A DNA stretch of 64,000 nucleotides, taken from positions 42,648 through 106,647 of the forward strand of contig NZ_JAMXFA010000014.1 of NCBI RefSeq assembly GCF_025370785.1, given 5' to 3'. The notes beneath the pieces were generated by a model. The model did not search any database. It was given only the letters and a program-made list of their open reading frames with translations, and was not told the origin of the DNA. The position numbers and the translations under genes were made by a program. Source of the DNA: Laspinema olomoucense D3b (GTDB taxonomy: Bacteria > Cyanobacteriota > Cyanobacteriia > Cyanobacteriales > Laspinemataceae). Shown here piece after piece: positions 1 through 64,000 of this stretch; positions within the stretch are counted from its first letter, which is position 1, and each line of letters begins with the position of its first letter.

Positions 1-200
1 TCAGTGGCAGCGGAGACAACACAGTGCGCTTGTGGAACCGCCAGGGGGAACAGATTGGGGTACTGCGCGGCCATCAGAATTATGTCAGCGCCGTAGCCAT
101 CAGCACCGATGGAAAGACGATTGTCAGTGGCAGCGGAGACAACACAGTGCGCTTGTGGAACCGCCAGGGGGAACAGATTGGGGTACTGCGCGGCCATCAG
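1..200 (+). repeat. Near-identical WD40 DNA repeats, period 123 bp
   Basis: Positions 1-77 and 124-200 are identical over 77 bases, separated by exactly one 123-bp (41-codon) WD40 unit. Identity at the nucleotide level, including synonymous positions, implies recent duplication or gene conversion of propeller blades. Confidence 0.85.
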
Positions 201-959
201 TCTAGGGTCAATGCTCTTGCTTTTAGCCCAAACGGGAAGTATATTGTCAGTGGCAGTGAGGACAAAACCCTGCGTTTATGGTCAGTAGGTTGGAAAAATT
301 GGCTGCAAGTGGGCTGCAATCAGTTGCAGTATCATCCTGTACTGGTAGCACCAGAAACCGATGTTGCCAGCAAAGCAGGGGAAACTTGTCAAAAATATGT
401 GTGGAATCAAACCGACTCGGCACAGTTTCTCGTCCGTCAAGGCAAGGCTTTAGCCCGCGAGGGAGATATCGAGGGGGCAGTTGCCAAGTTTAAACAAGCC
501 AAAAAACTTGATGCCACTCTCGACCTAGAACCCGAAGCCGAAGCGAAACGCATTGCTGTTCCGGTTTTGCTGGCGCGGGGAGAACAAGGGGTTAAGGACC
601 AAGAGTATCAAGCAGCGCTTGAGGCTTATACTGCTGCCCAGAATATCGATGCCACGGTGGAAATTTCTGCCCAAACTTGGAACGAAATCTGTGCGTTTGG
701 CAGTTTGCGCGGTGAGGCGGCGGCGGTGCTTGAAGCCTGCGAAAAAGCGGTAATTTTGGAACCCGGATCTGTAGGAAATCGCGGGTTAGCGAAGGCATTG
801 GCTGGGGATAACGAGGGAGCAATCCAAGATTTTCAGACCTTTATCCAAGGGAATGGTAATCCAGAGGCAAACAGACAGGTGCAGAGTTATATTAATTCCC
901 TTCGCGCTGGGGAAAATCCCTTTACCGAGGCAGAGATTAAGCGGTTGTTAAGCGAATGA
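1..959 (+). CDS. WD40-repeat protein, C-terminal part (5' end outside window)
   Basis: The frame is already open at the first base (codons start at position 3), so the gene begins upstream. It encodes at least two complete WD40 blades of 41 residues (motifs VRLWNRQG, GHQ, SGSGDNT) plus the end of a preceding one, closing with a blade ending LRLWSVG. About 210 further residues follow, mostly helical with a TPR-like look (AREGDIEGAVAKFKQAKKLD and repeats of EAY/ACEKAV type). WD40 arrays act as protein-interaction propellers. In cyanobacteria they often follow a kinase, caspase-like or NTPase module, but the N-terminus that would decide this is not visible. No function can be assigned. Confidence is high for WD40 plus a TPR-like tail. 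Confidence 0.85.
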   Translation, partial: SGSGDNTVRLWNRQGEQIGVLRGHQNYVSAVAISTDGKTIVSGSGDNTVRLWNRQGEQIGVLRGHQSRVNALAFSPNGKYIVSGSEDKTLRLWSVGWKNWLQVGCNQLQYHPVLVAPETDVASKAGETCQKYVWNQTDSAQFLVRQGKALAREGDIEGAVAKFKQAKKLDATLDLEPEAEAKRIAVPVLLARGEQGVKDQEYQAALEAYTAAQNIDATVEISAQTWNEICAFGSLRGEAAAVLEACEKAVILEPGSVGNRGLAKALAGDNEGAIQDFQTFIQGNGNPEANRQVQSYINSLRAGENPFTEAEIKRLLSE

Positions 960-1036
960 GCTTGACCTCACCCCTAAGCTCTAAATTTGCTAAAATAGCC
1001 ACTCAGTTAAAAAAACTTACCTAAATTTATCGAACT

Positions 1037-1306
1037 ATGTCTCTACCCCTCGAACAGTACACCGTGAATTTGGCAGAAACCGGCGAGTTAGTTATCCCCG
1101 AAACCGTGCGGAAGCAACTTAACCTGCAACCGGGGGATTCCCTGACCCTAATTCTCGAAAATGATGGGAGTCTGCGCCTGTTCAGCTTACGCAAATCCGT
1201 CCAAAAAATCCAAGGAATTTTTAAAGATATTGCCCCGGGTATTAGCCTTGCAGACGAACTCATTCAAGAACGGCGTGAGGAAGTCCATCGGGAGCGCGAA
1301 GCATGA
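1037..1306 (+). CDS. AbrB/SpoVT-fold antitoxin (VapB-like)
   Basis: An 89-residue protein with a swapped-hairpin AbrB/SpoVT pattern near the N-terminus: alternating beta residues, then VIPETVRKQLNLQPGDSLTL, which is the usual IPxxVRxxLxLxxGD signature. Such proteins bind DNA at their own promoter and neutralise a PIN-domain toxin through a helical tail, here the charged stretch LADELIQERREEVHRE. The stop codon overlaps the start of the following PIN-domain gene by 4 bp (ATGA), the usual arrangement of a translationally coupled antitoxin-toxin pair. The ATG at 1037 is preceded by an AT-rich leader with no clear Shine-Dalgarno sequence. Confidence 0.85.
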   Translation: MSLPLEQYTVNLAETGELVIPETVRKQLNLQPGDSLTLILENDGSLRLFSLRKSVQKIQGIFKDIAPGISLADELIQERREEVHREREA

Positions 1307-1689
1307 CTCAAAATCCTATTGCAGTATTGGATGCCTCAGCCTTACTTGCTTACCTGCAAGGCGAACCGGGTGCCGATGACGTTGCCGATGCTTTGCTTCA
1401 AAAAGCAACCATTAGTGCTATAAACTGGGCAGGAACTCTCTCCAAACTGGCGGAACGCGGTCAAGATCCTGATACGGTTACCACTCAGTTGAGGGAAGGC
1501 GGTTTGCTCGATAAGGCATTAATTATCTATCCAGCAGACGAAGAACTCGCACGCGACATTGCTAACCTAAGAGTTTCCACTCGTTCGTTCGGTCTTTCTC
1601 TGGGAGATAGAGCCTGTCTTGCTCTAGCATTGAAGCTACAGTTGCCTGCATTGACTAGCGATATCGCGCCTGGGAAAGTCTCAGTTTAG
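1303..1689 (+). CDS. PIN-domain toxin, VapC-like, lacking a conserved Glu
   Basis: A 128-residue PIN-domain protein, usual length for VapC (an RNase that cleaves tRNA or rRNA). The first catalytic Asp is in VLDASALLAYL (about residue 9), the third acidic site is in LSLGDRACLALA, and the last is in LTSD. The second helix reads SAINWAGTLSKLAERG, whereas the family normally has SAVNxAExxSKL, so the conserved metal-binding Glu is Gly here (codon gga). The C-terminal DIAPGK also differs from the usual DRAW. The protein may be catalytically weakened or inactive. It starts inside the antitoxin stop codon. No frameshift is visible. Confidence 0.85.
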   Translation: MTQNPIAVLDASALLAYLQGEPGADDVADALLQKATISAINWAGTLSKLAERGQDPDTVTTQLREGGLLDKALIIYPADEELARDIANLRVSTRSFGLSLGDRACLALALKLQLPALTSDIAPGKVSV

Positions 1690-1720
1690 GTTTAGAAATT
1701 CGAGTAATTCGGTAATTAGA

Positions 1721-1741
1721 GGACAAGGCATTGCCCTGTCC
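1721..1741. repeat. 21-bp palindrome, left flank of the Rpn gene
   Basis: GGACAAGG-C-ATTG-CC-CTGTCC lies 32 bp after the vapC-like stop. It forms a stem with one mismatch and matches the perfect palindrome at 2949-2969 at 19 of 21 positions. The rest of the 1690-1942 spacer holds further short inverted motifs (around 1780-1850, with several copies of a 'ctctgcc' motif) and no gene that I can support. Confidence 0.6.
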
Positions 1742-1942
1742 CTAGGTATATTTTAAAGAACTTTCCCTCGTGTCATGGCTCTGCCGTGACACGGGCATTT
1801 TGCGGCTCTGCCGCCTGTGCGTGGGGAGGAGGCAGAGCCTCCAAGAGCGCATTACTTGGCTGAAGCCCAGTAACGAGATGTATAATTTATGTTACAATAA
1901 ACTTAGAAAAATTCCCCAACAGCATCATCAGGAGGAATCAGG

Positions 1943-2926
1943 GTGAATACCCCAAATGCCAATTACGACCAGCCTTGGAAAGAAGCCTTAGACGAGTATC
2001 TCGAACCCTTCTTAGCCTTCTTTTTCCCGGAAGTTCATCAAGTAGTAGACTGGAGCCGAGGATATGAATCCCTGGACAAAGAACTGCAACAAATTACCCC
2101 CACGGGTAGCAGTGGAGAACGGGAAGGGGATAAACTTTTCAAGGTTTGGCAAAAAAACGGAGAAGAAGCCTATATCTTGATTCATATCGAAGTCCAGAGT
2201 CAAGAAGACAGCGAATTTCCCGAACGGATGTACATCTACCATTATCGGTCTTTTGATATCCATAAAAAAGTGATTAGCCTTGCCATATTAGGATGCGATC
2301 GCCCGTCATGGCGGCCCCACTCCTATAGTTATAACCTCGCAGGCTGTTCCGTCACTTTTGAATTTCCCACCGCCAAACTCCTGGACTATGAAAGTCAATG
2401 GGAGACCCTTGAAACCAGTCTCAATCCCTTAGCCTTTTTAGTGATGGCCCATTTAAAAACCCAAGCCAGCACCGGAAAGGCCGAAGAACGAGAACAGTAC
2501 AAATGGGAGTTAGTGCAGAACCTCTATGAACGAGGTTATACTGAAACCGACATCATCAACTTATTTCGATTACTCGATTGGATGATGACCCTACCCGAAA
2601 GCCTGCAACAAAGTTTTGATACCAAACTCAAAAACTATCAGGAGGAAAGAAAAATGCCGATTCTAAGCAATATTGAACGTCGCGCAATGGAAGCCGGTCG
2701 CAAAGAAGGTCGTCAGGAAGGTCACCAGGAAGGGAGCTTAGAAAATGCCCGGAGTGCGGTGCTGTTAGTATTGAGCGCACGGTTCAATTCTGTGTCACCG
2801 GAACTGAGTGCGCGAGTGAATCAAATTGCTGATATCTTGATGCTAAGTCAACTGCTGCAACAGGCCAGTGTAATCAGTTCGGTTGCGGAATTTGAGGCAC
2901 TGATTCCCTCGGACGAACCGGGATAG
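1943..2926 (+). CDS. Rpn-family PD-(D/E)XK nuclease / putative transposase-like protein
   Basis: A 327-residue protein of the Rpn (recombination-promoting nuclease, formerly 'transposase_31' or 'DUF4351-type') kind that is abundant in cyanobacteria. The PD-(D/E)XK core is visible as DKLFKVW followed by ILIHIEVQSQ (the E-V-Q motif) and a pattern ending in FPERMYIYHYRSFD. A helical region follows with a Gly/Glu/Arg-rich linker (EAGRKEGRQEGHQEG) and a C-terminal LxxLLxxA helix near AEFEALIP. The start is GTG at 1943, chosen because a GGAGGA ribosome-binding site sits at 1931-1936. Palindromes at 1721 and 2947 flank it and a decayed partial copy follows. These genes spread readily between genomes. 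Nuclease activity here is inferred from the family. Confidence 0.85.
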   Translation: MNTPNANYDQPWKEALDEYLEPFLAFFFPEVHQVVDWSRGYESLDKELQQITPTGSSGEREGDKLFKVWQKNGEEAYILIHIEVQSQEDSEFPERMYIYHYRSFDIHKKVISLAILGCDRPSWRPHSYSYNLAGCSVTFEFPTAKLLDYESQWETLETSLNPLAFLVMAHLKTQASTGKAEEREQYKWELVQNLYERGYTETDIINLFRLLDWMMTLPESLQQSFDTKLKNYQEERKMPILSNIERRAMEAGRKEGRQEGHQEGSLENARSAVLLVLSARFNSVSPELSARVNQIADILMLSQLLQQASVISSVAEFEALIPSDEPG

Positions 2927-2946
2927 TAAAGATTAACTAGACTTTT

Positions 2947-2971
2947 CGGGACAAGGAATTGCCTTGTCCCG
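2947..2971. repeat. Perfect 10-bp stem palindrome after the Rpn gene
   Basis: CGGGACAAGG, a 5-nt loop AATTG, then CCTTGTCCCG. The stem is perfect and the element matches the palindrome at 1721-1741. It could also act as a terminator, but no T-tract follows. Confidence 0.7.
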
Positions 2972-3007
2972 AGGCTAGTTTAAATCGGTAAAATCTTAGA
3001 TTAATTG

Positions 3008-3130
3008 CCGATTTAAAAACCCAAGCTATACCGGAAATATCTTCTCGCTAGAACCGGATAAGTGGAAGGCAATTGCCGAATTTTCATGAACGCGGTTATG
3101 GTGAAGGTAACTCTTGGATTATAGGCCCAT
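3008..3130 (+). pseudogene. Decayed fragment of a second Rpn-family gene
   Basis: The DNA here aligns with 2446-2560 of the intact Rpn gene. One frame gives ADLKTQA and the next frame gives WKAIAEF, then a frame change to HERGYGE, corresponding to AHLKTQA, YKWELVQNL and YERGYTE of the intact protein. Stop codons and at least one frameshift interrupt it. No start or end remains. This is a remnant of a former paralogue or of a tandem duplication. Confidence 0.7.
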
Positions 3131-3198
3131 AAGAGACTCTTGCGATCGCCTGACTGAAGATGCTAGAACTGAGATGAAAAGTTTGAGGTTTGACTCGA

Positions 3199-3666
3199 AT
3201 GAGGCTGCTAAAGCGTTTATCGGTTGTTGTGGCTAGTTTGCTCTTGTTTTCTGGTCCGAGTTTGGCGGTTCCGGCTACGAATGCGGATGGGGATTATTTG
3301 TTCCCGGGAAGGCGGGGGAATCGTCAGTTTAATTGGGAGGTGAGCGATCGCGATCCGAATGGGTTAAATTGTCGGATGCCTCGACAATTTCAGGGCGTTT
3401 TTATGGATAGTCTGGAGGTCCCGGAACTCTTACGCACGAATAACCGCCATGAAATTTCTGAGTGGGCTCTTGTGAGACGGTTTCAACGGGGGGACCGATT
3501 GGAGGCGGTGACGGGAAATCTAGCTAATCAGATTGTGTTGCTGGATAAGCGGGGGAAACCTTGGATTCCTGTCTCTATTGAGGGGGGGAATTGTTTTGTT
3601 CGTGCTAATAGTCGGTTTATTGTGCCGATCGCAGAAGATCCAGTGACGTTAGAACCACTGGAATAA
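3199..3666 (+). CDS. Secreted hypothetical protein
   Basis: A 155-residue protein from the ATG at 3199 (a TTG at 3190 in the same frame is possible but less likely). The N-terminus is a classical signal peptide: LLKR, then a hydrophobic stretch VVVASLLLFSG, then a cleavage-like site SLAVPA near residue 24. The mature part has a single Cys (NGLNC) near its start and another near the end (GGNC), which could form a disulfide in the periplasm. I recognise no catalytic motif. It looks like a conserved small exported cyanobacterial protein. Function is unknown. Confidence 0.75.
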   Translation: MRLLKRLSVVVASLLLFSGPSLAVPATNADGDYLFPGRRGNRQFNWEVSDRDPNGLNCRMPRQFQGVFMDSLEVPELLRTNNRHEISEWALVRRFQRGDRLEAVTGNLANQIVLLDKRGKPWIPVSIEGGNCFVRANSRFIVPIAEDPVTLEPLE

Positions 3667-3737
3667 TGGCTGATATCGCCGTCAGGGGTAAGTTTTGGGG
3701 AACATTTCTCGGGAAAAATTGGCTAAAGCTGAAGAGA

Positions 3738-3779
3738 GGAACCCGGTTTCTAATTCAGGGTAAGAAACCGGGTTTCTTC
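3738..3779. repeat. Dispersed inverted repeat (GAAACCCGGTTTC family)
   Basis: GAACCCGGTTTCT at 3739-3751 and AGAAACCGGGTTTC at 3763-3776 form a long hairpin with an 11-nt loop. Related sequences occur at 28790-28834 and 51088-51152. Placed 75 bp after a stop codon, it may also serve as a terminator. Confidence 0.7.
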
Positions 3780-3824
3780 AAAAGATTTTGCGTCAGTAGA
3801 TGCAACGTTTACAATGTCATTGTG

Positions 3825-4196
3825 TTACAATTCGTCTATGGCATATTGTTTGAGTTCCTCTTCTGAGACATACTCTAAAGCCGATACATGAGTGGCAGAC
3901 AGGACGACGGGGGGTGCGACTCCGGCATCGAGGGCTTCTTTCCAGCGAGAGGCGCACAAACACCAGCGATCGCCTGGTTTTAAGCCAGGAAAATTAAACA
4001 GGGGAACCGGGGAACTCAAATCATTTCCCCGCTGTTTGGTGAAGGTGAGAAACTCTTCTGTGACTTGTGCACAGACGACATGAGCACCGTAGTCTCCCCC
4101 TCCGGTGTTACATTTTCCATCCCGATAATATCCCGTCATGGGGGAGGTGCAGCAATTTTCCAGTTTTCCCCCCAGTACGTTGGTTGCTTCTGTCAC
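3825..4196 (-). CDS. DUF2237 family protein
   Basis: A 123-residue protein matching the small, highly conserved DUF2237 family. Recognisable stretches are NVLGGKLENCCTSPMTGYYR near the N-terminus, a Cys/Gly cluster KCNTGGGDYGAHVVCAQVT, and DRWCLCASRWKEA in the C-terminal half, followed by APPVVLSATH. The several conserved Cys residues suggest metal or redox chemistry, but no activity is established for the family. The start is GTG at 4196. It is transcribed leftward and converges on the secreted-protein gene. Confidence 0.85.
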   Translation of the reverse strand: MTEATNVLGGKLENCCTSPMTGYYRDGKCNTGGGDYGAHVVCAQVTEEFLTFTKQRGNDLSSPVPLFNFPGLKPGDRWCLCASRWKEALDAGVAPPVVLSATHVSALEYVSEEELKQYAIDEL

Positions 4197-4290
4197 GGCT
4201 GCCTATTCTCCAGTTGATTTGCATTGCTTCCTAGAATAGCTGGAACAACTAACCCTTGGCAAGGGTTCCGGTTATTCAAATTAGGAAACT

Positions 4291-4515
4291 TTACAAGTCT
4301 TCCAAGGAAGCTTGATAGATACTGTGCAGTAAATTTTCGAGTTTTTCCTCGGGACAGCATTCAATAAGGGCTTCATAAACGTCCCATAATTTAGCGGCGG
4401 TTTCTCCGAGGGTGGGACTCATTTCCCAGACATCTTGCACCCACTCTCGGGGGTGTTCTTCGTCAAAAATTAGCCGTTCTAATAACTGTTTGGCTTCAGT
4501 TCTAGTAATTGCCAT
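4291..4515 (-). CDS. Small hypothetical protein
   Basis: A 74-residue acidic, helical protein (TEAKQLLERLIFDEEHPREW, then EALIECCPEEKLENLLHSIY) with no signal peptide or membrane segment. It has an ATG start and lies in the same direction as uvrB (100 bp downstream of the uvrB stop) and the DUF2237 gene. The composition and clean start and stop look like a real conserved small cyanobacterial protein, but I do not recognise a named family or function. Confidence 0.6.
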   Translation of the reverse strand: MAITRTEAKQLLERLIFDEEHPREWVQDVWEMSPTLGETAAKLWDVYEALIECCPEEKLENLLHSIYQASLEDL

Positions 4516-4614
4516 CGGTTCGAGGGATAAATAACAGTAGAGTATAAGTTTACCAGAGTTTAGGGTCGCGGGATAAGATGGCGGATGGCGTTTTCCACCC
4601 GCCGAACGGTTGAT

Positions 4615-6624
4615 TTAGGAATGACCCACGAGTTTATCCCGCAGTTTTTTGATGCGATCGCGAAATTTGGCCGCTTCCTCAAATTCCAGCTTTTTGGCTG
4701 CTTCTTTCATTTGCAGTTCCAGCTTAGAAATTGCTTCGGGAATATCTTCTAAAGGCAATTCCTGAAGGGCGAGGGTGAGGGAATCTACTCCATCGGCTGC
4801 GGCGGCATTTAAGCGGCGGGAAACGTCTAAAAAGGCCAAAATTGCATTGCTGGATTTCTTAATAATGGTTGTGGGGGTAATCCCATGCATCTGATTGTAG
4901 GCCATCTGAATTCCGCGACGGCGATCGGTTTCTTCGATCGCCAAGGTCATGCTGTCAGTCATGTTATCTGCATAAATGATAGCTTGTCCTCGAATATGAC
5001 GGGCGGCGCGTCCGATGGTTTGGACGAGGGACCGATGCGATCGCAAAAATCCTTCTTTATCCCCATCTAAAATCGCCACGAGAGACACCTCCGGCAAGTC
5101 TAACCCTTCCCGCAACAAGTTAACCCCAATCAACACATCAAATTCCCCTTCCCGCAAGTCCTGGAGAATTTCAATGCGTTGGATGGAATTAATATCGGAG
5201 TGCAGATACCGCACGCGAATTCCCCGGTCCTGGAAATACTCGGTGAGGTCTTCTGCCATGCGTTTGGTTAAGGTGGTGATTAAGACTCGTTCATTGCGTT
5301 TCACTCGGTCTTTAATCTCACCTAACAAGTCATCCACTTGACCCTCGGTGGGACGGACATAGATTTCCGGGTCTACCACTCCCGTGGGTCGGATAATCTG
5401 TTCGATGACTTCCCCGGCAGATTGTTCGATTTCCCAGTCCCCTGGGGTGGCGGAGACGAAGATACATTGATTCATCTTGTCCCAAAATTCCTCGGCTTTT
5501 AAGGGTCGGTTGTCCGCAGCAGAGGGGAGACGGAATCCATGTTCGATTAAGACCATTTTTCGGGCGCGATCGCCATTGTACATTCCCCGAATTTGCGGGA
5601 CAGTGACGTGAGATTCATCTACCACTAATAACCAATCTTTGGGGAAATAATCTAGTAAACATTCCGGGGGTTCTCCCGCTTGCCGTCCGGCCATGTGGCG
5701 GGAATAGTTTTCCACTCCGTTGCAATATCCCACTTCTCGCAGCAGTTCCAGGTCGTAGCGTGTGCGTTGTTCTATCCGTTGTGCTTCCACTAATTTTCCG
5801 GCTTTTTCCAGTTCCTGCAGGCGGTCTTCTAATTCCAGTTCGATCGCCTGACAAGCTGCTTCTAGGCGGTCATCGGGGGTAACAAAGTGACGCGCCGGAT
5901 AGATACTTAGAGTATCCAGACTGGCGAGAATCCCTCCCGTGACCGGATCAACGTAGCGAATGGCCTCGATTTCATCCCCGAAGAACTCGACGCGGACGAT
6001 CCGGTCTTCATAAGCGGGTCCGATTTCTAAAACATCCCCTTTGACTCGGAAGCGTCCTCGACCGATTTCTACGTCATTGCGATGATATTGGATACCGGCG
6101 AGGTCGCGCAAGAGTTGCCGGGGTTCGAGTTCCTGTCCGACTTGTAAAGGAATGGCGGCGTTGAGGTATTCTGAGGGCATTCCTAACCCGTAAATGCAGC
6201 TAATTGAGGCAACAACGATGACATCGCGCCGCTCAAAGAGCGATCGCGTTGCTGAATGTCGCAGCATATCGATTTCCTCGTTAATGGCTGAGGTTTTTTC
6301 GATATAGGTATCGGTGACGGCGATATAGGCTTCGGGTTGATAGTAGTCGTAATAGCTGATAAAGTATTCAACGGCATTATGGGGGAAAAATTGCCGCAAT
6401 TCGTTACAAAGTTGGGCGGCGAGGGTTTTATTATGGGCGAGGACAAGGGTAGGTTTCCCCACTTGTGCGATCGTGGAGGCAATGGTAAAGGTTTTTCCGG
6501 TTCCCGTGGCACCTAAGAGGGTTTGATAGGGTTTTTCTCCTTGGATACCTTGGACCAGTTTGGCGATCGCTTGGGGTTGGTCCCCTGTCGGTTGATAGGG
6601 CGCTTCAAGACGAAAGGGTTGCAT
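4615..6624 (-). CDS. uvrB: UvrABC excinuclease subunit B
   Basis: A 669-residue protein, full length for UvrB, the damage-verifying helicase-like subunit of nucleotide excision repair. It receives DNA from UvrA and recruits UvrC. The Walker A motif is GATGTGKT near residue 39. The beta-hairpin that inserts between the DNA strands is visible as [12 protein letters not shown], and helicase motifs [29 protein letters not shown] and QTIGRAARH follow in order. The C-terminal UVR coiled-coil domain ([19 protein letters not shown]) that binds UvrC is present. The ATG at 6624 gives [20 protein letters not shown], the expected N-terminus. Nothing is odd about it. Confidence 0.98.
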
Positions 6625-6978
6625 AGTCGGATTGAGGGTGAGTTCTTTCCTATTGTAGAAGGTTGTTGAGGCAAATATCTACTTAAAATTGCGATCGCTC
6701 TTGACATCTTTGGACTGGTGCAGGACTTAAACCCAGTTGGAGATGTCACCCGCCCCAATCTGTAGGTCCCATGAATGAAAGACATCGGGGTCTCTATTCC
6801 CGAGAATGAGTTAGACCGCTTCGGTTACTCCTTATTTTCTAGCTTTTTTTTTACATATATGTCGGAGGACAGAGGGCATTTTTGACACAGATTGCTACTA
6901 TGAATTTAAGGCTAAGTATTTAATACTGTAACAATAGGTTAGCCCCTAAAAAACTAAAGATAAAGGGGAGACATTCAG
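6625..6978. other. Spacer between uvrB and csbD genes with candidate promoter
   Basis: About 350 bp with no supported gene, between the divergent uvrB and CsbD genes. A TTGACA at 6882-6887 is followed 17 nt later by TTTAAG, a weak -10 candidate, and by an AT-rich stretch ending in TATTTAATAC, so a promoter toward the CsbD gene is plausible. The gene itself has a GGGGAG ribosome-binding site at 6964. Confidence 0.35.
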
Positions 6979-7176
6979 ATGAGTGTTGAAAATCGAATGA
7001 AAGCCACGGCTAAGAATATCGAAGGGAAAGCCCAAGAAGCCTTCGGTGATCTGACGGGCGACCCCAAGCAAAAAGCAGTGGGTATAGCCAAGCAAATCGA
7101 AGCGAATATTGAACATGGGGTCGAAAACTTAAAAGAAGAACTGGATATCAAGAAAGATCAAGTAGAAAAGTTGTAA
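6979..7176 (+). CDS. CsbD family stress protein (copy 1)
   Basis: A 65-residue CsbD-like protein: MSVENRMKATAKNIEGKAQE followed by LTGDPKQKAVGIAKQ, matching the family core (xxNxxKGKxxExxGxxTGD). CsbD proteins are small, hydrophilic, largely helical general-stress proteins of unknown mechanism, controlled by stress sigma factors in Bacillus. A GGGGAG site at 6964 fits the ATG. A hairpin terminator follows at 7191. A second CsbD gene lies 234 bp downstream in the same direction, so the two probably arose by tandem duplication. Confidence 0.9.
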   Translation: MSVENRMKATAKNIEGKAQEAFGDLTGDPKQKAVGIAKQIEANIEHGVENLKEELDIKKDQVEKL

Positions 7177-7190
7177 GTTAGTCCCCAGCC

Positions 7191-7223
7191 AGGGCCAATG
7201 TATTGATACTCTGGCCCTTTTTT
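7191..7223 (+). terminator. Rho-independent terminator after csbD copy 1
   Basis: AGGGCCA (7191-7197), a 14-nt loop, then TGGCCCT (7212-7218) followed directly by a T-run. Confidence 0.75.
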
Positions 7224-7410
7224 AGGAAAACAGAGAAGCTGGAAATTAGACAAAAGGGGATAGGAATTGGGGTAGATATCCGCGATCCCCGCTAGAAAGC
7301 CTTAAGGGGTAGGTGGAGAATATATCCAATGATAGATGCTCTTACTTCTTTATCCTTGCTAATCTTAATTCAGATAAAACAAGTTACATCACATCAAAAC
7401 GGAGAATAAG

Positions 7411-7593
7411 ATGAGCGCTGAAGATAGAGTTAATGCAACGATGAAGAATGTGGAAGGGAAAGCTCAAGAAGCGTTGGGAAACGTGACGGGAGACCCCAAG
7501 GATAAGGCTCAGGGCAAAATGAAGCAAGCTGAGGCTGAAACCCAACACGCCAAAGAAGATATCAAAGACAACTTAAAAGAGGCCCTCGACTAG
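7411..7593 (+). CDS. CsbD family stress protein (copy 2)
   Basis: A 60-residue paralogue of the preceding gene: MSAEDRVNATMKNVEGKAQE, then NVTGDPKDKAQGKMKQAEAE. The N-terminal 35 residues align closely with copy 1, while the tails differ in length and sequence. It is rich in Lys, Glu and Ala, consistent with a soluble, probably disordered or helical stress protein. GGAGA at 7401 precedes the ATG. A GC-rich hairpin follows 17 bp after the stop. Each copy has its own spacer and hairpin, so they may be separately regulated. Confidence 0.9.
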   Translation: MSAEDRVNATMKNVEGKAQEALGNVTGDPKDKAQGKMKQAEAETQHAKEDIKDNLKEALD

Positions 7594-7610
7594 AGGTTAA
7601 TCTTTGAACC

Positions 7611-7645
7611 GAGGGAAGGGTGGGGATGCTCCCCGACCTTCCCTC
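7611..7645 (+). terminator. GC-rich hairpin after csbD copy 2
   Basis: GAGGGAAGG (7611-7619) pairs with CCTTCCCTC (7637-7645), and the loop itself contains TGGGGATGCTCCCC. No T-tract follows, so termination is only likely. Confidence 0.55.
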
Positions 7646-7859
7646 AACTGTTACCACTTTTGCATGAGTGTGAAGGGAATCTTCACGATGCCCCTGGTTT
7701 AAGGGGGGAAGCGCAGAAGCAACCAATATTTTGTTTAAAGGTTTGTTGAAGGGGTCGGTTCAGAAATTGAAGAATGGGTCTATCAATTCACCCCTAAATA
7801 AACCGGCATTCCGTGATAACGGGCTGGTAAATTACTATAAATTTGGGAGGAAAATTCAG

Positions 7860-8306
7860 GTGAGTCTGTTTAAGCGAGTTCAGAAAGGGTTGACCGCTTT
7901 GGTTTTGGTATTAGTCCTGAGCGTGGTCACCGCTTGTAGTGGAGCAACACCGACGGCACAGCAACCCAACGGCCTCTCACCGTCGGTGACGACTTCGCAC
8001 AATTACGCCCAACTGGAACGGGGTAATACTCAAACCGGGGAGAATTTTGGCAACTGGGTGGTGCGAAATGCCAAAGGACTGGTTCAAGATGCCTATGTGC
8101 GAGACAATGATAAACTCGGGGTGGTGATTACGCCGCAAGTTCGACCGAATGAAGTGCGAGAGTTAGCCCGATCGCTGGCTCAAGGATTTCATCACAACTT
8201 CCCCAATCGGAATTTAAAAGTGATGGTGTATGCACCGGATAAACAACTGATTCTGACAGCGGATTATGATGTGCAGTCCCAGCAGATTCAGTATAAAGCG
8301 GGATAG
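7860..8306 (+). CDS. Putative lipoprotein, stress-cluster member
   Basis: A 148-residue protein starting at GTG 7860, chosen because GGAGG lies at 7846-7850. An in-frame TTG at 7731 would add 43 residues with no ribosome-binding site and place them before the signal sequence. The N-terminus is MSLFKRVQKG, a hydrophobic run LVLVLVLSV and a lipobox VTAC at about residue 26, so it should be lipid-anchored after cleavage. The mature part begins with a Ser/Thr/Pro-rich linker and ends in a compact domain (APDKQLILTADYD) that I cannot assign. It sits between the CsbD pair and another small gene in the same direction. Confidence 0.8.
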   Translation: MSLFKRVQKGLTALVLVLVLSVVTACSGATPTAQQPNGLSPSVTTSHNYAQLERGNTQTGENFGNWVVRNAKGLVQDAYVRDNDKLGVVITPQVRPNEVRELARSLAQGFHHNFPNRNLKVMVYAPDKQLILTADYDVQSQQIQYKAG

Positions 8307-8369
8307 GGTGTGAGGCAAAATTGCACCCGTCTTGACGGTTTATCAATTTCAGTAAATTAGGAGAATAAT

Positions 8370-8885
8370 ATGGCGACGAGTGACGAATATAAACGGGAAA
8401 TTATGGGCGATTTGGCAAGAGGCGATCGCGAGATGATGCCGAATGCTCCCCAGACCGACGATTATCAAAATTTTGATGATTTTGCCCAGCGCTCGACGCG
8501 GGAAGAGCGTAAGCGCTTATTTGGCGAGTCTCTGCAACACGATCGCATTCCTCCAGCCCAGATGGAACCGGAACTGAGGAAAGCGATCGCCCAAATTAAG
8601 CCGGATGAGCGGGATGATGTGGCGCAAGAGTTCTTCAAAGAACTGAAGAAACGCGGACTGAGCGATCGCGATTTAGAAAAACAACTGGGTCTTTCTAGTC
8701 ATCATCCCAAGAAAATGTCGGCAGATGATGTTTCCAAATTAGCCTCATTTGCCTATCACTCTCATCCTGATATTTTCCGGGATGTTGTAGCCGATAAACC
8801 CTGGATGATGAAGTTTTTGAGTAATCCGTTAGTGGCGGCTATTTTAGGAATTGCTGCCGCCAAATGGCTGAGTAATCGCAAGTAA
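8370..8885 (+). CDS. Hypothetical protein with C-terminal membrane helix
   Basis: A 171-residue protein with a hydrophilic, charged N-terminal two-thirds (EYKREIMGDLARGDRE, then STREERKRLFGESLQHDRIP) and a C-terminal hydrophobic helix, NPLVAAILGIAAAKWLSNRK, that would anchor it with a very short tail. An AGGAG site lies 9 bp before the ATG. The pattern resembles cyanobacterial proteins found beside CsbD genes, and the shared direction with the lipoprotein and the two CsbD genes suggests a stress-response group. Function is unknown. A hairpin terminator follows. Confidence 0.75.
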   Translation: MATSDEYKREIMGDLARGDREMMPNAPQTDDYQNFDDFAQRSTREERKRLFGESLQHDRIPPAQMEPELRKAIAQIKPDERDDVAQEFFKELKKRGLSDRDLEKQLGLSSHHPKKMSADDVSKLASFAYHSHPDIFRDVVADKPWMMKFLSNPLVAAILGIAAAKWLSNRK

Positions 8886-8914
8886 GGCGACGAACTTGCC
8901 CCGTTCATAAATTT

Positions 8915-8958
8915 AGGGCCAAGAGGTGATCCCAACCGATCGCCCCTTGGCCCTTTTG
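8915..8958 (+). terminator. Terminator after the stress group
   Basis: AGGGCCAAG (8915-8923) pairs with CTTGGCCCT (8946-8954), followed by TTTT. Confidence 0.7.
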
Positions 8959-9309
8959 TCGGATCCCCCCCCTGCTGAATCGGCCCGAATCCTTGATTGA
9001 CCGAGGAACGCCTATCCCCACTTATAATCCCGATAAGATTTTTTTTAAGATTTTTACAAAAATTTACAGTAATGTAGAGTGCGATCAACTCGTCTACAGA
9101 TCCTTCAACCCGTATAATTAAGGCTTAAGTTAGAACCCTAAAAAAGATCTGACAGCGAAAGCTAGTCTCCGACTCATAAGATAAGGCCCCTATCGCCATC
9201 GATGAGGTAGAAATTTACCGATTCAACCGTGCTAAAACAGGGCGGAAACGAGACTGATTTTCAGGAGCAAAGGAAAACTAACCGAGTGTTTTTGGAGGAG
9301 AAGCCCGAG

Positions 9310-9744
9310 ATGGCGGATAGCGCGATCGCTGAAGAGACTGAGAAAACCAACCCAGAAAACGAACCCCAAGATAGTATGAAGAAAATACAAGACAAATTAC
9401 CTGAAGAAGCCACCCCTAAAGGCATTCAGCTTTATCGTCAAGGGGGTTTACCCGGAAACCGCCCCATCGGACTGAGCAACTTTGAGATTTCTGACAGTAT
9501 CAACCTGTCCGGCAACCGTCCCGTGGAGGCGAGTAATTTTATCGTAGCTGATACCCTAAACTCCTCGGGAATTCGTCCCATTGGGGCGAGTATGATTCAT
9601 GTAGCCCACTCCATGCAGGTGTCTGGAAATCGTCCGATTACAGAAAGCACCATCCTCATGAACTGCGATCATCTGATGGGAAATCGGCCCATTTCCTCAA
9701 ATGAAGGGGATGACACCGATGGACTGATGGGTTTCCTGGATTAA
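9310..9744 (+). CDS. GNRPI-repeat protein of unknown function
   Basis: A 144-residue acidic protein from the ATG at 9310, which has GGAGG at 9294-9298. An upstream GTG at 9229 in the same frame has no ribosome-binding site. After a charged N-terminal ~45 residues come five repeats of 18-20 residues, each starting with (S/P/M)-G-N-R-P-(I/V) (one is GIRPI) and continuing with a hydrophobic strand such as SNFEISDSINL or STILMNCDHL. The regular spacing suggests a small solenoid or beta-roll. There is no signal peptide and no membrane helix. I do not recognise a characterised family. It ends DDTDGLMGFLD. Confidence 0.7.
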   Translation: MADSAIAEETEKTNPENEPQDSMKKIQDKLPEEATPKGIQLYRQGGLPGNRPIGLSNFEISDSINLSGNRPVEASNFIVADTLNSSGIRPIGASMIHVAHSMQVSGNRPITESTILMNCDHLMGNRPISSNEGDDTDGLMGFLD

Positions 9745-9879
9745 CCTTGATGGGCAAATCACGGCCTAATGCAGCTAACTAGGGCCGCTGTTTTCCCACC
9801 AGGAGTCCCCGGCGATCGCGTCCCAGGGACGGGGGAAAAATGGGGCATTCGCGGCGATCGCCCCCGTTGATAGGATCAT

Positions 9880-10818
9880 TTAGATCGCACCATTGGTCGA
9901 TTCTACCTGCCACAGGGCGATCGTCCGGTCCCAACTCCCCGAAACCAAAACCCGCCCATCGGGACTAAAGGCCAGCGATCGCACTGCATCAGAATGTCCC
10001 ACCAGGGAAGCAATTTGTTCTCCCGTTTTCCCATTCCACAGGGCCAGGGTCTGATCCCAACTTCCAGAGGCGAGTCTCTCTCCATCGGGATGAAACCTCA
10101 CCGCCGTCACCACATCGGAATGTCCCTCCAAAGAGGCCATTTGCTCTCCCGTCCTGGGATTCCACAGGGCCACGGTTTTATCCCAACTGCTAGAGGCCAA
10201 GACCCGTCCATCGGGACTAAATTCCACCCCCGTCACCCCCGCAGAATGGCCGGTGAGGGTCCGCACTTTTTCCCCAGTCTGCAAATTCCACAGGGCAATC
10301 TGACTATCGGTACTGCCACCGGCTAAAATTTTGTTATCGGGACTAATGGCCACGGACTGAATCTCCCCAAGTTTCTCCCCATTCAAGGTGAGCGTCCATT
10401 CATTTCTACCCGTCGCCATATTCCAGCCTTTGAGACGGCGATCGCCACTGGTACTCACCAGGGTTTTGCCATCGGGAGCCATTGCCAGGGCTAAAACAGG
10501 TTCCTGATGACCGCCAAACCATCGCCCCAACTGACGAATCGGCTTCAACTGTCCCAAATCCCAAACCTGAATCTTTTTATCTGTCCCGCAACTGACCAAA
10601 CTTTGACCATCCGGGGAAAAACTCACCCCCAGAACTGCCCCAGAATGTCCGCAGAGGGTATGGAGTTTTTGACCCGTTCTGAGATCCCACAGGGCGATCG
10701 TCTGGTCCAAACTGCTGCTGGCGAGGGTTTTCCCGTCCGGGGTGACTGCGACGGAACTCACCCCTTCTAAATGGCCCGAGAGGGTCTCAACCCATTGCCA
10801 TCTTTTAGGTTCAGGCAT
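9880..10818 (-). CDS. WD40-repeat protein, seven blades
   Basis: A 312-residue protein from the ATG at 10818 (MPEPKRWQWV). A TTG at 10884 would add 22 residues without a convincing ribosome-binding site. It is almost entirely seven WD40 units, each with GH (GHLEGV, GHSGAV, GHQEPV, a degenerate GEIQSV, GHSAGV, GHSDVV, GHSDAV), an SPDG turn, and a closing WD-type strand (IALWDL, VALWNP). Seven blades make one complete propeller. There is no catalytic domain, so it probably acts as a scaffold. It is transcribed leftward downstream of the sensor kinase gene, 78 bp away, and may be cotranscribed with it. Confidence 0.88.
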   Translation of the reverse strand: MPEPKRWQWVETLSGHLEGVSSVAVTPDGKTLASSSLDQTIALWDLRTGQKLHTLCGHSGAVLGVSFSPDGQSLVSCGTDKKIQVWDLGQLKPIRQLGRWFGGHQEPVLALAMAPDGKTLVSTSGDRRLKGWNMATGRNEWTLTLNGEKLGEIQSVAISPDNKILAGGSTDSQIALWNLQTGEKVRTLTGHSAGVTGVEFSPDGRVLASSSWDKTVALWNPRTGEQMASLEGHSDVVTAVRFHPDGERLASGSWDQTLALWNGKTGEQIASLVGHSDAVRSLAFSPDGRVLVSGSWDRTIALWQVESTNGAI

Positions 10819-10896
10819 TATAATTTTTTGAATACAAGTGGTTTTGTTGATTATTTTACCGGCAATTGGAATCAGTGCCGACAATCAAGCTCAACC

Positions 10897-13368
10897 TTAA
10901 GCAGCCCGATTAATCTTAACCTTCCAGGCTGGTGTATTCTTGACCACCAAGGGTAAGGCAATCTCAAACACCGACCCTCGCCCCAGTTGGCTTTCCACCG
11001 CGATCGCCCCTCCCATCAGCTCGCAAAATTTTTTAACCAACGCTAAACCCAATCCCGTCCCGCCATACTTGCGCGTGGTCGAATCATCCCCCTGCACAAA
11101 GGGTTGAAACAGGTGGCCGATCTGGTCCGCACTCATGCCAATTCCCGTATCCCGGACTCGAAACAGAATCCAGGACGTTTCGCTTGGGGGGACAGGAGTA
11201 GAATTTAGCGTGACCTGTTCCCCGGGATTTTCTTCGGGATTGTTAATCCTCACCTCTAAAATAATGTGACCATTTTCTGTAAATTTAGCCGCATTACTCA
11301 GCAGGTTTAAGAGGATTTGTCGGACCTTAGTGAGATCTGCCGTCATCATTTCCATCTGTTCGGGATAATCTAAGCAGATAACATTACGATTCGCCACCAT
11401 TAACGGTTCCAGGGTGGTGACTACCTCCTGAATCAACTGGGGGACATCGAAGGCATCCAGACATAGATCTAGTTTGCCTGCTTCAATTTTAGAAATATCT
11501 AAAATATCACTGACGATCGCCAAGAGATTTTTTCCAGCAATGTTAATTTTTTGGAGGTCACGGATCAACTTTTCATCGGCGAGAATCTCCTCTACCTCTT
11601 CTTGCAGCAGTTCGCTATAACCCACGATCGCATTCAGTGGCGTTCGCAATTCGTGACTCATATTGGCGAGAAAGGTACTTTTAGCCCGACTGGCTGCTTG
11701 TGCGGCATAAACCGCTGCCTGTAATTCTAAACTGTGTTCTTCCACCTGCCGCGAACGCACTTCTAACCCTTTGAGTAAGCAGTTTACCTGTTGTGCCATT
11801 GTATTCAGAGTGTTCGAGAGTACCCCGATTTCATCTCCAGAAACCAGAGGCGATCGCGCCGTTAAATCCCCAGACGCTAACCGTTGCGCGGTTTTAGTCA
11901 CTCCATTTAATGCCCTTGTAATTCGGGAAATCACAAAAAAGGCCACGGCCATTGATACGATGCTCAACAGCAGCAGCATCACTAATAAATATTGACTGCG
12001 TTGCGCTGCCGCCATTACTGCATAGCCCCATTGCAACATTTCCTCCTGGGGTGTAGACATTTGCTCAACTCGCTCAATTAAGGCGGCGATATTCCTCTCA
12101 ATTTCCGTTGCTGTCCGCCACTCTAAGCCGAAAGCAACCCAGGCACTCGCCACTAAAGTGCTAAATAAGCTCATCAGTTTGGCATTGATTCCCCAGCGGA
12201 ATCCCCGTTGAGAGAGTCCTGCTGCCCAAGGATAGCGGGAGAGAAAGGGGTCTGGTGCCACAGCTTCCCGGGAGTTCCAAATTTCGGCGATCGCCCCATC
12301 GGGCTTGATTTGCCCAATACGGACCGTATTCCACAGATGCTGGGTTTTGGCATCCAGCTTGACTAATCCTTTTGGGGTGACCAATTCTATATTTTTCGCC
12401 GCTGCCTTCACCTTCGCTACTTGAGTAGACTGGGCTTTTTCCACCGCTTTCTTCCACAAATAGACCCCCAGATAGCCCGAAGCGATCGGGTCCGAGGTGA
12501 CGCGATCGCTGCCATACTTGGCTTTATAGGCCCTCACGAATTTCTGGTTTTCCAGGGTATCGATGCTTTGAAAGTAATTCCACGCCACCAGATGTCCAGC
12601 GATCGCCTCTGGCCCTATTTCCCGGACTTCCGCCTCAGCAACACTCACGGACATCACCGGCAAGTTATCCGGGGTCAACCCCGCTTGCTTTAACTCTCGG
12701 AAAAATGCCACATTGGTATCGCCATTGAGGGTATTGAGCACCGCATCCGGTTGTACCGAAAGAATATGCGCGATCGCCGTACTCACCTCCCGGGAACCCA
12801 AGGGGATGTATTCTTCCCCGGCTAAAACCGCATCTTGGGCCACTAATTGCGCTTTAATAATTTGATTCGCCGTCCGGGGGAAAATATAATCTGACCCGAG
12901 TAAATAAATGTGGCGAAAGCCCCGATCCAGTAAATATTGCAGTGCTGGAACGATTTGCTGATTGGGTGCCGCACCCGTATAAAAAATATTGGGGGACTGT
13001 TCTAATCCTTCATATTGGACCGGATAAAACAATAATCCATTTAATTCCTCAAAGATGGGGAGTACCGCTTTGCGGGAGGCAGAGGTCCAACAGCCAAACA
13101 CCACCTCAACTTGCTCCTGAGTGAGTAATTCTTTGGCTTTGTCCGCAAAGGTTTTTAAATTGCTTTCCCCGTCGGCAATCACCGCTTCTAGGGGGCGGCC
13201 CAGCACCCCACCGGCGGCATTAATTTCTTCAATCGCTAACAAGGTGGCATCTTTGACTGATACTTCTCCGATGGACATCGTACCTGTTAGGGAATGTAAC
13301 ACCCCAACTTTAATGGGTTTATTAGGGGATTTGACGCGATCATCCACTGAAAAATTCCGCTCATACAT
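10897..13368 (-). CDS. Sensor histidine kinase with UrtA/AmiC-type ligand-binding input domain
   Basis: An 823-residue protein. Residues ~18-390 are a type-1 periplasmic-binding fold of the urea/amide (UrtA, AmiC) kind: [46 protein letters not shown]. Two membrane helices follow near 408-425 and 460-482, then a HAMP domain, the phosphoacceptor helix [20 protein letters not shown], and HATPase boxes [22 protein letters not shown] and [10 protein letters not shown]. There is no receiver domain. No signal peptide precedes the binding domain and an in-frame stop lies about 30 bp upstream of the ATG, so the input domain may be cytoplasmic or exported in an unusual way. It probably senses a urea- or amide-like nitrogen compound. 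The partner regulator is not in the window. Confidence 0.9.
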
Positions 13369-13805
13369 AGGGGATTGAGTAACGTTCGCGAGGGGTGGTT
13401 AGAGTCTAGTGATGGGTCAGATCCCCACAACAATGGTTCGCCATCAGCGCAATGCAACCGAGGGGCGATCGCCGTCCAGGGATAACCGGGGACCTCAACT
13501 TGGCATCCCTGCTTCCAGCTTGCTTCAAGGGCAAACGAAACACAGATGGGCCAAATTCGTTTGGATCTAATAACTGATAACTCCTTATCCCCAAACTGTA
13601 CTGTAGGCTACCGAAATCTACCGACTTCCCCTGTTGCCCAGGGGCAGGGGAGTGCTGGAGATGATAGTAGCGTTACTCCTCTAATCTAGCAGCGATCGAT
13701 ATCACCAATGAAACCTGTCTTCTGCACCCCGGGGAAACTCGTCAAAATCCTGGGAAAGCGCCTATAGTAGTGATCTGCTGCTAATTTTTATCCCAGAGGT
13801 TATTC
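13369..13805. other. Spacer, no gene seen
   Basis: About 440 bp between the divergent kinase and DsbA-like genes. It holds HIP1-type GCGATCG motifs and must carry promoters for both genes, but I see no clear -35/-10 pair, RNA gene or repeat. Confidence 0.4.
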
Positions 13806-14567
13806 ATGTCCCCGGTTCGCTTTTTTTCGTTGACTTTAGCCTGCTGTTTAATATTCGGTTTTGGATTGTTCGGTTGTACCAGTCCCCAGGGCACGAGTGC
13901 CAATTCCGACCTCGAAGCACAAGTTTTGGAGATTATTCGGAATAATCCCCAAGTCATTATTGAATCCGTACAAGCCTATCAGGAGGCTCAACAAAATGAG
14001 GTTCAGGAAGCAAGGCAGGCTTTCTTACAGCAGATGAGTACCAACCCGGGTGCAATTATCGGGAATTCTCCCGTTAAAGGTGCTCCCCAGAGAAATATCG
14101 TGATTGTCGAATTTTCCGACTTTCAATGTCCGTTTTGTGCCAAAGCTCACGAAACGGTGAATCAGTTTATGGCTAAACATCAGGCGGAGGTTACTTTGAC
14201 CTACAAGCATTTGCCGTTGACTCAGATTCATACCCAAGCCCTTCCGGCAGCTAAAGCGGCTTGGGCCGCTGGACAACAGGGGAAATTCTGGGAATATCAT
14301 GATTCCTTATTCCAACAGCAAGAGCAGTTGGCAGAATCGTTATATGGAACGATCGCCCAAAAGTTAAATTTAGATTTGGAGAAATTTAACAGTGATCGCC
14401 AGAGTGAAGCGGCTCAAGCTGCCATTGAGGAAGACCTCATCCTCGCCCGCAAATTAGGCATTAATGGAACCCCATTCTTTTTTATGAATGAAGAACCGTT
14501 CTCGGGGGCTGTAGAATTGTCGGAAATGGAAACAATTTTAGCTCGAATTAAAAGTGCCGGGAGATAA
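13806..14567 (+). CDS. DsbA-family thioredoxin-fold lipoprotein
   Basis: A 253-residue protein with a lipoprotein-type signal (hydrophobic run LTLACCLIFGFGLFG, then C at about residue 24). A helical spacer follows, then a thioredoxin_4/DsbA domain starting VIVEFSDFQCPFCAKAHE, where CPFC is the redox pair. The cis-Pro loop is seen as GINGTPFFF. This is the BdbD/DsbA-like class found in cyanobacteria as an exported disulfide oxidoreductase. The lipid anchor would hold it on the outer face of the plasma membrane or in the thylakoid lumen. GAGG at 13796 fits the ATG. It is a single gene with no DsbB or VKOR partner nearby. Confidence 0.9.
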   Translation: MSPVRFFSLTLACCLIFGFGLFGCTSPQGTSANSDLEAQVLEIIRNNPQVIIESVQAYQEAQQNEVQEARQAFLQQMSTNPGAIIGNSPVKGAPQRNIVIVEFSDFQCPFCAKAHETVNQFMAKHQAEVTLTYKHLPLTQIHTQALPAAKAAWAAGQQGKFWEYHDSLFQQQEQLAESLYGTIAQKLNLDLEKFNSDRQSEAAQAAIEEDLILARKLGINGTPFFFMNEEPFSGAVELSEMETILARIKSAGR

Positions 14568-14568
14568 A

Positions 14569-14997
14569 TTATTCCCCACTCCTATGGCGAGTCCCGTCAG
14601 TTTGTTCCCCAATTAGAACAACAACAATCCTCCAGGTCGCTTGCCAAATTGCTCCGCGATCGAGGCGACCTGGAACAAAATAACCCAACAGAGTGTCTTT
14701 AAGAATTTTTTGCCACAGATACTCGGTTTTATCCCTTCTAACCTTCCGTAAAATCTCCGGATCGGCTCTATGAAAGGTCAGCCACTGTTCAGATTTTCCC
14801 GCCGGTTGGGGTGATTTTTTGCACTCCCATTCCGGAACATCAGGGGGGTGAGGAGAATCCCAAATGTTTTCTAGGTGGCGTTCTCCGGAGGCAGGAAAGG
14901 GGCTGTTCCCGGGAAAGCGGGTGGGAAGATCTCCGCCCCAGAGAACCGGGGCAGCAGAGAAAACAGACCCCGGCGATCGCCGGGGCATCCCCCGCAA
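14569..14997 (-). CDS. Doubtful hypothetical protein
   Basis: An open frame of 142 codons on the minus strand that ends 1 bp after the DsbA-like gene. The C-terminal 65 residues (DPEILRKVRRDKTEYLWQKI, then GYFVPGRLDRGAIW) look protein-like, but the N-terminal part is rich in Pro, Arg and Ser (MRGMPRRSPGSVFSAAPVLW) as expected of non-coding GC-rich DNA. No ribosome-binding site is seen at the annotated ATG, and a shorter internal start is possible. It could be a small real gene with a later start or a decayed one. I do not recognise it. Confidence 0.3.
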   Translation of the reverse strand: MRGMPRRSPGSVFSAAPVLWGGDLPTRFPGNSPFPASGERHLENIWDSPHPPDVPEWECKKSPQPAGKSEQWLTFHRADPEILRKVRRDKTEYLWQKILKDTLLGYFVPGRLDRGAIWQATWRIVVVLIGEQTDGTRHRSGE

Positions 14998-15662
14998 TAG
15001 GGACAGTCCCGGGAACCCTCCCCCAGGGGCGATCGGCCTCTTTAAACAGCCAGTAGCCGCAGATCATCGGGCATGGCGATCGCTGTAGCGTTTCTCTACC
15101 ATCCTATCCGCTGTGCTGTACTCCCGAGTCCAATGGCGATCGGATATCAACGTTTGGGGCAGTTTTTCCGCTATAATCCCATAACCTGAATTCTCTGTGG
15201 AGAGTGGGTTAAAGGCAGCATCCTACGAAATCGAGACCTGTCAATTATAATTGGAGATAATTCTCCGGTTGCCAAAAAATCTCCGGTGCGATCGCCAATC
15301 TTATAACCTGGAAAATCGATGAAATTGCCATTTATTCAGCTCAATCCACCCCCTAAAGTTGAGAATCTCCCCCTTGGGCAATGGCAACTTGCCCTTGCGC
15401 CAATTACCTCAACTCTTTAAAACTAGAGTCGTGGATATCGCCACCCCTAACCCCATGCACTGCCTGTGGAGTATCACCGAACCCCAAAGGAATACCCAGG
15501 CTTTCGGGGTCCGGTGATTTCGGCAGACTTGAACGGGTCAAAGGCGAGCGATCGGTTTAATCTCAACTTTAATTATTTCCCCCAATCCTTCCTCCTTAAA
15601 CTCAATTTCAGCCGAGAATTCTAGTCTTTTTAACCCTATTCAAATCTGAAATAACATAACTT
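14998..15662. other. Long spacer, no gene supported
   Basis: About 660 bp. It holds several HIP1-type motifs, short inverted stretches such as GGGCAATGGCAACTTGCCC (around 15376) and an AT-rich run just before the next gene that could contain its promoter. No RNA gene or protein gene can be supported. Confidence 0.4.
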
Positions 15663-16988
15663 ATGACCAGTGGCGCTTTACCCAATGGGCAGCAGCCAGA
15701 TTCCCCCAATCTGGACGGGCAGCCCACACCCCTTTATAAAAATGAAGAAATTATTTATAGCTATTTCCTAGCCCTGGTGGCCACGACTTCTCCGGAAATC
15801 GTCACCATCGAGTTTAAAACCTTATTCATTGAATTTGTAAATACAGATAAAAACACCGATGCTTGGAATGTCCTATTTCGGATTATTTATGCTGAAGATG
15901 AAGACAAATTTCATAAAATCCTCAATCGCTGCTGTTACATTCTCGTCAATAATTGGCAATCGAGTCGCAACAATGCCGCCATTCAGGACCTGATCCAAAT
16001 GTTTCAGGACAAAACGATTGGTTCCTATACGGCTTCGATGAGTTTGCACCGACTCCGCACGTGGTTAGGTAATTTTTCCAATAGCGACGATTACAAAGCC
16101 CTCGAACTTTTTGCCTCTCGGAGTGAAGACGGTCCTTGGAGCCATCGCTATTCTAGTTATTTATTAGCTCATCAATCCGTTTTTGGCAAGTCCAAGGAAC
16201 AAAAAGAAGCCGCCAAAGCCCTCTCCCGCCAACTCAAAGAACGGTTTAAATTTGACCTAGCCATGTACACGGCGCGGTCCCAATCTCAACTGGTGTCTGC
16301 GGAAGTTCCGAACAAAAATCCCACGGGTTTGGGTAATGATGTTCTCCGACTGATTAAAACTGTGGTCGCTAAACGAGGCCCTTACAATTATCTCAATTTG
16401 GCCAATATTTTTATCAATCAAACTCAAGGAGTTACTTATAAATCTTTTAAAATTGCACTCAAAAAGTATTTAATATTTTCCGTAGAGCATCAGACTTTTG
16501 TTGATACGATTAATAACAAGCTTTCCCACAAGCTCTTAGAACTGGGCAAAAATCATGACTCAGAAATATTAAGTCCTATTTTACTGGAAAATACCTGTAA
16601 AAAAACGATTGATTTTTTAACCACTGAAACCGGCAAAGAGCCGTCGTTACTATTTATTCTATTATTGGCCAATGGCAATCCCATGACCTTAGCGATCGTC
16701 CTATTGAAGTTGGTTTTAATCTGTAAATCCTGTTCCCCTCACTTAGAAGCCTGTTTAGCTAATTTAATCCGCTACTATGAGGAACAGTCCCAAACTGAGT
16801 GCAAGTGGCTGATCAACTTTTTAGAAGTTGTGCGAATTACCTTCGCCATTTATGCCGACAACGTGGAATATAACGTAGTGAGATGGGATGGAGACTCTAC
16901 CACGGGTTTCGCTGATAGTGAGAATGAAAGATACCGGATTTTTTCCTCGGTGAAGCGCCCGATCGCAGAAACCGAAGAGGAGCGATGA
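15663..16988 (+). CDS. Conserved hypothetical protein, 441 residues
   Basis: A soluble protein with a low-complexity N-terminal 24 residues (Pro, Gln, Asn-rich) followed by a helical body starting [20 protein letters not shown]. It contains motifs such as [27 protein letters not shown] and [11 protein letters not shown], and ends in a charged tail with IAETEEER. There is no signal peptide, P-loop or catalytic motif that I can name. The length, helical character and HIP1-matching composition fit a core cyanobacterial protein of unknown function. It ends 58 bp before the copper ATPase gene in the same direction, so the two may be cotranscribed. Confidence 0.8.
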
Positions 16989-17046
16989 AGCACACTCCGG
17001 GAAGAAAAGCGTTACACTTTGGCGATACCTTGATGATTTAATATTC

Positions 17047-19413
17047 ATGATTTCATCCGAAACCCAGATACCGAACCCGCCCTCACCTGTTGCCACCACT
17101 GCATTGGATGTGGGGGGCATGAAATGTGCCGGTTGTGTCCAAGCGGTAGAACGCCAACTCACACAACAACCCGGGGTAATTTCCGCCCGGGTCAATTTGG
17201 TCACGGAAGTGGCCGCAGTGGAGTATGAAGCGGACAAAATCGACCCGGAACAACTGGCCCAAAAGTTGACCGCATCGGGATTCCCCACGGAACTGCGTTG
17301 TACCACCCCCGATGGACAAGGAGAGAATGCCCAAACCACTCGCCACCGTGAATCCATTCGCGCCGCCATCTGGAATCTGGCAGTCGCCACCCTGTTAATC
17401 CTCCTCTCGGGTTTGGGACACCTCGGCCAACTGGGACTCCTCAACCACATCGGATTCCATTGGGCCTTAGCAACAGCGGCGATCGCCATTCCAGGCCGCC
17501 CCATCCTCGTCGAAGGGGTCCGCGCTTTATGGCGCAACAGTCCCAACATGAATACCTTAGTCGGATTAGGCGCACTCAGTGCCTATCTCGCCAGTTGCAT
17601 TGCCTTGGTGTTTCCCCAACTCAAATGGGAATGCTTTTTCGATGAACCCGTGATGTTACTCGGATTTATCCTCCTCGGACGCACCTTAGAACAACTGGCA
17701 AGGCAGCGCGCTGCGGCATCCCTCCACGCCTTGATCTCCCTCAAACCCGCCACCGCCCGCTTAATTACAACCCCCATCTGTGCGGCAACTGATTCCGACT
17801 CCCCACCCTTCACCCTAGAAATCAGCGCCGATCGCGTCAAAGTCGGGGAATTTGTCCAAGTCCTCCCCGGAGAAAAAATCCCCGTGGATGGGGAAATCAT
17901 CTCCGGCAGTACCACCATTGATCAGTCCATGTTGACCGGCGAATCCCTCCCGGTGCTCAAACAAAGCGGCGATCCCGTGGTTGGCGGAACCCTGAATCAG
18001 TCCGGCGTCATCGCCATCCGCGCCACCCGCATCGGTGGAGAAACCACCCTCGCACAAATTGTCGCCCTCGTGGAAGAGGCGCAAACCCGCAAAGCACCGA
18101 TTCAACATCTCGCCGATACCGTTGCGGGATACTTTACCTACGGCGTCATTGCGATCGCCACCTTCACCTTTGCATTCTGGTACTTAATCGGCACTCACCT
18201 GTTCCCCCAAGTGCTACAACCGGCGATGCATTTGACCAACCTCTTACCGATGGGAGGTCACCTGCATTCCCTGATGGAACCGACTTCCCCCTTGTTACTC
18301 AGTTTGAAACTGGCGATCGCCGTCTTAGTCATTGCTTGTCCCTGTTCCCTGGGACTCGCCACCCCCACCGCCCTCCTCGTCGGCACCAGCATGGGTGCAG
18401 AACGGGGATTACTGATTCGTGGGGGAGACATTCTCGAAGGAGTGGCGCAAATTGATACAGTAATTTTTGATAAAACTGGCACTCTCACTACCGGGGAACC
18501 GGAAGTCACCGATTGTCTCTGCATTGACTCGGTTGATCCTGCCGAAATGCTGCAACTTGCCGCAACAGTGGAAAGCGGGACGAATCATCCCCTTGCTAAG
18601 GCAATTTTAATCGAGTCCAGAACCCGAAATCTCCCTCTTCTGCGTGGCGATTCCTTTCAGACGGAACCGGGATGCGGGGTTGCTGCAAGGGTGGAAAATG
18701 ATTCTATCCTCTTGGGAACCGAGGACTGGTTTAGGCAACAGGGGATAGAGATTTCCCCAGACTGGAGTTCCCGGACCCGAGAACTTGCCGCAGCGGGAAA
18801 AACCGTGGTGTTAGTGGGGAAAGGGGGAGAATTGATTGGGTGCATCGCCGTGCGCGATCGCCTGCGAGAGGATGCTCAATCCACCTTGGATGCTTGCCGC
18901 AATATGGGATTACGGGTGATGATGGTGACTGGCGATCGCCCAGAAGCGGCCCAGGCGATCGGGCAATCCCTGGGACTCAACCCCACGGATATCCTCGCCG
19001 GAGTCTCCCCTGCCGGGAAAGCGGAGGCGATCGCTCACCTCCAATCCCAGGGTCAGTGCGTCGCAATGGTTGGAGATGGTATCAATGATGCCCCTGCCTT
19101 AGCGCAAGCGGATATTGGTATTAGTTTAAATGCCGCCACAGACGTCGCTGTAGAAACCGCAGGTATTGTTTTAATGCGGGATTCTCTCCTAGATGTGGTC
19201 AGTTCTATCCAACTGAGTCGCGCTACCTTTCGCAAAATTCGGCAAAACTTATTTTGGGCTTTCGCTTACAATATCCTGGGTATTCCCGTCGCTGCCGGTC
19301 TGCTATTGCCTCTATGGGGAATCTTATTAAATCCCGCCACTGCCGGTGCATTCATGGCCTTCAGTTCCGTGAGTGTCGTCACAAATTCCCTGCTGTTGCG
19401 GCGCACTCATTAG
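17047..19413 (+). CDS. ctaA: Copper-transporting P1B-type ATPase, CtaA-like
   Basis: A 788-residue heavy-metal P-type ATPase. An N-terminal HMA domain carries the metal site [13 protein letters not shown] (about residues 23-35). The transmembrane metal motif is [14 protein letters not shown], the phosphorylation site is [13 protein letters not shown], the actuator loop contains TGES, the nucleotide site includes a conserved HP (GTNHPLA), and the hinge is [17 protein letters not shown]. The CPC motif and KCAGC-type HMA favour the cyanobacterial plasma-membrane importer CtaA over thylakoid PacS, but this distinction is an inference. Its stop codon TAG is the first codon of an 82-bp repeat element at 19411-19492. 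Confidence 0.85.
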
Positions 19414-19492
19414 ACTTTTGGCTGTCATTATAAAAAGCCCCCCTTCTTAAGGGGGGTTGGGGGGATCTCTCCGCAATTCTGCAAGCGGGCTA
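19411..19492 (-). mobile_element. 82-bp MITE-like element, copy 1 (inverted orientation)
   Basis: It begins TAGAC and ends in CTA, with a central CCCCCCTTnnTAAGGGGGG hairpin followed by TTGGGGGGAT. It has exactly the same length (82 bp) and the same order of parts, reversed, as the copies at 21952-22033 and 30358-30439. Its first three bases form the stop codon of the copper ATPase gene. The hairpin could also act as a terminator. Confidence 0.7.
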
Positions 19493-19538
19493 TTCTAAAT
19501 CGCTTCCCATTGCCCCTAATTGGGAACCGATACCCCGA

Positions 19539-19886
19539 TTAACTCACGGCAGTTTCTAAAAGCTCCCAATAGCGATTTTCTGCGATCGCCTCCGATAACA
19601 GATTAAACATTTGCCGACAACGGTTATCTAAATGTAGGGGCAATTCTTCATTTTTCATTACCACATTCATCCGCACTTCATCTTCCACCCCAACTGTTTT
19701 ATTTATTACCACTTCCACGGTCACTAATTTGGTAAATGGAACTTCTCCCGGTTGTTCCCGCGCCATAATATAGTCCAGGGTTTCATAAATAATATTCAAA
19801 TTGGCAGCCTCTAAAATTTCTCCTAGCAAGGGCCGGAAATTTTCCAGGGGAACTGCAACGATAAATAAGCCAGTGTAGCGAGCCAT
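19539..19886 (-). CDS. Conserved cyanobacterial hypothetical protein
   Basis: A 115-residue protein from the ATG at 19886 (MARYTGLFIVAVPLENFRPL). Two ATGs at 19928 and 19925 would add 13-14 residues and cannot be excluded. It is a compact alpha/beta protein with a strand pattern VTVEVVINKTVG followed by MNVVMKNEELPLHLDNRCRQ. There is no signal peptide, membrane segment or catalytic motif. The look is that of a small conserved regulatory or chaperone-like cyanobacterial protein, but I cannot name the family. It is transcribed toward the copper ATPase gene. Confidence 0.65.
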   Translation of the reverse strand: MARYTGLFIVAVPLENFRPLLGEILEAANLNIIYETLDYIMAREQPGEVPFTKLVTVEVVINKTVGVEDEVRMNVVMKNEELPLHLDNRCRQMFNLLSEAIAENRYWELLETAVS

Positions 19887-19928
19887 TATGTAATTAGGGG
19901 CGTTCAAGGGTTTGATTCTCCTCATCAT

Positions 19929-20598
19929 ACTAAATCAAGACTCTGAATTCAGGATGATGAAGAGATGGACATTTTTAGGGGCTGTTTGCTCCCTTGCTCA
20001 ACCGGACTGACCCCTTCTGTGCCTATTGGGTAGGGGCGATTCTCATATCACCTCAACCTTCAGAGTTAAATCGGCTTTCTTGGCATCAGTCCGGTCAATT
20101 CACCGCAGACAGCAATCTCCGGTGCTAATTTTGAGACCAATTCCCACTGATGACCCAAAGGCTCAACCGGATCAAGTCTCAAAAATTAGTTATTCGTGAT
20201 GTTAAATGCTTTTTCCGATTTGGTCAACTGTACAGAGTCACGGGTCACAATCTTCACAACTGGGACCCGCAGTAACGGTTTATTCTTCCCCCTGGTATCC
20301 CTCCTCCTTGATGCTGATGGAGCGGGATTCTACTGATAAGATAGGGCTTAAAAAATTGGGGCTGACCGCAACGCCGTCTTACCTCAGCTTCTGACCTGGA
20401 AAAACCAGGTGGGCACCGCGGCTCATAGCTTAAGTTTCCGGATACAATGTCCGGTTTACGGCCACTAGAACTCTACGATTCCCTTATAAATTAAGGCATA
20501 GATCATAAAACACTATTGGCAGTCACCAACGTTGCAGTTCAGCTTCTTCATTGTAATCTATTTCACCGAAATGACAAGGGGTGGCTCGGGAATAATTT
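19929..20598. other. Long spacer, no gene supported
   Basis: About 670 bp. An imperfect inverted pair, CTAATTTTGAGAC and GTCTCAAAAATTAG, is present near 20125 and 20175. Short open frames here have no ribosome-binding sites and no recognisable protein sequence. Confidence 0.4.
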
Positions 20599-20707
20599 GG
20601 GGGAGATGGGGGAGATGGGGGAGATGGGGGAGATGGGGAGGATGGGGAGGATGGGGAGGATGGGGGAGATGGGGGAGATGGGGGAGATGGGGAGGATGGG
20701 GGAGATG
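20599..20707 (+). repeat. G-rich minisatellite (GATGGGGGA type)
   Basis: About eleven units of 9-10 bp of the form GGGGGAGAT or GGGGAGGAT in a row, ending 15 bp from the purK stop codon. Runs of four to five Gs every 5-6 bases could form G-quadruplexes. It reads as Met-Gly-Glu or Trp-Gly-Arg repeats in translation, which are spurious. Confidence 0.9.
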
Positions 20708-20721
20708 CCTCAGTCCTGAAT

Positions 20722-21900
20722 TTAAAGGGATCCGGGATACCAGATGGATTCTATCTGGTGGGCGAGTTCCTGACACTGCTGCTGTAAGGCATTTCCAGAT
20801 ACCCCCTGGACGATCGCCGTTACATGACCCATTTTTCGCCCCGGACGGGATTGAGTCTTGCCATACCAATACAGATGCACGCCGGGAATGGCCTGGAGTT
20901 GCTGCTGTTTGGCGCTATAGTCGTCCTCAGAGTCCTCATATCCCAGCAAATTGACCATGACGGCCCCCGCACAGTTGAGGGCGGGACTCGGCAAGGGTAA
21001 ATCACAAACCGCCCTGAGATGCATTTCAAACTGAGAGGTGTTGCAGGCATTCAGGGTTAAGTGTCCGCTGTTGTGGGTCCGGGGGGCAATTTCATTGACT
21101 AGAACTTGACCCTGGGGAGTTAAAAACAGTTCGATGCCGAAGATGCCGACAACCTCTAAGGCGGATAAGAGACGCTGCGCGATCGCCTCCACTTGAGCAT
21201 TCACCTCCGGGGTGACATCCCCAGGGGCGATCGCCCTGCGGCAAACTTGCGCTTCCTGCTGGGTTTCCACCACCGGATAAAAGACCACCTCACCGGCCTG
21301 ATTTCGGGCTGCCATAACCGCCAATTCCCGCTCAAAGGGGATAAATTCTTCCAGGAGGACCGGAGGGCGACCCCAGCGTTCCCAGGTGGAGAGGAGGGTT
21401 TGGCGATCGCCACAAATAGCCGTTCCCTGACCATCATAGCCATGACGCCGCGCCTTCATGACCACCTTTTCCGTCGGCAGGTCCGGAGTCGGCGGCAGTT
21501 GGGTCCCATCAAAGGCCATAAATTTGGGTACTGGCAACCCCAGCGATCGCAAATAACACCGCTGTTCATACTTATCCAAAATTGGTGCTAAAACCGACAA
21601 TTTCGGGCGGAAACAGACCCCTTGTCGTTCCAACTCCCCTAACGCAGTTAAATCCACAAACTCATTTTCAAACGTAATCACATCGCAGCGTTGAGCGAGT
21701 TGCGCCGTGGCCTGGGCATCATCAATCGGTGCTAAAATCACCTCAGAAGCTCGGGCCGCTGCCGGATCGCTATTTTTGGGGGTCTGAACCACGAGTTCGA
21801 TCCCGAGTGCATCCGCCGCATCCGCCATCATCCAGGCCAGTTGACCCCCGCCTATTACCCCAACCCGGTTTATTTTTTCAGTGCGATCGATCTGGCTCAT
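20722..21900 (-). CDS. purK: 5-(carboxyamino)imidazole ribonucleotide synthase
   Basis: A 392-residue ATP-grasp enzyme that makes N5-CAIR from AIR, bicarbonate and ATP in purine biosynthesis. It opens with the pre-ATP-grasp nucleotide-binding motif RVGVIGGGQLAWMM, has FENEFVDL, then the ATP-grasp strands (VVMKARRHGYDGQGTAI, PPVLLEEFIPFERELAV) and the active-site stretch VNEIAPRTHNSGHLTLNAC. The ATG at 21900 is preferred over the TTG two codons upstream. Its partner PurE is not adjacent. The gene ends directly at the G-rich minisatellite. Confidence 0.95.
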   Translation of the reverse strand: MSQIDRTEKINRVGVIGGGQLAWMMADAADALGIELVVQTPKNSDPAAARASEVILAPIDDAQATAQLAQRCDVITFENEFVDLTALGELERQGVCFRPKLSVLAPILDKYEQRCYLRSLGLPVPKFMAFDGTQLPPTPDLPTEKVVMKARRHGYDGQGTAICGDRQTLLSTWERWGRPPVLLEEFIPFERELAVMAARNQAGEVVFYPVVETQQEAQVCRRAIAPGDVTPEVNAQVEAIAQRLLSALEVVGIFGIELFLTPQGQVLVNEIAPRTHNSGHLTLNACNTSQFEMHLRAVCDLPLPSPALNCAGAVMVNLLGYEDSEDDYSAKQQQLQAIPGVHLYWYGKTQSRPGRKMGHVTAIVQGVSGNALQQQCQELAHQIESIWYPGSL

Positions 21901-21951
21901 TGTCAAGTGCAGTTGTTCTGTTTCTGTTTATTTCTAGTGTTTCAGAAAAAT

Positions 21952-22033
21952 TAGACATCTTGCAAAAAAATGGATTGATCCCCCCCAACCCCCCTTAGTA
22001 AGGGGGGCTTCAGAGAATTTTGCAAGATATCTA
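21952..22033 (+). mobile_element. 82-bp MITE-like element, copy 2
   Basis: Terminal inverted repeats TAGACATCTTGCAAAA (left) and ATTTTGCAAGATATCTA (right) enclose a CCCCCCAACCCCCCTTAGTAAGGGGGG core. Length and layout match the copies at 19411 and 30358. It lies upstream of purK. There is no coding capacity, so movement would need a transposase encoded elsewhere. Confidence 0.75.
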
Positions 22034-22122
22034 TTCCTCTGGCCTCCCCCTTCTTAAGGGGGACGGGCGGGGGATCCCACGGGGAAAAAAGCGAATCAAA
22101 CTGGTATTTTGTAAAAGGTCTA
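22034..22122. repeat. Degenerate fourth element next to copy 2
   Basis: It contains CCTCCCCCTTCTTAAGGGGGA and ends ATTTTGTAAAAGGTCTA, which resembles a terminal repeat of the 82-bp element. The left end is not clear. Confidence 0.4.
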
Positions 22123-22162
22123 TTGAATCCTAAACCCTTCCCCCGATTAATTTTATCGCCAA

Positions 22163-22504
22163 ATGCTCAAACGTTTGTTTTTGTGGATATTGGGGACCCT
22201 TTTTACCCTCGGATTCATCCTCTGGGTGACCCCGGCCCGGTCTGAAAACAAGGTGGATGCGAACTGTACCTACAATGACATTTCCTTGTATGGCAAAGTG
22301 CAAATTGTCGAGAGTTTTCCCGACTTAAAGATTCAGATGGTGGCCTCATTTCCTGACCTCCGGGTAAAAATGGTTAATTCCTTTCCCGATGGTTGTGGCA
22401 AGTGGCAGGTGGTCGAGGCGTTCCCGGATTTTAAAATTCAGGTCGTGGACTCGTTTCCTGATCTCAAAATTAAATGGGTTGACTCATCTCCGGGACTTCC
22501 TTAA
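22163..22504 (+). CDS. 7(1) septoil knot domain protein, secreted
   Basis: A 113-residue protein with a signal peptide (LFLWILGTLFTLGFILWVTP, cleavage near ARS-EN) and a mature part made of six to seven ~11-residue repeats of the form VESFPDLKIQ (VESFPDLKI, VASFPDLRV, VNSFPDG, VEAFPDFKI, VDSFPDLKI, VDSSPGL), with two Cys (ANCTY and DGCGKW) that could pair. This matches the small repeat proteins annotated as the 7(1) septoil knot domain, whose function is unknown. It is probably periplasmic. The ATG at 22163 lacks an obvious ribosome-binding site. Confidence 0.8.
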   Translation: MLKRLFLWILGTLFTLGFILWVTPARSENKVDANCTYNDISLYGKVQIVESFPDLKIQMVASFPDLRVKMVNSFPDGCGKWQVVEAFPDFKIQVVDSFPDLKIKWVDSSPGLP

Positions 22505-22859
22505 CCGCTAGGGAATTGCAAAACATAAATCATCCAAACAAACGTTCAACGTCCCCCCTTCAGGGGTTTCTTTAAGATGACTCTTAAAGGAGTCACTACG
22601 AACGTTTTTGAAATTTTATGTTTTGGAGTTCCCTTACTTGTTTTCAATTCAGAATTTTCCCTCCCAAACCTACTGCGAACACTCCCCCTAAAACTGGGGA
22701 AATCCGCGTCCAGTGAGATCCCCTTCGGGAAAAAATAACCCGGATATCAGATAAAATCGGCCCCGGCAATGGCAAAATAAGAGCACGCGCAAGCGTATGG
22801 GGGCGCTTCAGCCATTGGTGCTGGTGCAATCCCGGTCATGAACTAAGGAGATTGCAGTG
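22505..22859. other. Spacer with a hairpin repeat
   Basis: GACTCTTAAAGGAGTC (near 22577) followed by ACTACGAACGTTT is a dispersed type of palindrome. AAACGTTC and GAACGTTT flank it as an inverted pair. A GC-balanced leader with AAGGAG at 22845 precedes the next gene. No gene is seen. Confidence 0.45.
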
Positions 22860-23402
22860 ATGCTCAAACGAATTGCCACAATTATGGTGGTCATAGTTAG
22901 TCTGGTCCTCAGCAGTTGTGCGGTTTCAGCCGCCAGTGGACTCCAAAGCCATATCGATAGTACCGATGGGTATGAATTCCTGTATCCGAATGGATGGGTG
23001 CCGGTGAAGGTGAATAAGGGTCCCGATGTAGTCTATCACGATTTGATAGAAACCCGGGAAAATGTGAGCGTGGTGATTTCTCCAGTCCCGGATGGGAAAA
23101 CGTTAAGCGAACTGGGGACACCGAGTGAGGTGGGTTATAAACTCTCCAAAAATGCGATCGCACCCCCAGGATCCGGGCGCGAAGCGGAATTAATTAATGC
23201 CGAACAGCGAGAAAAGGGTTCAAAGACTTACTATCTGTTAGAATATGCAGTAAAACTTCCCACCCAAGAGCGACATAATTTTGCCAGTGTTGCGATTAGT
23301 CGCGGGAAACTTTTTACTTTAAATGTATCAACCTCGGAAGCGCGCGCCCAAAAAATGAAACAGCAGTTTCAAACGGTGGTTAATAGTTTTTCGGTTTACT
23401 AA
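22860..23402 (+). CDS. CyanoP, PsbP-family photosystem II assembly lipoprotein
   Basis: A 180-residue protein with a lipoprotein signal (IATIMVVIVSLVLSSC, Cys at about residue 20) and the PsbP fold. Characteristic stretches are STDGYEFLYPNGWVPVKV, VVYHDLIETRENVSVVISPV, LGTPSEVGYKL and KTYYLLEYAVK, ending in FNVS/FTLNVSTSEA. CyanoP sits on the lumenal side of photosystem II assembly intermediates through its lipid anchor. The start is either ATG 22860 or the GTG one codon earlier, both served by AAGGAG at 22845-22850. The Maf gene follows downstream in the same direction after a repeat-filled spacer. Confidence 0.92.
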   Translation: MLKRIATIMVVIVSLVLSSCAVSAASGLQSHIDSTDGYEFLYPNGWVPVKVNKGPDVVYHDLIETRENVSVVISPVPDGKTLSELGTPSEVGYKLSKNAIAPPGSGREAELINAEQREKGSKTYYLLEYAVKLPTQERHNFASVAISRGKLFTLNVSTSEARAQKMKQQFQTVVNSFSVY

Positions 23403-23462
23403 ATCCGTAAACATCATCAAGCTGAAGATGGACCTCCCTCCCCCCAATTCTCTTTCCTAGGA

Positions 23463-23620
23463 ATGGTGATTCCCCTTACTATTAATTGCACCTCCCTCCG
23501 GTCCCCTCCCCTTGCCAAGGGGAGGGTTAGGGTGGGGTTCTCTATGGTGATTCCCCCTACTATTAACTGCACCTCCGGTCCCCTCCCCTTGGCAAGGGGA
23601 GGGTTAGGGTGGGGTTCCCT
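23463..23620 (+). repeat. Two tandem ~80-bp repeats with GC palindromes
   Basis: Units at 23463-23543 and 23544-23620 share the order ATGGTGATTCCCC, TACTATTAA, then a CCCCTCCCCTTGCCAAGGGG palindrome and GGGTTAGGGTGGGGTTC. They differ at a handful of positions. Confidence 0.85.
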
Positions 23621-23697
23621 CTTTGCGATCGCCAAGTCACGCACTCAAAAGAGGCGATCGCACCTCCCCGCCAACATCCTCCACCCACCGATTCCTA

Positions 23698-23719
23698 GTG
23701 AGGTGCGATCGCACCTCAC
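23698..23719. repeat. Perfect 22-bp palindrome around a HIP1 octamer
   Basis: GTGAGGTGCGATCGCACCTC plus AC reads the same on both strands, centred on GCGATCGC. A partial relative (GAGGCGATCGCACCTC) lies at 23651. Confidence 0.75.
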
Positions 23720-23722
23720 TAA

Positions 23723-23764
23723 GACCCCACCCTAACCCTCCCCTTGCTAAGGGGAGGGGACCGG
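23723..23764 (-). repeat. Inverted copy of the GC palindrome repeat
   Basis: GACCCCACCCTAACCCTCCC, then CTTGCTAAGGGGAGGGGACC, is the reverse complement of the palindromic half of the tandem units at 23463-23620. Confidence 0.8.
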
Positions 23765-23839
23765 AAGTAAAAACCTACTCTTGTAAGGGAGGGCGGAAGG
23801 GGGTTAAGTCTTCTACTAACAAGCAAAAATAATAAGATT

Positions 23840-24502
23840 ATGGGCATTCCTGCATTTGTATTAGCTTCAATTTCTCCGGCGCGTTTGCACCTGTTGCAAA
23901 GTGCGGGAATCGAACCGATTGTCTGTCGGAGTGACTTTGATGAATCAACGGTGACATCAACGGATCCGGTCACTCTGGTGAATACCCTGGCACAATGTAA
24001 GGCAGAGGCAGTGGTCGCTAAGTTTAGGAATCCGGGCGATCGCACTGTGACCCCAGAAAAACCCGACAACCCCTCCCGGGTGGTCGTCTTGGGGTGCGAT
24101 TCAGTCTTGCAAGTGGATGGGGAAATCTATGGCAAACCAGAAACCCCAGCAGCAGCAATCCAACGATGGCAAAAAATGCGCGGCGGTGTGGGTGAACTTT
24201 ATACAGGTCATGCTTTGTTTGATTTAAACAGCGATCGCCATGTAGTGCGCTGCCAAATGACGCGGGTGTACTTTGCCAATATTAGCGATCGGCAAATCGA
24301 AAACTATGTGGCAACAGAAGAACCCCTGCGCTGTGCCGGTTGCTTTGCGATCGATGGCCGAGGCGGACTCTTCGTGGAAAAATTGGAGGGATGTCATACC
24401 AATGTCATAGGCTTAAGTTTACCCTTATTGCGGAGTCTGCTGGAAGAATTGGGCTATGATGTCACCGACTTCTGGCCGGATTCAATTCATCGGTCCCTGT
24501 AA
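23840..24502 (+). CDS. Maf-family nucleoside triphosphate pyrophosphatase
   Basis: A 220-residue Maf protein that hydrolyses non-canonical or modified NTPs to monophosphates. The family signature is present: [20 protein letters not shown] at the N-terminus (usual ASxSPRR variant), [19 protein letters not shown] (the catalytic D-S region), the [15 protein letters not shown] substrate loop, and [20 protein letters not shown] near the C-terminus. It is slightly longer than bacterial YhdE because of an insert after [13 protein letters not shown]. The ATG at 23840 is clear. It lies in the same direction as the CyanoP gene, a pairing I believe recurs in cyanobacteria. Confidence 0.93.
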
Positions 24503-24571
24503 TCCAGCAACCGCAGGGGGTTCAAACCCCCGCCGGGTGGGGATGAATCGCCCTCCAGAATTTCATCTAAT

Positions 24572-25135
24572 TTAAAATTCCGGGTGAAATGACTGGAGAA
24601 AATTTATCCAGCGAGGAATCTTGTCCCCTGTAATATTCAAAATCGGAATTTCTTCAGTAGCTCGTGCACGATAATAGGTCATGTTCGTGGTTTCAGTTCT
24701 TCCTAATCCATATTCTCGTGCTATCTGACTTGCTAGACGGCAACTGATATCAAATGCCCCCATCTTAATGTCTCCATCCCCCGCTTCATAACGCCACATG
24801 ATTCGTTGGTTTCCAGCCATTCCCCCATAAGGTCGGTTGCATTCAAAATGAGTGATTTCAAACATTTTGGCAAGATGAACGTCATATAGCCGTAGCTCTC
24901 CACCGTAAGCTGACTGAGTTGTGTCTGAATTGGGAACGATCAACACTCCAACACCCGCACTCATAAAAGTAATTCGAGTAATGGGTACTTCAGTTTGAGC
25001 GAGAAGAGTTTGGCGAGTATTTTGAGGAGTGGTAGAAACCATTGATAACGCCTGACGGGGTTTGAGCGGCAAGAAGCTATTCAACAGGATAAGACTAACT
25101 CCAGTGATTATCGAAAGCAAGTTAGCATTTTTCAT
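24572..25135 (-). CDS. Exported hypothetical protein
   Basis: A 187-residue protein from the ATG at 25135 (MKNANLLSIITGVSLILLNS), which has GAGG nine bases upstream. Upstream in-frame starts at 25150 and 25213 are less likely because they would bury the signal peptide. After the signal sequence the mature part carries motifs SAGVGVLIVPNSDTTQSAYG and FECNRPYGGMAGNQRIMWRY, with two Cys. No family is recognised. A second signal-peptide gene lies 112 bp away in the same direction, so they may form a small operon of envelope proteins. Confidence 0.65.
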   Translation of the reverse strand: MKNANLLSIITGVSLILLNSFLPLKPRQALSMVSTTPQNTRQTLLAQTEVPITRITFMSAGVGVLIVPNSDTTQSAYGGELRLYDVHLAKMFEITHFECNRPYGGMAGNQRIMWRYEAGDGDIKMGAFDISCRLASQIAREYGLGRTETTNMTYYRARATEEIPILNITGDKIPRWINFLQSFHPEF

Positions 25136-25246
25136 ATTTCTTGGCCTCATCGTTTGCAAACTATATGGGGGTTCTGAAAGTGTTAGGATGGAGAGTAGAG
25201 AAGATGATGCCAAGGTCGCCAGGTATCAAGGCTTCCGGATTCCGGA

Positions 25247-25690
25247 TCAGTAATCAATTCCGCTAATTTCAATCCAAGCTTGCCGTGCTTCGCTAGAATC
25301 TCCTTGATCGGCCCATTTTTTAGCGACTTGAGCGGCTAAATATCCTCGATTAACTTGTCTTTGATAAGGCTCCGCGTCTTTAGGGGATATTGCTTCATTA
25401 TAAAGGGCTTCGCTGGCTTCCTCAAAATGCAATAATGCCGAATTATAATCACCGGATCTTCCTGCCTCCATAGCCCTAACAACAATAGGCATAACATAAG
25501 GAGCTACATAACCTTTACCCCACGCATTTCCAGAAAAAATAGGAAAAGGAATACAACGCCCATCCGAGGCAGTTCTACCCTCAGTATCGGCTCTTTGATC
25601 ATAGCAAGATTGGGCCATAACTCTGTCTGAGAGTAACAGATTAACACCGAGTAGCCCCGCAAGCAGAAGAACAAATATTATCTTTTTCAT
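25247..25690 (-). CDS. Exported hypothetical protein
   Basis: A 147-residue protein with a signal peptide (KKIIFVLLLAGLLGVNLLLS, cleavage at VMA-QS) and two Cys close after it (SCYDQRADTEGRTASDGRC), likely a disulfide. The rest is helical with a TPR-like look: MEAGRSGDYNSALLHFEEAS and NRGYLAAQVAKKWADQGDSS. A periplasmic protein-interaction role is plausible, but the family is unknown. The gene lies upstream of, and in the same direction as, the exported protein gene at 24572. Confidence 0.75.
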   Translation of the reverse strand: MKKIIFVLLLAGLLGVNLLLSDRVMAQSCYDQRADTEGRTASDGRCIPFPIFSGNAWGKGYVAPYVMPIVVRAMEAGRSGDYNSALLHFEEASEALYNEAISPKDAEPYQRQVNRGYLAAQVAKKWADQGDSSEARQAWIEISGIDY

Positions 25691-25968
25691 AACAAAAGAA
25701 TATAGTCAATCTTTAAAAACACCCTTGTCATAGATACAAGTTTATGAATCAAGGATTTGATGGTGCGGTAAGCGCCGCTATGCCGAAGGCTTATCGCCTA
25801 ACAGCATCCAGGGTCAGTCTGCCTCAAATAACTGTCGGTCCCGACACTTATCGGGTGGAAATCGCCTCCCAAGACTGGGTTAAAAAGGCTTAGGCAAAGG
25901 TCGAATCGGTCGGCATTGACGGTCTGGAACCACTCTTTCAAGCCAGGGGTAAAGTTCTCCAGAGAGAG
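25691..25968. other. Spacer with decayed coding-like sequence
   Basis: The plus strand from about 25810 reads VSLPQITVGPDTYRVEIASQ, then DWVKKA and a stop, then KVESVGIDGLEPLFQARGKV in the same frame. This looks like an interrupted gene but I cannot name its family. GCGGTAAGCGCCGC and a TATGCCGAAGGCTTATCGCC stretch near 25762 are repeat-like. Confidence 0.35.
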
Positions 25969-26195
25969 GTTAAGGGGCTTACACAATGCCCGAATCAGTT
26001 ATTAGGTCTGCAAGGTGGCTGGACTCATTGTTACTACAATAACCTGAACAAGGGATCTAAACATTCTGGAGATTTCCTTAAATTTCTGAATGTCTTGTTG
26101 TTGCAGCGTTTCAGCCCTTTCAGTCCCGTGGAACCCGGACAAGGGGCCTCGCTGAGATTGTCCAGGGATTGCAGTAGGAGGGTCAGAATAGGCAC
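25969..26195 (+). repeat. Dispersed ~225-bp repeat, copy A
   Basis: GTTAAGGGGCTTACACAATG and onward aligns base for base, at roughly 80 % identity with small indels, with 28455-28684. Shared blocks include AGGTCTGCAAGGTGGCTGGA and CTTAAATTTCTGAATGTC. The two copies are in the same orientation and bracket the toxin-antitoxin region. It is open in one plus frame in this copy but interrupted in the other. Its nature is unknown. Confidence 0.8.
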
Positions 26196-26274
26196 TCCAG
26201 CTTTTATGATGGGGCTGGGGTGAAGCGGCAAAGGGTGACCGTTTGGGGGCGTGATTTCTTCGAGGCGATCGCCT

Positions 26275-26535
26275 CTAAAACTTTGGTGATAGCTCTGCAT
26301 CAATGCCTTCCCACATTTGTGAAAGGGGCATAATCTGTCCTGTCAAGGCTTCCCGTAAGCCCTGCCGAATACCTTCTATGGCGATTTCCGTAGGGGTCTC
26401 ATCCGGGTCTTCCTCGCCTTCTTCAATCATCAAGACGATGACGCGGACTCGCTGAGGCTTGGTCACTTCCACAGAGCGATCGAGGGTGAGTTCTCCATTC
26501 TCGTTAATTGTGGCTGTGGTTTCAATTGCTTTCAT
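26275..26535 (-). CDS. Small antitoxin-like protein
   Basis: An 86-residue acidic protein: MKAIETTATINENGELTLDR, then RVRVIVLMIEEGEEDPDETP and a helical tail IEGIRQGLREALTGQIMPLS. The N-terminal beta pattern (ATINENGELTL) is that of the short cyanobacterial antitoxin-like proteins that precede PIN or RelE-type toxins. No intact toxin follows: the downstream 80 bp to the repeat hold no reading frame. It may be an orphan or a solitary regulator. The upstream neighbour on the same strand is a truncated PIN gene. Confidence 0.7.
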   Translation of the reverse strand: MKAIETTATINENGELTLDRSVEVTKPQRVRVIVLMIEEGEEDPDETPTEIAIEGIRQGLREALTGQIMPLSQMWEGIDAELSPKF

Positions 26536-26603
26536 AGTGGGTGATGGAGTTGTTGAATTGGGAGTTATTTCAAGCTATTTTTAGTTGAGTCTAGGGATTG
26601 ACT

Positions 26604-26926
<323 letters not shown>

Positions 26927-27056
26927 CTAAAAATATCAGAAATTCTTATGCGTTAATCTCCTTAGAATCATGTAAATTTTCGGTTAAGGCCACCACATCT
27001 AAAAGTTTCATCATTGCTGCCATGAAAATCCACTACAGAATCGATGCTTCATTTTT

Positions 27057-27284
27057 TCAGACTACCTCTAAAATTTGTGGTCGGGGTAAAGGTCTATTCT
27101 CGGCTTGATAACTTTCAATCAGCAGTTCCAGAACCTCCTGAGCATTTTTGAGGGCTTCCTCGTAGGTCTCTCCATCCGTAAAATAGCGCTGAATTTCTGT
27201 AGCAAATTCTGGCAATTCTACCAGATAAGCTCCATCTACTTCAGACCAAACAATATTAACCCGATACTTAAGTTGGTTCATCAT
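27057..27284 (-). CDS. hicB: HicB-like antitoxin
   Basis: A 75-residue HicB-type protein: a partial RNase H-like fold with KYRVNIVWSEVDGAYLVELPEF and the helix YEEALKNAQEVLELLIESY. It lacks a C-terminal DNA-binding extension, as do many short HicB proteins. It overlaps the HicA gene by 17 bp and is translated after it, so the order is toxin first. HicB masks the HicA ribonuclease. The start MMNQLKYR offers two adjacent ATGs. A decayed copy of this hicA-hicB junction lies at 28685-28768. Confidence 0.88.
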   Translation of the reverse strand: MMNQLKYRVNIVWSEVDGAYLVELPEFATEIQRYFTDGETYEEALKNAQEVLELLIESYQAENRPLPRPQILEVV

Positions 27285-27492
27285 CCGACTCCTGAGTTTC
27301 TAGCTGTTGCAAAGCATCCTTAACTAACTTTTCTAAATAGGGTTTAGCATCCTGACTATCTTTTCCGGCTAGGGTAATTGGCAATTCTGGTACATCTGGA
27401 TGCATCCATCGCTCATGACTTCCTCGAATTCGGACACATTCAAAGCCTGCTTTACGCAGTATGGCCTTCAATTCTCTAATTTTCTTAGGCAT
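27268..27492 (-). CDS. hicA: HicA-like mRNA interferase toxin
   Basis: A 74-residue HicA protein with a double-stranded RNA-binding-like fold: MPKKIRELKAILRKAGFECV, then RIRGSHERWMHPD with the catalytic His of the G-S-H motif, then LPITLAGKDSQDAKPYLEKL. HicA cleaves mRNA and tmRNA and is held inactive by HicB. A GAGAGAAG sequence precedes the ATG at 27492. The tail LETQESDDEPT is shared in frame-shifted form with the hicB start by overlap. The catalytic residues look intact, so the pair is probably functional. Confidence 0.9.
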   Translation of the reverse strand: MPKKIRELKAILRKAGFECVRIRGSHERWMHPDVPELPITLAGKDSQDAKPYLEKLVKDALQQLETQESDDEPT

Positions 27493-27738
27493 CTTCTCTC
27501 TAACCGTTAGGGATTGGCAAGCCGAGGGTACAGCTTTGCTGGTTCCCGTTCATATCCTAACAGGACTTAGGCATAAACCCCTTATTAGGTTTAGCTCCAT
27601 TTTTCACACCCTCCTAAGTTGGGATATTTCCGGAAAATCTCTCACTCATTCCTTGTAAAATTTGGGGTGGGGGTAAACATCTCATTAGTTCCAGCACCTA
27701 TCGAGTATTGTTGAGTGCTTCATCAAGAGTCAGCCTGT

Positions 27739-28314
27739 TTATTCTTGAGTCGCCGATCGCAAAAACTCTCTCACTAAAATTATGCAATCAGGAAACGTAA
27801 GCGGCGCGATCGCATCTTGCTCGAATAGCTTTTGTTCCGAGCGATAGCCGTCTTGCTTTGGTTCTCGAAACACATACAGGCATCGTTCCTGCACATCCAA
27901 AATCCAATACTCTTGAATGCCAGAGCGGCCATACACCGGAACCTTGAGATCTCGGTCTCGCCGCAGGGTGCTATCTGCGACTTCTATTAACCAAAAGATT
28001 TCTGTTGGTGTTGGGTGATGGTCTTCATAGTCTAAAGGGTCAATGTGGGCGATCGCAATATCCGGCTCTGGCTCAGAAAAATCGCTCAACTGCACGGGGT
28101 CTTGAAACCGCAGCAGCGCCCGTCCGCTCAACCGTTGCGACAAAGCCCGAGCAATTCGGGTAACTGCCGCACTATGCGCCGTTCTATGCGCTGCCATTGT
28201 GTAAAGTTGCCCCTCAATCAATTCCACCCGCTCCGAAGCAGCCAAAATTCCTACTTCTACCATGCGGTGATAATCCCGCACGCTAAGGGATCGAAGTTCA
28301 GCGGCGATCGTCAT
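27739..28314 (-). CDS. Uma2 family endonuclease-fold protein (DUF820)
   Basis: A 191-residue protein of the Uma2/DUF820 family, a PD-(D/E)XK fold that is very expanded in cyanobacteria. Visible features are the N-terminal SVRDYHRMVEVGILAASERV, VELIEGQLYTMAA, the acidic strand EPEPDIAIAH, FWLIEVADSTLRRDRDLKVP (the E-x-K region) and QEYWILDV. Members are often transferred and are presumed nucleases, though the role is unproven. The catalytic-site pattern is complete here. It is transcribed leftward toward the HicAB pair and belongs to the accessory patch between the two ~225-bp repeats. Confidence 0.92.
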   Translation of the reverse strand: MTIAAELRSLSVRDYHRMVEVGILAASERVELIEGQLYTMAAHRTAHSAAVTRIARALSQRLSGRALLRFQDPVQLSDFSEPEPDIAIAHIDPLDYEDHHPTPTEIFWLIEVADSTLRRDRDLKVPVYGRSGIQEYWILDVQERCLYVFREPKQDGYRSEQKLFEQDAIAPLTFPDCIILVREFLRSATQE

Positions 28315-28454
28315 AGCCTCAACCTCCTCAAATTTTCCCGAATCGTTACTTCTAGTTTGGCACTTTCGACTGTTTAAAAAACTAAATCTAGGCGATCGGC
28401 CTCGAATCCTGCACCTACTCGCTAAAATAAGCTGGACATCAAATCAGCAGAAAA

Positions 28455-28684
28455 GTTAAAGGGCTTACACCATGCCCGAATCAGTGATGAGGTCTGCAAG
28501 GTGGCTGGACTCATTGTTATATTACAATAACCTGAACAACGCAGCTAACATTGTGAATATTTTCTTAAATTTCTGAATGTCCTGTTGTTGAAACGTTTCA
28601 GCGCATTCAGTCCTGTGCAACTCAGACAAGCGACCTAGCTGAAATTGTCCAGGGATTGCCGTAGGGGGAGGTTGAAATTGGGGC
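28455..28684 (+). repeat. Dispersed ~225-bp repeat, copy B
   Basis: It aligns with 25969-26195 over its whole length in the same orientation. Stops interrupt the frame that is open in copy A, so conservation is more likely at the DNA level. Confidence 0.8.
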
Positions 28685-28768
28685 GATATTAACCCGATAC
28701 TTAAGGTGACTCATCATCCTGCTCCTGAGCTTCTAGCTGTTGCAAAGCACCCTTAACTAAAGTTTAGG
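28685..28768 (-). pseudogene. Remnant of a second hicA-hicB junction
   Basis: Bases 28685-28768 match 27251-27330, the stretch holding the 3' end of hicA and the first codons of hicB (shared blocks ATATTAACCCGATACTTAAG and TTCTAGCTGTTGCAAAGCA). Nothing else of either gene is left here, so this is a truncated duplicate. Confidence 0.8.
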
Positions 28769-28789
28769 TGAAGGGGAACAAGTCATGGC

Positions 28790-28834
28790 AGAAACCCGGT
28801 TTCTAGTCTCGTGAGCTAGAGAAACCGGGTTCCT
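28790..28834. repeat. Dispersed inverted repeat (GAAACCCGGTTTC family)
   Basis: AGAAACCCGGTTTCT (28790-28804) and AGAGAAACCGGGTTCCT (28818-28834) form a hairpin. It belongs with 3738-3779 and 51088-51152, and shares the leading ATGGC with the last of these. Confidence 0.75.
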
Positions 28835-28920
28835 TGGAAAAATTTAGATTAGTTGGCAAGCGTTATCAGGGGAGAGAGATAACTAGGGGACCGTTCTAAT
28901 TGAGGTCAAGGTCAGGAGAT

Positions 28921-29976
28921 TTATAAAACCCCTTGATTCAGAAAGCTATGAATTTTATTCTCAACCTCTAGGACATTTTTTTCTGCTTTCTCTTCATTGT
29001 AATTATTTCGGCGTGGGTCGTTTTGGGGATTCATTTTTCCAAATTTTTCTAGGCAATATTGGGATACTTCGGGAGAACCCAGACGGAGTAACATCCACTT
29101 TCCTAACAGCCTTTGAACTTTTTTATCTAATAAAATGGCCGGGTGCAATTGAATGGCTTTTTGCAAGTTTTCCCAGCCGGTTTTCAGTTTTTCGGCATCA
29201 GGAGTATGGGTGACGCAGATGCGAGCTAAATATTGATAGGTATTGGCTAAACTGTGTTTTTTCAATCGTTGGAGTTCTGCGGGTGCGTTGGCAAAGGCGC
29301 GATCGATGACCATGACGCTATATTTTTCCATGACATCAATTTTAGAGGCCATTGATGTTGCCGACTGTCGATACAGGATTTGATACTGGGGTACGACTAC
29401 AAAGGGCCATTTTGCTGCAACTCGTAACCAATATTCCCAATCTTCAATGGATTTCAGGGTGCGATCGAACAGTCCCACGGATTCAATTGCGGATGCACGC
29501 AGCATCACATTAGACCCTGAGTTAATGAAATTACCGACTAACAATTGGGGATAAACATTCCCTTCAAGATAGGAAGGAAAATCTTTACTAAAGGATTTAC
29601 CTTCGCTATCCATAAAGCAGGTCCAGCTATAAGCGAGTCCGGCTTTGGGGTTTTGTTGTAATGCCGCAAGCTGACTTTCTAATTTATCCGGCGTCCATAG
29701 ATCGTCTGCATCGATAAAGGTAATAAATTCTCCGGTTGCGCGAGCAATTCCCCGATTTCGCGCTTCGGGTAATCCGCCATTTTCATAAGAAAAGACTTGG
29801 ACTCTTGGGTCGCGGACCCCTTCGATAACCTGTAATGTATTATCGGTAGATCCGTCATTAATAATAATTAGTTCAAAATCGGAAAAAGTTTGTTTTAAAA
29901 TCGAGTCGATGGTATCACGAATCGTTTTAGCAACATTGTAAGCCGGAACAACAACAGAAACTAATGGCATGGTCAT
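28921..29976 (-). CDS. Family 2 glycosyltransferase
   Basis: A 351-residue GT-A fold glycosyltransferase. The N-terminus PLVSVVVPAYNVAKTIRDTI, then LIINDGSTDNT, GLPEARNRGIARATGEFITF and the metal-binding IDADDLW are classic GT2 motifs, and EDWEYWLRVA is the acceptor-side ED motif. It would transfer a sugar from a nucleotide donor onto a polysaccharide or glycolipid. The C-terminal ~110 residues are helical with KLKTGWENLQKAIQLHP. ATGs at 29976 and 29970 are both possible, and an AGGGGTGA just upstream fits the second slightly better. No polysaccharide cluster surrounds it. Confidence 0.92.
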   Translation of the reverse strand: MTMPLVSVVVPAYNVAKTIRDTIDSILKQTFSDFELIIINDGSTDNTLQVIEGVRDPRVQVFSYENGGLPEARNRGIARATGEFITFIDADDLWTPDKLESQLAALQQNPKAGLAYSWTCFMDSEGKSFSKDFPSYLEGNVYPQLLVGNFINSGSNVMLRASAIESVGLFDRTLKSIEDWEYWLRVAAKWPFVVVPQYQILYRQSATSMASKIDVMEKYSVMVIDRAFANAPAELQRLKKHSLANTYQYLARICVTHTPDAEKLKTGWENLQKAIQLHPAILLDKKVQRLLGKWMLLRLGSPEVSQYCLEKFGKMNPQNDPRRNNYNEEKAEKNVLEVENKIHSFLNQGVL

Positions 29977-30357
29977 TCACCCCTAATTAAAACTGAAATT
30001 CTCTTTAATTTATCCGTCTGGGAAACAAATAGGCAGGATTGATATTTTTATTATACATCCTTAGCCTATACAGGTTCTTCATGTTCTTTAGGTCTTAGAC
30101 AATAGGACTGGATTAAGCCGTCAGCGGTATTTTCAGTAAGTGATTGTCTAAGCTAAAATGGCCTAATCCTATCAGATTTATTTGGTTAATTTTCAAATTT
30201 CTAACTCCTTTTATTACGAGAAGCCTAAGCCAAAACCTAATTCAATATTTGGCGCTTAATGAGGGTAGTGGGGGGTAAACCTGAGCTGGATGTTAGACGG
30301 AGGTTAGTTCCCACTGGTTTGACTTCCCTGGCCTTTTTTAACTGAGGCTCTATTCAG
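29977..30357. other. Spacer, no gene seen
   Basis: About 380 AT-rich bases upstream of the glycosyltransferase gene that should carry its promoter. No RNA gene or clear promoter pair is seen. It runs into a MITE-like element. Confidence 0.4.
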
Positions 30358-30439
30358 TAGACTTCTTGTAAAATAGGGGTTTTATCCCCCCCAACCCCCC
30401 TTATTAAGGGGGGATTTGTAGAATTTTGCAAGAAGTCTA
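30358..30439 (+). mobile_element. 82-bp MITE-like element, copy 3
   Basis: Terminal inverted repeats TAGACTTCTTGTAAAAT and ATTTTGCAAGAAGTCTA match with a single mismatch. The core CCCCCCCAACCCCCCTTATT plus AAGGGGGG is the same as in copy 2. It is the best-preserved copy in the window. Confidence 0.8.
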
Positions 30440-30510
30440 GTTTGGCCTGTGCCAGGGGAGTGGAAAAGATGAAACGAGGCCATTGCCTAGGAGGTTTAAA
30501 GGCCAGTTTT

Positions 30511-32172
30511 TTAGCGAACCCCTGCCGGTTGATTAATTAAAGGTTTCCCTTGGCAAGAGTTGGGAATCGGGGCCTCTAATAATGCTAATAAAGTGGGGGC
30601 TAAATCTAAAGAATGGCCAAAAGGCAAGGTAGAACCGGGTTGAATATCGGGTCCTGCCAGGGCTAAAAAGCCATCTGAGCGGTGAGATCCGGTGCGATTA
30701 AATGGAATGGGTCCTATCCGGCCAATGGTAGGACTTTCTACGGTATCACTGGCGCATTTATCTTGCCAGATAATTACCAAATCGGCATCGGGTAGTTTGG
30801 GGTCGGAATCGGTAGCTTTTGTGCGAGTCCGCACTACAGTTTGTACCATTGTTTCCCCGGTGCGGGAATCTTTGAGTTGATACAATTGTTCGGTAATTTC
30901 ATCACAAACGGCATCGTATTCCGAGGGGTCTACGATTCCATTGGGTTCCCGTCCTTTCAAGTTAATCCGGATGTATCCTTCAGAGAAACTCGGGAGGGCA
31001 AAGGCTTTCATGCGGGGCCATGCGGGTTGATACCAGCAGGGGGTTTGGAAGAATAAGCGATCGCCTTGTTTCTGCATTTCAAAGGGAGAAATCAAGTCCG
31101 GTTCAGGTTCGGACCCAAACAGGGGCTCAATCCGGCTAAAGATTTTAGTCGGGAGGGTTCGCCGCAAAAATCCTCGCAAGGGATTGCGATCGCCCTTCAG
31201 ACTCCACAGGGTTCCCATAAAGCCCCGTTTCGCCCGTTCTCCCACCAGCGGTCCCCCAGGATTTTGACCCATTTTCCCCTCGGCTAATCCCACTTTTCCG
31301 GGGAAATTCCACCGATAGAGAAACTCGGGCAAAAATACCATACTCGGTAGATCCATATTGTTGAAGTCCATGCCATGTGCAGCAAAGACCACCACATTGG
31401 CATTGTCCGGCGCAGCGGTTAAAATCTCGCCAATGGCTACATCAATGGCTTCAAAAATCTCTAACAACGGGTCCCCCGGATAGCGATTCCCTATCACAGG
31501 ATAGAGGGGATGATCTGGCTGACTTAAGTGCCAGAAATAATGTCCGGCAGAGTGGGTTTCTCCAAAAATGGTTAAGAAGAAATCCCAGTTATCCTGTTGG
31601 AGTAAATCTTTACAAATCTGACCGCGCCGCTCAATCCCGGTTTCTAATTTTTTCTGAAGTTCCTGGAGGGCAGGAATATCTAAGATACTAGCAAAATCTT
31701 TATGTAATGCGGGATGTTCCCCATGTTTGGCGATGATGTCTGATAGAAATGCTTCGGGTTTGGAATGGGTGGGGGTTTGGGGGGAATGTGCGCCCCAGGC
31801 TAATCCTTGGACTCCATTGACGCGATCGCTCAGGGGAGCTTGAGGCATATCAAAAACCGCTACTTTATAATCATCCCCAAGGGCATAGAAGGGTTCATAT
31901 TCGGCAAAATCGTAGGCTTCTATGGGGTCTACATGATAGCTCCCTTCCCTGAGTTTCACGGGTGCCCAATAACCAGTTTTTTCCGGGGCGGCTCCGGTTA
32001 AAAAGGTGGTCCAAGGAGTTTCGGCTCGATAATAATCAAATGTTTTGAGTCGTCCGTAAGCTCCGCGATCGCGCAATTTTTTTAAGTTTTTTAAATGCCC
32101 TTGGGCCATCCATTTTTCCAGCAGATTCGGATCTCCGGCATCTAGTCCAATGGCGATAACAGGATTTCTCAT
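30511..32172 (-). CDS. Alkaline phosphatase superfamily protein (type I phosphodiesterase/nucleotide pyrophosphatase-like)
   Basis: A 553-residue protein of the AP-fold phosphodiesterase group. The start MRNPVIAIGLDAGDPNLLEK carries the first metal-site Asp, and ETPWTTFLTGAAPEKTGYW provides the Thr nucleophile region. Metal-ligand motifs follow in the middle, FGETHSAGHYFW and FAAHGMDFNNMDLPS, and a C-terminal GSHRSDGFLALAGPDI. Such cyanobacterial proteins are annotated as phosphodiesterases or nucleotide pyrophosphatases, and the substrate is not known. It has no signal peptide, so a cytoplasmic role is likely. It is a single gene on the minus strand with no obvious partner. Confidence 0.85.
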   Translation of the reverse strand: MRNPVIAIGLDAGDPNLLEKWMAQGHLKNLKKLRDRGAYGRLKTFDYYRAETPWTTFLTGAAPEKTGYWAPVKLREGSYHVDPIEAYDFAEYEPFYALGDDYKVAVFDMPQAPLSDRVNGVQGLAWGAHSPQTPTHSKPEAFLSDIIAKHGEHPALHKDFASILDIPALQELQKKLETGIERRGQICKDLLQQDNWDFFLTIFGETHSAGHYFWHLSQPDHPLYPVIGNRYPGDPLLEIFEAIDVAIGEILTAAPDNANVVVFAAHGMDFNNMDLPSMVFLPEFLYRWNFPGKVGLAEGKMGQNPGGPLVGERAKRGFMGTLWSLKGDRNPLRGFLRRTLPTKIFSRIEPLFGSEPEPDLISPFEMQKQGDRLFFQTPCWYQPAWPRMKAFALPSFSEGYIRINLKGREPNGIVDPSEYDAVCDEITEQLYQLKDSRTGETMVQTVVRTRTKATDSDPKLPDADLVIIWQDKCASDTVESPTIGRIGPIPFNRTGSHRSDGFLALAGPDIQPGSTLPFGHSLDLAPTLLALLEAPIPNSCQGKPLINQPAGVR

Positions 32173-32885
32173 GATTTTACCTTGATAGATACTACCTAAA
32201 TTCGCACGACATCTGGCGATTGATTGAATCGCTGTTTTAAAAAGGAGTTTATTAATCTCCTGACGTTACTACATCCCAGGATTGTTAAAAGCTTCTGGGA
32301 TTGGCTCAAGCTAAAATGCTCTAATTTGTTCTAAACTTCAATGCTCAATCTTCTGTATCTTTATAATGACTGTGTTTCACCCTTTGTAAATTAACGTGAT
32401 TTCAGAACTCTGTGTTCCTCAATTCAGTGGCGATCGCCCAAGGTTCCTGATTTTAAAAACCGTTTGATGAGTCTCAGTCGAGTTCACCTAAAAACGGTTA
32501 TCAATTTTAAGGGGACTATTTTGCGATCGCTCCTGCTTGACTTCAATCAGTCCGAAGGATAGCTGATTTATCCCAAGTTTATCATCGGTCAGAGTTAATT
32601 CCAGAAGTCTTATGTAAAGTTCTCTTAAAGATTTTCATCCCCCCTTACTTCATTCCCAGGTAGCCTTATGAGAGTTTTAAAATCTGTTCATTTCTTCCCT
32701 CAGAGTAAAACACTCCAGGAACCTGAGTCATATATCTTTAGGAGTACCTTAATCCAAATCAATCAAGGTTCTATAACTTAAGATACACCTAACATTATTT
32801 ATTTAGTTTTACCTGTATCAGAAGACATAAAAGTTAAACTTACAATCTCTATCTATAGGCTTAGTCCGACTTAAAAAGCCTATTT
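32173..32885. other. Long spacer, no gene supported
   Basis: About 700 AT-rich bases between the phosphodiesterase gene and the cheA stop codon. It contains scattered HIP1 motifs (32425, 32522), but no RNA gene, ORF with a ribosome-binding site or strong hairpin is seen. Confidence 0.4.
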
Positions 32886-32926
32886 CTACCCCATCTACCC
32901 CATCTACCCCATCTACCCCCTCTACC
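32886..32926 (+). repeat. C-rich minisatellite (CTACCCCAT) at cheA 3' end
   Basis: Four to five units of CTACCCCAT directly before the cheA stop codon on the complementary strand. It is related to the GATGGGG arrays elsewhere. Confidence 0.8.
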
Positions 32927-35608
32927 TCATCCCGCCTCCTTGAGAAGGAGTTCGCGAATAGCAGCAAGCAACATTACCGGATCGAAAGGTTTACTGAAAT
33001 AGGCATTTGCACCTAATTCCATCCCTTTCTGAATATCCTCTGCACTGGCGCGGGAGGAAAGCATCACCATCGGGATGTGATGCCATTGGGGGTCCGATCG
33101 CACCGTCAGGAGTAATCCTAATCCGTCTAAATGGGGCATTTCCACATCGGAGAGGATGAGGTGGAATTGTCCCTGGGGCGATCGCGCCAGTTGAGTTAAT
33201 GCCTCCCGTCCATCGGTACAGACTGTAGGTATAAATCCTGCACTCTCGAATAAATCCTGCAAAATCCGGCGCATGGTGAGGGAATCATCCACAATTAATA
33301 GATGAGGAGCAGAAGCATCGGAACTCAACAATGTATCCTGTGAGACATTGGCGACGGGTCTAAGGGGGGAACGGGGAAACAGTAACGGGTGAAAGTGATG
33401 CGGGGCGAGGACCGGCACTACTTCCCCGCTGCCTAGAACTGTACAACCGGCAACGTAGGGAGGAACCGGGACGGTGAGATCCAGGGGTTTGAGCATGACA
33501 GGACGTTCTTCGAGCACCGCATCCACCGCGATCGCCACCTGTTGACCCTTCACCTGCAAAATCAAACCAACTGAGGGCGGATTCACTTTTGAAACTGCTT
33601 CCCGAACCTGGGATCCGTAGGGAAGCAAATCCCATAATCTAAAGATGGGCAAGGGTTGCGTTTGTCCGCAAATTTCCTGATCGCGATCGCCAATTTCCCC
33701 CGCTGCGATCTGTGCCTCGGATAACTTCACCACAGCGATCGCCTTATCTGCGGGAATTGCTACCCGGTAGTCTTGACATTGGCACAAATAAATGGATAAC
33801 CGGCTCAAGGTCAAGGGAACAGCAATGGTAAACTTAGTACCCTGCCCCAATACCGTCTCAACTTGCAAGGTTCCCCGTAGTCGCGCCACTTGATGTTGCA
33901 CAATATCTAACCCCACCCCTCGCCCGGATAAATCCGTTACTTTCGAGGCAGTGGAAAATCCCGGAGTGAACAGAAATTGTAAAATCTCACTCGGGTTGGA
34001 ATTCTCCGGGGATAGGGTTTTAGAAAACCCTTTTTCCGGATCAATCAGTCCCATTGCTAAGGCACGCTTATAAACCTTCTGCGGATCTATCCCTCGTCCA
34101 TCATCTTCCACGGTAATCACCAGTTGCGACCCTTCGACGCTGGCAGAGAAGGTGATTTTAGCGGTGGGTGACTTGCCGAGTGCTTTGCGTTCCGTGGGTA
34201 ATTCGATCCCGTGATCGAAGGCATTGCGAAACAGGTGGGTTAAGGGGGTTTGTAATTGTTCTAAAATCGGTTGATCCACCCGGCGATCTTTTCCCTGGAT
34301 TACTAATTCGACTTGCTTGCCATACTGTCGTTGCAGGGTTTCCAAGGCGGTGAGAAATCGCTCGCCGATCGCCCCAAAGGGGATGAGTCGGGAATCGGTG
34401 AGGTCCTGGTTCAGTTGGTTTAAGGAGGTTTTGAGGCGATCGAGGGTTTGTTGGATGTCGGAGGCGATCGCCGCTAGGTTTGGGGAGGATGGGGGGGATG
34501 GGGTAGATGGGGAGAGGGTAGCGATCGCGGTTTGGAGTTTTTCTTGTTCCAGGGTGAGGCGATCGGATTCCATGATTAAATTCCCCAGGGTATCACTCAT
34601 CCGATCTAAGCGACTGACGGGGACTCGTAGGGTGAGATTTGCTGGTGCGAGCTCAGGATTGGGATTGACAATCAGGTATTTTAAAAAGCGTTCCGGGATA
34701 GAGGACCGGGTTGCCTCCGACTGGGGAGATGGGGAGGATGGGGAGGATGGGAAAGATGGGGATTGGGGAGTGAGGGTTTCTGTTCGGAGGGTACGAATTC
34801 GGGCGATCGCCAGTTGTGCTAACTGTTCCGGTGGCGCTTGTTCCTGGCAGAAAAAGTCGGAAATTTCCCGACTGATGGTGGTTAACCCCTGCAACCCCAA
34901 GGTTTCCCCCAAGAGGGTGCATTCTTCTAAAAAAACGGTGAGACTCTTGCGGAGTGAGGGTTCTGCCGAGGCGGGATTATTGCTGAATTCAGCCAGCGAT
35001 CGGCTTAGGCGTTGCAGACAATCCTCTAAATCAACCTCCAAGGCAGTTTTAACAAAAGAGTTCACCGGGGAATCGGTGACATTCGGGAATTCCTCCCCTG
35101 CGCTTTCTTCTTCCCAACTCTCCTGAAGCGCAGGGGGTAAATCTTGGACAAAGCGATCGAGAGTGACGATCAGGTTCTGGAGTCGGCGATCGGCGGTTTG
35201 GGAGTCGTTGCCATGCAAAGCTTGAACGAGTAAATCCCCGATGGGATCCAGACTCAGAGATAAGAGTTCGTAGGCGGAAGGTAAGTGAGGGACTCGTCCA
35301 TCATTGAGGGCGATTAATAACTCTTCAATATAGTGTGCCAGATGGGAGAGTTGCTCTAACCCCACCATTCCCGCACCCCCTTTGAGGGTATGGGCGGCAC
35401 GAATCAGCTCAGGGAAGGCAGCGCCGAGGTTCTCCTGAGTGGCGGCGTTGTTGCTTAAGCACTGGATACCTTGCTCTAAGGCGAGTAAGCATTCTGGTGC
35501 TTCTTCATGGAGGAAACCATAGCGAGCTTCTGGATCAATGTTGGCGATCGCAAGGGTGTCGAGGCGGCGATTTTCCCCCCCAGAGGTTTCGCGATTGGAT
35601 ACTATCAT
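32927..35608 (-). CDS. CheA-type hybrid histidine kinase with receiver (PixL/PilL-like)
   Basis: An 893-residue kinase. The Hpt domain holds AAHTLKGGAGMVGL with the phospho-His near residue 73. A long linker with two Pro/Ser-rich tracts follows, then the dimerisation region (RLDRMSDTLGNLIMESDRLT), the HATPase core (LTHLFRNAFDHGIE, DDGRGIDPQKV, DLSGRGVGLDIVQ), a CheW-like domain, and a C-terminal receiver domain (LLIVDDSLTMRRIL, SDVEMPHLDG, SKPF). The domain order matches cyanobacterial PixL/PilL kinases that steer type IV pilus phototaxis. It overlaps the CheW gene by 4 bp. The Pro/Ser tracts are encoded by the same minisatellite found between genes. Confidence 0.94.
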   Translation of the reverse strand: MIVSNRETSGGENRRLDTLAIANIDPEARYGFLHEEAPECLLALEQGIQCLSNNAATQENLGAAFPELIRAAHTLKGGAGMVGLEQLSHLAHYIEELLIALNDGRVPHLPSAYELLSLSLDPIGDLLVQALHGNDSQTADRRLQNLIVTLDRFVQDLPPALQESWEEESAGEEFPNVTDSPVNSFVKTALEVDLEDCLQRLSRSLAEFSNNPASAEPSLRKSLTVFLEECTLLGETLGLQGLTTISREISDFFCQEQAPPEQLAQLAIARIRTLRTETLTPQSPSFPSSPSSPSPQSEATRSSIPERFLKYLIVNPNPELAPANLTLRVPVSRLDRMSDTLGNLIMESDRLTLEQEKLQTAIATLSPSTPSPPSSPNLAAIASDIQQTLDRLKTSLNQLNQDLTDSRLIPFGAIGERFLTALETLQRQYGKQVELVIQGKDRRVDQPILEQLQTPLTHLFRNAFDHGIELPTERKALGKSPTAKITFSASVEGSQLVITVEDDGRGIDPQKVYKRALAMGLIDPEKGFSKTLSPENSNPSEILQFLFTPGFSTASKVTDLSGRGVGLDIVQHQVARLRGTLQVETVLGQGTKFTIAVPLTLSRLSIYLCQCQDYRVAIPADKAIAVVKLSEAQIAAGEIGDRDQEICGQTQPLPIFRLWDLLPYGSQVREAVSKVNPPSVGLILQVKGQQVAIAVDAVLEERPVMLKPLDLTVPVPPYVAGCTVLGSGEVVPVLAPHHFHPLLFPRSPLRPVANVSQDTLLSSDASAPHLLIVDDSLTMRRILQDLFESAGFIPTVCTDGREALTQLARSPQGQFHLILSDVEMPHLDGLGLLLTVRSDPQWHHIPMVMLSSRASAEDIQKGMELGANAYFSKPFDPVMLLAAIRELLLKEAG
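34478..34517 (+). repeat. Minisatellite inside cheA (first tract)
   Basis: GGGGAGGATGGGGGGGATGG and GGTAGATGGGGAGAGG lie in frame in cheA and encode SPSTPSPPSSPN on the minus strand, between domains. Confidence 0.8.
34720..34770 (+). repeat. Minisatellite inside cheA (second tract)
   Basis: Four to five units of GGGGAGGAT/GGGAAAGAT encode PQSPSFPSSPSSPSPQSE on the minus strand, in the linker after the Hpt region. Confidence 0.85.
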
Positions 35609-36153
35609 CGAAATTCTCCGGCAGTAGGGGTACTGTGCCGACTGAGGGCCTCAAATAGGGCGCTCACTTGGAGCAATCCCACGGGAAACCGACGCGGTGC
35701 AGCATCCCTGGGGGGTGAGATCCAGATTAAACCGGAAAATAGGGGACGGAGTAGGGCTCTCCAGGGATCGGGAATGGGGGTAACCTGGGTGGAGTTGAGA
35801 GTAAGGGTGACGAGGCGATCGCAAACGACACAAGCGAAGGGAGTAACGGTGGATTCTTCCTTCTCCGGGTCCGTTTCTGGCGTGGGGTCCTTGCGAATTA
35901 CCACCAAGGTTAACTCATCCGAATGGGAGGGCGATCGGCGCATCAGTCCCAAAACCTCCGTCAGAAAATCAGCCAAATCAATCACCCATAGTAATTTCCC
36001 GGCGATATTCACCACCCCTAAAATAGCCTCGGGAACCCCAGGGATGGGACAAATTTGCCGTCGAGATAAGGTAATTTCCTCTACTACTTGCTCCATCGGG
36101 ACCACGACTTGTACCTTGGGGCTTAATTGCAAACCTGCATACATTCTCAACAT
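35605..36153 (-). CDS. CheW-like chemotaxis adaptor (PixI-like)
   Basis: A 182-residue CheW-domain protein: VQVVVPMEQVVEEITLSRRQ at the start, then ICPIPGVPEAILGVVNIAGK, LLWVIDLADFLTE, and a C-terminal half with VVIRKDPTPE and FACVVCDRLVTLT. It couples receptors to the CheA kinase encoded immediately downstream (ATGA overlap, 4 bp). It is somewhat longer than E. coli CheW owing to a C-terminal extension. Two nearby ATGs (36153 and 36144) could start it. It lies downstream of the PatA-type regulator gene, 92 bp away, in one operon. Confidence 0.9.
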   Translation of the reverse strand: MLRMYAGLQLSPKVQVVVPMEQVVEEITLSRRQICPIPGVPEAILGVVNIAGKLLWVIDLADFLTEVLGLMRRSPSHSDELTLVVIRKDPTPETDPEKEESTVTPFACVVCDRLVTLTLNSTQVTPIPDPWRALLRPLFSGLIWISPPRDAAPRRFPVGLLQVSALFEALSRHSTPTAGEFR

Positions 36154-36245
36154 TTTCCCGGTTATCCTATCGCACTTTAGAATGGCTGGTTCCCATCCGC
36201 TTGCTATAGATAGGATAGTTTATTCCTCGGGGAAATGAGGTGAAA

Positions 36246-37424
36246 TCAGCCGGTTTGCAGAATCGTTTCCCCTTCAGAATCCGCCGTGCCGAGTAACTGC
36301 ATTTCGATCGCCTTTAAGAGTTGTTGGGCATCAAAAGGTTTGGTGATATAATCATTTGCCCCCACCATCCGCGATCGCATTTTGTCAATAATCCCATCCC
36401 GTCCCGTTAACATCACAATCGGGATTTCCTGCAACAAACTCGACTGACGCAACATCCGGCAGAGTTCATAGCCATTAATTTCAGGCATATTAATATCCAT
36501 CAGCACCAACGCCGGTTTATGGCGCGCTAAAGTCGTTAAAGCTTTCGCCGGTTCCGTTAACATCAAGCAGCGGTATCCCGCCGCCTGCAAAATCGCACGA
36601 ACGTGCCGCTGAGTGGTTTTACTATCATCAATACAGGCAATAATCGGCCCATTTTCTACCTTTTCCACCTGGTATGGCTTCACCCCTACCGCTTCCGCTT
36701 GCACCAAAGGTTGCAGTAACAGTGCCAAAGACAAGACATCAATTTTCAACCCTTGGGCTACTTCATACAGACATCCACCCCCATTTAAAACTTCAATCAG
36801 CCGTTTAATTCCTTCAACATTTTTAACCGTCGCCCAAAGCAGCTTAGGAATTTGCTCTAAATTCCTAATAAAAACTCTCTGAAACGGCGATGCAATTTCA
36901 GCCCTAATTTTTCCCCACTTCCCAATCGCTTCCCGCATCGGTAAAATTGTCTGCTTCAACGGCAGGGAAAGCAAAATTGGGTCTAATCCCACCGTCTTTT
37001 CAAATTGCAGTCCCGCTTGAGGTAAATTGAGGATCTGCACCAATGCTTCTTGGGTGAGTTTAAGTAACACTTCTCTAGCCTGTTGTAAGGAAAGTTTTCC
37101 GGCTTTCCAGTAATGGCAAATTGCCTGATAATCCGACTGAAACCCTTCTAGGGAAAGGTCTTTCAGTTCGGGGCAAAAGCGAGCCAGGTAATAACTGAGG
37201 CGCTCTTTGTATCCCGTTAAGCTGCTGGCAAAATGCACCTTGCCATTACCAAAATGGACTCGCCAAAAAACCGAAGGATCCGACGTATCTCGAATTGTCA
37301 GTCGCCCCGATAGATTGTTGGACACGATTTTTTGCAATGCCTTAGTCGGCGACCCGACAAGCTGTGCGGCTGCACTATGAACGTTCTCTTGTTTCTGCGC
37401 CTGACTGGTGGTATTGTCTACCAT
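36246..37424 (-). CDS. PatA/PixG-type response regulator (DUF4388 + receiver)
   Basis: A 392-residue protein. The N-terminal part is the PatA-like region with a DUF4388-type motif: SGRLTIRDTSDPSVFWRVHF, GNGKVHFAS. A helical middle (LTQEALVQILNLPQAGLQFE) follows. The C-terminal receiver starts PIIACIDDSKTTQRHVRAIL with phospho-Asp in LVLMDINMPEINGYELC and the conserved Thr and Lys in VMLTGRD and TKPF. This is the architecture of PixG/PilG/TaxP1-type regulators that act with CheA and CheW on type IV pili. A GGAGG lies just before the ATG. It is the first gene of the operon with cheW and cheA. No CheY-only or methyl-accepting protein gene is adjacent. Confidence 0.92.
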   Translation of the reverse strand: MVDNTTSQAQKQENVHSAAAQLVGSPTKALQKIVSNNLSGRLTIRDTSDPSVFWRVHFGNGKVHFASSLTGYKERLSYYLARFCPELKDLSLEGFQSDYQAICHYWKAGKLSLQQAREVLLKLTQEALVQILNLPQAGLQFEKTVGLDPILLSLPLKQTILPMREAIGKWGKIRAEIASPFQRVFIRNLEQIPKLLWATVKNVEGIKRLIEVLNGGGCLYEVAQGLKIDVLSLALLLQPLVQAEAVGVKPYQVEKVENGPIIACIDDSKTTQRHVRAILQAAGYRCLMLTEPAKALTTLARHKPALVLMDINMPEINGYELCRMLRQSSLLQEIPIVMLTGRDGIIDKMRSRMVGANDYITKPFDAQQLLKAIEMQLLGTADSEGETILQTG

Positions 37425-38250
37425 AACTCCCTCCTGTTTTTTCTATGTTTAAGATTAAAATTTGCCAAATTTTTTGACCTTCTCAGTCAATAGCCCCGTG
37501 AGTTTTTAATAAAAAAGTTATAATTTTCAAGATGTTTTAAAAATAAAATTTATCCGCTTATTCTAATTTTGATGAATTCTGATGGTAATTTTAAACGTTA
37601 CTAGCCTCTATAGTTTATCAAACCCTTCAGCTTAAAGATGTTACCAGCATAACATTTAAGCCCCTCAGTCGCCGAATTTATCAGGATTTTTTAACAATTC
37701 GTGAGCGTGCATCCTCAGTACATTGGTATCTGAAATTACTTAATCCATGTCAATCTGCTCAGAGAGCATAGTTATATTCTGACCCTGTTACCTAGGGCGA
37801 TCGCATCAGCCATCTAGCTGATTTTAAAATCAGTTCCTTCGGAGTTTACCAAACCAACTTTAAAAATAGGCCCCTCCTCTAACCTTGGCCTATTAAAGAG
37901 AAAATAAACTGTTTTTTTGATAAAATATCTGCAAAATAGTCGCCAACCACCACCCGGAAAACTAGGTTTCTTCTCCTATCAATTTACTTCCTACCCCGTC
38001 ACCCTCAAATTCAGCCATTAACCAGGCTCACTAGACTCATTAAATGGACCAATCAGCGATATCCGATAAAATAATCAATGTTCTCAACTCCCTCTACAAC
38101 TGAGGGGCGATTTCTGATGTTTTCACCCTATATAAAATCTAAGTTTCCCCATATCCTCTAGCTTAACGGTTCAACTGTTTTAGAACATCCGTATTTGTCA
38201 TCAATCATTTCTCCGTAACGATACGGAGGGCTTTGGCGGTATTTATACGG
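37425..38250. other. Long spacer, no gene supported
   Basis: About 825 AT-rich bases that separate the chemosensory operon from the minisatellite upstream of ispH. It must hold the operon promoter on the minus strand. A direct repeat ATACGGAGGG is present at 38221 and 38245. No RNA gene is recognised. Confidence 0.4.
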
Positions 38251-38441
38251 AGGGATGGGGAGATGGGGAGGATGGGGAGGATGGGGGAGGTGGGGGAGAT
38301 GGGGGAGATGGGGAGGGTGGGGAGGATGGGGGAGGTGGGGAGGATGGGGGAGGTGGGGAGGATGGGGGAGATGGGGAAGATGGGGAGGATGGGGAAGATG
38401 GGGGAGATGGGGAAGATGGGGAAGATGGGGAAGATGGGGGG
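38251..38441 (+). repeat. G-rich minisatellite upstream of ispH
   Basis: About twenty units of GATGGGGGA, GATGGGGAG or GGTGGGGAG type in a continuous 190-bp run, with G-tracts of four to six every 5-6 bases. Open frames through it (MGRMGE, WGRWGG) are artefacts. Confidence 0.95.
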
Positions 38442-38470
38442 AAACGGCAGCAAGTCGTGACGTTGAACAT

Positions 38471-38635
38471 CTCCCCTATCTCCCTTATCTCCCTTATCTC
38501 CCCCATCCCCCCCATCTCCCCCATCTCCCCCATCCCCCCTATCCCCCCTATCTCCCCCATCCCCCCTATCTCCCCCATCCCCCCTATCTCCCCCATCCCC
38601 CCCATCTCCCCCATCCCCCCATCCCCCCACTCCCT
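38471..38635 (-). repeat. C-rich minisatellite facing the G-rich one
   Basis: About eighteen units of ATCTCCCCC, ATCCCCCCT or TATCCCCCC type. It is the same satellite in inverted orientation, 29 bp after the G-rich array, and ends 50 bp before the ispH start. Confidence 0.95.
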
Positions 38636-38685
38636 GTAACCTAAGTCTTCTACAATCAAGAGAAAAGAAGCTAGGATTTCACGGC

Positions 38686-39891
38686 ATGGACACTAAAGCT
38701 TTCAAACGCGCACTGCAAAAGTCTGATAACTACCATCGCAAGGGATTCGGTCACCAAGAAGAAGTCACTGGGGTGATGAACTCCGTTTACCAAAGTCCCC
38801 TGATTCAGCAAATCCGAGATAATAATTACACCTTGACTCGCGGCGAGGTGACGATTCGTCTGGCGCAAGCGTTTGGATTTTGCTGGGGGGTGGAACGCGC
38901 CGTGGCGATCGCCTACGAAACTCGTCAGCATTTTCCCACGGAACGCATCTGGATTACGAATGAAATTATCCATAATCCCAGTGTTAATCAACATATCCAA
39001 GAGATGAATGTTGAATTCATCCCGGTTGATGAAGGGAAAAAAGATTTTGAAGTGGTCCAAGCGGGAGATGTGGTGATTTTACCGGCCTTTGGGGCCACGG
39101 TTCAAGAAATGCAGTTGCTCAATGATAAAGGCTGCACAATTGTGGATACGACCTGCCCTTGGGTTTCTAAAGTTTGGAATAGTGTCGAGAAACACAAAAA
39201 AGGCAATTACACTTCGATTATTCATGGCAAATATAAGCATGAAGAAACTCTGGCAACCAGTTCTTTTGCTGGCACTTACTTAATTGTGCTAAATATGGCC
39301 GAGGCGGAATATGTGGCCAATTATATTCTCAATGGTGGAGATAAGGCGGAATTTATGGCTAAATTCAGTAAGGCTGTTTCCCCGGGATTTGACCCGGACC
39401 GGGATTTAGCACAAGTTGGCATTGCTAATCAGACGACGATGCTCAAAAGTGAGACGGAAGAAATGGGCAAGTTGTTTGAGCGGACGATGATGAAAAAATA
39501 TGGTCCGGCAGAGTTAAATCAGCATTTCCTGGCTTTTAATACCATCTGCGATGCCACTCAAGAGCGGCAAGATGCTATGTTAGATTTGGTGGAGGATCAA
39601 GTGGATGTGATTGTGGTGATTGGGGGGTATAATTCCTCGAATACGACTCAGTTACAACAAATTGCGATCGACCGAGGCATTCCTTCTTATCATATTGATA
39701 GTGCTAGTCGGATTCTCCCCGGAAATCGCATCGAACATAAACCTTTGCATCAAGAGTTGGAAATCGCGGAAAATTGGCTACCTTCAGGACCCTTGGTGAT
39801 TGGAGTGACGTCTGGTGCTTCAACGCCAGATAAGGTGGTGGAAGAGGCGATCGAGAAGATTTTTGCCAGTAAAGCTATGGCAGTGGTTTAA
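38686..39891 (+). CDS. ispH: 4-hydroxy-3-methylbut-2-enyl diphosphate reductase
   Basis: A 401-residue IspH (LytB), the last enzyme of the MEP pathway, which makes IPP and DMAPP with a [4Fe-4S] cluster. It is of the longer cyanobacterial/plant type (~400 residues). The cluster Cys are in [30 protein letters not shown] and [11 protein letters not shown]. The substrate-binding TxHP-type region is seen as [14 protein letters not shown] and the Gly-rich [13 protein letters not shown] precedes the C-terminal [15 protein letters not shown]. The start ATG 38686 follows 50 bp after a large C-rich minisatellite, so the promoter lies within or before it. A 13-bp stem hairpin follows the stop. Confidence 0.97.
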
Positions 39892-39919
39892 GAATCGGGA
39901 GCTTTCGGAAGTCGGGTTT

Positions 39920-39956
39920 AACCAGTGGAACCGTTAATTTGTGGGTTCCACTGGTT
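39920..39956 (+). terminator. Strong hairpin after ispH
   Basis: AACCAGTGGAACC (39920-39932) pairs perfectly with GGTTCCACTGGTT (39944-39956). No T-run follows. Confidence 0.6.
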
Positions 39957-40088
39957 ATCGGTTTGAACTGCATCTGACAACCGAGTTTGGCCCTCTTGTC
40001 GAATCTTCTAACTTTTGCCAGAATGAGAACATCAAACATTAAGTTCAAAATAGGGCTAATCCTGTATTAGACCCAATTTTTTTATATT

Positions 40089-42548
40089 ATGATTCCCCGA
40101 AAAACGATTGTTGCGGATGCCGCTACGAGTATTGCTCAAATTGCTACCGATACTCTATTGGAAGATAAGAGCAAATTATTGGGGATTTTTCCCCGAACTC
40201 CGGATAAAAAAACCAAGGAAGCGATCGCTGCTGCGGCAGAAACTTATGTTAACCTCTACCTCCAACGGTATGCCACGGTTGATTTGTTAGGAACTGGCGA
40301 TCCAGTGCCGTTAGAATCCCTCTATGTGGAGATGCAGGTGAGGGAGATGGAGACGCCTGGAATGACGAATCTGAATGCTTCTCCAGGCGAGTCTCCTCCC
40401 AAATCTCCGATCGCGGTTGTCAATGAGCGGGATGGGGTGATGTTCTGGGGTGCACCCGGTTCCGGAAAGTCTCTCTTACTGAGGAAAATCGGCCTAGAAG
40501 CCCTACGGGGAACCCGGTTCGGGGGGGTGGTTAGGCGCGGCTATATTCCAGTGTTTATGCCGGTTAAAACCCTCAGTGGTGGGGAGGGGGAAATTGAAAA
40601 AGCGATCGCTGATGAGTTTCGGCGCTGTAGTTTTCCCGCTGCGGATCGACTGGTTCGGGAGGCACTTGCTCAAGGTCGATTCTTAATTTTACTGGATGAT
40701 TTGCATACTATCCCCTCGTTTGTGATTGCTGAGGCGATCGCCCGTCTGGAAGGGTTTATCGAAACTTATCCCAAAAATCGCTATATTGCTTGTTCCCGCT
40801 CCGGAGTCTTTAACCATCAGTGGCGTAGCTTTCATCCCGTGGCGATCGCACCGTTAGACGACGCACAACAAGTGAGCTTGATCCGACAATGGTATCACAC
40901 TCCCGCTGCTACGACCCCCAGTGGCGACTTACTCTGGGAGGATTTACAACGCCCGGAAAATGCTCACGCCCGGTCTTTGGTAGAGCTACCTCTCTCACTT
41001 ACTTTGCTCTGCCTAGTCTATGATAAATCTCACAATTTACCGGAGAATCGGGCAGGGCTTTATCTACAGACTTCTCACATTTTGCTAGAAGCAGCGGGAA
41101 ACATTCCCACGGCTCCGGGAGCTGCGCCGAGTCCTGAAATGAACCGGGAATTGGCAAAATTGTGGCTGGCTCAATTAGCCTTCCGAAGTGCGATCGCTGA
41201 ACGGTCGGTTTTTTCCGGAGCCGATTTGAGCAGCCGAATTCCGGTGCATTTGTTAGATTTACATAAAGATGAGTATTTCCCGTTTTCTGTGCCAACGAAT
41301 GTCAATTCTGGCGCAACCGAAAATCTCAACAAAAATCCCCCCACTTTTAACCTGACGCAGAAAAACTCGTTGCCTACAGTTCCGACTAATCCGAATGAAA
41401 AGGCCAATCATCCCTCCAATAAAAATCCATCGGTATCCCTAACGCCTACAATTGGTGAAAACCGCTATCGGATCGAGAAAATGTTGGAAAAAATTGCGTT
41501 GGGTTCCGGGTTGTTGCTGCAAACTGGGCCGGATCGCTTTGCCTTCACCCAAGTGACTTGGCAAGAATATTTTACGGCAATTTATATCGAGACCTATTAT
41601 TTAGCGGCTCAAATATCTGCTAAAAATCTGACCTTACGCCACTGGCAAGAAATCTTTTTATTTGTGGCCGGGATGCGCTATCCCACGGCAGATAAATTAC
41701 TGATTTTAATGGAATCAGCGGCTCAAAAGTACCTGAAAACCAGTAAGTTGCGATCGCTGTTGCGATGGGCCTCGGAATCCACGGAGGACGACGGAGGTAA
41801 GCTATCTCTGGCCGCAAAACGCACGGCGGCACTGTTTTTAGTGGTGGGATTAAACGCAATATTAGAACCCGATTTATCTTTGGAAACACCTTATTCTAGG
41901 GATAGCCTCGTTCGACAATTGAAGGAGATGGGGGAAGTAGAATCTCCCGCGAATGTGGCTTTGAGTCTGTGTGACATTTTGGGGTTCAATTTGTCGGAAC
42001 TGATCACTCGTGCCAGCAGGTTGGCGGAGGATTTTACTAAAAATCTGGCGTTTATTTCTGATCGCCCGTTGGATGTGGAAAAATCGGCAGGGGAACTGAC
42101 TCAGGAACTGGCGCGAAAATTGGCCCGCGATCGCGCTCGTCAACTGGTTCTGGATTTGGATTATTTACTAGATGCACCCAGCAATTTAGCCCTGGCTCGC
42201 GCCCGAGATTTGGCGTTTGTCAGCATTCTAACTCGATTGGTGGAAGAGGCAGGAATTTTTAAAGATTGCCAGGAGGCGATCGCCGCTTTGCAGTCTCTGC
42301 AAACGGAAATTCCCGATACTAATGCCGCCTATCAAGTGCATTATGAATTTCGCGATCGCATCCGTCAAAGTTGGCTAACCGCCCTCAATTTGTCGAGCGA
42401 TCGCCTCCAGCTATCCCCAGAAGAAAATCAGGCCTTAGGGGATTATTTTTATGCTAATGGCTTGATCGTCCGCTGCTATCATGCTGCATCGGAAGTCACC
42501 CCAGCCACCTGGAAAGTCATCCAAGGACGAATGCTACGGGGAAACTAA
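40089..42548 (+). CDS. NACHT-domain STAND NTPase
   Basis: An 819-residue protein with a ~115-residue N-terminal region, then a NACHT NTPase: Walker A GAPGSGKS at 121-128, Walker B RFLILLDDLHTIP at about 197-209, sensor-like YIACSRSGV, then the NACHT-associated helical region (LVELPLSLTLLCLVYDKS, FAFTQVTWQEYFTAIYIETY). The C-terminal ~280 residues are helical but show no WD40, TPR or LRR repeats. STAND NTPases act as signalling or antiphage switches. The effector would be the unrecognised N-terminal domain (starting MIPRKTIVADAATSIAQIAT). It is a single gene with no ribosome-binding site at its ATG and ends overlapping the convergent MscS gene by 4 bp. Function is inferred from the fold only. 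Confidence 0.85.
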   Translation: MIPRKTIVADAATSIAQIATDTLLEDKSKLLGIFPRTPDKKTKEAIAAAAETYVNLYLQRYATVDLLGTGDPVPLESLYVEMQVREMETPGMTNLNASPGESPPKSPIAVVNERDGVMFWGAPGSGKSLLLRKIGLEALRGTRFGGVVRRGYIPVFMPVKTLSGGEGEIEKAIADEFRRCSFPAADRLVREALAQGRFLILLDDLHTIPSFVIAEAIARLEGFIETYPKNRYIACSRSGVFNHQWRSFHPVAIAPLDDAQQVSLIRQWYHTPAATTPSGDLLWEDLQRPENAHARSLVELPLSLTLLCLVYDKSHNLPENRAGLYLQTSHILLEAAGNIPTAPGAAPSPEMNRELAKLWLAQLAFRSAIAERSVFSGADLSSRIPVHLLDLHKDEYFPFSVPTNVNSGATENLNKNPPTFNLTQKNSLPTVPTNPNEKANHPSNKNPSVSLTPTIGENRYRIEKMLEKIALGSGLLLQTGPDRFAFTQVTWQEYFTAIYIETYYLAAQISAKNLTLRHWQEIFLFVAGMRYPTADKLLILMESAAQKYLKTSKLRSLLRWASESTEDDGGKLSLAAKRTAALFLVVGLNAILEPDLSLETPYSRDSLVRQLKEMGEVESPANVALSLCDILGFNLSELITRASRLAEDFTKNLAFISDRPLDVEKSAGELTQELARKLARDRARQLVLDLDYLLDAPSNLALARARDLAFVSILTRLVEEAGIFKDCQEAIAALQSLQTEIPDTNAAYQVHYEFRDRIRQSWLTALNLSSDRLQLSPEENQALGDYFYANGLIVRCYHAASEVTPATWKVIQGRMLRGN

Positions 42549-43429
42549 AAATCCCCATTTGTGTTGATAAGTTTGTCGTCCTTAAATTTTTCTTGGTTGT
42601 AAGAATATAGGGTACGAATGGGATAGGGAATATTGATATTTTCGCGATCGCAAGCCTCTTTTAAGGCGATCGCCACTTGGGTTTGAGTCCGTCGCACTGA
42701 GGGTCGCTCCGGTTCCGTCCAATATCGCACTATCATATTAATTGAACTCTCTCCAAACCCCTCAATATCAACTTCGGGTTCTGGTTCCGATAACACCCCC
42801 GGGACTTGGGAAACTGCCTTGAAAAGCGTATCAATTGCCTGCGGTAACGGCGTATTATAATCCACCCCTATTTCTAAATCCGTGCGGCGATGAGAAAACG
42901 CCGTTTTGACTTGCACCACATTCGTAAAAACCACCGCATTCGGAATGACAACTCGTTCCCCTGCATAGGTACGAATCTGGGTCGAACGAATCGCAATTTC
43001 CTCAACCGTTCCCTCATATCCTTCTACAACAATTTGGTCCCCAAGTCTAAAGGGTTCCTGCAATAACAGCAAAATTCCAGCTAGGAAATTTTTAAAAATA
43101 TCTTGGAAAGCAAACCCAATAGCGACAGAACTTAACCCTAGTAACCCAATGATATCTCCCAAGCCTAAACCGGGAAATGCCAGCACACAGGCGACAATAA
43201 TTCCCACGGACCACGCCGCTACATAAGCGGTTTGAACCATCAACATTCGGAGTGATCTATTCTTTACAACTCGCCGTCCTGCCGCCATCGTTAGACGACG
43301 GACCACATTGGCAGCATACCAAGTAATGCCCAAAACAACCAACGCAATCAAAATTGCTGGAGCCAGGGCCACCCCTTCACCAATCAGCTTAATTAAAGTC
43401 GCTTTTATTTCTTGCAGAACTGGGTTCAT
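42545..43429 (-). CDS. MscS-family small-conductance mechanosensitive channel
   Basis: A 294-residue channel protein with N-terminal membrane helices (ALAPAILIALVVLGITWYAA, then AYVAAWSVGIIVACVLAF) and the pore-lining TM3 with its Gly/Ala pattern GLSSVAIGFAFQDIFKNFLA. The MscS beta domain follows: FRLGDQIVVEGYEGTVEEIA, IRSTQIRTYAGERVVIPNAV, VFTN. It protects cells against osmotic downshock by releasing solutes across the plasma membrane. The length and motifs are typical of the plain MscS type. Its last bases overlap the convergent NACHT gene. Confidence 0.93.
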   Translation of the reverse strand: MNPVLQEIKATLIKLIGEGVALAPAILIALVVLGITWYAANVVRRLTMAAGRRVVKNRSLRMLMVQTAYVAAWSVGIIVACVLAFPGLGLGDIIGLLGLSSVAIGFAFQDIFKNFLAGILLLLQEPFRLGDQIVVEGYEGTVEEIAIRSTQIRTYAGERVVIPNAVVFTNVVQVKTAFSHRRTDLEIGVDYNTPLPQAIDTLFKAVSQVPGVLSEPEPEVDIEGFGESSINMIVRYWTEPERPSVRRTQTQVAIALKEACDRENINIPYPIRTLYSYNQEKFKDDKLINTNGDF

Positions 43430-43554
43430 CTTAATTCTTGCTCTAACATCTCAGAATGCTTACTTTTTGACCGTTCCCCTCCAAAGTGTAGGTTCAAACC
43501 CACTGCTTCCATGAGGTTTACGATAGAATTCCGGGTCATTAATGAATTCCATCA

Positions 43555-44226
43555 TCACGGTTTTATCCCCGTCACCCCAACTCGGGCATCTCCCCAACGA
43601 TGGATTTTAATCTCGGAAAAGCCTGCTCGCTTCGCATAAGTTTCTAATTCCTCCCCCGTGGAACACATACTCAAGTAAGCCGGACGTTGGTCAATCGGAT
43701 AAGAATACCCTGCCATAAATACGTCCCATCCGTGACTGGAGGTCAAATCCACATTATCAAAAAAGCAGCGTCCCCCGGACTTTAACACTCGAAATGCTTC
43801 TTTTAAATACTGATAGCGGTCCCACTCATACAGGTGCATAAACACCACAGTACAATAGATCAAATCAATAGAATTATCGACAATTTCCTGTAACCCTACC
43901 CCACTCAATTCGATTAAATCAATATTGTCCAAACCTTCCAAACGTTGGGCTGCATATTGAAGCATATTCGCTGAAATATCGGTCCCAATCCATTTTTTGC
44001 ATTTTGGGCTTAAAAACTTGCCAACTCGACCCACACCGCAGCCAATTTCTAAACAAATATCTTCTGGTTGGATGCCGACAAAATTATCAATTCGATTCAC
44101 CGTATTGAGTCCCGTGCGGTCTAATTCCGCCTCATCCGTATGTCCGGCGACATACAATTTAGCCTCATCCATATTGGCGGCGAGGTTGTCCCAAGTTTCT
44201 TTATATTGCGATCGCTCCTGAATCAT
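43555..44226 (-). CDS. Class I SAM-dependent methyltransferase
   Basis: A 223-residue methyltransferase from the ATG at 44226 (MIQERSQYKETWDNLAANMD). A TTG at 44268 would add 14 residues. Motif I is ICLEIGCGVGRVGKFLSP, an acidic motif II is GTDISANMLQYAAQRLEGLD, and VVFMHLYEWDRYQYLKEAF with FRVLKSGGRCFFDNVDL completes the Rossmann fold. The substrate cannot be told; related proteins methylate small metabolites, lipids or sugars. It is a single gene on the minus strand between mscS and miaB, whose divergent start is about 170 bp away. Confidence 0.88.
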   Translation of the reverse strand: MIQERSQYKETWDNLAANMDEAKLYVAGHTDEAELDRTGLNTVNRIDNFVGIQPEDICLEIGCGVGRVGKFLSPKCKKWIGTDISANMLQYAAQRLEGLDNIDLIELSGVGLQEIVDNSIDLIYCTVVFMHLYEWDRYQYLKEAFRVLKSGGRCFFDNVDLTSSHGWDVFMAGYSYPIDQRPAYLSMCSTGEELETYAKRAGFSEIKIHRWGDARVGVTGIKP

Positions 44227-44398
44227 AGGGTTCTGACTTCCATTCCTAGTGGGTAAAATTGACTGCAAGCTTTATAATAATAGTTTATGTTTGCATCCGA
44301 GTCATGGCTTTCCCCGGGGCGATCGCGGCCCATAGCCGGTCGAGTGCCAGACTGCCATAGACCCAAAAGGCCCGTTCATTTGCGAAAAATAGCACATT

Positions 44399-45763
44399 AT
44401 GTCCTCTATCCCTCGTCGTTACCACATCACCACCTTCGGCTGTCAGATGAACAAAGCTGACTCCGAACGCATGGCAGGTATCCTGGAAAATATGGGGTTC
44501 CAGTTTTCCGAAGACCCCAACCAAGCCGATCTAATCCTCTACAATACCTGCTCAATTCGGGATAATGCCGAGCACAAAGTTTATTCCTACCTAGGCAGGC
44601 AAGCCAAACGCAAACTCCAACAACCCAACCTCACCCTCATCGTTGCCGGTTGCGTGGCACAACAGGAAGGAGAAGCACTCCTGCGCCGGGTCCCCGAATT
44701 AGATATGGTCATGGGACCCCAACACGCCAACCGCTTAGAGGATTTGCTCGAACAGGTGTTCGCCGGGAACCAAGTGGTAGCGACTGAGGCGGTGCATATC
44801 ATGGAGGATATCACCAAACCGCGCCGGGAGAGCCAAGTTACTGCCTGGGTGAACGTAATTTACGGCTGTAACGAACGCTGCACCTATTGCATTGTCCCCT
44901 CCGTGCGTGGCATCGAACAATCTCGCACCCCAGAAGCGATCCGCGCCGAAATGGAAGAACTCGGACGCCAGGGATACAAAGAAGTGACCTTACTCGGTCA
45001 AAATATCGACGCCTACGGCAGAGATTTACCGGGAACCACACCGGAAGGACGAAATTTACATACCCTCACCGATTTGCTCTATTTCGTGCATGATGTCCCG
45101 GGAATTGAACGGATTCGCTTTGCCACCTCTCACCCCCGGTATTTCACGGAAAGATTAATTCGGGCTTGTCAGGAATTGCCCAAGGTTTGCGAACATTTTC
45201 ATATCCCATTTCAATCGGGAGATAATGAGGTATTGAAGGCGATGGCGCGGGGTTATACCCATGAAAAATATCGCCGCATTATCGATATGATTCGCCACTA
45301 TATGCCCGATGCTTCTATCAGTGCCGATGCGATCGTGGGGTTCCCTGGGGAAACCGAGGAACAGTTTGAAAATACCCTGAAACTGTTAGAAGAAATTAGT
45401 TTTGATATGCTCAATACGGCGGCCTATTCCCCACGTCCGGGGACACCGGCAGCGGTGTGGGAGAATCAGTTGAGTGAAGAAGTAAAAAGCGATCGCCTGC
45501 AACGGTTGAATCACTTAGTATCTATCAAAGCCGCCGAGCGATCGCAGCGGTATCTAGGGCGAATTGAAGAAGTCCTAGTCGAGGAGCAAAATGCCAAAGA
45601 CCCCACGCAAGTCATGGGAAGGACACGCGGCAACCGCCTCACATTCTTCACCGGCGATATCAATCAGTTAAAGGGACAGTTAGTCCAGGTGAAGATTACC
45701 GAATCCCGCGCCTTCAGTTTATCCGGCGAGGCGATTTCCGTCCCTCAACCCGCCTTGGTTTAA
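44399..45763 (+). CDS. miaB: tRNA-2-methylthio-N6-dimethylallyladenosine synthase
   Basis: A 454-residue radical-SAM methylthiotransferase that adds the methylthio group to i6A37 in tRNAs reading UNN codons. The N-terminal UPF0004 domain has the auxiliary cluster Cys ([39 protein letters not shown]). The radical SAM motif is [17 protein letters not shown] (CxxxCxxC), and a C-terminal TRAM domain follows ([11 protein letters not shown], then GNRLTFF). The length is standard. The ATG at 44399 begins [20 protein letters not shown] as expected. A stem-loop terminator lies 30 bp after the stop. Confidence 0.97.
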
Positions 45764-45791
45764 GGGCGATCGCTGCCTAGGTCAGTGATGG

Positions 45792-45820
45792 AGAACCCCG
45801 GGAAAAAACCGGGGTTTTCT
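45792..45820 (+). terminator. Terminator after miaB
   Basis: AACCCCGG, loop GAAAAAA, CCGGGGTT, then TTCT (45792-45820). Confidence 0.75.
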
Positions 45821-45928
45821 AGGTTGAATGGGCAGATATATTGCGAGTCTGGCTTCATGAGGTAGAGATATTTAGAGGACAGGTGTGCGAGCATCTTGCT
45901 CGCTCTATAAGTCCACCGAACCGCGATA

Positions 45929-46375
45929 TCATATCCATGATTCCCAAGAAAATGCCTGAACTTGGTTGATGCGCTTAAAATCACTGTCGGCAGAAACAAG
46001 GATTAATCCGTGCTGAATTGCTGTAGCAACAATCCAAAGGTCATGGTCAGTCAATCCTAAGTTGCTGATACTGGTGCGACGCCGCTTATTTTTATCCTTG
46101 GGCGCAAACTGATTAAAAACTGCTGTTTTAATCTGGCTATAAAAAATGGCCGTTTCTTCATCTATAAAATATAAATCCACTTGACCCAAAAACTCTTCTA
46201 CTGCTCTGAGGTTTTCGGATTTTTTCGCAGACTTATCCGCCATATATCGCAATTCTGCATAAGTAATAATGCTAATCCCTATTCCGTCATTTCCCTGATT
46301 ATTTAAAGCATTAAGGACTTGAACATTGCCATTGATAATATAGCTACAATGGTTTGTATCCAGTAAATAAGGCAT
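45929..46375 (-). CDS. PIN-domain toxin (VapC-like)
   Basis: A 148-residue PIN protein from the ATG at 46375 (MPYLLDTNHCSYIINGN). A longer frame starting at 46459 would run through the upstream gene and is unlikely. The acidic quartet is complete: LLDTN, ITYAELRYM (Glu), LTDHDLWIVATA and VSADSDF. It belongs to the type VapC that cleaves tRNA or rRNA. The start lies 4 bp after the stop of an upstream small gene that is probably its antitoxin. Unlike the vapC at 1303, nothing is missing here. It may stabilise this accessory stretch of DNA. Confidence 0.9.
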   Translation of the reverse strand: MPYLLDTNHCSYIINGNVQVLNALNNQGNDGIGISIITYAELRYMADKSAKKSENLRAVEEFLGQVDLYFIDEETAIFYSQIKTAVFNQFAPKDKNKRRRTSISNLGLTDHDLWIVATAIQHGLILVSADSDFKRINQVQAFSWESWI

Positions 46376-46379
46376 GATA

Positions 46380-46640
46380 TTAAAACTGGGTTTCTGAGCG
46401 AGTTTCATGAACGGAATGAAGGCAGTCTTCCAGGTCATCTCCTTGCCAAGTCCCGGCAACTTTGAGTAAATCTTTGGCGGTTTTACCTCTTTTTAGCGGC
46501 GGCAATTTTCCCAAGGAAGATGCTTGAGTGGGTTCGGCGGCTTCTAAGGAGTCGAGAAACTCACTCACGAGGGCAAGTCTTTCCGGTGAGAGGTTGTTCA
46601 GTTGGCTGGCGACTTTTTGGCGTAATTGAGTTGTATTCAT
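46380..46640 (-). CDS. Antitoxin partner of the PIN toxin
   Basis: An 86-residue protein, MNTTQLRQKVASQLNNLSPE and RLALVSEFLDSLEAAE at the N-terminus, then a linker SSLGKLPPLKRGKTAKDLLK and a tail AGTWQGDDLEDCLHSVHETR. The N-terminal helix pair and the KDLLKxAGxWxGDDLE tail are typical of cyanobacterial antitoxins preceding PIN toxins, where the tail wraps the toxin. It ends 4 bp before the toxin start, on the same strand, so the two are cotranscribed and coupled. It begins with an ATG at 46640. Confidence 0.8.
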   Translation of the reverse strand: MNTTQLRQKVASQLNNLSPERLALVSEFLDSLEAAEPTQASSLGKLPPLKRGKTAKDLLKVAGTWQGDDLEDCLHSVHETRSETQF

Positions 46641-46748
46641 GGTTTTTTTTAGTAATTTAAGCTAATTATAGCCTTGTGATAGCGGTGCGGGGGACTGATG
46701 GGGTATAGATATTTAAAGGAGTGTGGTAAGCGTAGCCTGGGCTACGGG

Positions 46749-47084
46749 TCATGAAAAAACTGTCGGCAAGCGTTTGGGGCGTTGGGGTCGCTCGATTTCT
46801 TCAATATCTGGTAAGTCGAGGTGCAGGAGTTGGCGGTAAAGAAAGAGCAGGGCATTGAGGGCAATGTTTTGAGTGGAAGCGGCAATTTTCTTATTGAGAG
46901 CGAGGCGGGATAGGTAAGCGCGTACTTCTGGTGCTCCCATATCTTGGGGGTGGCGCTTCTGATGAAACAGCATGAAGTCTCGGAGGTAGTACAGGTAAGA
47001 TTTTTCAGTTTTGCGACTGAGATGCCGAAAGCGGGCAGTCTGGCGCAGGCGATCGAGGAGTTTAGGTTGCTGTGGTCTTTCCAT
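46749..47084 (-). pseudogene. Truncated integron-type tyrosine recombinase (N-terminal domain only)
   Basis: A 111-residue frame that resembles the first third of an integron integrase (IntI): LLDRLRQTARFRHLSRKTEK, SYLYYLRDFMLFHQKRHPQD, EVRAYLSRLALNKKIAASTQ, NALLFLYRQLL, ending PQRPKRLPTVFS. This is the N-terminal SAM-like core-binding domain, ending exactly where IntI has RRLPxVL before its catalytic domain. The catalytic Arg-His-His-Arg-Tyr domain is missing and no continuation is seen downstream, so recombinase activity is lost. Similarity to IntI over XerC/D is judged by eye. It faces away from the AT-rich cassette at 47441. Confidence 0.75.
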
Positions 47085-47175
47085 GACGCTGGCTGCGGTA
47101 AAAGTCTCTCAATTGGGGTATTATCGGGCAGTTACGGGATAACCCCATACATACTATCGGATAGACTGCAACTGC

Positions 47176-47206
47176 TTGACAACACCGCCTCAGAAGAAGT
47201 TATAAT
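47176..47206 (+). promoter_or_regulatory. Consensus sigma70-type promoter toward the GTPase cassette
   Basis: TTGACA at 47176-47181 and TATAAT at 47201-47206, both perfect hexamers, 19 bp apart. It lies 92 bp from the divergent integrase fragment and 235 bp before the GTPase gene, pointing toward it. Confidence 0.6.
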
Positions 47207-47440
47207 CTAGGTGTGGTCTAGTACACGGTTAGACAGATTAACGCCCTGGTAAAGACAGTACAAAAAGATGATCTATGGGAATGACTCATTTCAAGGAATA
47301 TCTAAAACTGACCCACTCAAAAAATTCTATAGATTTTTGTTTCAGAAGGTGAAGGGCTTTATAGGTTCTAGCTACTGCGTTAGTCATCGTATAGGCCAGG
47401 GTACAATCCAGGTAGAATCTACGAAATTATTTAAGCGTTT

Positions 47441-48121
47441 ATGCCATTACCTTTTGTTATTCCGATAATCATAGCCTTTTCAGTAGGCGTAGTAGGAACT
47501 GCGAGCGTTTGCAAGTGGGACGACATTAATTACGCCTTAAAAGGAAAAAATTTTGCAGTTTTAGGTGCAAGAGCAGTTGGGAAAACAACTCTTTTAAAGT
47601 ATCTAGAGAAGGGGATTTTGATTGAGAGGTATAAACAAACTCTCGACAAAGAAGAAGTAGAAAGAACAAGAGTTAAACTGGGGGACTTAGACATTCGTCT
47701 AAGAAAAACCGACGACGTTTCAGGAGATCAATCTGCATATGGGGGATGGAAAAATTTGTTTGATGAATCTGATTTAATTCTCTATATTGTCCGAACCGAT
47801 GAGTTGTTGAAGCGTGATCCAGCTACAGAGAAGCGTTGTGAGGATGATTTGAAGCAAATACAAGGGTGGATCAAAGAATCTAAAAAAAGAAAGCAATTCT
47901 TTATCGTTGGAAACCATTGGAATACTGATCCTGCATTTAAGCGTCTTGGTACTGACAAAATGGGAAATTATACGGATGAATTTAGGGCATTACCAGTAGT
48001 TAAGAAGATGACTCAACTTGCTGGTGGGTCAGCTACAGTCAAAGTGGCTCTTGGCAGTTTAGCAACAGAACGTGATGCAGACGTTTTGATTACAAGCATT
48101 TTTCAGAAGGTGGAGAAATGA
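47441..48121 (+). CDS. Membrane-anchored GTPase-fold protein
   Basis: A 226-residue protein with an N-terminal hydrophobic helix (PFVIPIIIAFSVGVVGTA) followed by a GTPase domain: P-loop GARAVGKTT (residues 42-50), a DxxG-like DVSG (92-95), a hydrophobic strand DLILYIVRTDELL and a degenerate G4 motif VGNHWNTD instead of NKxD. It resembles small Ras/ARF-like or IRG-like bacterial GTPase domains but lacks a standard guanine-specifying motif, so nucleotide specificity is uncertain. It overlaps the next gene by 4 bp (ATGA). The gene is AT-rich and free of HIP1 sites, unlike its surroundings. First gene of a probable three-gene operon. Confidence 0.8.
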   Translation: MPLPFVIPIIIAFSVGVVGTASVCKWDDINYALKGKNFAVLGARAVGKTTLLKYLEKGILIERYKQTLDKEEVERTRVKLGDLDIRLRKTDDVSGDQSAYGGWKNLFDESDLILYIVRTDELLKRDPATEKRCEDDLKQIQGWIKESKKRKQFFIVGNHWNTDPAFKRLGTDKMGNYTDEFRALPVVKKMTQLAGGSATVKVALGSLATERDADVLITSIFQKVEK

Positions 48122-48732
48122 AAAATTTATTTTTCTGGGCGCAAAGCCTGGATAATCAAGCTCCAGACTTAATTTTGAAAGATTCTGAAGAATTATCTGA
48201 TCAACTGCTTCGGCAACAAGTTATTTCTGAAATCTATGAAGTTCCAGGCAGAAAAACAACGTTACCTTCAGCCACCTCAGAGATTACAGTTCGTTTTAGT
48301 GATCCTAAATTTGTTGTAGAAGCTTTGCCCATTGAAAAAGACCAGATCAATCGTTCTGCCCCTATTGTAATTTATGGGGAATTGCCGAAAGAATTCTCTA
48401 ACGAATGGATCGAGAGTAGTTGTACCAAAATTAGTGATATTGTTTCTGATAAACTCAATCGTACTTTGAGTAAAGATGCAGTAACAGCGATACAAGGATG
48501 GTTTACTGAAATTTTGGAAGAAAAAAAAAAGAAGGTAGAGGTGCAACAGCAAACTATCAGTCTAGTCACGGTCTTTTTCGCTCCGTTGTTAATAGGCTGG
48601 CTGCTCCAAACCAAAGAGATTCAACCAAGTCTTTTACAGATGGCGGGATTAATCGCTTTAAACAATTTATTGGTGATGTCACTTCAGACCTTTTTAATCA
48701 ACAGACCTCGCAGAAGAAACAGGACAATATAA
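48118..48732 (+). CDS. Two-helix membrane protein of the GTPase cassette
   Basis: A 204-residue protein, mainly soluble at first (FFWAQSLDNQAPDLILKDSE and a strand EITVRFSDPKFVVEA), with a coiled-coil-like Lys-rich helix (EILEEKKKKVEVQQQ) leading to two membrane helices (TISLVTVFFAPLLIGWLL and MAGLIALNNLLVMSLQTFL) and a basic tail NRPRRRNRTI. I do not recognise the family. Overlap with the GTPase gene suggests a complex at the membrane. The Lys-rich helix is encoded by a run of ten A at 48521-48530, a possible frameshift site into the reading frame of the next gene. Confidence 0.75.
   Translation: MKNLFFWAQSLDNQAPDLILKDSEELSDQLLRQQVISEIYEVPGRKTTLPSATSEITVRFSDPKFVVEALPIEKDQINRSAPIVIYGELPKEFSNEWIESSCTKISDIVSDKLNRTLSKDAVTAIQGWFTEILEEKKKKVEVQQQTISLVTVFFAPLLIGWLLQTKEIQPSLLQMAGLIALNNLLVMSLQTFLINRPRRRNRTI
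48521..48530 (+). other. A10 run, candidate -1 frameshift or slippage site
   Basis: In the frame of the membrane-protein gene the codons are GAA GAA AAA AAA AAG AAG, so an A-AAA-AAG heptamer (the classical -1 slippery site) is present. After a -1 shift the frame stays open with no stop through to the start of the third gene at 48780, about 83 codons, and that stretch contains no ATG, GTG or TTG. Confidence 0.4.
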
Positions 48733-48779
48733 ATCAAGGACAGGACGAACAGAATTATTCCAAGCAAGAGTCTAAACAG

Positions 48780-49529
48780 ATGAATCTTGATACCATTCAA
48801 CCCAGAAAAAGAAGAGCTATTTTAGTTATTTCCCCGGATGAGTTAACTAGATTAGAGTACACCCCTCAAGGCAATGACCTTCTTCTCAATGAGCAAGTTC
48901 ACCTTTTGGTTATTACAGATAAAGTAGAAGGTTCATTAGCTAATAAACTAGAAAGTAGTGGGCTGTTAGAATCAGGTAGCTTACTCATTCAAAACCCTTA
49001 TGATCCTTCAGATTATGCCTCCCTTGATAAAGCATCTTCAACTTTTGCATTAGCAAAATACTTTCATTTCACTACTTTATGCGGTTTACTAGGTGCGCGG
49101 GAAGTTACGGTGGAACAAATTGAGGTAAAAACTTCAAAGGGTAAACAATTGTTCAGGGGATCTCTCGATAGCCTGTATGCTCAAGGAAATATTGAAGGAA
49201 AAAACAAAACCTTTGAGGAAATGCGTAACAATCTCAAAATTAAAAGTAGCTTTGATGGTGGACCACCAGATTTAGAGGCAGCCGATTTGCATCTTCGTCA
49301 ATATAATCTGCTAAATGATATAGCAATGAAGTCGCTTATAGATCAAAGAAAGGGAAGTAATCCAATTAAGAGTCGGGAATTAACCTTAAGTCTTAGTGAG
49401 GAGTCTAGAAAAACTCTAAAAGTTATCTCTGACCTAAAAATACCCATTTATGGGGATCTACAGCCTCAAGTGGAACAAGCGAAGAAGGAAACATATGAGT
49501 TTACTTTAACAATTAAGGTTTATTTTTAG
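48780..49529 (+). CDS. Third protein of the GTPase cassette, unknown function
   Basis: A 249-residue soluble alpha/beta protein from the ATG at 48780: RKRRAILVISPDELTRLEYT, VHLLVITDKVEGSLANKLES, a central ALAKYFHFTTLCGLLGAREV, and a C-terminal TYEFTLTIKVYF strand. No P-loop, nuclease or protease motif is visible. No ribosome-binding site precedes the ATG, and the same frame is open upstream over the end of the preceding gene, so a longer product made by frameshifting is possible. It lies 47 bp after the membrane-protein stop, same strand, AT-rich and HIP1-free. It is the only gene of the cassette without a membrane segment. Confidence 0.75.
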   Translation: MNLDTIQPRKRRAILVISPDELTRLEYTPQGNDLLLNEQVHLLVITDKVEGSLANKLESSGLLESGSLLIQNPYDPSDYASLDKASSTFALAKYFHFTTLCGLLGAREVTVEQIEVKTSKGKQLFRGSLDSLYAQGNIEGKNKTFEEMRNNLKIKSSFDGGPPDLEAADLHLRQYNLLNDIAMKSLIDQRKGSNPIKSRELTLSLSEESRKTLKVISDLKIPIYGDLQPQVEQAKKETYEFTLTIKVYF

Positions 49530-49558
49530 CTATTATAAACTAAGGAATTTTAATTCAG

Positions 49559-49738
49559 CCTAACTCCACTTTTATTCCCACAACCTTAAATGAAGTTGCC
49601 GAATGTTTGAAATATCAAGGTTCCCCCAAAACCCTAGAAGATATGGAAACTGCCATTCGCGAAGTATTCAGGAGCAATGGCATAATTAGCATGGATGTGA
49701 ATTTTCTGCGGTGGGGGTGTGAGCAACGGGGTTTCTAA
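49559..49738 (+). pseudogene. Antitoxin C-terminal relic
   Basis: The frame reads PNSTFIPTTLNEVAECLKYQ, then GSPKTLEDMETAIREVFRSN and GIISMDVNFLRWGCEQRGF before a stop. The LKYQGxPKTLEDMxxAI motif is the usual C-terminal part of cyanobacterial AbrB/VapB-type antitoxins, but no N-terminal DNA-binding part or start remains. Downstream to 49860 the frame after the stop stays protein-like (VGCQIELSSSLEAIETPDPT), suggesting a decayed mosaic. No toxin is left. Confidence 0.5.
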
Positions 49739-50017
49739 TCTGTCGGTTGCCAGATTGAACTTTCCAGTAGCCTAGAGGCGATCGAAACACCCGATCCGAC
49801 CGTCAACCCCTCTGCCCCCAGTCCCGTTTATATGAGCATTGATCATCAAAAAATTAAATATCGCAGCCGGATTCTCTGGATTGTTATCTAATTGAGCAAA
49901 ACGGGATGCTCCCGCCCTGGGTGGGTTGCTGACTCCTGATCAAGGCAAAGTTACAAGGTTTGGAGTGATAACTTTAGCCATCATCGGGTAAGCATTGCCA
50001 AAGCGATGACCACAAAC

Positions 50018-50230
50018 TTAGAGCGCTACTGTTTCAAAGGCAATGCGTATGGGATGATCAGAAGGGGGTAAAAAATTGAGCTTTTCAAACCCAATCACTT
50101 GCCCCTGTTGATCCTTCATTAAAATCACCTCATCCCCCGTTTCTTCGGCTTCGACCTCATCTTGAGGATTACCAAACCAGACAACAAGTGTATTGCCGGT
50201 GCGGTCATAGAATACTTTTACTTCTGCCAT
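50018..50230 (-). CDS. DUF2283 family protein, antitoxin candidate
   Basis: A 70-residue DUF2283 protein: MAEVKVFYDRTGNTLVVWFG, AEETGDEVILMKDQQGQVIG, FEKLNFL. DUF2283 proteins are small beta-rich proteins found beside toxin genes, where they are presumed antitoxins. This one overlaps the end of the toxin-like gene at 50218 by 13 bp, on the same strand, and comes after it. It is the last gene of a three-gene minus-strand operon. The start at 50230 is GGAGAGCAATTATG-like, with GGAG at a good distance. Confidence 0.85.
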   Translation of the reverse strand: MAEVKVFYDRTGNTLVVWFGNPQDEVEAEETGDEVILMKDQQGQVIGFEKLNFLPPSDHPIRIAFETVAL

Positions 50231-50553
50231 AATTGCTCTCCTTCCTTAATAGCACTGGTTCGATAGGCTGTGATTAAAAATCCTTCTCCATTTAAGCGTC
50301 TAGTCACCGCACAGACCCAACGTTTTGTACCATCATTACGGTAGAATAGGTAAACCTGAGCATCAGTGTTACTAAGACGAACTTCATCTGGGTCGCTTAA
50401 TGTATTTTGTACCTCGGTCAAGCGGTTGATCATGATTGGATGCTTAACCGTGACAATAAACTGCCAATACTCGGTAGTTGTGCGAACGCAGAAGCCAAGA
50501 GGCGTGACGATTTCAAAGAGGATTTCAGGATTCGATGAGGAATCATCGTTCAT
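50218..50553 (-). CDS. Putative toxin paired with DUF2283
   Basis: A 111-residue protein from the ATG at 50553 (MNDDSSSNPEILFEIVTPLG), whose start overlaps the stop of the upstream gene. It has the pattern of a small RNase-like toxin found with DUF2283: FCVRTTTEYWQFIVTVKHPI, LSDPDEVRLSNTDAQVYLFY and RWVCAVTRRLNGEGFLITAY. A family name such as the RelE/EndoU-like PBECR class is possible, but I am not certain. The KHP, R and TAY positions are candidates for catalysis. It is coupled to the genes on both sides by overlaps, as in toxin-antitoxin operons. Confidence 0.75.
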   Translation of the reverse strand: MNDDSSSNPEILFEIVTPLGFCVRTTTEYWQFIVTVKHPIMINRLTEVQNTLSDPDEVRLSNTDAQVYLFYRNDGTKRWVCAVTRRLNGEGFLITAYRTSAIKEGEQLWQK

Positions 50554-50869
50554 AAACCGATTCCCCGATCGCCACATTCCTCGAAAAATTCGCCCCCACA
50601 TCAAAGGTGGGGTCAATACCAATCAGATCCACCTTCGTCCGCCTCGGCTCATCAATCCCCTCAATCTCCTCCCACACCCACTCCCTCCGCAGCGTAGAAA
50701 GCAGATGCAGGTTGTGGGGGTCGGTGGGTTGCTGACTCATAAAAACACCAGAGAGCGCACACCCCATTATAGCCCCTTCCCCAATCCGAACCTGACCTCC
50801 AGCTAAAGCATCGGAATGACTGACAATTTCTTCCCAAGTCCCCTCGATTTCTAGCGGTTTTGCCGTCAT
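50543..50869 (-). CDS. Small upstream gene of the toxin operon
   Basis: A 108-residue frame with ATG at 50869. The N-terminus MTAKPLEIEGTWEEIVSHSD and ALAGGQVRI looks like the short cyanobacterial antitoxin-like proteins that begin with (T/L)EITGTWEEI. The middle is less regular. The C-terminus is hydrophilic, VWEEIEGIDEPRRTKVDLIG and then GANFSRNVAIGESVYER. Its stop overlaps the toxin start (ATGAACGATGA), arguing that it is translated. No ribosome-binding site is clear. It may be a fusion of an antitoxin start with other sequence. Confidence 0.5.
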   Translation of the reverse strand: MTAKPLEIEGTWEEIVSHSDALAGGQVRIGEGAIMGCALSGVFMSQQPTDPHNLHLLSTLRREWVWEEIEGIDEPRRTKVDLIGIDPTFDVGANFSRNVAIGESVYER

Positions 50870-50908
50870 AGAATATCTCGCTCAATACTAGGATTCAATT
50901 CATTATAG

Positions 50909-51088
50909 GCTGCTTCTAACGATCAGACGCTGGAACTGTGGAACTTAGCGACAAGTAAACCATTAGCCACCTTTACCGGGAAAGCTAAGATGCGTTTCTG
51001 TGCCGTTCCACCGGATGGGGTGACGGTGGTAGCGGGGGATAGTATGGGGCGGGTGTATTTCCTGCGGTTGGAGGGGTTGAGGGGTTGA
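50909..51088 (+). pseudogene. C-terminal relic of a WD40 protein
   Basis: The plus strand encodes SNDQTLELWNLATSKPLATF, then FCAVPPDGVTVVAGDSMGRV and YFLRLEGLRG before a stop. This is the last blade and typical FLRLEG ending of long cyanobacterial WD40 (NB-ARC or TIR-type) proteins. An in-frame stop at 50906 and absence of any further blades upstream show that the rest of the gene is gone. Confidence 0.8.
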
Positions 51089-51152
51089 GAAACCGGGTTG
51101 CTTAACCCGATTCGGGTGAGGAGGTAAAGGTTATGGCAGAAACCGGGTTTCT
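51088..51152. repeat. Dispersed repeat (GAAACCGGGTTTC family)
   Basis: AGAAACCGGGTTGC at 51088 and AGAAACCGGGTTTCT at 51138-51152. The second has the same leading ATGGC as the copy at 28790. Confidence 0.65.
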
Positions 51153-51226
51153 ACAGCAGCAGGTTGCTGGGTGAAGCGTTATTGGATGGGCTAAAATCTT
51201 GATTAGATAGCCATTAGAAACAAACG

Positions 51227-51428
51227 ATGAAAATTAAAGCAATGATTTGGCAAGAAGATGATGTTTGGTGCGGTTCAGTTCCTGCCCTTCCCGGTTGTCA
51301 CACCTGGGCATCCAGTTATGAAGAGTTGTTAGAAATGCTTGCCGATGCGGTTCTTTCTTTGGCTCGAAGTAACGAGTGAACAACAGGAAGTCACCCCAGA
51401 AAAACTATTCATTGAGTTATCTTTATGA
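51227..51428 (+). pseudogene. Frameshifted HicB-type antitoxin
   Basis: ATG at 51227 opens a 50-codon frame, MKIKAMIWQEDDVWCGSVPA, LPGCHTWASSYEELLEMLAD, AVLSLARSNE and a stop. Removing one T at about 51358-51360 (CTTTCTTTGG) restores AVLSWLEVTSEQQEVTPEKL and FIELSL to a stop at 51428, the normal ending of short HicB-like proteins. The family core GSVPALPGCHT is intact. It is either a one-base pseudogene or a sequencing error in a T-rich stretch. No HicA is adjacent. Confidence 0.75.
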
Positions 51429-51734
51429 AATCGATTTCTGGGAAACCACTCTGCATCCCCTTACCGGGACTGGTAGAGTTAAATTATAAAATTACAGGTG
51501 CAATCAGATCCAGCCGGTATTCTTGCCTGCACGAATCTCGAATCTTGTAAACCTTCTAACTCGCTGACCCGAGGGGTTGTCAAAAACAGAGGGGATTCGT
51601 TATAGTTTAAAAAGGTCAGTTTCAACCCTGACCCCTCACTTGTATCTGGGCTATTACCCTTAAGAACATGAAAAATCTTTTGAGCTATATAACTGCAACT
51701 CGCCACAAACAGGTCATGAGCCAGAGGATTCAGT
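51429..51734. other. Spacer, no gene supported
   Basis: About 300 bp between the HicB relic and the ABC-F gene. A 75-codon open frame on the minus strand (51479-51706) has no ribosome-binding site or family resemblance. Confidence 0.35.
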
Positions 51735-53357
51735 ATGGAAAAAACGAGAAATATCAGAAATACGGTTGTTTTATGGGGTGAGAATTTAGGCTACACCGTT
51801 GAGCAAACCCGCACGCTGTTTTCGGGGGTGAATGTGACGGTGGAACAAGCCGATCGCATTGCCTTAGTCGGTGCGAACGGAAGCGGTAAGTCTACCCTCA
51901 TGCAGCTATTAGTCGGACAGGTTCAACCCCCGAGGGGTTCTGTTGTGCGTCGGGGCTCTATCTATTACTTACCCCAAGTTGGCACTCTTCGCCAAATCGA
52001 GCAAGAACAGACCCTTTTTCAGTTCCTCAGCGCCCTCTATGAGGAATGGTGGCGCATTGATGAGCTTTTAGAGACTCAATTCAATACCCATTTTGACTTA
52101 TCCTTGCCTCTACACCGCTTGAGTGGGGGAGAATTAACCAAGCTCTTTCTCGCGGTGGGTTTAGCCCAAGCGCCGGACGTTTTGCTGTTGGATGAACCGA
52201 CGAATCACCTTGATTTACTCACTTTAGAGAGTCTGCGCGCCAGCCTAAATCAATTTCCGGGGGCTTTTGTTATTGTCTCTCACAAGCCCTTTTTTCTCGA
52301 TCAGGTGGTGACAACGACTTGGGAATTAACGCCTCAAGGGGTGAATGTTTATGGGGGCGATTATTCCTTTTATCGAGAACAGAAACGGATTGCTCTAGCG
52401 GCTGCACGGCGATCGCATGAAGTGGCCAAAAAAGCCTTAAAACGTGCTCAAATCACCGCCCTAGCTGAACAAAAACGAGCCGCACAATCTCAGAAACGGG
52501 GTGAACAAAAAGCCGAGAGTGGGAGTATGGGTAAGATGGCAAAACACTATTTTGCCAATCGCGCTTCCTCCACCGCCGGCAAGGCAGCGGAAAAAAATGA
52601 AGCAACCCTTGCCCAAGCGGCGCAAAAGGTGGCTGAGACGAAAATTAAAACGGTCAGAGCGACGAATATCCAACTGGAAGAAAAAAGCCTGAAACGGAAA
52701 ACTCTGGTTGAGATTGACAAAGCCTCGCTTAAAGTAGGCGATCGCCTGTTAATCGATAATTTTCGCTTGCATCTGTCTTCTGGCGATCGCGTCGTCATCG
52801 CCGGTCCCAATGGTTCGGGAAAATCAACCCTGATTAAAGCCCTGTTTAACCCGGACGGGGTGGGCGTTCTAGAAGCAGAACAAATGCGAATCGCCCCAGC
52901 CATGACGGTAGTTTATCTCGACCAAAGCTATGGATTTGTGAATCGTCAGCAAACGATTTTAGAAAATATGCAGTCTGCTAATCCCCAGTTATCCTATCAA
53001 CTGTTACGGCAACAGTTAGGGCATTTTTTGTTCTTTAACGATGATGTGTATAAGTCGGCGGCTGTGTTAAGCGGGGGAGAGTTAGCCCGCTTGGCGATCG
53101 CCATGATCAGTATTTCTGAAATTGATTTACTGATTCTCGATGAACCCACCAACAATCTAGACATTGAAACCGTAGAACAAATGATTCAAGCTCTTAATGA
53201 CTATCAAGGCGCAATCTGGGTGATTTCCCATGATCTGGACTTTTTGAGCCAAATCCAAATTAATCAAGCTTTTAAGATTAAGGAGAAATTCTTACAACCC
53301 ACTACTTTTTTACCCCAAGAAACTGAGGCTTATTATCAAGAATTACTCTCTATGTAA
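51735..53357 (+). CDS. ABC-F ATPase
   Basis: A 540-residue soluble protein with two ABC domains and no membrane part. Domain 1 has Walker A GANGSGKST, signature LSGGELTKLFLAVGLAQ and Walker B LLLDEPTNHLDLL. A ~80-residue basic, Ala/Lys-rich linker with a helical hairpin look follows (AARRSHEVAKKALKRAQ, SGSMGKMAKHYFANRAS). Domain 2 has GPNGSGKST, SGGELARLAIAMI and LLILDEPTNNLDIE. ABC-F proteins act on the ribosome in translation control or confer resistance to ribosome-targeting antibiotics. Which applies cannot be told. The last 22 bp overlap the convergent desaturase gene. Confidence 0.92.
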   Translation: MEKTRNIRNTVVLWGENLGYTVEQTRTLFSGVNVTVEQADRIALVGANGSGKSTLMQLLVGQVQPPRGSVVRRGSIYYLPQVGTLRQIEQEQTLFQFLSALYEEWWRIDELLETQFNTHFDLSLPLHRLSGGELTKLFLAVGLAQAPDVLLLDEPTNHLDLLTLESLRASLNQFPGAFVIVSHKPFFLDQVVTTTWELTPQGVNVYGGDYSFYREQKRIALAAARRSHEVAKKALKRAQITALAEQKRAAQSQKRGEQKAESGSMGKMAKHYFANRASSTAGKAAEKNEATLAQAAQKVAETKIKTVRATNIQLEEKSLKRKTLVEIDKASLKVGDRLLIDNFRLHLSSGDRVVIAGPNGSGKSTLIKALFNPDGVGVLEAEQMRIAPAMTVVYLDQSYGFVNRQQTILENMQSANPQLSYQLLRQQLGHFLFFNDDVYKSAAVLSGGELARLAIAMISISEIDLLILDEPTNNLDIETVEQMIQALNDYQGAIWVISHDLDFLSQIQINQAFKIKEKFLQPTTFLPQETEAYYQELLSM

Positions 53358-54346
53358 GATTCTGACTTAACAATTAAGACGGGATTTTTACCGAAGTGAT
53401 AAGCGGATTTGAGATAACCAGGGTCTAGTTTCATTGGGGGCAAATCATGGTCTTTTAAAACGGTTTGAATGCGATCGCAAGCTTCCGGAAGGTGGTAAAA
53501 GGGGATGCCGGGAAAGGCGTGATGAATAGCATGATAGGATAATCCTCCCATTAACCATCCGATGAGGGGGTGGGTAGCAATATTGCGTCCGCCATAGAGT
53601 TGAGTGAGGTGAGAGGTGGTCGATTTTCCCCAGAGTCCATAATGTTCTAAATGGTCTCGGGTTTGCATGACGAGTCCGATCGCCCGTTCTAAAATCAGCC
53701 ACAACAACAGATAATGCAGCACTTTTCCCTGCAGATAAGCGCCGGTAAATAACAGGGTGTGAATGCTCACGCTACCGAGGATATCCCGGATTAATTGTTG
53801 TCGCAGTCGGGGAATTTGTTCTTGGAATTGGAGTCCTTTAACTAGGGTTTTGAAAATGAGTCCGATGCCGCCAAAGATAGCAATATCGATCGCCCATTGG
53901 TGGCGAATATAAAATTGCACCAAGGGATGAGCTTGTTGATACTCTACTTCAGTCCATTGCACTCGTTCTGGGTCCCGCAGATTGATACCATTCCAGGCAT
54001 GATGCCAGGGATGCAGGGTGGCATAAACACCGTAAGGCCAAAATAGGGGCCAACTGATCACGTAGGGAAGCAGGCGATCGCAGTTTTTCCATCCCGTGAG
54101 GGTTTGATGAGTCATATCATGGGTGCAAATTAGCCAAAATCCCCAGAGGAAGCCGCCTAGGGTGGCAGTGGTGGCGAAGAAAATGGGGTTGGCAGTAGTC
54201 CAGGCTATCAGCAGGAGGCTGAGACTGAGGAATCCGAGAATAGTAAATCTCAGCAGTCCCGGGACTGGATCGATGGACTGTAAGTCAGCAGTGACTTGCT
54301 GGAGGGATTGGGTTAGAGAATGAGATTGCAAGAGGCGATCGCTCAT
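53336..54346 (-). CDS. Membrane fatty acid desaturase family protein
   Basis: A 336-residue membrane protein with the histidine boxes of the desaturase/hydroxylase family: CTHDMTHQTL (HDxxH), LHPWHHAWNG (HxxHH) and SYHAIHHAFPGIP (HxxHH). Hydrophobic helices surround them (FLSLSLLLIAWTTANPIFFA; HYLLLWLILERAIGLVMQ). It probably introduces a double bond or hydroxyl into a lipid or carotenoid at the membrane. The substrate cannot be deduced. The C-terminal tail ESYIESNS is encoded within the 3' end of the convergent ABC-F gene, which suggests the original stop may have been lost. Confidence 0.9.
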   Translation of the reverse strand: MSDRLLQSHSLTQSLQQVTADLQSIDPVPGLLRFTILGFLSLSLLLIAWTTANPIFFATTATLGGFLWGFWLICTHDMTHQTLTGWKNCDRLLPYVISWPLFWPYGVYATLHPWHHAWNGINLRDPERVQWTEVEYQQAHPLVQFYIRHQWAIDIAIFGGIGLIFKTLVKGLQFQEQIPRLRQQLIRDILGSVSIHTLLFTGAYLQGKVLHYLLLWLILERAIGLVMQTRDHLEHYGLWGKSTTSHLTQLYGGRNIATHPLIGWLMGGLSYHAIHHAFPGIPFYHLPEACDRIQTVLKDHDLPPMKLDPGYLKSAYHFGKNPVLIVKSESYIESNS

Positions 54347-54664
54347 GTTGGCAGAAGAATGTTTTTTATCGATGATAAATTAATTGAGGTGGGGGCTGCC
54401 GAAACGACTGAAGTCGTGACATTGAACTCATAAACTCAAGTCGTGACACCCAAATCAAACCAAAGCGAGTGTTTAAAAGCCTCTCTTCTCTTGAGCCTGC
54501 GGAGGCAGGCTTTGTCCGCAAACGCCGCACCCTTGAGGGTGTAGGACTTTGCCGATAAAAATGGGGTGATGATGACTCAAGGGGGTGGGGTGATTCCAGA
54601 TCCGCTCTAGGTGGGTTAAACTGACAGACAGAATTGGCAATAACAACTCAGGCAAGGGTTATCT
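54347..54664. other. Spacer with AAGTCGTGAC repeats
   Basis: About 320 bp. Two copies of AAGTCGTGACA (near 54411 and 54440) with TTGAAC between them resemble motifs at 38452 and 59441. A GCCTGCGGAGGCAGGC hairpin is near 54496. No gene is seen. Confidence 0.4.
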
Positions 54665-56779
54665 GTGTCGGAACCGATGGAAGACTGGGAATTTCTGATC
54701 CAGAAAGAAGGCGATCGCGCGTGGCTTTCCGTAGAATCTCCGGAAGTGGAAATTTTGGAAGGGCGCTATCGCATGGTGGCGCGTTGTAGCCGGAATAATG
54801 TGCCGGTGGAGATTCGGGCGATCTATCAATCGTCCGAAGAGTTTCCGCCGAAGCGTCGGATGCAGAAGCGGGGGACTCGCACCAATGGAGAAGGGTTGAT
54901 GGTGGTGATCCCGTTTACTCGTCTTAAGCCCGGATTTTGGGATTTTACCTGCTTTCTGGACCAAACGACTCAAGGTTCGATTCGGGTTGAGGTGTTATCC
55001 ATTGAGGAGGAAGGGGATAGCGATTTCTCCGGGGGTCTGACTTCGGCGGGTTTCCAGGAGGGAACGGAATCGGATCGGGAGGAAGAATTTTCGGACTTGG
55101 AAGGGGACGATCGCCTACAAGCTGCTGCCGAAGCTGTTGCCGAAGATGAGGCAGCAGGGGTGGCAGAAGAACAAAACCCAGGAACTCCGACACCTGCTGC
55201 GGACCCCTCCCTCCCCGGCAAATTGTACGCTTTTCCCGATCGCCTCCCCTCACTGGCAGAAGGGTCCAGGACCAGTCCTCCTCTAGTCCCCCCCTCGCCA
55301 CCTCCGGCACAACCTCAAAAACTGCCGCCCTTGCAACTGGTGTTGCAGCGGGAAACCTATATGGTGAAATGGGGTAAAGTCTTAACCTTAGAGGGACGCA
55401 TTGAAGCGGTTGATGGGAAAGCAGGCGATCGCATTTCCGGTTTAGAATTGCGGGTGATGCTGCAAAATCCCCAGACGGGCGCAAAAATTGTTGAGGTAGG
55501 ACATCCGTTGTCTGAGGGAACCCTACCCATGACATTTTCTTGTCCCGTAGAGATTCCAGAACAGACAAAGAGTCATCTACTGTTAGGAGAGGTGAGTTTG
55601 TCTGATGCCAGTGGGACTCAGTTAAGACGGCGATCGTTTACGATTACAGCAGATTTAGATGACTTACTCGGGGCGATTTCCCCAGACTTGAGTGAGGAAA
55701 AGCTCTTAGAGCATTCCCGGGAATCGATTCATCAACAGAATGTTGAAGAAATCGATGCCTCGTTTGATGAAATTCTGGAAACGATTAAAAAGAGTCAACC
55801 GATTTCCTTTGAACCCTCGGGAAATCAGGTGTTGCCGCCACAGATTGTTAAACCCCAGGCAAAATCACCCCAAGCCGGGAAACCCCTGGATCTGCCTACT
55901 TTTAAGCGTCCCCAACCGCCAGCGCCAGCAGAGGAAGTGAAACTGCCCGATCCGGCGATCGCCATACCGGCAGAAGCGGAAACCCCGCCGCCGAGTGCGC
56001 CTGTTCCCCAGGAATTGCCCACTACACCAGCCGAAACTGAGGCAACGGCCCCCTCCTTGGAAGTGAAATCAGAACCGGATCAGGGCGCTAAAAAGGCTTC
56101 TCCGGTGGATCAAGCGTTTCAATCCTTGCATTTACAGGATCGGTTCTTTTCGCGGTTGAATGCCTTGGCGGGCGATCGCGAGTTGTCCGATTGGCTGAAA
56201 ATTAGTTTTACTCCGGTTTCTGAGGAGTCGCAAGACAATCCATTTGAGATGGATGAGGCGATCGCCGATGAGAATTATTCAGAAGGCTCCCTGAGAATGC
56301 CTCCGGAACCCGAGGAAATCGACTGGGAAGCCCGGGAAATTGTCGTGGATGATGAGTTACTCGCGGAAGCCTCGGTTACCGCTGCAAATGCTAAAGCTGA
56401 AGGGGCAGCCCTGTTGCTGTTACCGGAAGATCAGCCGGTTCCGAACCCGCGCCTGAGTTTACCCAAAGGAGAATTAAGCGCAGGGCGATCGGTTAAAGTC
56501 ACGGTGCAACTGCCCCAGATGCTACCCCGAATTTATGTCAAATTATGGGTACTTGATCGCCAAAGTCGGACGGTTCTGGATGGACCCCACTGGTTAACCC
56601 AATTTTGGCCCACGGGATTCGGGGATGTGGAAGGTAGCCGGGAGTTAATGGTGCCTTATGGCAGTTTGCAGGTGCAATTTGAGGCGATCGCCGTGGAAAT
56701 GCAAACCCAGCGAGAGAGTCATAAAGTGTCCCTTGAACGGCAAATTTTACCCCCAAGTCCACCGAGTTTACCTCTGTAG
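54665..56779 (+). CDS. Large cyanobacterial protein with proline-rich linkers, unknown function
   Basis: A 704-residue soluble protein starting at GTG 54665 (ATG at 54677 also possible). The N-terminal ~110 residues form a beta-rich domain (LIQKEGDRAWLSVESPEVEI, then FTRLKPGFWDFTCFLDQTTQ) that looks immunoglobulin-like. A similar domain appears near residues 225-335 (QLVLQRETYMVKWGKVLTLE) and another near 595-690 (LPKGELSAGRSVKVTVQLPQ, RIYVKLWVLDRQSRTVLDGP). They are joined by acidic and Pro-rich linkers (PPLVPPSPPPAQPQKLPPLQ). No signal peptide or catalytic motif is visible. It may be a scaffold built of repeated beta-sandwich modules. It converges on psbJ with a shared terminator. Confidence 0.75.
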   Translation: MSEPMEDWEFLIQKEGDRAWLSVESPEVEILEGRYRMVARCSRNNVPVEIRAIYQSSEEFPPKRRMQKRGTRTNGEGLMVVIPFTRLKPGFWDFTCFLDQTTQGSIRVEVLSIEEEGDSDFSGGLTSAGFQEGTESDREEEFSDLEGDDRLQAAAEAVAEDEAAGVAEEQNPGTPTPAADPSLPGKLYAFPDRLPSLAEGSRTSPPLVPPSPPPAQPQKLPPLQLVLQRETYMVKWGKVLTLEGRIEAVDGKAGDRISGLELRVMLQNPQTGAKIVEVGHPLSEGTLPMTFSCPVEIPEQTKSHLLLGEVSLSDASGTQLRRRSFTITADLDDLLGAISPDLSEEKLLEHSRESIHQQNVEEIDASFDEILETIKKSQPISFEPSGNQVLPPQIVKPQAKSPQAGKPLDLPTFKRPQPPAPAEEVKLPDPAIAIPAEAETPPPSAPVPQELPTTPAETEATAPSLEVKSEPDQGAKKASPVDQAFQSLHLQDRFFSRLNALAGDRELSDWLKISFTPVSEESQDNPFEMDEAIADENYSEGSLRMPPEPEEIDWEAREIVVDDELLAEASVTAANAKAEGAALLLLPEDQPVPNPRLSLPKGELSAGRSVKVTVQLPQMLPRIYVKLWVLDRQSRTVLDGPHWLTQFWPTGFGDVEGSRELMVPYGSLQVQFEAIAVEMQTQRESHKVSLERQILPPSPPSLPL

Positions 56780-56814
56780 AGCAACCGGGCATGGGGGAGG
56801 GGTTTTTCTGCCAT

Positions 56815-56854
56815 AAAAATACCGCCTGCTGTAAAGTGGGCGGCATTTTTATTT
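56815..56854. terminator. Bidirectional terminator before psbJ
   Basis: AAAAATACCGCC (56815-56826) pairs with GGCGGCATTTTT (56839-56850) with one mismatch. A-rich on the left and T-rich on the right, it can serve both the plus-strand gene and the psbEFLJ operon. Confidence 0.75.
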
Positions 56855-56935
56855 GGGATGGTTAGATTTTAGAGGTTAACCTAGGGTGTTTCTCCAAAAT
56901 CTAGCATCGACTCTTAGTACAGATCGGACCGAAAT

Positions 56936-57055
56936 CTACATCGAGGAACCTAAACCAACGTAGGATCCATAGAAGAACAGACCAACAACCGTGAGGACAC
57001 CCATCCCGGCGATCGTACCGATAATCCACAAAGGAATTCTTGTTTCTCCAGACAT
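56936..57055 (-). CDS. psbJ: Photosystem II protein J
   Basis: A 39-residue single-helix membrane protein: [39 protein letters not shown]. This is the standard PsbJ, which sits near cytochrome b559 and is needed for photosystem II assembly and correct electron flow from QA to QB. It is the last gene of psbEFLJ (order E, F, L, J on the minus strand). The ATG at 57055 follows the psbL stop by about 70 bp. Followed by the bidirectional terminator at 56815. Confidence 0.97.
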
Positions 57056-57124
57056 TACACTTGCCTCCCCGTTAAAAAATTACTAATTGGGTTAAATCAA
57101 CTCAAACTAGACAAACTTTACCAG

Positions 57125-57247
57125 TTAGTTGAAGAAATAACTGGAAAACAGAATACCGAGAACGAAGACCAGAAGTAAGCCCAAGTACAGGGAAGTACGA
57201 TTGAGTTCAACAGGTTGTTTGTTGGGATTAGAACTACGTGCTGGCAT
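57125..57247 (-). CDS. psbL: Photosystem II protein L
   Basis: A 40-residue single-helix protein: [40 protein letters not shown]. The [20 protein letters not shown] core is strictly conserved in PsbL, which lies at the photosystem II dimer interface and protects the QA site. The ATG at 57247 lies 15 bp after the psbF stop and has AGGAG just upstream (TTAGGAGAAGTCA on the minus strand). Member of the psbEFLJ operon. Confidence 0.98.
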
Positions 57248-57262
57248 TGACTTCTCCTAAAC

Positions 57263-57397
57263 TTATCGTTGAATGAACTGCATCGCCGCGATCGCACCCA
57301 AGAAGAATACCGTGGGAACAGCTAGGGTATGAACAGCTATCCAGCGAACGGTAAAAATTGGATAAGAAATGGGCTCGTTTGAACGATTTGTCGTCAC
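57263..57397 (-). CDS. psbF: Cytochrome b559 subunit beta
   Basis: A 44-residue protein: [44 protein letters not shown]. The His in [11 protein letters not shown] is one axial haem ligand of cytochrome b559, shared with PsbE. The start is GTG at 57397, supported by AGGAGG about ten bases upstream and by the exact family N-terminus [18 protein letters not shown]. It follows psbE by 24 bp and precedes psbL. Confidence 0.98.
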
Positions 57398-57421
57398 GAT
57401 GGACTACCTCCTGAAATTGAT

Positions 57422-57673
57422 TTACTTAACTATGAAGTCGTTAATCTGGTCTTTCGCATTAAAGCGATCTTGAACGATCGGCAGTTCCAAGCGTTCTTGG
57501 CTGAAATATTCGTTCGGACGAGGGGTGCCAAACGCATCGTAGGCTAACCCAGTGCTGATAAACAGCCAACCGGCGATAAATAAGGCCGGAATGGTGATGC
57601 TGTGAATCACCCAATAGCGAATGCTGGTAACAATATCAGAAAACGGACGTTCTCCAGTCGATCCTGTAGCCAT
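57422..57673 (-). CDS. psbE: Cytochrome b559 subunit alpha
   Basis: An 83-residue protein: [20 protein letters not shown], then [20 protein letters not shown] with the haem-ligand His, then [20 protein letters not shown] in the lumenal part. It forms cytochrome b559 with PsbF in the photosystem II core, where it is needed for assembly and photoprotection. GAGGAGGAATTCTG precedes the ATG, an excellent ribosome-binding site. First gene of psbEFLJ. The Ycf48 gene lies 141 bp upstream on the same strand. Confidence 0.99.
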
Positions 57674-57814
57674 TCAGAATTCCTCCTCTAACAACGCGCA
57701 AAATCTTAATCTATGATACAAAACTTCAGAAACCATCACAAGCCAATTCAGGGAATAAAATCCTAAAACGGCTGCGATCGCCCGATCGCCCTTTGGGTTT
57801 TTAAGGGCCTAACC

Positions 57815-58828
57815 TTAGGCCGCTTCCGAGGCCCCTTGATATTTCAGCAAAATCCCTTGCTGACCGATCGCAAAACCCATCTCTTGATTTAGGAATAGGA
57901 CTTTGTAAAAGTTAGAAGGGACATTTTCTACATCCCGGTCCTTCTCCCAAGTCATCCCGCCATCGATACTCCGCAGTAAATTGCCACTACCGCCCCCAAT
58001 CCACAGTTCATCCGGGGTCCGATAAGCTAAATCCAGCAGTCCCCAGCTTGTAGAAAACTCAGGATAGATCGCTTCGTCCCAGGTTTCCGGATCCTCTGGG
58101 GTGCTAAATTGCAACTGTCCCCCACGCGCCAACATCCACAGACGACCATCAGCGGAAAATCCCATATTTTGGATGCGTCGGGAACTGTTGCGATTATGAG
58201 GGACCCAGGCACTTTGACCCGGTTCCCACATTGAGAAAAAGTTTCCTTTCGCAGAGACAGCGATATATTTCCCATCGGGCGAGCGATCGAGATTTCTAAT
58301 CACCCCAACCGCCTCTTCTACCATTGCCTTCCAGGTTTTCCCACCATCTTGGGTACGATAAATCGCCCCGACATTAGTGGTCATCTCCGCCGAATTGGAC
58401 CCCAAAGCAACAATGGTTAAAGGACTACCCGGGAGCTTTTCACTCAGTGGAATTTGTTCCCAAGATTTTCCCGTATCTGTAGTATGCAGCAAAATTGAAG
58501 GTTCACCGACAATCCATCCTTCTGACCCAGAAAAACTAACCGAATTCAGGCGAGAACGTTCGTCATCCAAGCCTAATTGCTTGAGTTCCCAGGTTTCGCC
58601 ACCATCAGCAGTTTCCAGCAGAGTCGCTTCACTGCCAACTAACCATCCATGCTGGAGGTCATCGGTAAAGCTAATATCATTGAGGTTAGCTTCTGTGGGT
58701 AAAGGGACGACATTCCAAGGGTTATAACTTAGAGAGGGGACCTTGCTGCAACTGACACAGAGTAGCACAACCGCAAGCAAGGCAACAATTCGTTTCAAAC
58801 TTTTTAAGATGGAGTCCATCACCTTCAA
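57815..58828 (-). CDS. ycf48: Photosystem II assembly factor Ycf48 (HCF136)
   Basis: A 337-residue lipoprotein with a signal ending in LLCVSC (Cys near residue 26) and a seven-bladed BNR/Ycf48 propeller. Repeats carry GxTW-type motifs (TADGGETWELKQL, TTDTGKSWEQIPL, TQDGGKTWKAMVE, SIDGGMTWEKDRD) and the opening NPWNVVPLPTEANLNDISFT is the conserved family start. Ycf48 binds newly made D1 on the lumenal side and promotes reaction-centre assembly. It lies between rubA and psbEFLJ, the conserved cyanobacterial order. ATGs at residues 1 and 4 are both possible. Confidence 0.97.
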   Translation of the reverse strand: MKVMDSILKSLKRIVALLAVVLLCVSCSKVPSLSYNPWNVVPLPTEANLNDISFTDDLQHGWLVGSEATLLETADGGETWELKQLGLDDERSRLNSVSFSGSEGWIVGEPSILLHTTDTGKSWEQIPLSEKLPGSPLTIVALGSNSAEMTTNVGAIYRTQDGGKTWKAMVEEAVGVIRNLDRSPDGKYIAVSAKGNFFSMWEPGQSAWVPHNRNSSRRIQNMGFSADGRLWMLARGGQLQFSTPEDPETWDEAIYPEFSTSWGLLDLAYRTPDELWIGGGSGNLLRSIDGGMTWEKDRDVENVPSNFYKVLFLNQEMGFAIGQQGILLKYQGASEAA

Positions 58829-58943
58829 AATTTATCTATTTCTCAATCATCAACGGGCGTAACACCCAAACCATTCGGGCAGTCACCCCGGCAGTTAGGG
58901 GCTATTTCGAGCTTAGGGTGAGGGATTCTAGCAACTCCGTTGC

Positions 58944-59309
58944 TTAGCGTAAACCATACAAACTTAGAAAAAAGATGAATCCGAGTGCCAAGGCACTAAA
59001 AATCAAGACATTTTTCTGCGCCCCTGTCAGGGTATTGGCCCCTAACCCAAAGCCGTAATTTTCCTTAAACCCCGAGGCGGTCCCTTTGGGTCCAATGTTG
59101 CTAAATTGTGTGGGCTTGGCCCCACAAACCGGGCAGCGCCAAGTTAGGGGAACCTCCGTAAACGCTGTTCCTGGAGCAATTTTACGGCCATCTCCCTTGG
59201 AGGGTTCATAAACGTAGCCGCATGAGCGGCATTCATACTGATCTAGTTCTTGAGGTTGAACGGCTTCTTCAGTGTTCATCGAACTCAAAGGATGGGAAGG
59301 TCCAAACAT
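58944..59309 (-). CDS. rubA: Membrane-anchored rubredoxin RubA
   Basis: A 121-residue protein with a rubredoxin domain (YECRSCGYVYEPSKGD and WRCPVCGAKPTQF supply the four Cys for one Fe) followed by a C-terminal membrane helix (NVLIFSALALGFIFFLSLYG). RubA is needed for photosystem assembly in cyanobacteria and plants and is cotranscribed or clustered with ycf48 and psbEFLJ, as here. An internal ATG at 59279 (MNTEEAVQPQELDQYECRSC) may be the true start, giving the usual shorter N-terminus. Confidence 0.96.
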   Translation of the reverse strand: MFGPSHPLSSMNTEEAVQPQELDQYECRSCGYVYEPSKGDGRKIAPGTAFTEVPLTWRCPVCGAKPTQFSNIGPKGTASGFKENYGFGLGANTLTGAQKNVLIFSALALGFIFFLSLYGLR

Positions 59310-59420
59310 TAAAACGATGTTAAAGATTATGACATAGTAGTGAACCGCTTTCCATTCCGAACGGTTACAGGTTCAATCTTCGCGATCGCCCCCACTCAGA
59401 CTCCCCAACCTGTTCTGTCT

Positions 59421-59456
59421 TGTTCAAGGTCACAACTAAAGTTGTGACCTTGAACA
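59421..59456. repeat. Perfect 16-bp stem palindrome between rubA and ndhC
   Basis: TGTTCAAGGTCACAAC, loop TAAA, GTTGTGACCTTGAACA. The stem has no mismatch. It sits in the divergent spacer between rubA and ndhC and resembles half-motifs at 38452 and 54411. Confidence 0.85.
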
Positions 59457-59590
59457 CGGGATGTCATCTCTTAAAGATCTAGCCCTGGGTGGAGTCATCT
59501 AAGGCGAACAGTTCTCTTAGCGGCTGCCTCCACAATTATGTAAAAATGTAAACCAGTCGTACAAGTCCTATCTGGCTAGAGTTACTTATT

Positions 59591-59953
59591 GTGTTTGTCC
59601 TCTCCGGCTACGAATATCTCCTGGGTTTCCTGCTCGTTTGCAGTTTAGTCCCGATCCTGGCCCTCAGTACATCGAGATTAGTTAGACCCAAAGCAACCTC
59701 TCCCGAACGGCGAACCACTTATGAATCCGGCGTCGAACCCATTGGCGGTGCTTGGATCCAATTTAATATCCGTTACTATATGTTCGCCCTGGTCTTTGTA
59801 GTCTTTGATGTTGAGACCGTCTTTCTGTATCCCTGGGCTGTCGCCTTCCACCGACTTGGAGTGTTGGCCTTTATTGAAGCCCTGATTTTTATCGCAATCC
59901 TGGTAATTGCCCTCGTGTATGCATGGCGTAAAGGAGCCTTAGAATGGTCATGA
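59591..59953 (+). CDS. ndhC: NDH-1 subunit 3
   Basis: A 120-residue membrane subunit of the photosynthetic NDH-1 complex: three helices ([60 protein letters not shown]) and the conserved loop [20 protein letters not shown]. It is part of the membrane arm that couples plastoquinone reduction to proton pumping. The GTG at 59591 begins the family-typical [13 protein letters not shown]. It overlaps ndhK by 10 bp. Confidence 0.98.
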
Positions 59954-60681
59954 AATCTAATTCAACTCCGGCGAATCTGAGTGAGGGACGGCTCATCAAC
60001 CCGATCGCCAGACCGGAAGTCACTCAGGAACTCTCAGAAAATGTCATCCTCACCACTGTTGATGACCTCCACAACTGGGCGCGACTCTCTAGCCTTTGGC
60101 CCCTAATGTACGGGACTGCCTGCTGTTTCATTGAATTTGCGGCTTTAATCGGGTCCCGGTTTGACTTTGATCGCTTCGGTTTGGTGCCCCGTTCCAGCCC
60201 TCGCCAAGCGGACTTAATCATTACCGCAGGCACGATTACCATGAAATACGCACCGATTTTGGTGCGTCTGTATGAGCAAATGCCAGAACCGAAATATGTA
60301 ATCGCAATGGGCGCTTGCACGATTACCGGCGGAATGTTTTCCGCCGATTCCCCCACCGCAGTGCGTGGGGTGGATAAACTGATTCCCGTGGATGTCTATA
60401 TGCCTGGATGTCCTCCGCGTCCCGAAGCGGTGATCGATGCGATCATCAAACTTCGCAAAAAAATCTCCAATGATGCGATCCAGGAACGGGGTCAGATTAA
60501 GCAATCCCACCGCTTCTACACTCGCAAGCACAATATGAAGGCGGTTGACCCGATTCTGACGGGGACTTATTTGCAGTCTGCCACACGCCAAAATCCACCG
60601 AAAGAATTAACTGAGGCGATCGGAATGCCTGTGCCCCCCGCCCTCAAAGCGAGTCAGAAGAAGGAGGAAAAACGTGCCTGA
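59944..60681 (+). CDS. ndhK: NDH-1 subunit K
   Basis: A 245-residue peripheral-arm subunit carrying the N2 [4Fe-4S] cluster that passes electrons to plastoquinone. Cys ligands are in [31 protein letters not shown] and [16 protein letters not shown]. The C-terminal tail is the cyanobacterial type ([20 protein letters not shown]). Starts at ATG 59944 or 59950 within the end of ndhC, so translation is coupled. It overlaps ndhJ by 8 bp. Confidence 0.98.
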
Positions 60682-61198
60682 AGAAAACAAAGAAACCCAA
60701 GGTTCTGAACAGAAAATTGTCCCGACGGGCAAAATTTCTAAATGGTTGACTGAAAATGGCTTCCAACATGAAGCCTTAGAAGCGGATCATTTGGGGGTAG
60801 AAATCCTCAAGGTTGATGCTCAATTTTTGATTCCGTTATCCACGGCACTCTATGCCTACGGATTTAATTATCTCCAATGTCAGTGCGGTTACGATCCAGG
60901 TGCGGGACAAGATTTAGTGAGTATGTATCACTTAATTAAGGTCACGGACTTTGCCGATCGCCCGGATGAAGTTCGCATCAAAGTGTTCGTCCCCCGAGAA
61001 AATCCCACGGTGCCATCGGTCTACTGGATCTGGAAATCGGCGGATTTCCAGGAACGGGAGTCTTATGATATGTATGGCATCGTTTATGAAGGACATCCGA
61101 ATTTGAAACGGATTTTGATGCCAGAAGATTGGATCGGTTGGCCGTTACGGAAGGATTATATTTCCCCAGAATTTTACGAGTTACAAGACGCTTATTAA
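60674..61198 (+). CDS. ndhJ: NDH-1 subunit J
   Basis: A 174-residue peripheral subunit (complex I 30-kDa/NuoC family): [20 protein letters not shown], then [20 protein letters not shown] with the signature [10 protein letters not shown], and [20 protein letters not shown] near the C-terminus. It starts with GTG at 60674 inside the ndhK end, with AGAAGAAGGAGG just upstream. It is the last gene of ndhC-K-J, followed by a strong terminator. Confidence 0.98.
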
Positions 61199-61228
61199 GT
61201 TTTGGGAAAATATTTCCAGGATAAAAAT

Positions 61229-61262
61229 ACCCTCCTTTTGAACAAGGAGGGTTTTATTTTTT
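61229..61262 (+). terminator. Rho-independent terminator after ndhJ
   Basis: ACCCTCCTT (61229-61237), loop TTGAAC, AAGGAGGGT (61244-61252) followed by TTTATTTTTT. The A-rich left flank lets it serve the convergent immunity gene as well. Confidence 0.9.
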
Positions 61263-61267
61263 ACGGG

Positions 61268-61882
61268 TTACTCTGAGGCGATCGGCTTATTGATGTCATC
61301 CTGCTGTTTGATTTCCCTTAAGTAAAAGGCGATCGCTTCATTTGCTAATCTAGCCGGGGACTGCTCTCGTGCCGTCGCTACCGCTTGCAGTTGCGAATAA
61401 AGCGGGTGATCAACTGCAACCGTGGTAGGGCGATCGTAAAGCAGCAGCGAACGCAAAGGTTGGATATAAAAGGGTTGATTGAATTTCTCTAGTTCATCCT
61501 TAGAAGTCAGAGGAATTTCTTGATTGAAAATTAAGAAGCCTGATATTCGCTGCAATACCGTATATTCTGAATTAAACAACAAAACTGCATCTCCGGATAA
61601 ATGATTCAAGACCAACATTGATGCCTCTAGCAAAATCTGCTTTCCCCGTTGGGAATTTTCTTGAGAATCCAGCCAAAACCATAAATCCAATGTAGGCTTA
61701 AATCCAAAGGTTTCCATCATCATCGATTGACGATGCTCAGTTTCGGGAGTAGCCCCCAATACAATCCCAGGACCAAACAACCGAGTCTCTTCCCACTCTA
61801 GTTCCAGTTCTCGTGACAACAGGTTTAAAATGTCCAAGGCTTGCCAATCGGTGACAATTCTTAATTCATATTCTAATGACAT
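61268..61882 (-). CDS. SitI3-family immunity candidate
   Basis: A 204-residue protein whose first ~140 residues match the SitI3-type immunity family: MSLEYELRIVTDWQALDILN, RLFGPGIVLGATPETEHRQS, FGFKPTLDLWFWLDSQENSQ, NHLSGDAVLLFNSEYTVLQR. A second part (about 140-204) is different: FYIQPLRSLLLYDRPTTVAV, then a short Arc/ribbon-like ARLANEAIAFYLREI. The start at 61882 lies 25 bp after the stop of a CdiA-type tRNase gene on the same strand, so it is a plausible immunity partner. The pairing is an inference from position and family. Confidence 0.75.
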   Translation of the reverse strand: MSLEYELRIVTDWQALDILNLLSRELELEWEETRLFGPGIVLGATPETEHRQSMMMETFGFKPTLDLWFWLDSQENSQRGKQILLEASMLVLNHLSGDAVLLFNSEYTVLQRISGFLIFNQEIPLTSKDELEKFNQPFYIQPLRSLLLYDRPTTVAVDHPLYSQLQAVATAREQSPARLANEAIAFYLREIKQQDDINKPIASE

Positions 61883-61907
61883 AAACTCCTCTTTTCGTCA
61901 ATATAAT

Positions 61908-62348
61908 TTAAGGAAAAAATGGAAAAACCTGATTATTTTTAATGATAAAGATTTCCTCTAAGCCCGGAATGGCTGTACGGGTCAGTTGCTTGCGGATTTC
62001 CTCGATAGAAACGGCGCTATCCTCAAGATTAAGAACGAGTCGGGTGGTTTGTCCCCTTCCCACTTTACCCGCTATGGTATCAACAATATTGTAGGCATTG
62101 GCCGTTTCAGGTGCATAACAGTCAAATATCTGTCCTTCAATTAAGTAATCGGGACGTTTTCGACTTCCCAGGGGTGGTGATGGCTTCTGCTGGATATTAT
62201 AACCGGCACGAGCAATAATTTCTGCCGATTCATTTTCCCGTAGTAGCGATCGCTGGGTTGCCTCATCATCATTAGGATTAATAAGGGCCCGATCGCCATG
62301 AGGAACATCTCCGGGTTGTCCGGATGGCATGGTTCTATTTGTTGTCAT
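61908..62348 (-). CDS. CdiA-type C-terminal tRNA nuclease domain, stand-alone
   Basis: A 146-residue protein whose residues ~35-146 match the CdiA C-terminal tRNase toxin family: LLRENESAEIIARAGYNIQQ, KRPDYLIEGQIFDCYAPETA, NAYNIVDTIAGKVGRGQTTR, VLNLEDSAVSIEEIRKQL and a closing GLEEIFIIKNNQVFPFFP. The PDY-E-F(D) core gives the acidic residues of the nuclease site. Normally the domain forms the end of a multi-thousand-residue CdiA exported by CdiB. Here only ~35 residues precede it, with no signal peptide or secretion region. It is followed by a SitI3-like gene, as a toxin-immunity pair. Delivery route is unknown. Confidence 0.8.
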   Translation of the reverse strand: MTTNRTMPSGQPGDVPHGDRALINPNDDEATQRSLLRENESAEIIARAGYNIQQKPSPPLGSRKRPDYLIEGQIFDCYAPETANAYNIVDTIAGKVGRGQTTRLVLNLEDSAVSIEEIRKQLTRTAIPGLEEIFIIKNNQVFPFFP

Positions 62349-62456
62349 TTTGATGAGTTGTTGTAATGCCAGTCAGGAAAGTGGTGGGGTATTCCCACCG
62401 GACTACTCTACTCCCCTGAACGGAATGAAATAGGGCAATCGCCCTATTTCTTAAGG

Positions 62457-63407
62457 TTATTCTTCCCGAATAAAGGGCGCGATCGCCTGGACAAATTCGG
62501 CGGTTTCTTCATAGGGTAAAACATTGCGTCCATTAATTTTTACCCCTTTCCCATTCGGCAAAGCATTCAAATAAGCCGCCAATCGCTCATCAGGCGTTTC
62601 CTTTAATCCTTCCCGGCTGATATTCGAGGTATTTTGCCCAATCACCACTAAAGTAGGTTGCTGAATACTGGCGATCGCCTGTTCATAATTTTCTCGCCAA
62701 AATCCCGCAAGAAAGGCAAACACCGCGTAGCGACTCTCCAGATTAGCCGCCCCTTTTTCTAACATATTCAGCCAATTTTCATCGACTGATTTGGAATTTT
62801 CAAACAGTTGTTTAATCGAAAACGACTTTAAAAACTTGCGACTGCGCGCATACCGATAAAATGCGGTTCCCAATGGCGTATCAAATAACAAATTCCACCG
62901 GAGTTTATTCTGTACTGGCGACCCGTCTCGGGTCATGATTTTCCACCCCGGAGGCCCTGATAATGCCAGCTTTTTAATCCACGAAGTTTCCCCTGGGGAT
63001 AATTCTTTATCCAGTTGCACTAATTTAATCGCCACCGGAAACAAAGCCCCTTGGGTGACAAGAATCACTGGCTTTTTAACAACAGTTTTGATAAAATACA
63101 GCACTTGTTCCGCCCAATCTTCGGGGGTATAAGTCACGCGAGGCATGGCGCTATCCCCACAGCCGAGTAAATCCGGATTGTAAATGGGATTGGTGTTGCC
63201 CGATTCATACCACTCTTGGCAAAACCGATACCAAAAGTTCCCCGATAAACCCACCCCAATTGGATGGATTAATACCAGGGGAATGTTAGAGTCATCGGCA
63301 TTATAAACTTGATAACCGCATTGATAATTTTTCCAGGTATAAAAATGAGTTTGGGGAGAAAATTTACTAGACATCGTAATGTTTAAAGGTTGAGTTGGAG
63401 ATGACAA
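62457..63407 (-). CDS. Alpha/beta-hydrolase-fold protein with altered nucleophile elbow
   Basis: A 316-residue alpha/beta-hydrolase-fold protein: NIPLVLIHPIGVGLSGNFWY (oxyanion region), NPIYNPDLLGCGDSAMP, and a helical cap with SFSIKQLFENSKSVDENWLN. Where a catalytic Ser would sit (GxSxG) the sequence reads LVTQGALFPVAI, with Gln replacing Ser. The C-terminal acid/His region (LNALPNGKGVKINGRNVLPY, EETAEFVQAIAPFIRE) is also non-standard. It may be a non-enzymatic or atypical family member. It is a single gene on the minus strand upstream of the tRNase gene. Confidence 0.8.
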   Translation of the reverse strand: MSSPTQPLNITMSSKFSPQTHFYTWKNYQCGYQVYNADDSNIPLVLIHPIGVGLSGNFWYRFCQEWYESGNTNPIYNPDLLGCGDSAMPRVTYTPEDWAEQVLYFIKTVVKKPVILVTQGALFPVAIKLVQLDKELSPGETSWIKKLALSGPPGWKIMTRDGSPVQNKLRWNLLFDTPLGTAFYRYARSRKFLKSFSIKQLFENSKSVDENWLNMLEKGAANLESRYAVFAFLAGFWRENYEQAIASIQQPTLVVIGQNTSNISREGLKETPDERLAAYLNALPNGKGVKINGRNVLPYEETAEFVQAIAPFIREE

Positions 63408-63445
63408 AGAAAAAGGAGAAAAAGCAAAACTTCGGGCCGCCTAGC

Positions 63446-63763
63446 CTAATCCACCGAAACCGCATCCACGTCAACGGTTTGAGTTTCAGAATTGGATGAT
63501 GATGAGTCCGAATTAACTTCCCCCCTGGCGTTACTTGGATTTAAGCTTTGCATCCATTCGGTGAGCAGTTCTGAAATGCCCCCGACGAACAAAAACAGCA
63601 AAGCCACATCATCAATTTGTCCTAAAATAGGGATGAAATCTGGGGAAATATCAAAAGGACTAATCAGATAAAGTAAACTGGCAAAAATGACGGTCCAACG
63701 ATATTTAGGATTGCGGAGGACGGTCCGATACAAGGTAGAAATAATGGATAGGGGAAATTTCAT
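63446..63763 (-). CDS. YkvA/DUF1232 family membrane protein
   Basis: A 105-residue protein with a central DUF1232 core: SLLYLISPFDISPDFIPILG, QIDDVALLFLFVGGISELL. The SPFDxxPDxIPxxGxxDD motif is the family hallmark, flanked by short hydrophobic helices (RWTVIFASLLYLIS and VALLFLFVGG). The acidic and Ser-rich tail (SDSSSSNSETQTVDVDAVSV) is unusual and likely disordered. Function in cyanobacteria is unknown. It lies upstream of the hydrolase gene on the same strand. Confidence 0.88.
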   Translation of the reverse strand: MKFPLSIISTLYRTVLRNPKYRWTVIFASLLYLISPFDISPDFIPILGQIDDVALLFLFVGGISELLTEWMQSLNPSNARGEVNSDSSSSNSETQTVDVDAVSVD

Positions 63764-63907
63764 GGATACCTACTTTATAACAATTTAAAAAATCAACTGA
63801 ATCCGATTATAAACCCCAAATGGTCAAATTTGTAGGGACTGAAGACTTTATGAAAAAGGTTTTCCCCGGTCCCTTGCCTGTTAACTCTTGACGTTTTCTG
63901 AGTGAGG

Positions 63908-64000
63908 TTATATACTATCCGTCGTACTGGTGAAGTTAAAGGCTTTGACGCGCACACCGGGAACAACACTGCCGCCAAAGCGTTGCACTGTTGTGAGAGC
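63908..64000 (-). CDS. C-terminal end of a gene running off the window
   Basis: On the minus strand the last 93 bases read as an open frame to the window edge: ALTTVQRFGGSVVPGVRVKA, FNFTSTTDSI and a TAA. The residue pattern is protein-like (alternating beta strand VRVKAFNFTST) and the frame is open to the boundary. I cannot assign the family from 30 residues. About 145 bp of spacer separates it from the YkvA-like gene. Confidence 0.45.
   Translation of the reverse strand, partial: ALTTVQRFGGSVVPGVRVKAFNFTSTTDSI

Follow-up and report, generated by a model that had tools for sequence, protein, structure and literature searches.

The stretch of DNA analysed here (the window) comprises 64,000 nucleotides of the genome of Laspinema olomoucense D3b and carries on its forward strand three closely packed open reading frames (ORFs). 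Gene 1 (47441-48121) encodes a small GTPase of 226 aa resembling Arf and G-alpha, as judged by Pfam Arf, a family alignment and profile matches, with an N-terminal hydrophobic segment. Gene 2 (48118-48732), read in frame 0, encodes a protein of 204 aa for which an AF2 model and a 12-row alignment predict an alpha/beta domain followed by a long helix and a membrane hairpin. Gene 3 (48780-49529), read from its own ATG, encodes an alpha/beta protein of 249 aa, as modelled with AF2, to which family searches assigned no known family. The coordinates and the spacing given in the original prediction, a 4-bp overlap and then 47 bp, are correct, but the measured gap of 47 bp is an incomplete account of the junction between genes 2 and 3, as the frame of gene 3 overlaps the 3' third of gene 2.

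The cassette had been described as AT-rich and as lying within about 2.6 kb devoid of the HIP1 core. Its G+C content is indeed 37.7% against 47.5% for the window, and among the 272 HIP1 core sites of the window (GCGATCG or CGATCGC) the largest gap, 2,729 bp between 47049 and 49778, spans the cassette. The broken integrase proposed as its neighbour is likewise present upstream, as an ORF of 111 aa on the reverse strand (46752-47084) whose sole match is an N-terminal SAM-like domain (PF13495, E 4.5e-27). Beyond this truncated integrase lies a PIN-domain ORF (45932-46459; PF01850), which on the reverse strand at 45932-46640 is accompanied by an overlapping upstream ORF with a weak likeness to antitoxins (PF09720, E 0.13). 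A block at 46742-51150 is common to the window and to G525, from another family, mostly in collinear pieces of 88-97% identity with differing flanking ORFs, and G005 shares with the window only 47162-49669, small repeats aside. A DUF2283 ORF and a companion ORF on the reverse strand (50018-50622) both fall inside the block shared with G525.

Full-length gene 3 was found at 16 loci in 15 genomes, one copy bearing an internal stop (L023), and at all 16 loci gene 2 stands directly upstream, preceded by gene 1. Two of these units are partly broken: in L020 the contig ends within gene 1, and in L024 genes 1 and 2 are broken. The three genes thus keep together across genomes instead of being scattered, as would be anticipated for the single unit of nucleotide switch, membrane protein and partner that had been suggested. 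The relatives known by name are Planktothrix rubescens PCC7821, P. paucivesiculata PCC 9631, Roseofilum halophilum BLCC-M91 and two metagenome-assembled Oscillatoria/Oscillatoriales genomes.

Gene-3 matches were tallied by genome in overlapping samples and with differing queries (the single protein, profiles A1 and A2), counting partial copies and the genome of origin. They amounted to 6 of 148 relatives, 5 of 386 genomes in a phylum sample, 5 of 292 in a second phylum sample, 19 of 388 in an order sample, 14 of 61 in the Planktothrix family, 6 of 10 in the genus Planktothrix (one of them a fragment), 2 of 8 in the own genus and 1 of 27 in a further family. A gene-2 profile matched 17 of the 388 order genomes; gene 3 was matched as well in 16 of these, and in the remaining one, G537, the gene-2 match is weak. 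Decayed or partial gene-3 copies (L006/L016/L050, L007/L078, L021/L048, L022/L053, L025/L049 and L051) enter the genome tallies and not the locus counts, and some contigs bear two labels (L008=L002, L009=L013, L010=L003, L011=L004, L012=L005). Partial or decayed copies were seen as L021, L022, L025, L006/L016 and L007; in L021, gene 1 is followed almost at once by the 3' half of gene 3. Taken together, the genome comparisons indicate that the cassette is mobile between genomes and patchy.

Gene 1 scores 23.5 bits against Pfam Arf (cut-off 22.3). Across its family, Roc matches 9 of 10 members and Arf 8 of 10 at E 0.01, and in a profile comparison with the PDB G-alpha leads, with Der, Arl3 and SAR1 also appearing. 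Both a P-loop (GARAVGKTT) and a DxxG motif are present, the G3 of the window copy (DVSG, followed by D) having no glutamine and that of the distant member L035 reading DVGGQ. The G4 motif is non-standard, as had been claimed: in place of canonical (N/T)KxD the window copy has NHWN and its relatives NHWD, THCD, NFCD or NYFG. Guanine specificity is therefore unsure, and the protein is best called Arf/G-alpha-like rather than a plain member of that group. An assignment to the AP-GTPases is not favoured, since Roc reaches 19.9 bits against a cut-off of 27 and the window copy contains no COR, LRR or other domain. DO-GTPase and GAP1 gave no Pfam match in the cassette, in a library that may be without those models.

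For gene 2, the AF2 model (pLDDT 84.4, pTM 0.70) comprises an alpha/beta domain, a long helix and a hairpin, in keeping with the two C-terminal helices originally noted. Its sequence matched no significant family in the libraries searched, the Pfam roadblock models included. The soluble part follows a longin-like order of strands and helices, and its weak matches include FNIP2 and TRAPPII, with beta-lactamases scoring equally; the longin resemblance seen in the model is a lead only. The gene-3 model is fairly confident (alpha/beta; pLDDT 80.8, pTM 0.81), and neither a significant family nor a convincing fold match emerged from the libraries searched, in agreement with the claim that this protein is unlike known families. 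None of the three genes matched a housekeeping family.

The suggestion that such an arrangement serves defence drew on its layout, and as a whole that interpretation is partly supported by our analysis. Among the neighbours scanned, conflict-type genes occur only at L012, where a CHAT-NACHT protein and a TRADD-N/DUF1822 protein were found, and less clearly at L008, with a CHASE2-CHAT protein and a DUF1822 protein. Such neighbours stand in favour of a defence role, which is nevertheless not established: PADLOC matches were confined to the surroundings of the gene-1 P-loop (best E 0.0012), with none for genes 2 or 3. A conflict or defence function is plausible and constitutes one of two comparable functional readings. 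The other, to which we assign slightly less than an even chance, is that the module serves an ordinary cellular task such as membrane traffic, polarity, or stress or envelope signalling. The affinity of gene 1 to Arf and G-alpha, the longin-like order and the FNIP2 and TRAPPII matches of gene 2 are consistent with such a task, as are the many housekeeping-like neighbours, most neighbouring ORFs having been judged by eye. On the other hand, patchiness, mobility and several decayed copies would be unusual for a core task, and L012 adjoins the CHAT-NACHT and TRADD-N genes.

Other ORFs lie beside the cassette. Five of the six Planktothrix-genus cassettes that were read have a divergent ORF of 169-198 aa located 91-165 bp upstream of gene 1, at different genomic places and on the reverse strand in each case (L009 5983-6555, L010 5990-6496, L011 5950-6543, L032 3098-3670, L033 3100-3672). 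By eye these ORFs are HTH-like; that of L009, the sole one scanned, had no significant family match. At L012 a small ORF directly 3' of gene 3 (8748-9152, forward strand) contains an NCNHW motif and weakly matches PPPDE peptidases (PF05903, E 0.05), and may be an extra effector.

The original prediction missed an A10 run inside gene 2 and a -1 frame that links genes 2 and 3. A genome search with the 249-residue gene-3 query returned an open frame of 339 codons plus stop (48510-49529, forward strand), -1 relative to gene 2, which has no stop and no ATG, GTG or TTG for the 90 codons preceding the ATG at 48780 and whose part beyond the run needs a shift. This leader is the longest among the 42 window ORFs of at least 150 aa (median 7), although, the next being 73 codons, its length alone is not decisive. 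Its start adjoins a candidate slip site, A10G at 48521-48531, where the gene-2 frame reads GAA AAA AAA AAG AAG. The following stretch (48532-48732) is dual-coding, with the membrane hairpin in frame 0 and, in frame -1, a soluble linker that continues into gene 3. Stop counts and hydropathy both bring this out: in the window, frame -1 has 0 stops after the run versus 18 before it, and the hydropathy peak after the run is 1.85 in frame 0 versus -0.14 in frame -1. Entry into frame -1 at the run would give a predicted protein of about 470 aa, in which an 84-residue linker connects gene 2, minus its hairpin, to gene 3. The A10G pattern has 4 occurrences on both strands of the 7,020,999-base genome, compared with 5 for the reversed control pattern, and the other three lie outside long ORFs (longest stop-to-stop frame 82 codons).

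The same arrangement was present at ten loci, hereafter fusion-type (L001, L002, L018, L003, L004, L013, L014, L015, L019 and L020), and six loci were without the open frame (L005, L017, L023, L024, L026 and L027). Slippage genes are expected to have a homopolymeric run of about 9 bases or longer where the two frames meet, and 9 of the 10 fusion-type loci do so: the run is A10 in 3, A9 in 6 and A7 in L020. Over all ten, hydropathy after the run peaks at 1.85-2.85 in frame 0 and, for frame -1, at -0.22 to 0.53. In each of nine fusion-type loci, with L002 excluded from the stop simulation, the -1 frame of gene 2 contains 18-22 stops upstream of the run and 0 over the 67-97 codons that follow it, and frame +1 of the post-run stretch has 7-18. 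Because hydrophobic codons cannot form -1 stops, our main null model kept the frame-0 protein and redrew its codons from pooled usage. A mean of 4.2-6.4 stops was then expected, with P(open) of 0.0001-0.002 per locus, values that do not multiply freely across related loci. A second null, in which the codons of each stretch were shuffled among themselves and which thereby retains some of the signal, gave P(open) of 0.016-0.22.

The fusion-type loci fall into two diverged clades, one of L001-L015 with L018 and the other of L019-L020; in both, it is at the run that the frame opens. The gene-3 tree requires two state changes and the gene-2 tree is compatible with one; L023, with its stop in gene 3, is absent from the trees, and L024 contributes no gene-2 row to the gene-2 alignment, to the trees or to the RNA analysis, though its gene-3 pairing energy is included below. 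In pairwise comparison the probability of finding no stop was 0.014-0.039 for five distant pairs and an uninformative 0.49-0.51 for two close ones. The linker peptide was conserved no further than its frame-0 coding would lead one to expect in all 7 pairs (P 0.20-0.96), and linker conservation was dropped as evidence. With stops absent at the same time, it is the openness of the frame that is kept and not its sequence, as for a flexible linker. On the codon-redrawing null and the pairwise stop test, the alternative frame is kept open by selection. Substitutions by codon position ran in the expected direction with a signal too weak for use, and assembly error was ruled out as the cause of the frame break, which is common to several species.

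At the level of sequence, the comparisons establish that the three genes form a mobile unit, that gene 2 contains the run and that the open -1 frame exchanges a hairpin for a linker. From these features we consider it likely that the cassette is a mobile, membrane-associated three-gene GTPase module with programmed recoding as the link between genes 2 and 3.

The recoding would probably proceed by transcriptional slippage. No stable hairpin lies downstream of the run in 11 loci, L017 included (z -0.52 to +2.15, in a test for hairpins), which tends to favour polymerase slippage over the ribosome. The same fusion might instead be made by -1 ribosomal frameshifting on A_AAA_AAG, a possibility of real but distinctly lesser weight. 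The window and most fusion-type loci carry this X_XXY_YYZ-type heptamer in phase, and when stimulated it ranks with the most efficient motifs in E. coli, according to the available part of the source (PMC4066793). In addition, the A7 run of L020 is short for slippage; there, the zero frame reads TTC AAA AAA AGA and is not an A_AAA_AAG heptamer. Without stimulation, such heptamers reach a shift of about 0.3% in E. coli in the same excerpted account (PMC4066793). The sources as available attribute the A10 runs of dnaX to transcriptional slippage (PMC3711429) and report about 20% slippage on A11 in tssM1 (PMC4256274). Together with the missing hairpin, these figures argue for polymerase slippage on the A9 or A10 runs of 9 of the 10 fusion-type loci. 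An SD-like sequence upstream of the run pairs weakly (-0.5 to -6.2 kcal/mol) and, having no control, was set aside as evidence.

Ribosome-binding sites differ between the two types of locus. Pairing energies were calculated with an anti-Shine-Dalgarno string. Before the gene-3 ATG they are -5.9 to -8.9 in all 6 loci without the frame and -2.4 to +2.0 in 9 of the 10 fusion-type loci, the window having a weak site at -2.4 kcal/mol and L019 a fair one at -5.5. The ATG itself is present in every locus aligned, including all ten of the fusion type, so that, given the site of L019, gene 3 may also be made alone; and as six loci lack the fusion, it is not required for the family as a whole. L017, counted here as separate, meets one stop in frame -1 shortly beyond the run, stays open there for a further 131 codons and is not connected in frame to gene 3. 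It is sister to L019-L020 in the gene-3 tree (support 86/85), and looks from its sequence like a case in which the fusion was lost and a ribosome-binding site took its place. This locus (L017/L031) is a second cassette copy in G482, which keeps its 131 open codons though the link to gene 3 is gone, and may serve as a natural control.

It could be argued from the universal ATG, the ribosome sites of six loci and the unconserved linker that these are three ordinary separate genes, the open -1 frame being an accident of hydrophobic codons that rarely allow -1 stops; shuffles of the own codons do leave the frame open in 1.6-22% of cases. We regard this as very unlikely, since several stops per locus are expected even with the frame-0 protein kept, the opening of the frame coincides with the run in both of the diverged clades, distant pairs would seldom be free of stops, and nine of the ten fusion-type loci are without a ribosome site. 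Phase variation, in which DNA polymerase slippage would switch gene 2 between anchored and fused states from cell to cell, is more improbable still: A10-type runs are mutable and known contingency sites (PMC3711429, as excerpted), but gene 2 is in the anchored frame in 10 of 10 fusion-type genomes, and A9 and A10 differ by a substitution beside the run and not by a change of length.

Under programmed recoding, RNA polymerase, or as a second choice the ribosome, would slip on the A run in a fraction of cases and so yield two products in a set ratio, the anchored gene-2 protein (204 aa) and a gene-2/gene-3 fusion of about 470 aa devoid of the hairpin. With less certainty, the shared gene-2 domain might let the fusion join the anchored gene-2 protein and the membrane-tethered GTPase, whose nucleotide state might hold or release the gene-3 domain; this switch model and the contacts between the proteins are more speculative. 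A further idea, which we consider unlikely, is that the slippage rate, open to change when infection or stress disturbs transcription, sets how much effector fusion is loaded onto the membrane GTPase complex, so that the slip site would belong to the sensor of a conflict system or to its dose control.

If the proposed recoding is correct, a horizontally moving cellular GTPase module would join the genes that need recoding for their full product. Its design would be unusual, the alternative frame trading a transmembrane hairpin for a linker and drawing in the gene downstream; a main product would go unnoticed in an annotation of three individual genes; and the run would offer a testable device for setting stoichiometry. 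The system also brings two protein families, those of genes 2 and 3, without a match in the libraries searched, and comes with natural controls in the form of relatives that have a ribosome-binding site in place of the open frame. Among the literature matches listed, as far as these were available, none described a frameshifted GTPase module, and none dealt with frameshifting in conflict systems of cyanobacteria.

Known systems share individual features with the cassette. As in the slippage genes dnaX of Thermus and Chlorobi (A9-A10) and tssM1 of Citrobacter rodentium (A11), in the parts of PMC3711429 and PMC4256274 available, a long A run lies in coding sequence with no obvious stimulator, and two products with a common N-terminus are made, or here predicted. 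Unlike in those genes, the alternative frame of the cassette drops a membrane hairpin and adds a whole downstream gene, the proteins are unrelated and the recoding is predicted from sequence. Gene 1 is a single-domain Ras-superfamily GTPase like Arf, Sar, G-alpha and the bacterial Rup and MglA, with DVGGQ retained in L035; it departs from them in its non-canonical G4, its missing glutamine (in the window copy) and its N-terminal membrane segment, and its partner does not match the Pfam roadblock models. Editing of the Ebola virus glycoprotein, in which it depends on polymerase slippage whether the product is soluble or membrane-bound (PMC5009743, as excerpted), is a conceptual parallel only, the proteins and the organism being unrelated. 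The word "frameshift" is absent from the main text, as available, of the two reports on the DO-GTPase/GAP1 and AP-GTPase conflict systems (PMC7159879, PMC8195603). The cassette has a single GTPase, no COR or LRR and no match to DO-GTPase or GAP1 models here, unlike those systems. As described in the accessible portions of these reports, the published GTPase-centred conflict systems nevertheless share with it a GTPase switch, a constant partner, a frequent position near membranes and an occurrence in multicellular bacteria, and are its nearest thematic kin.
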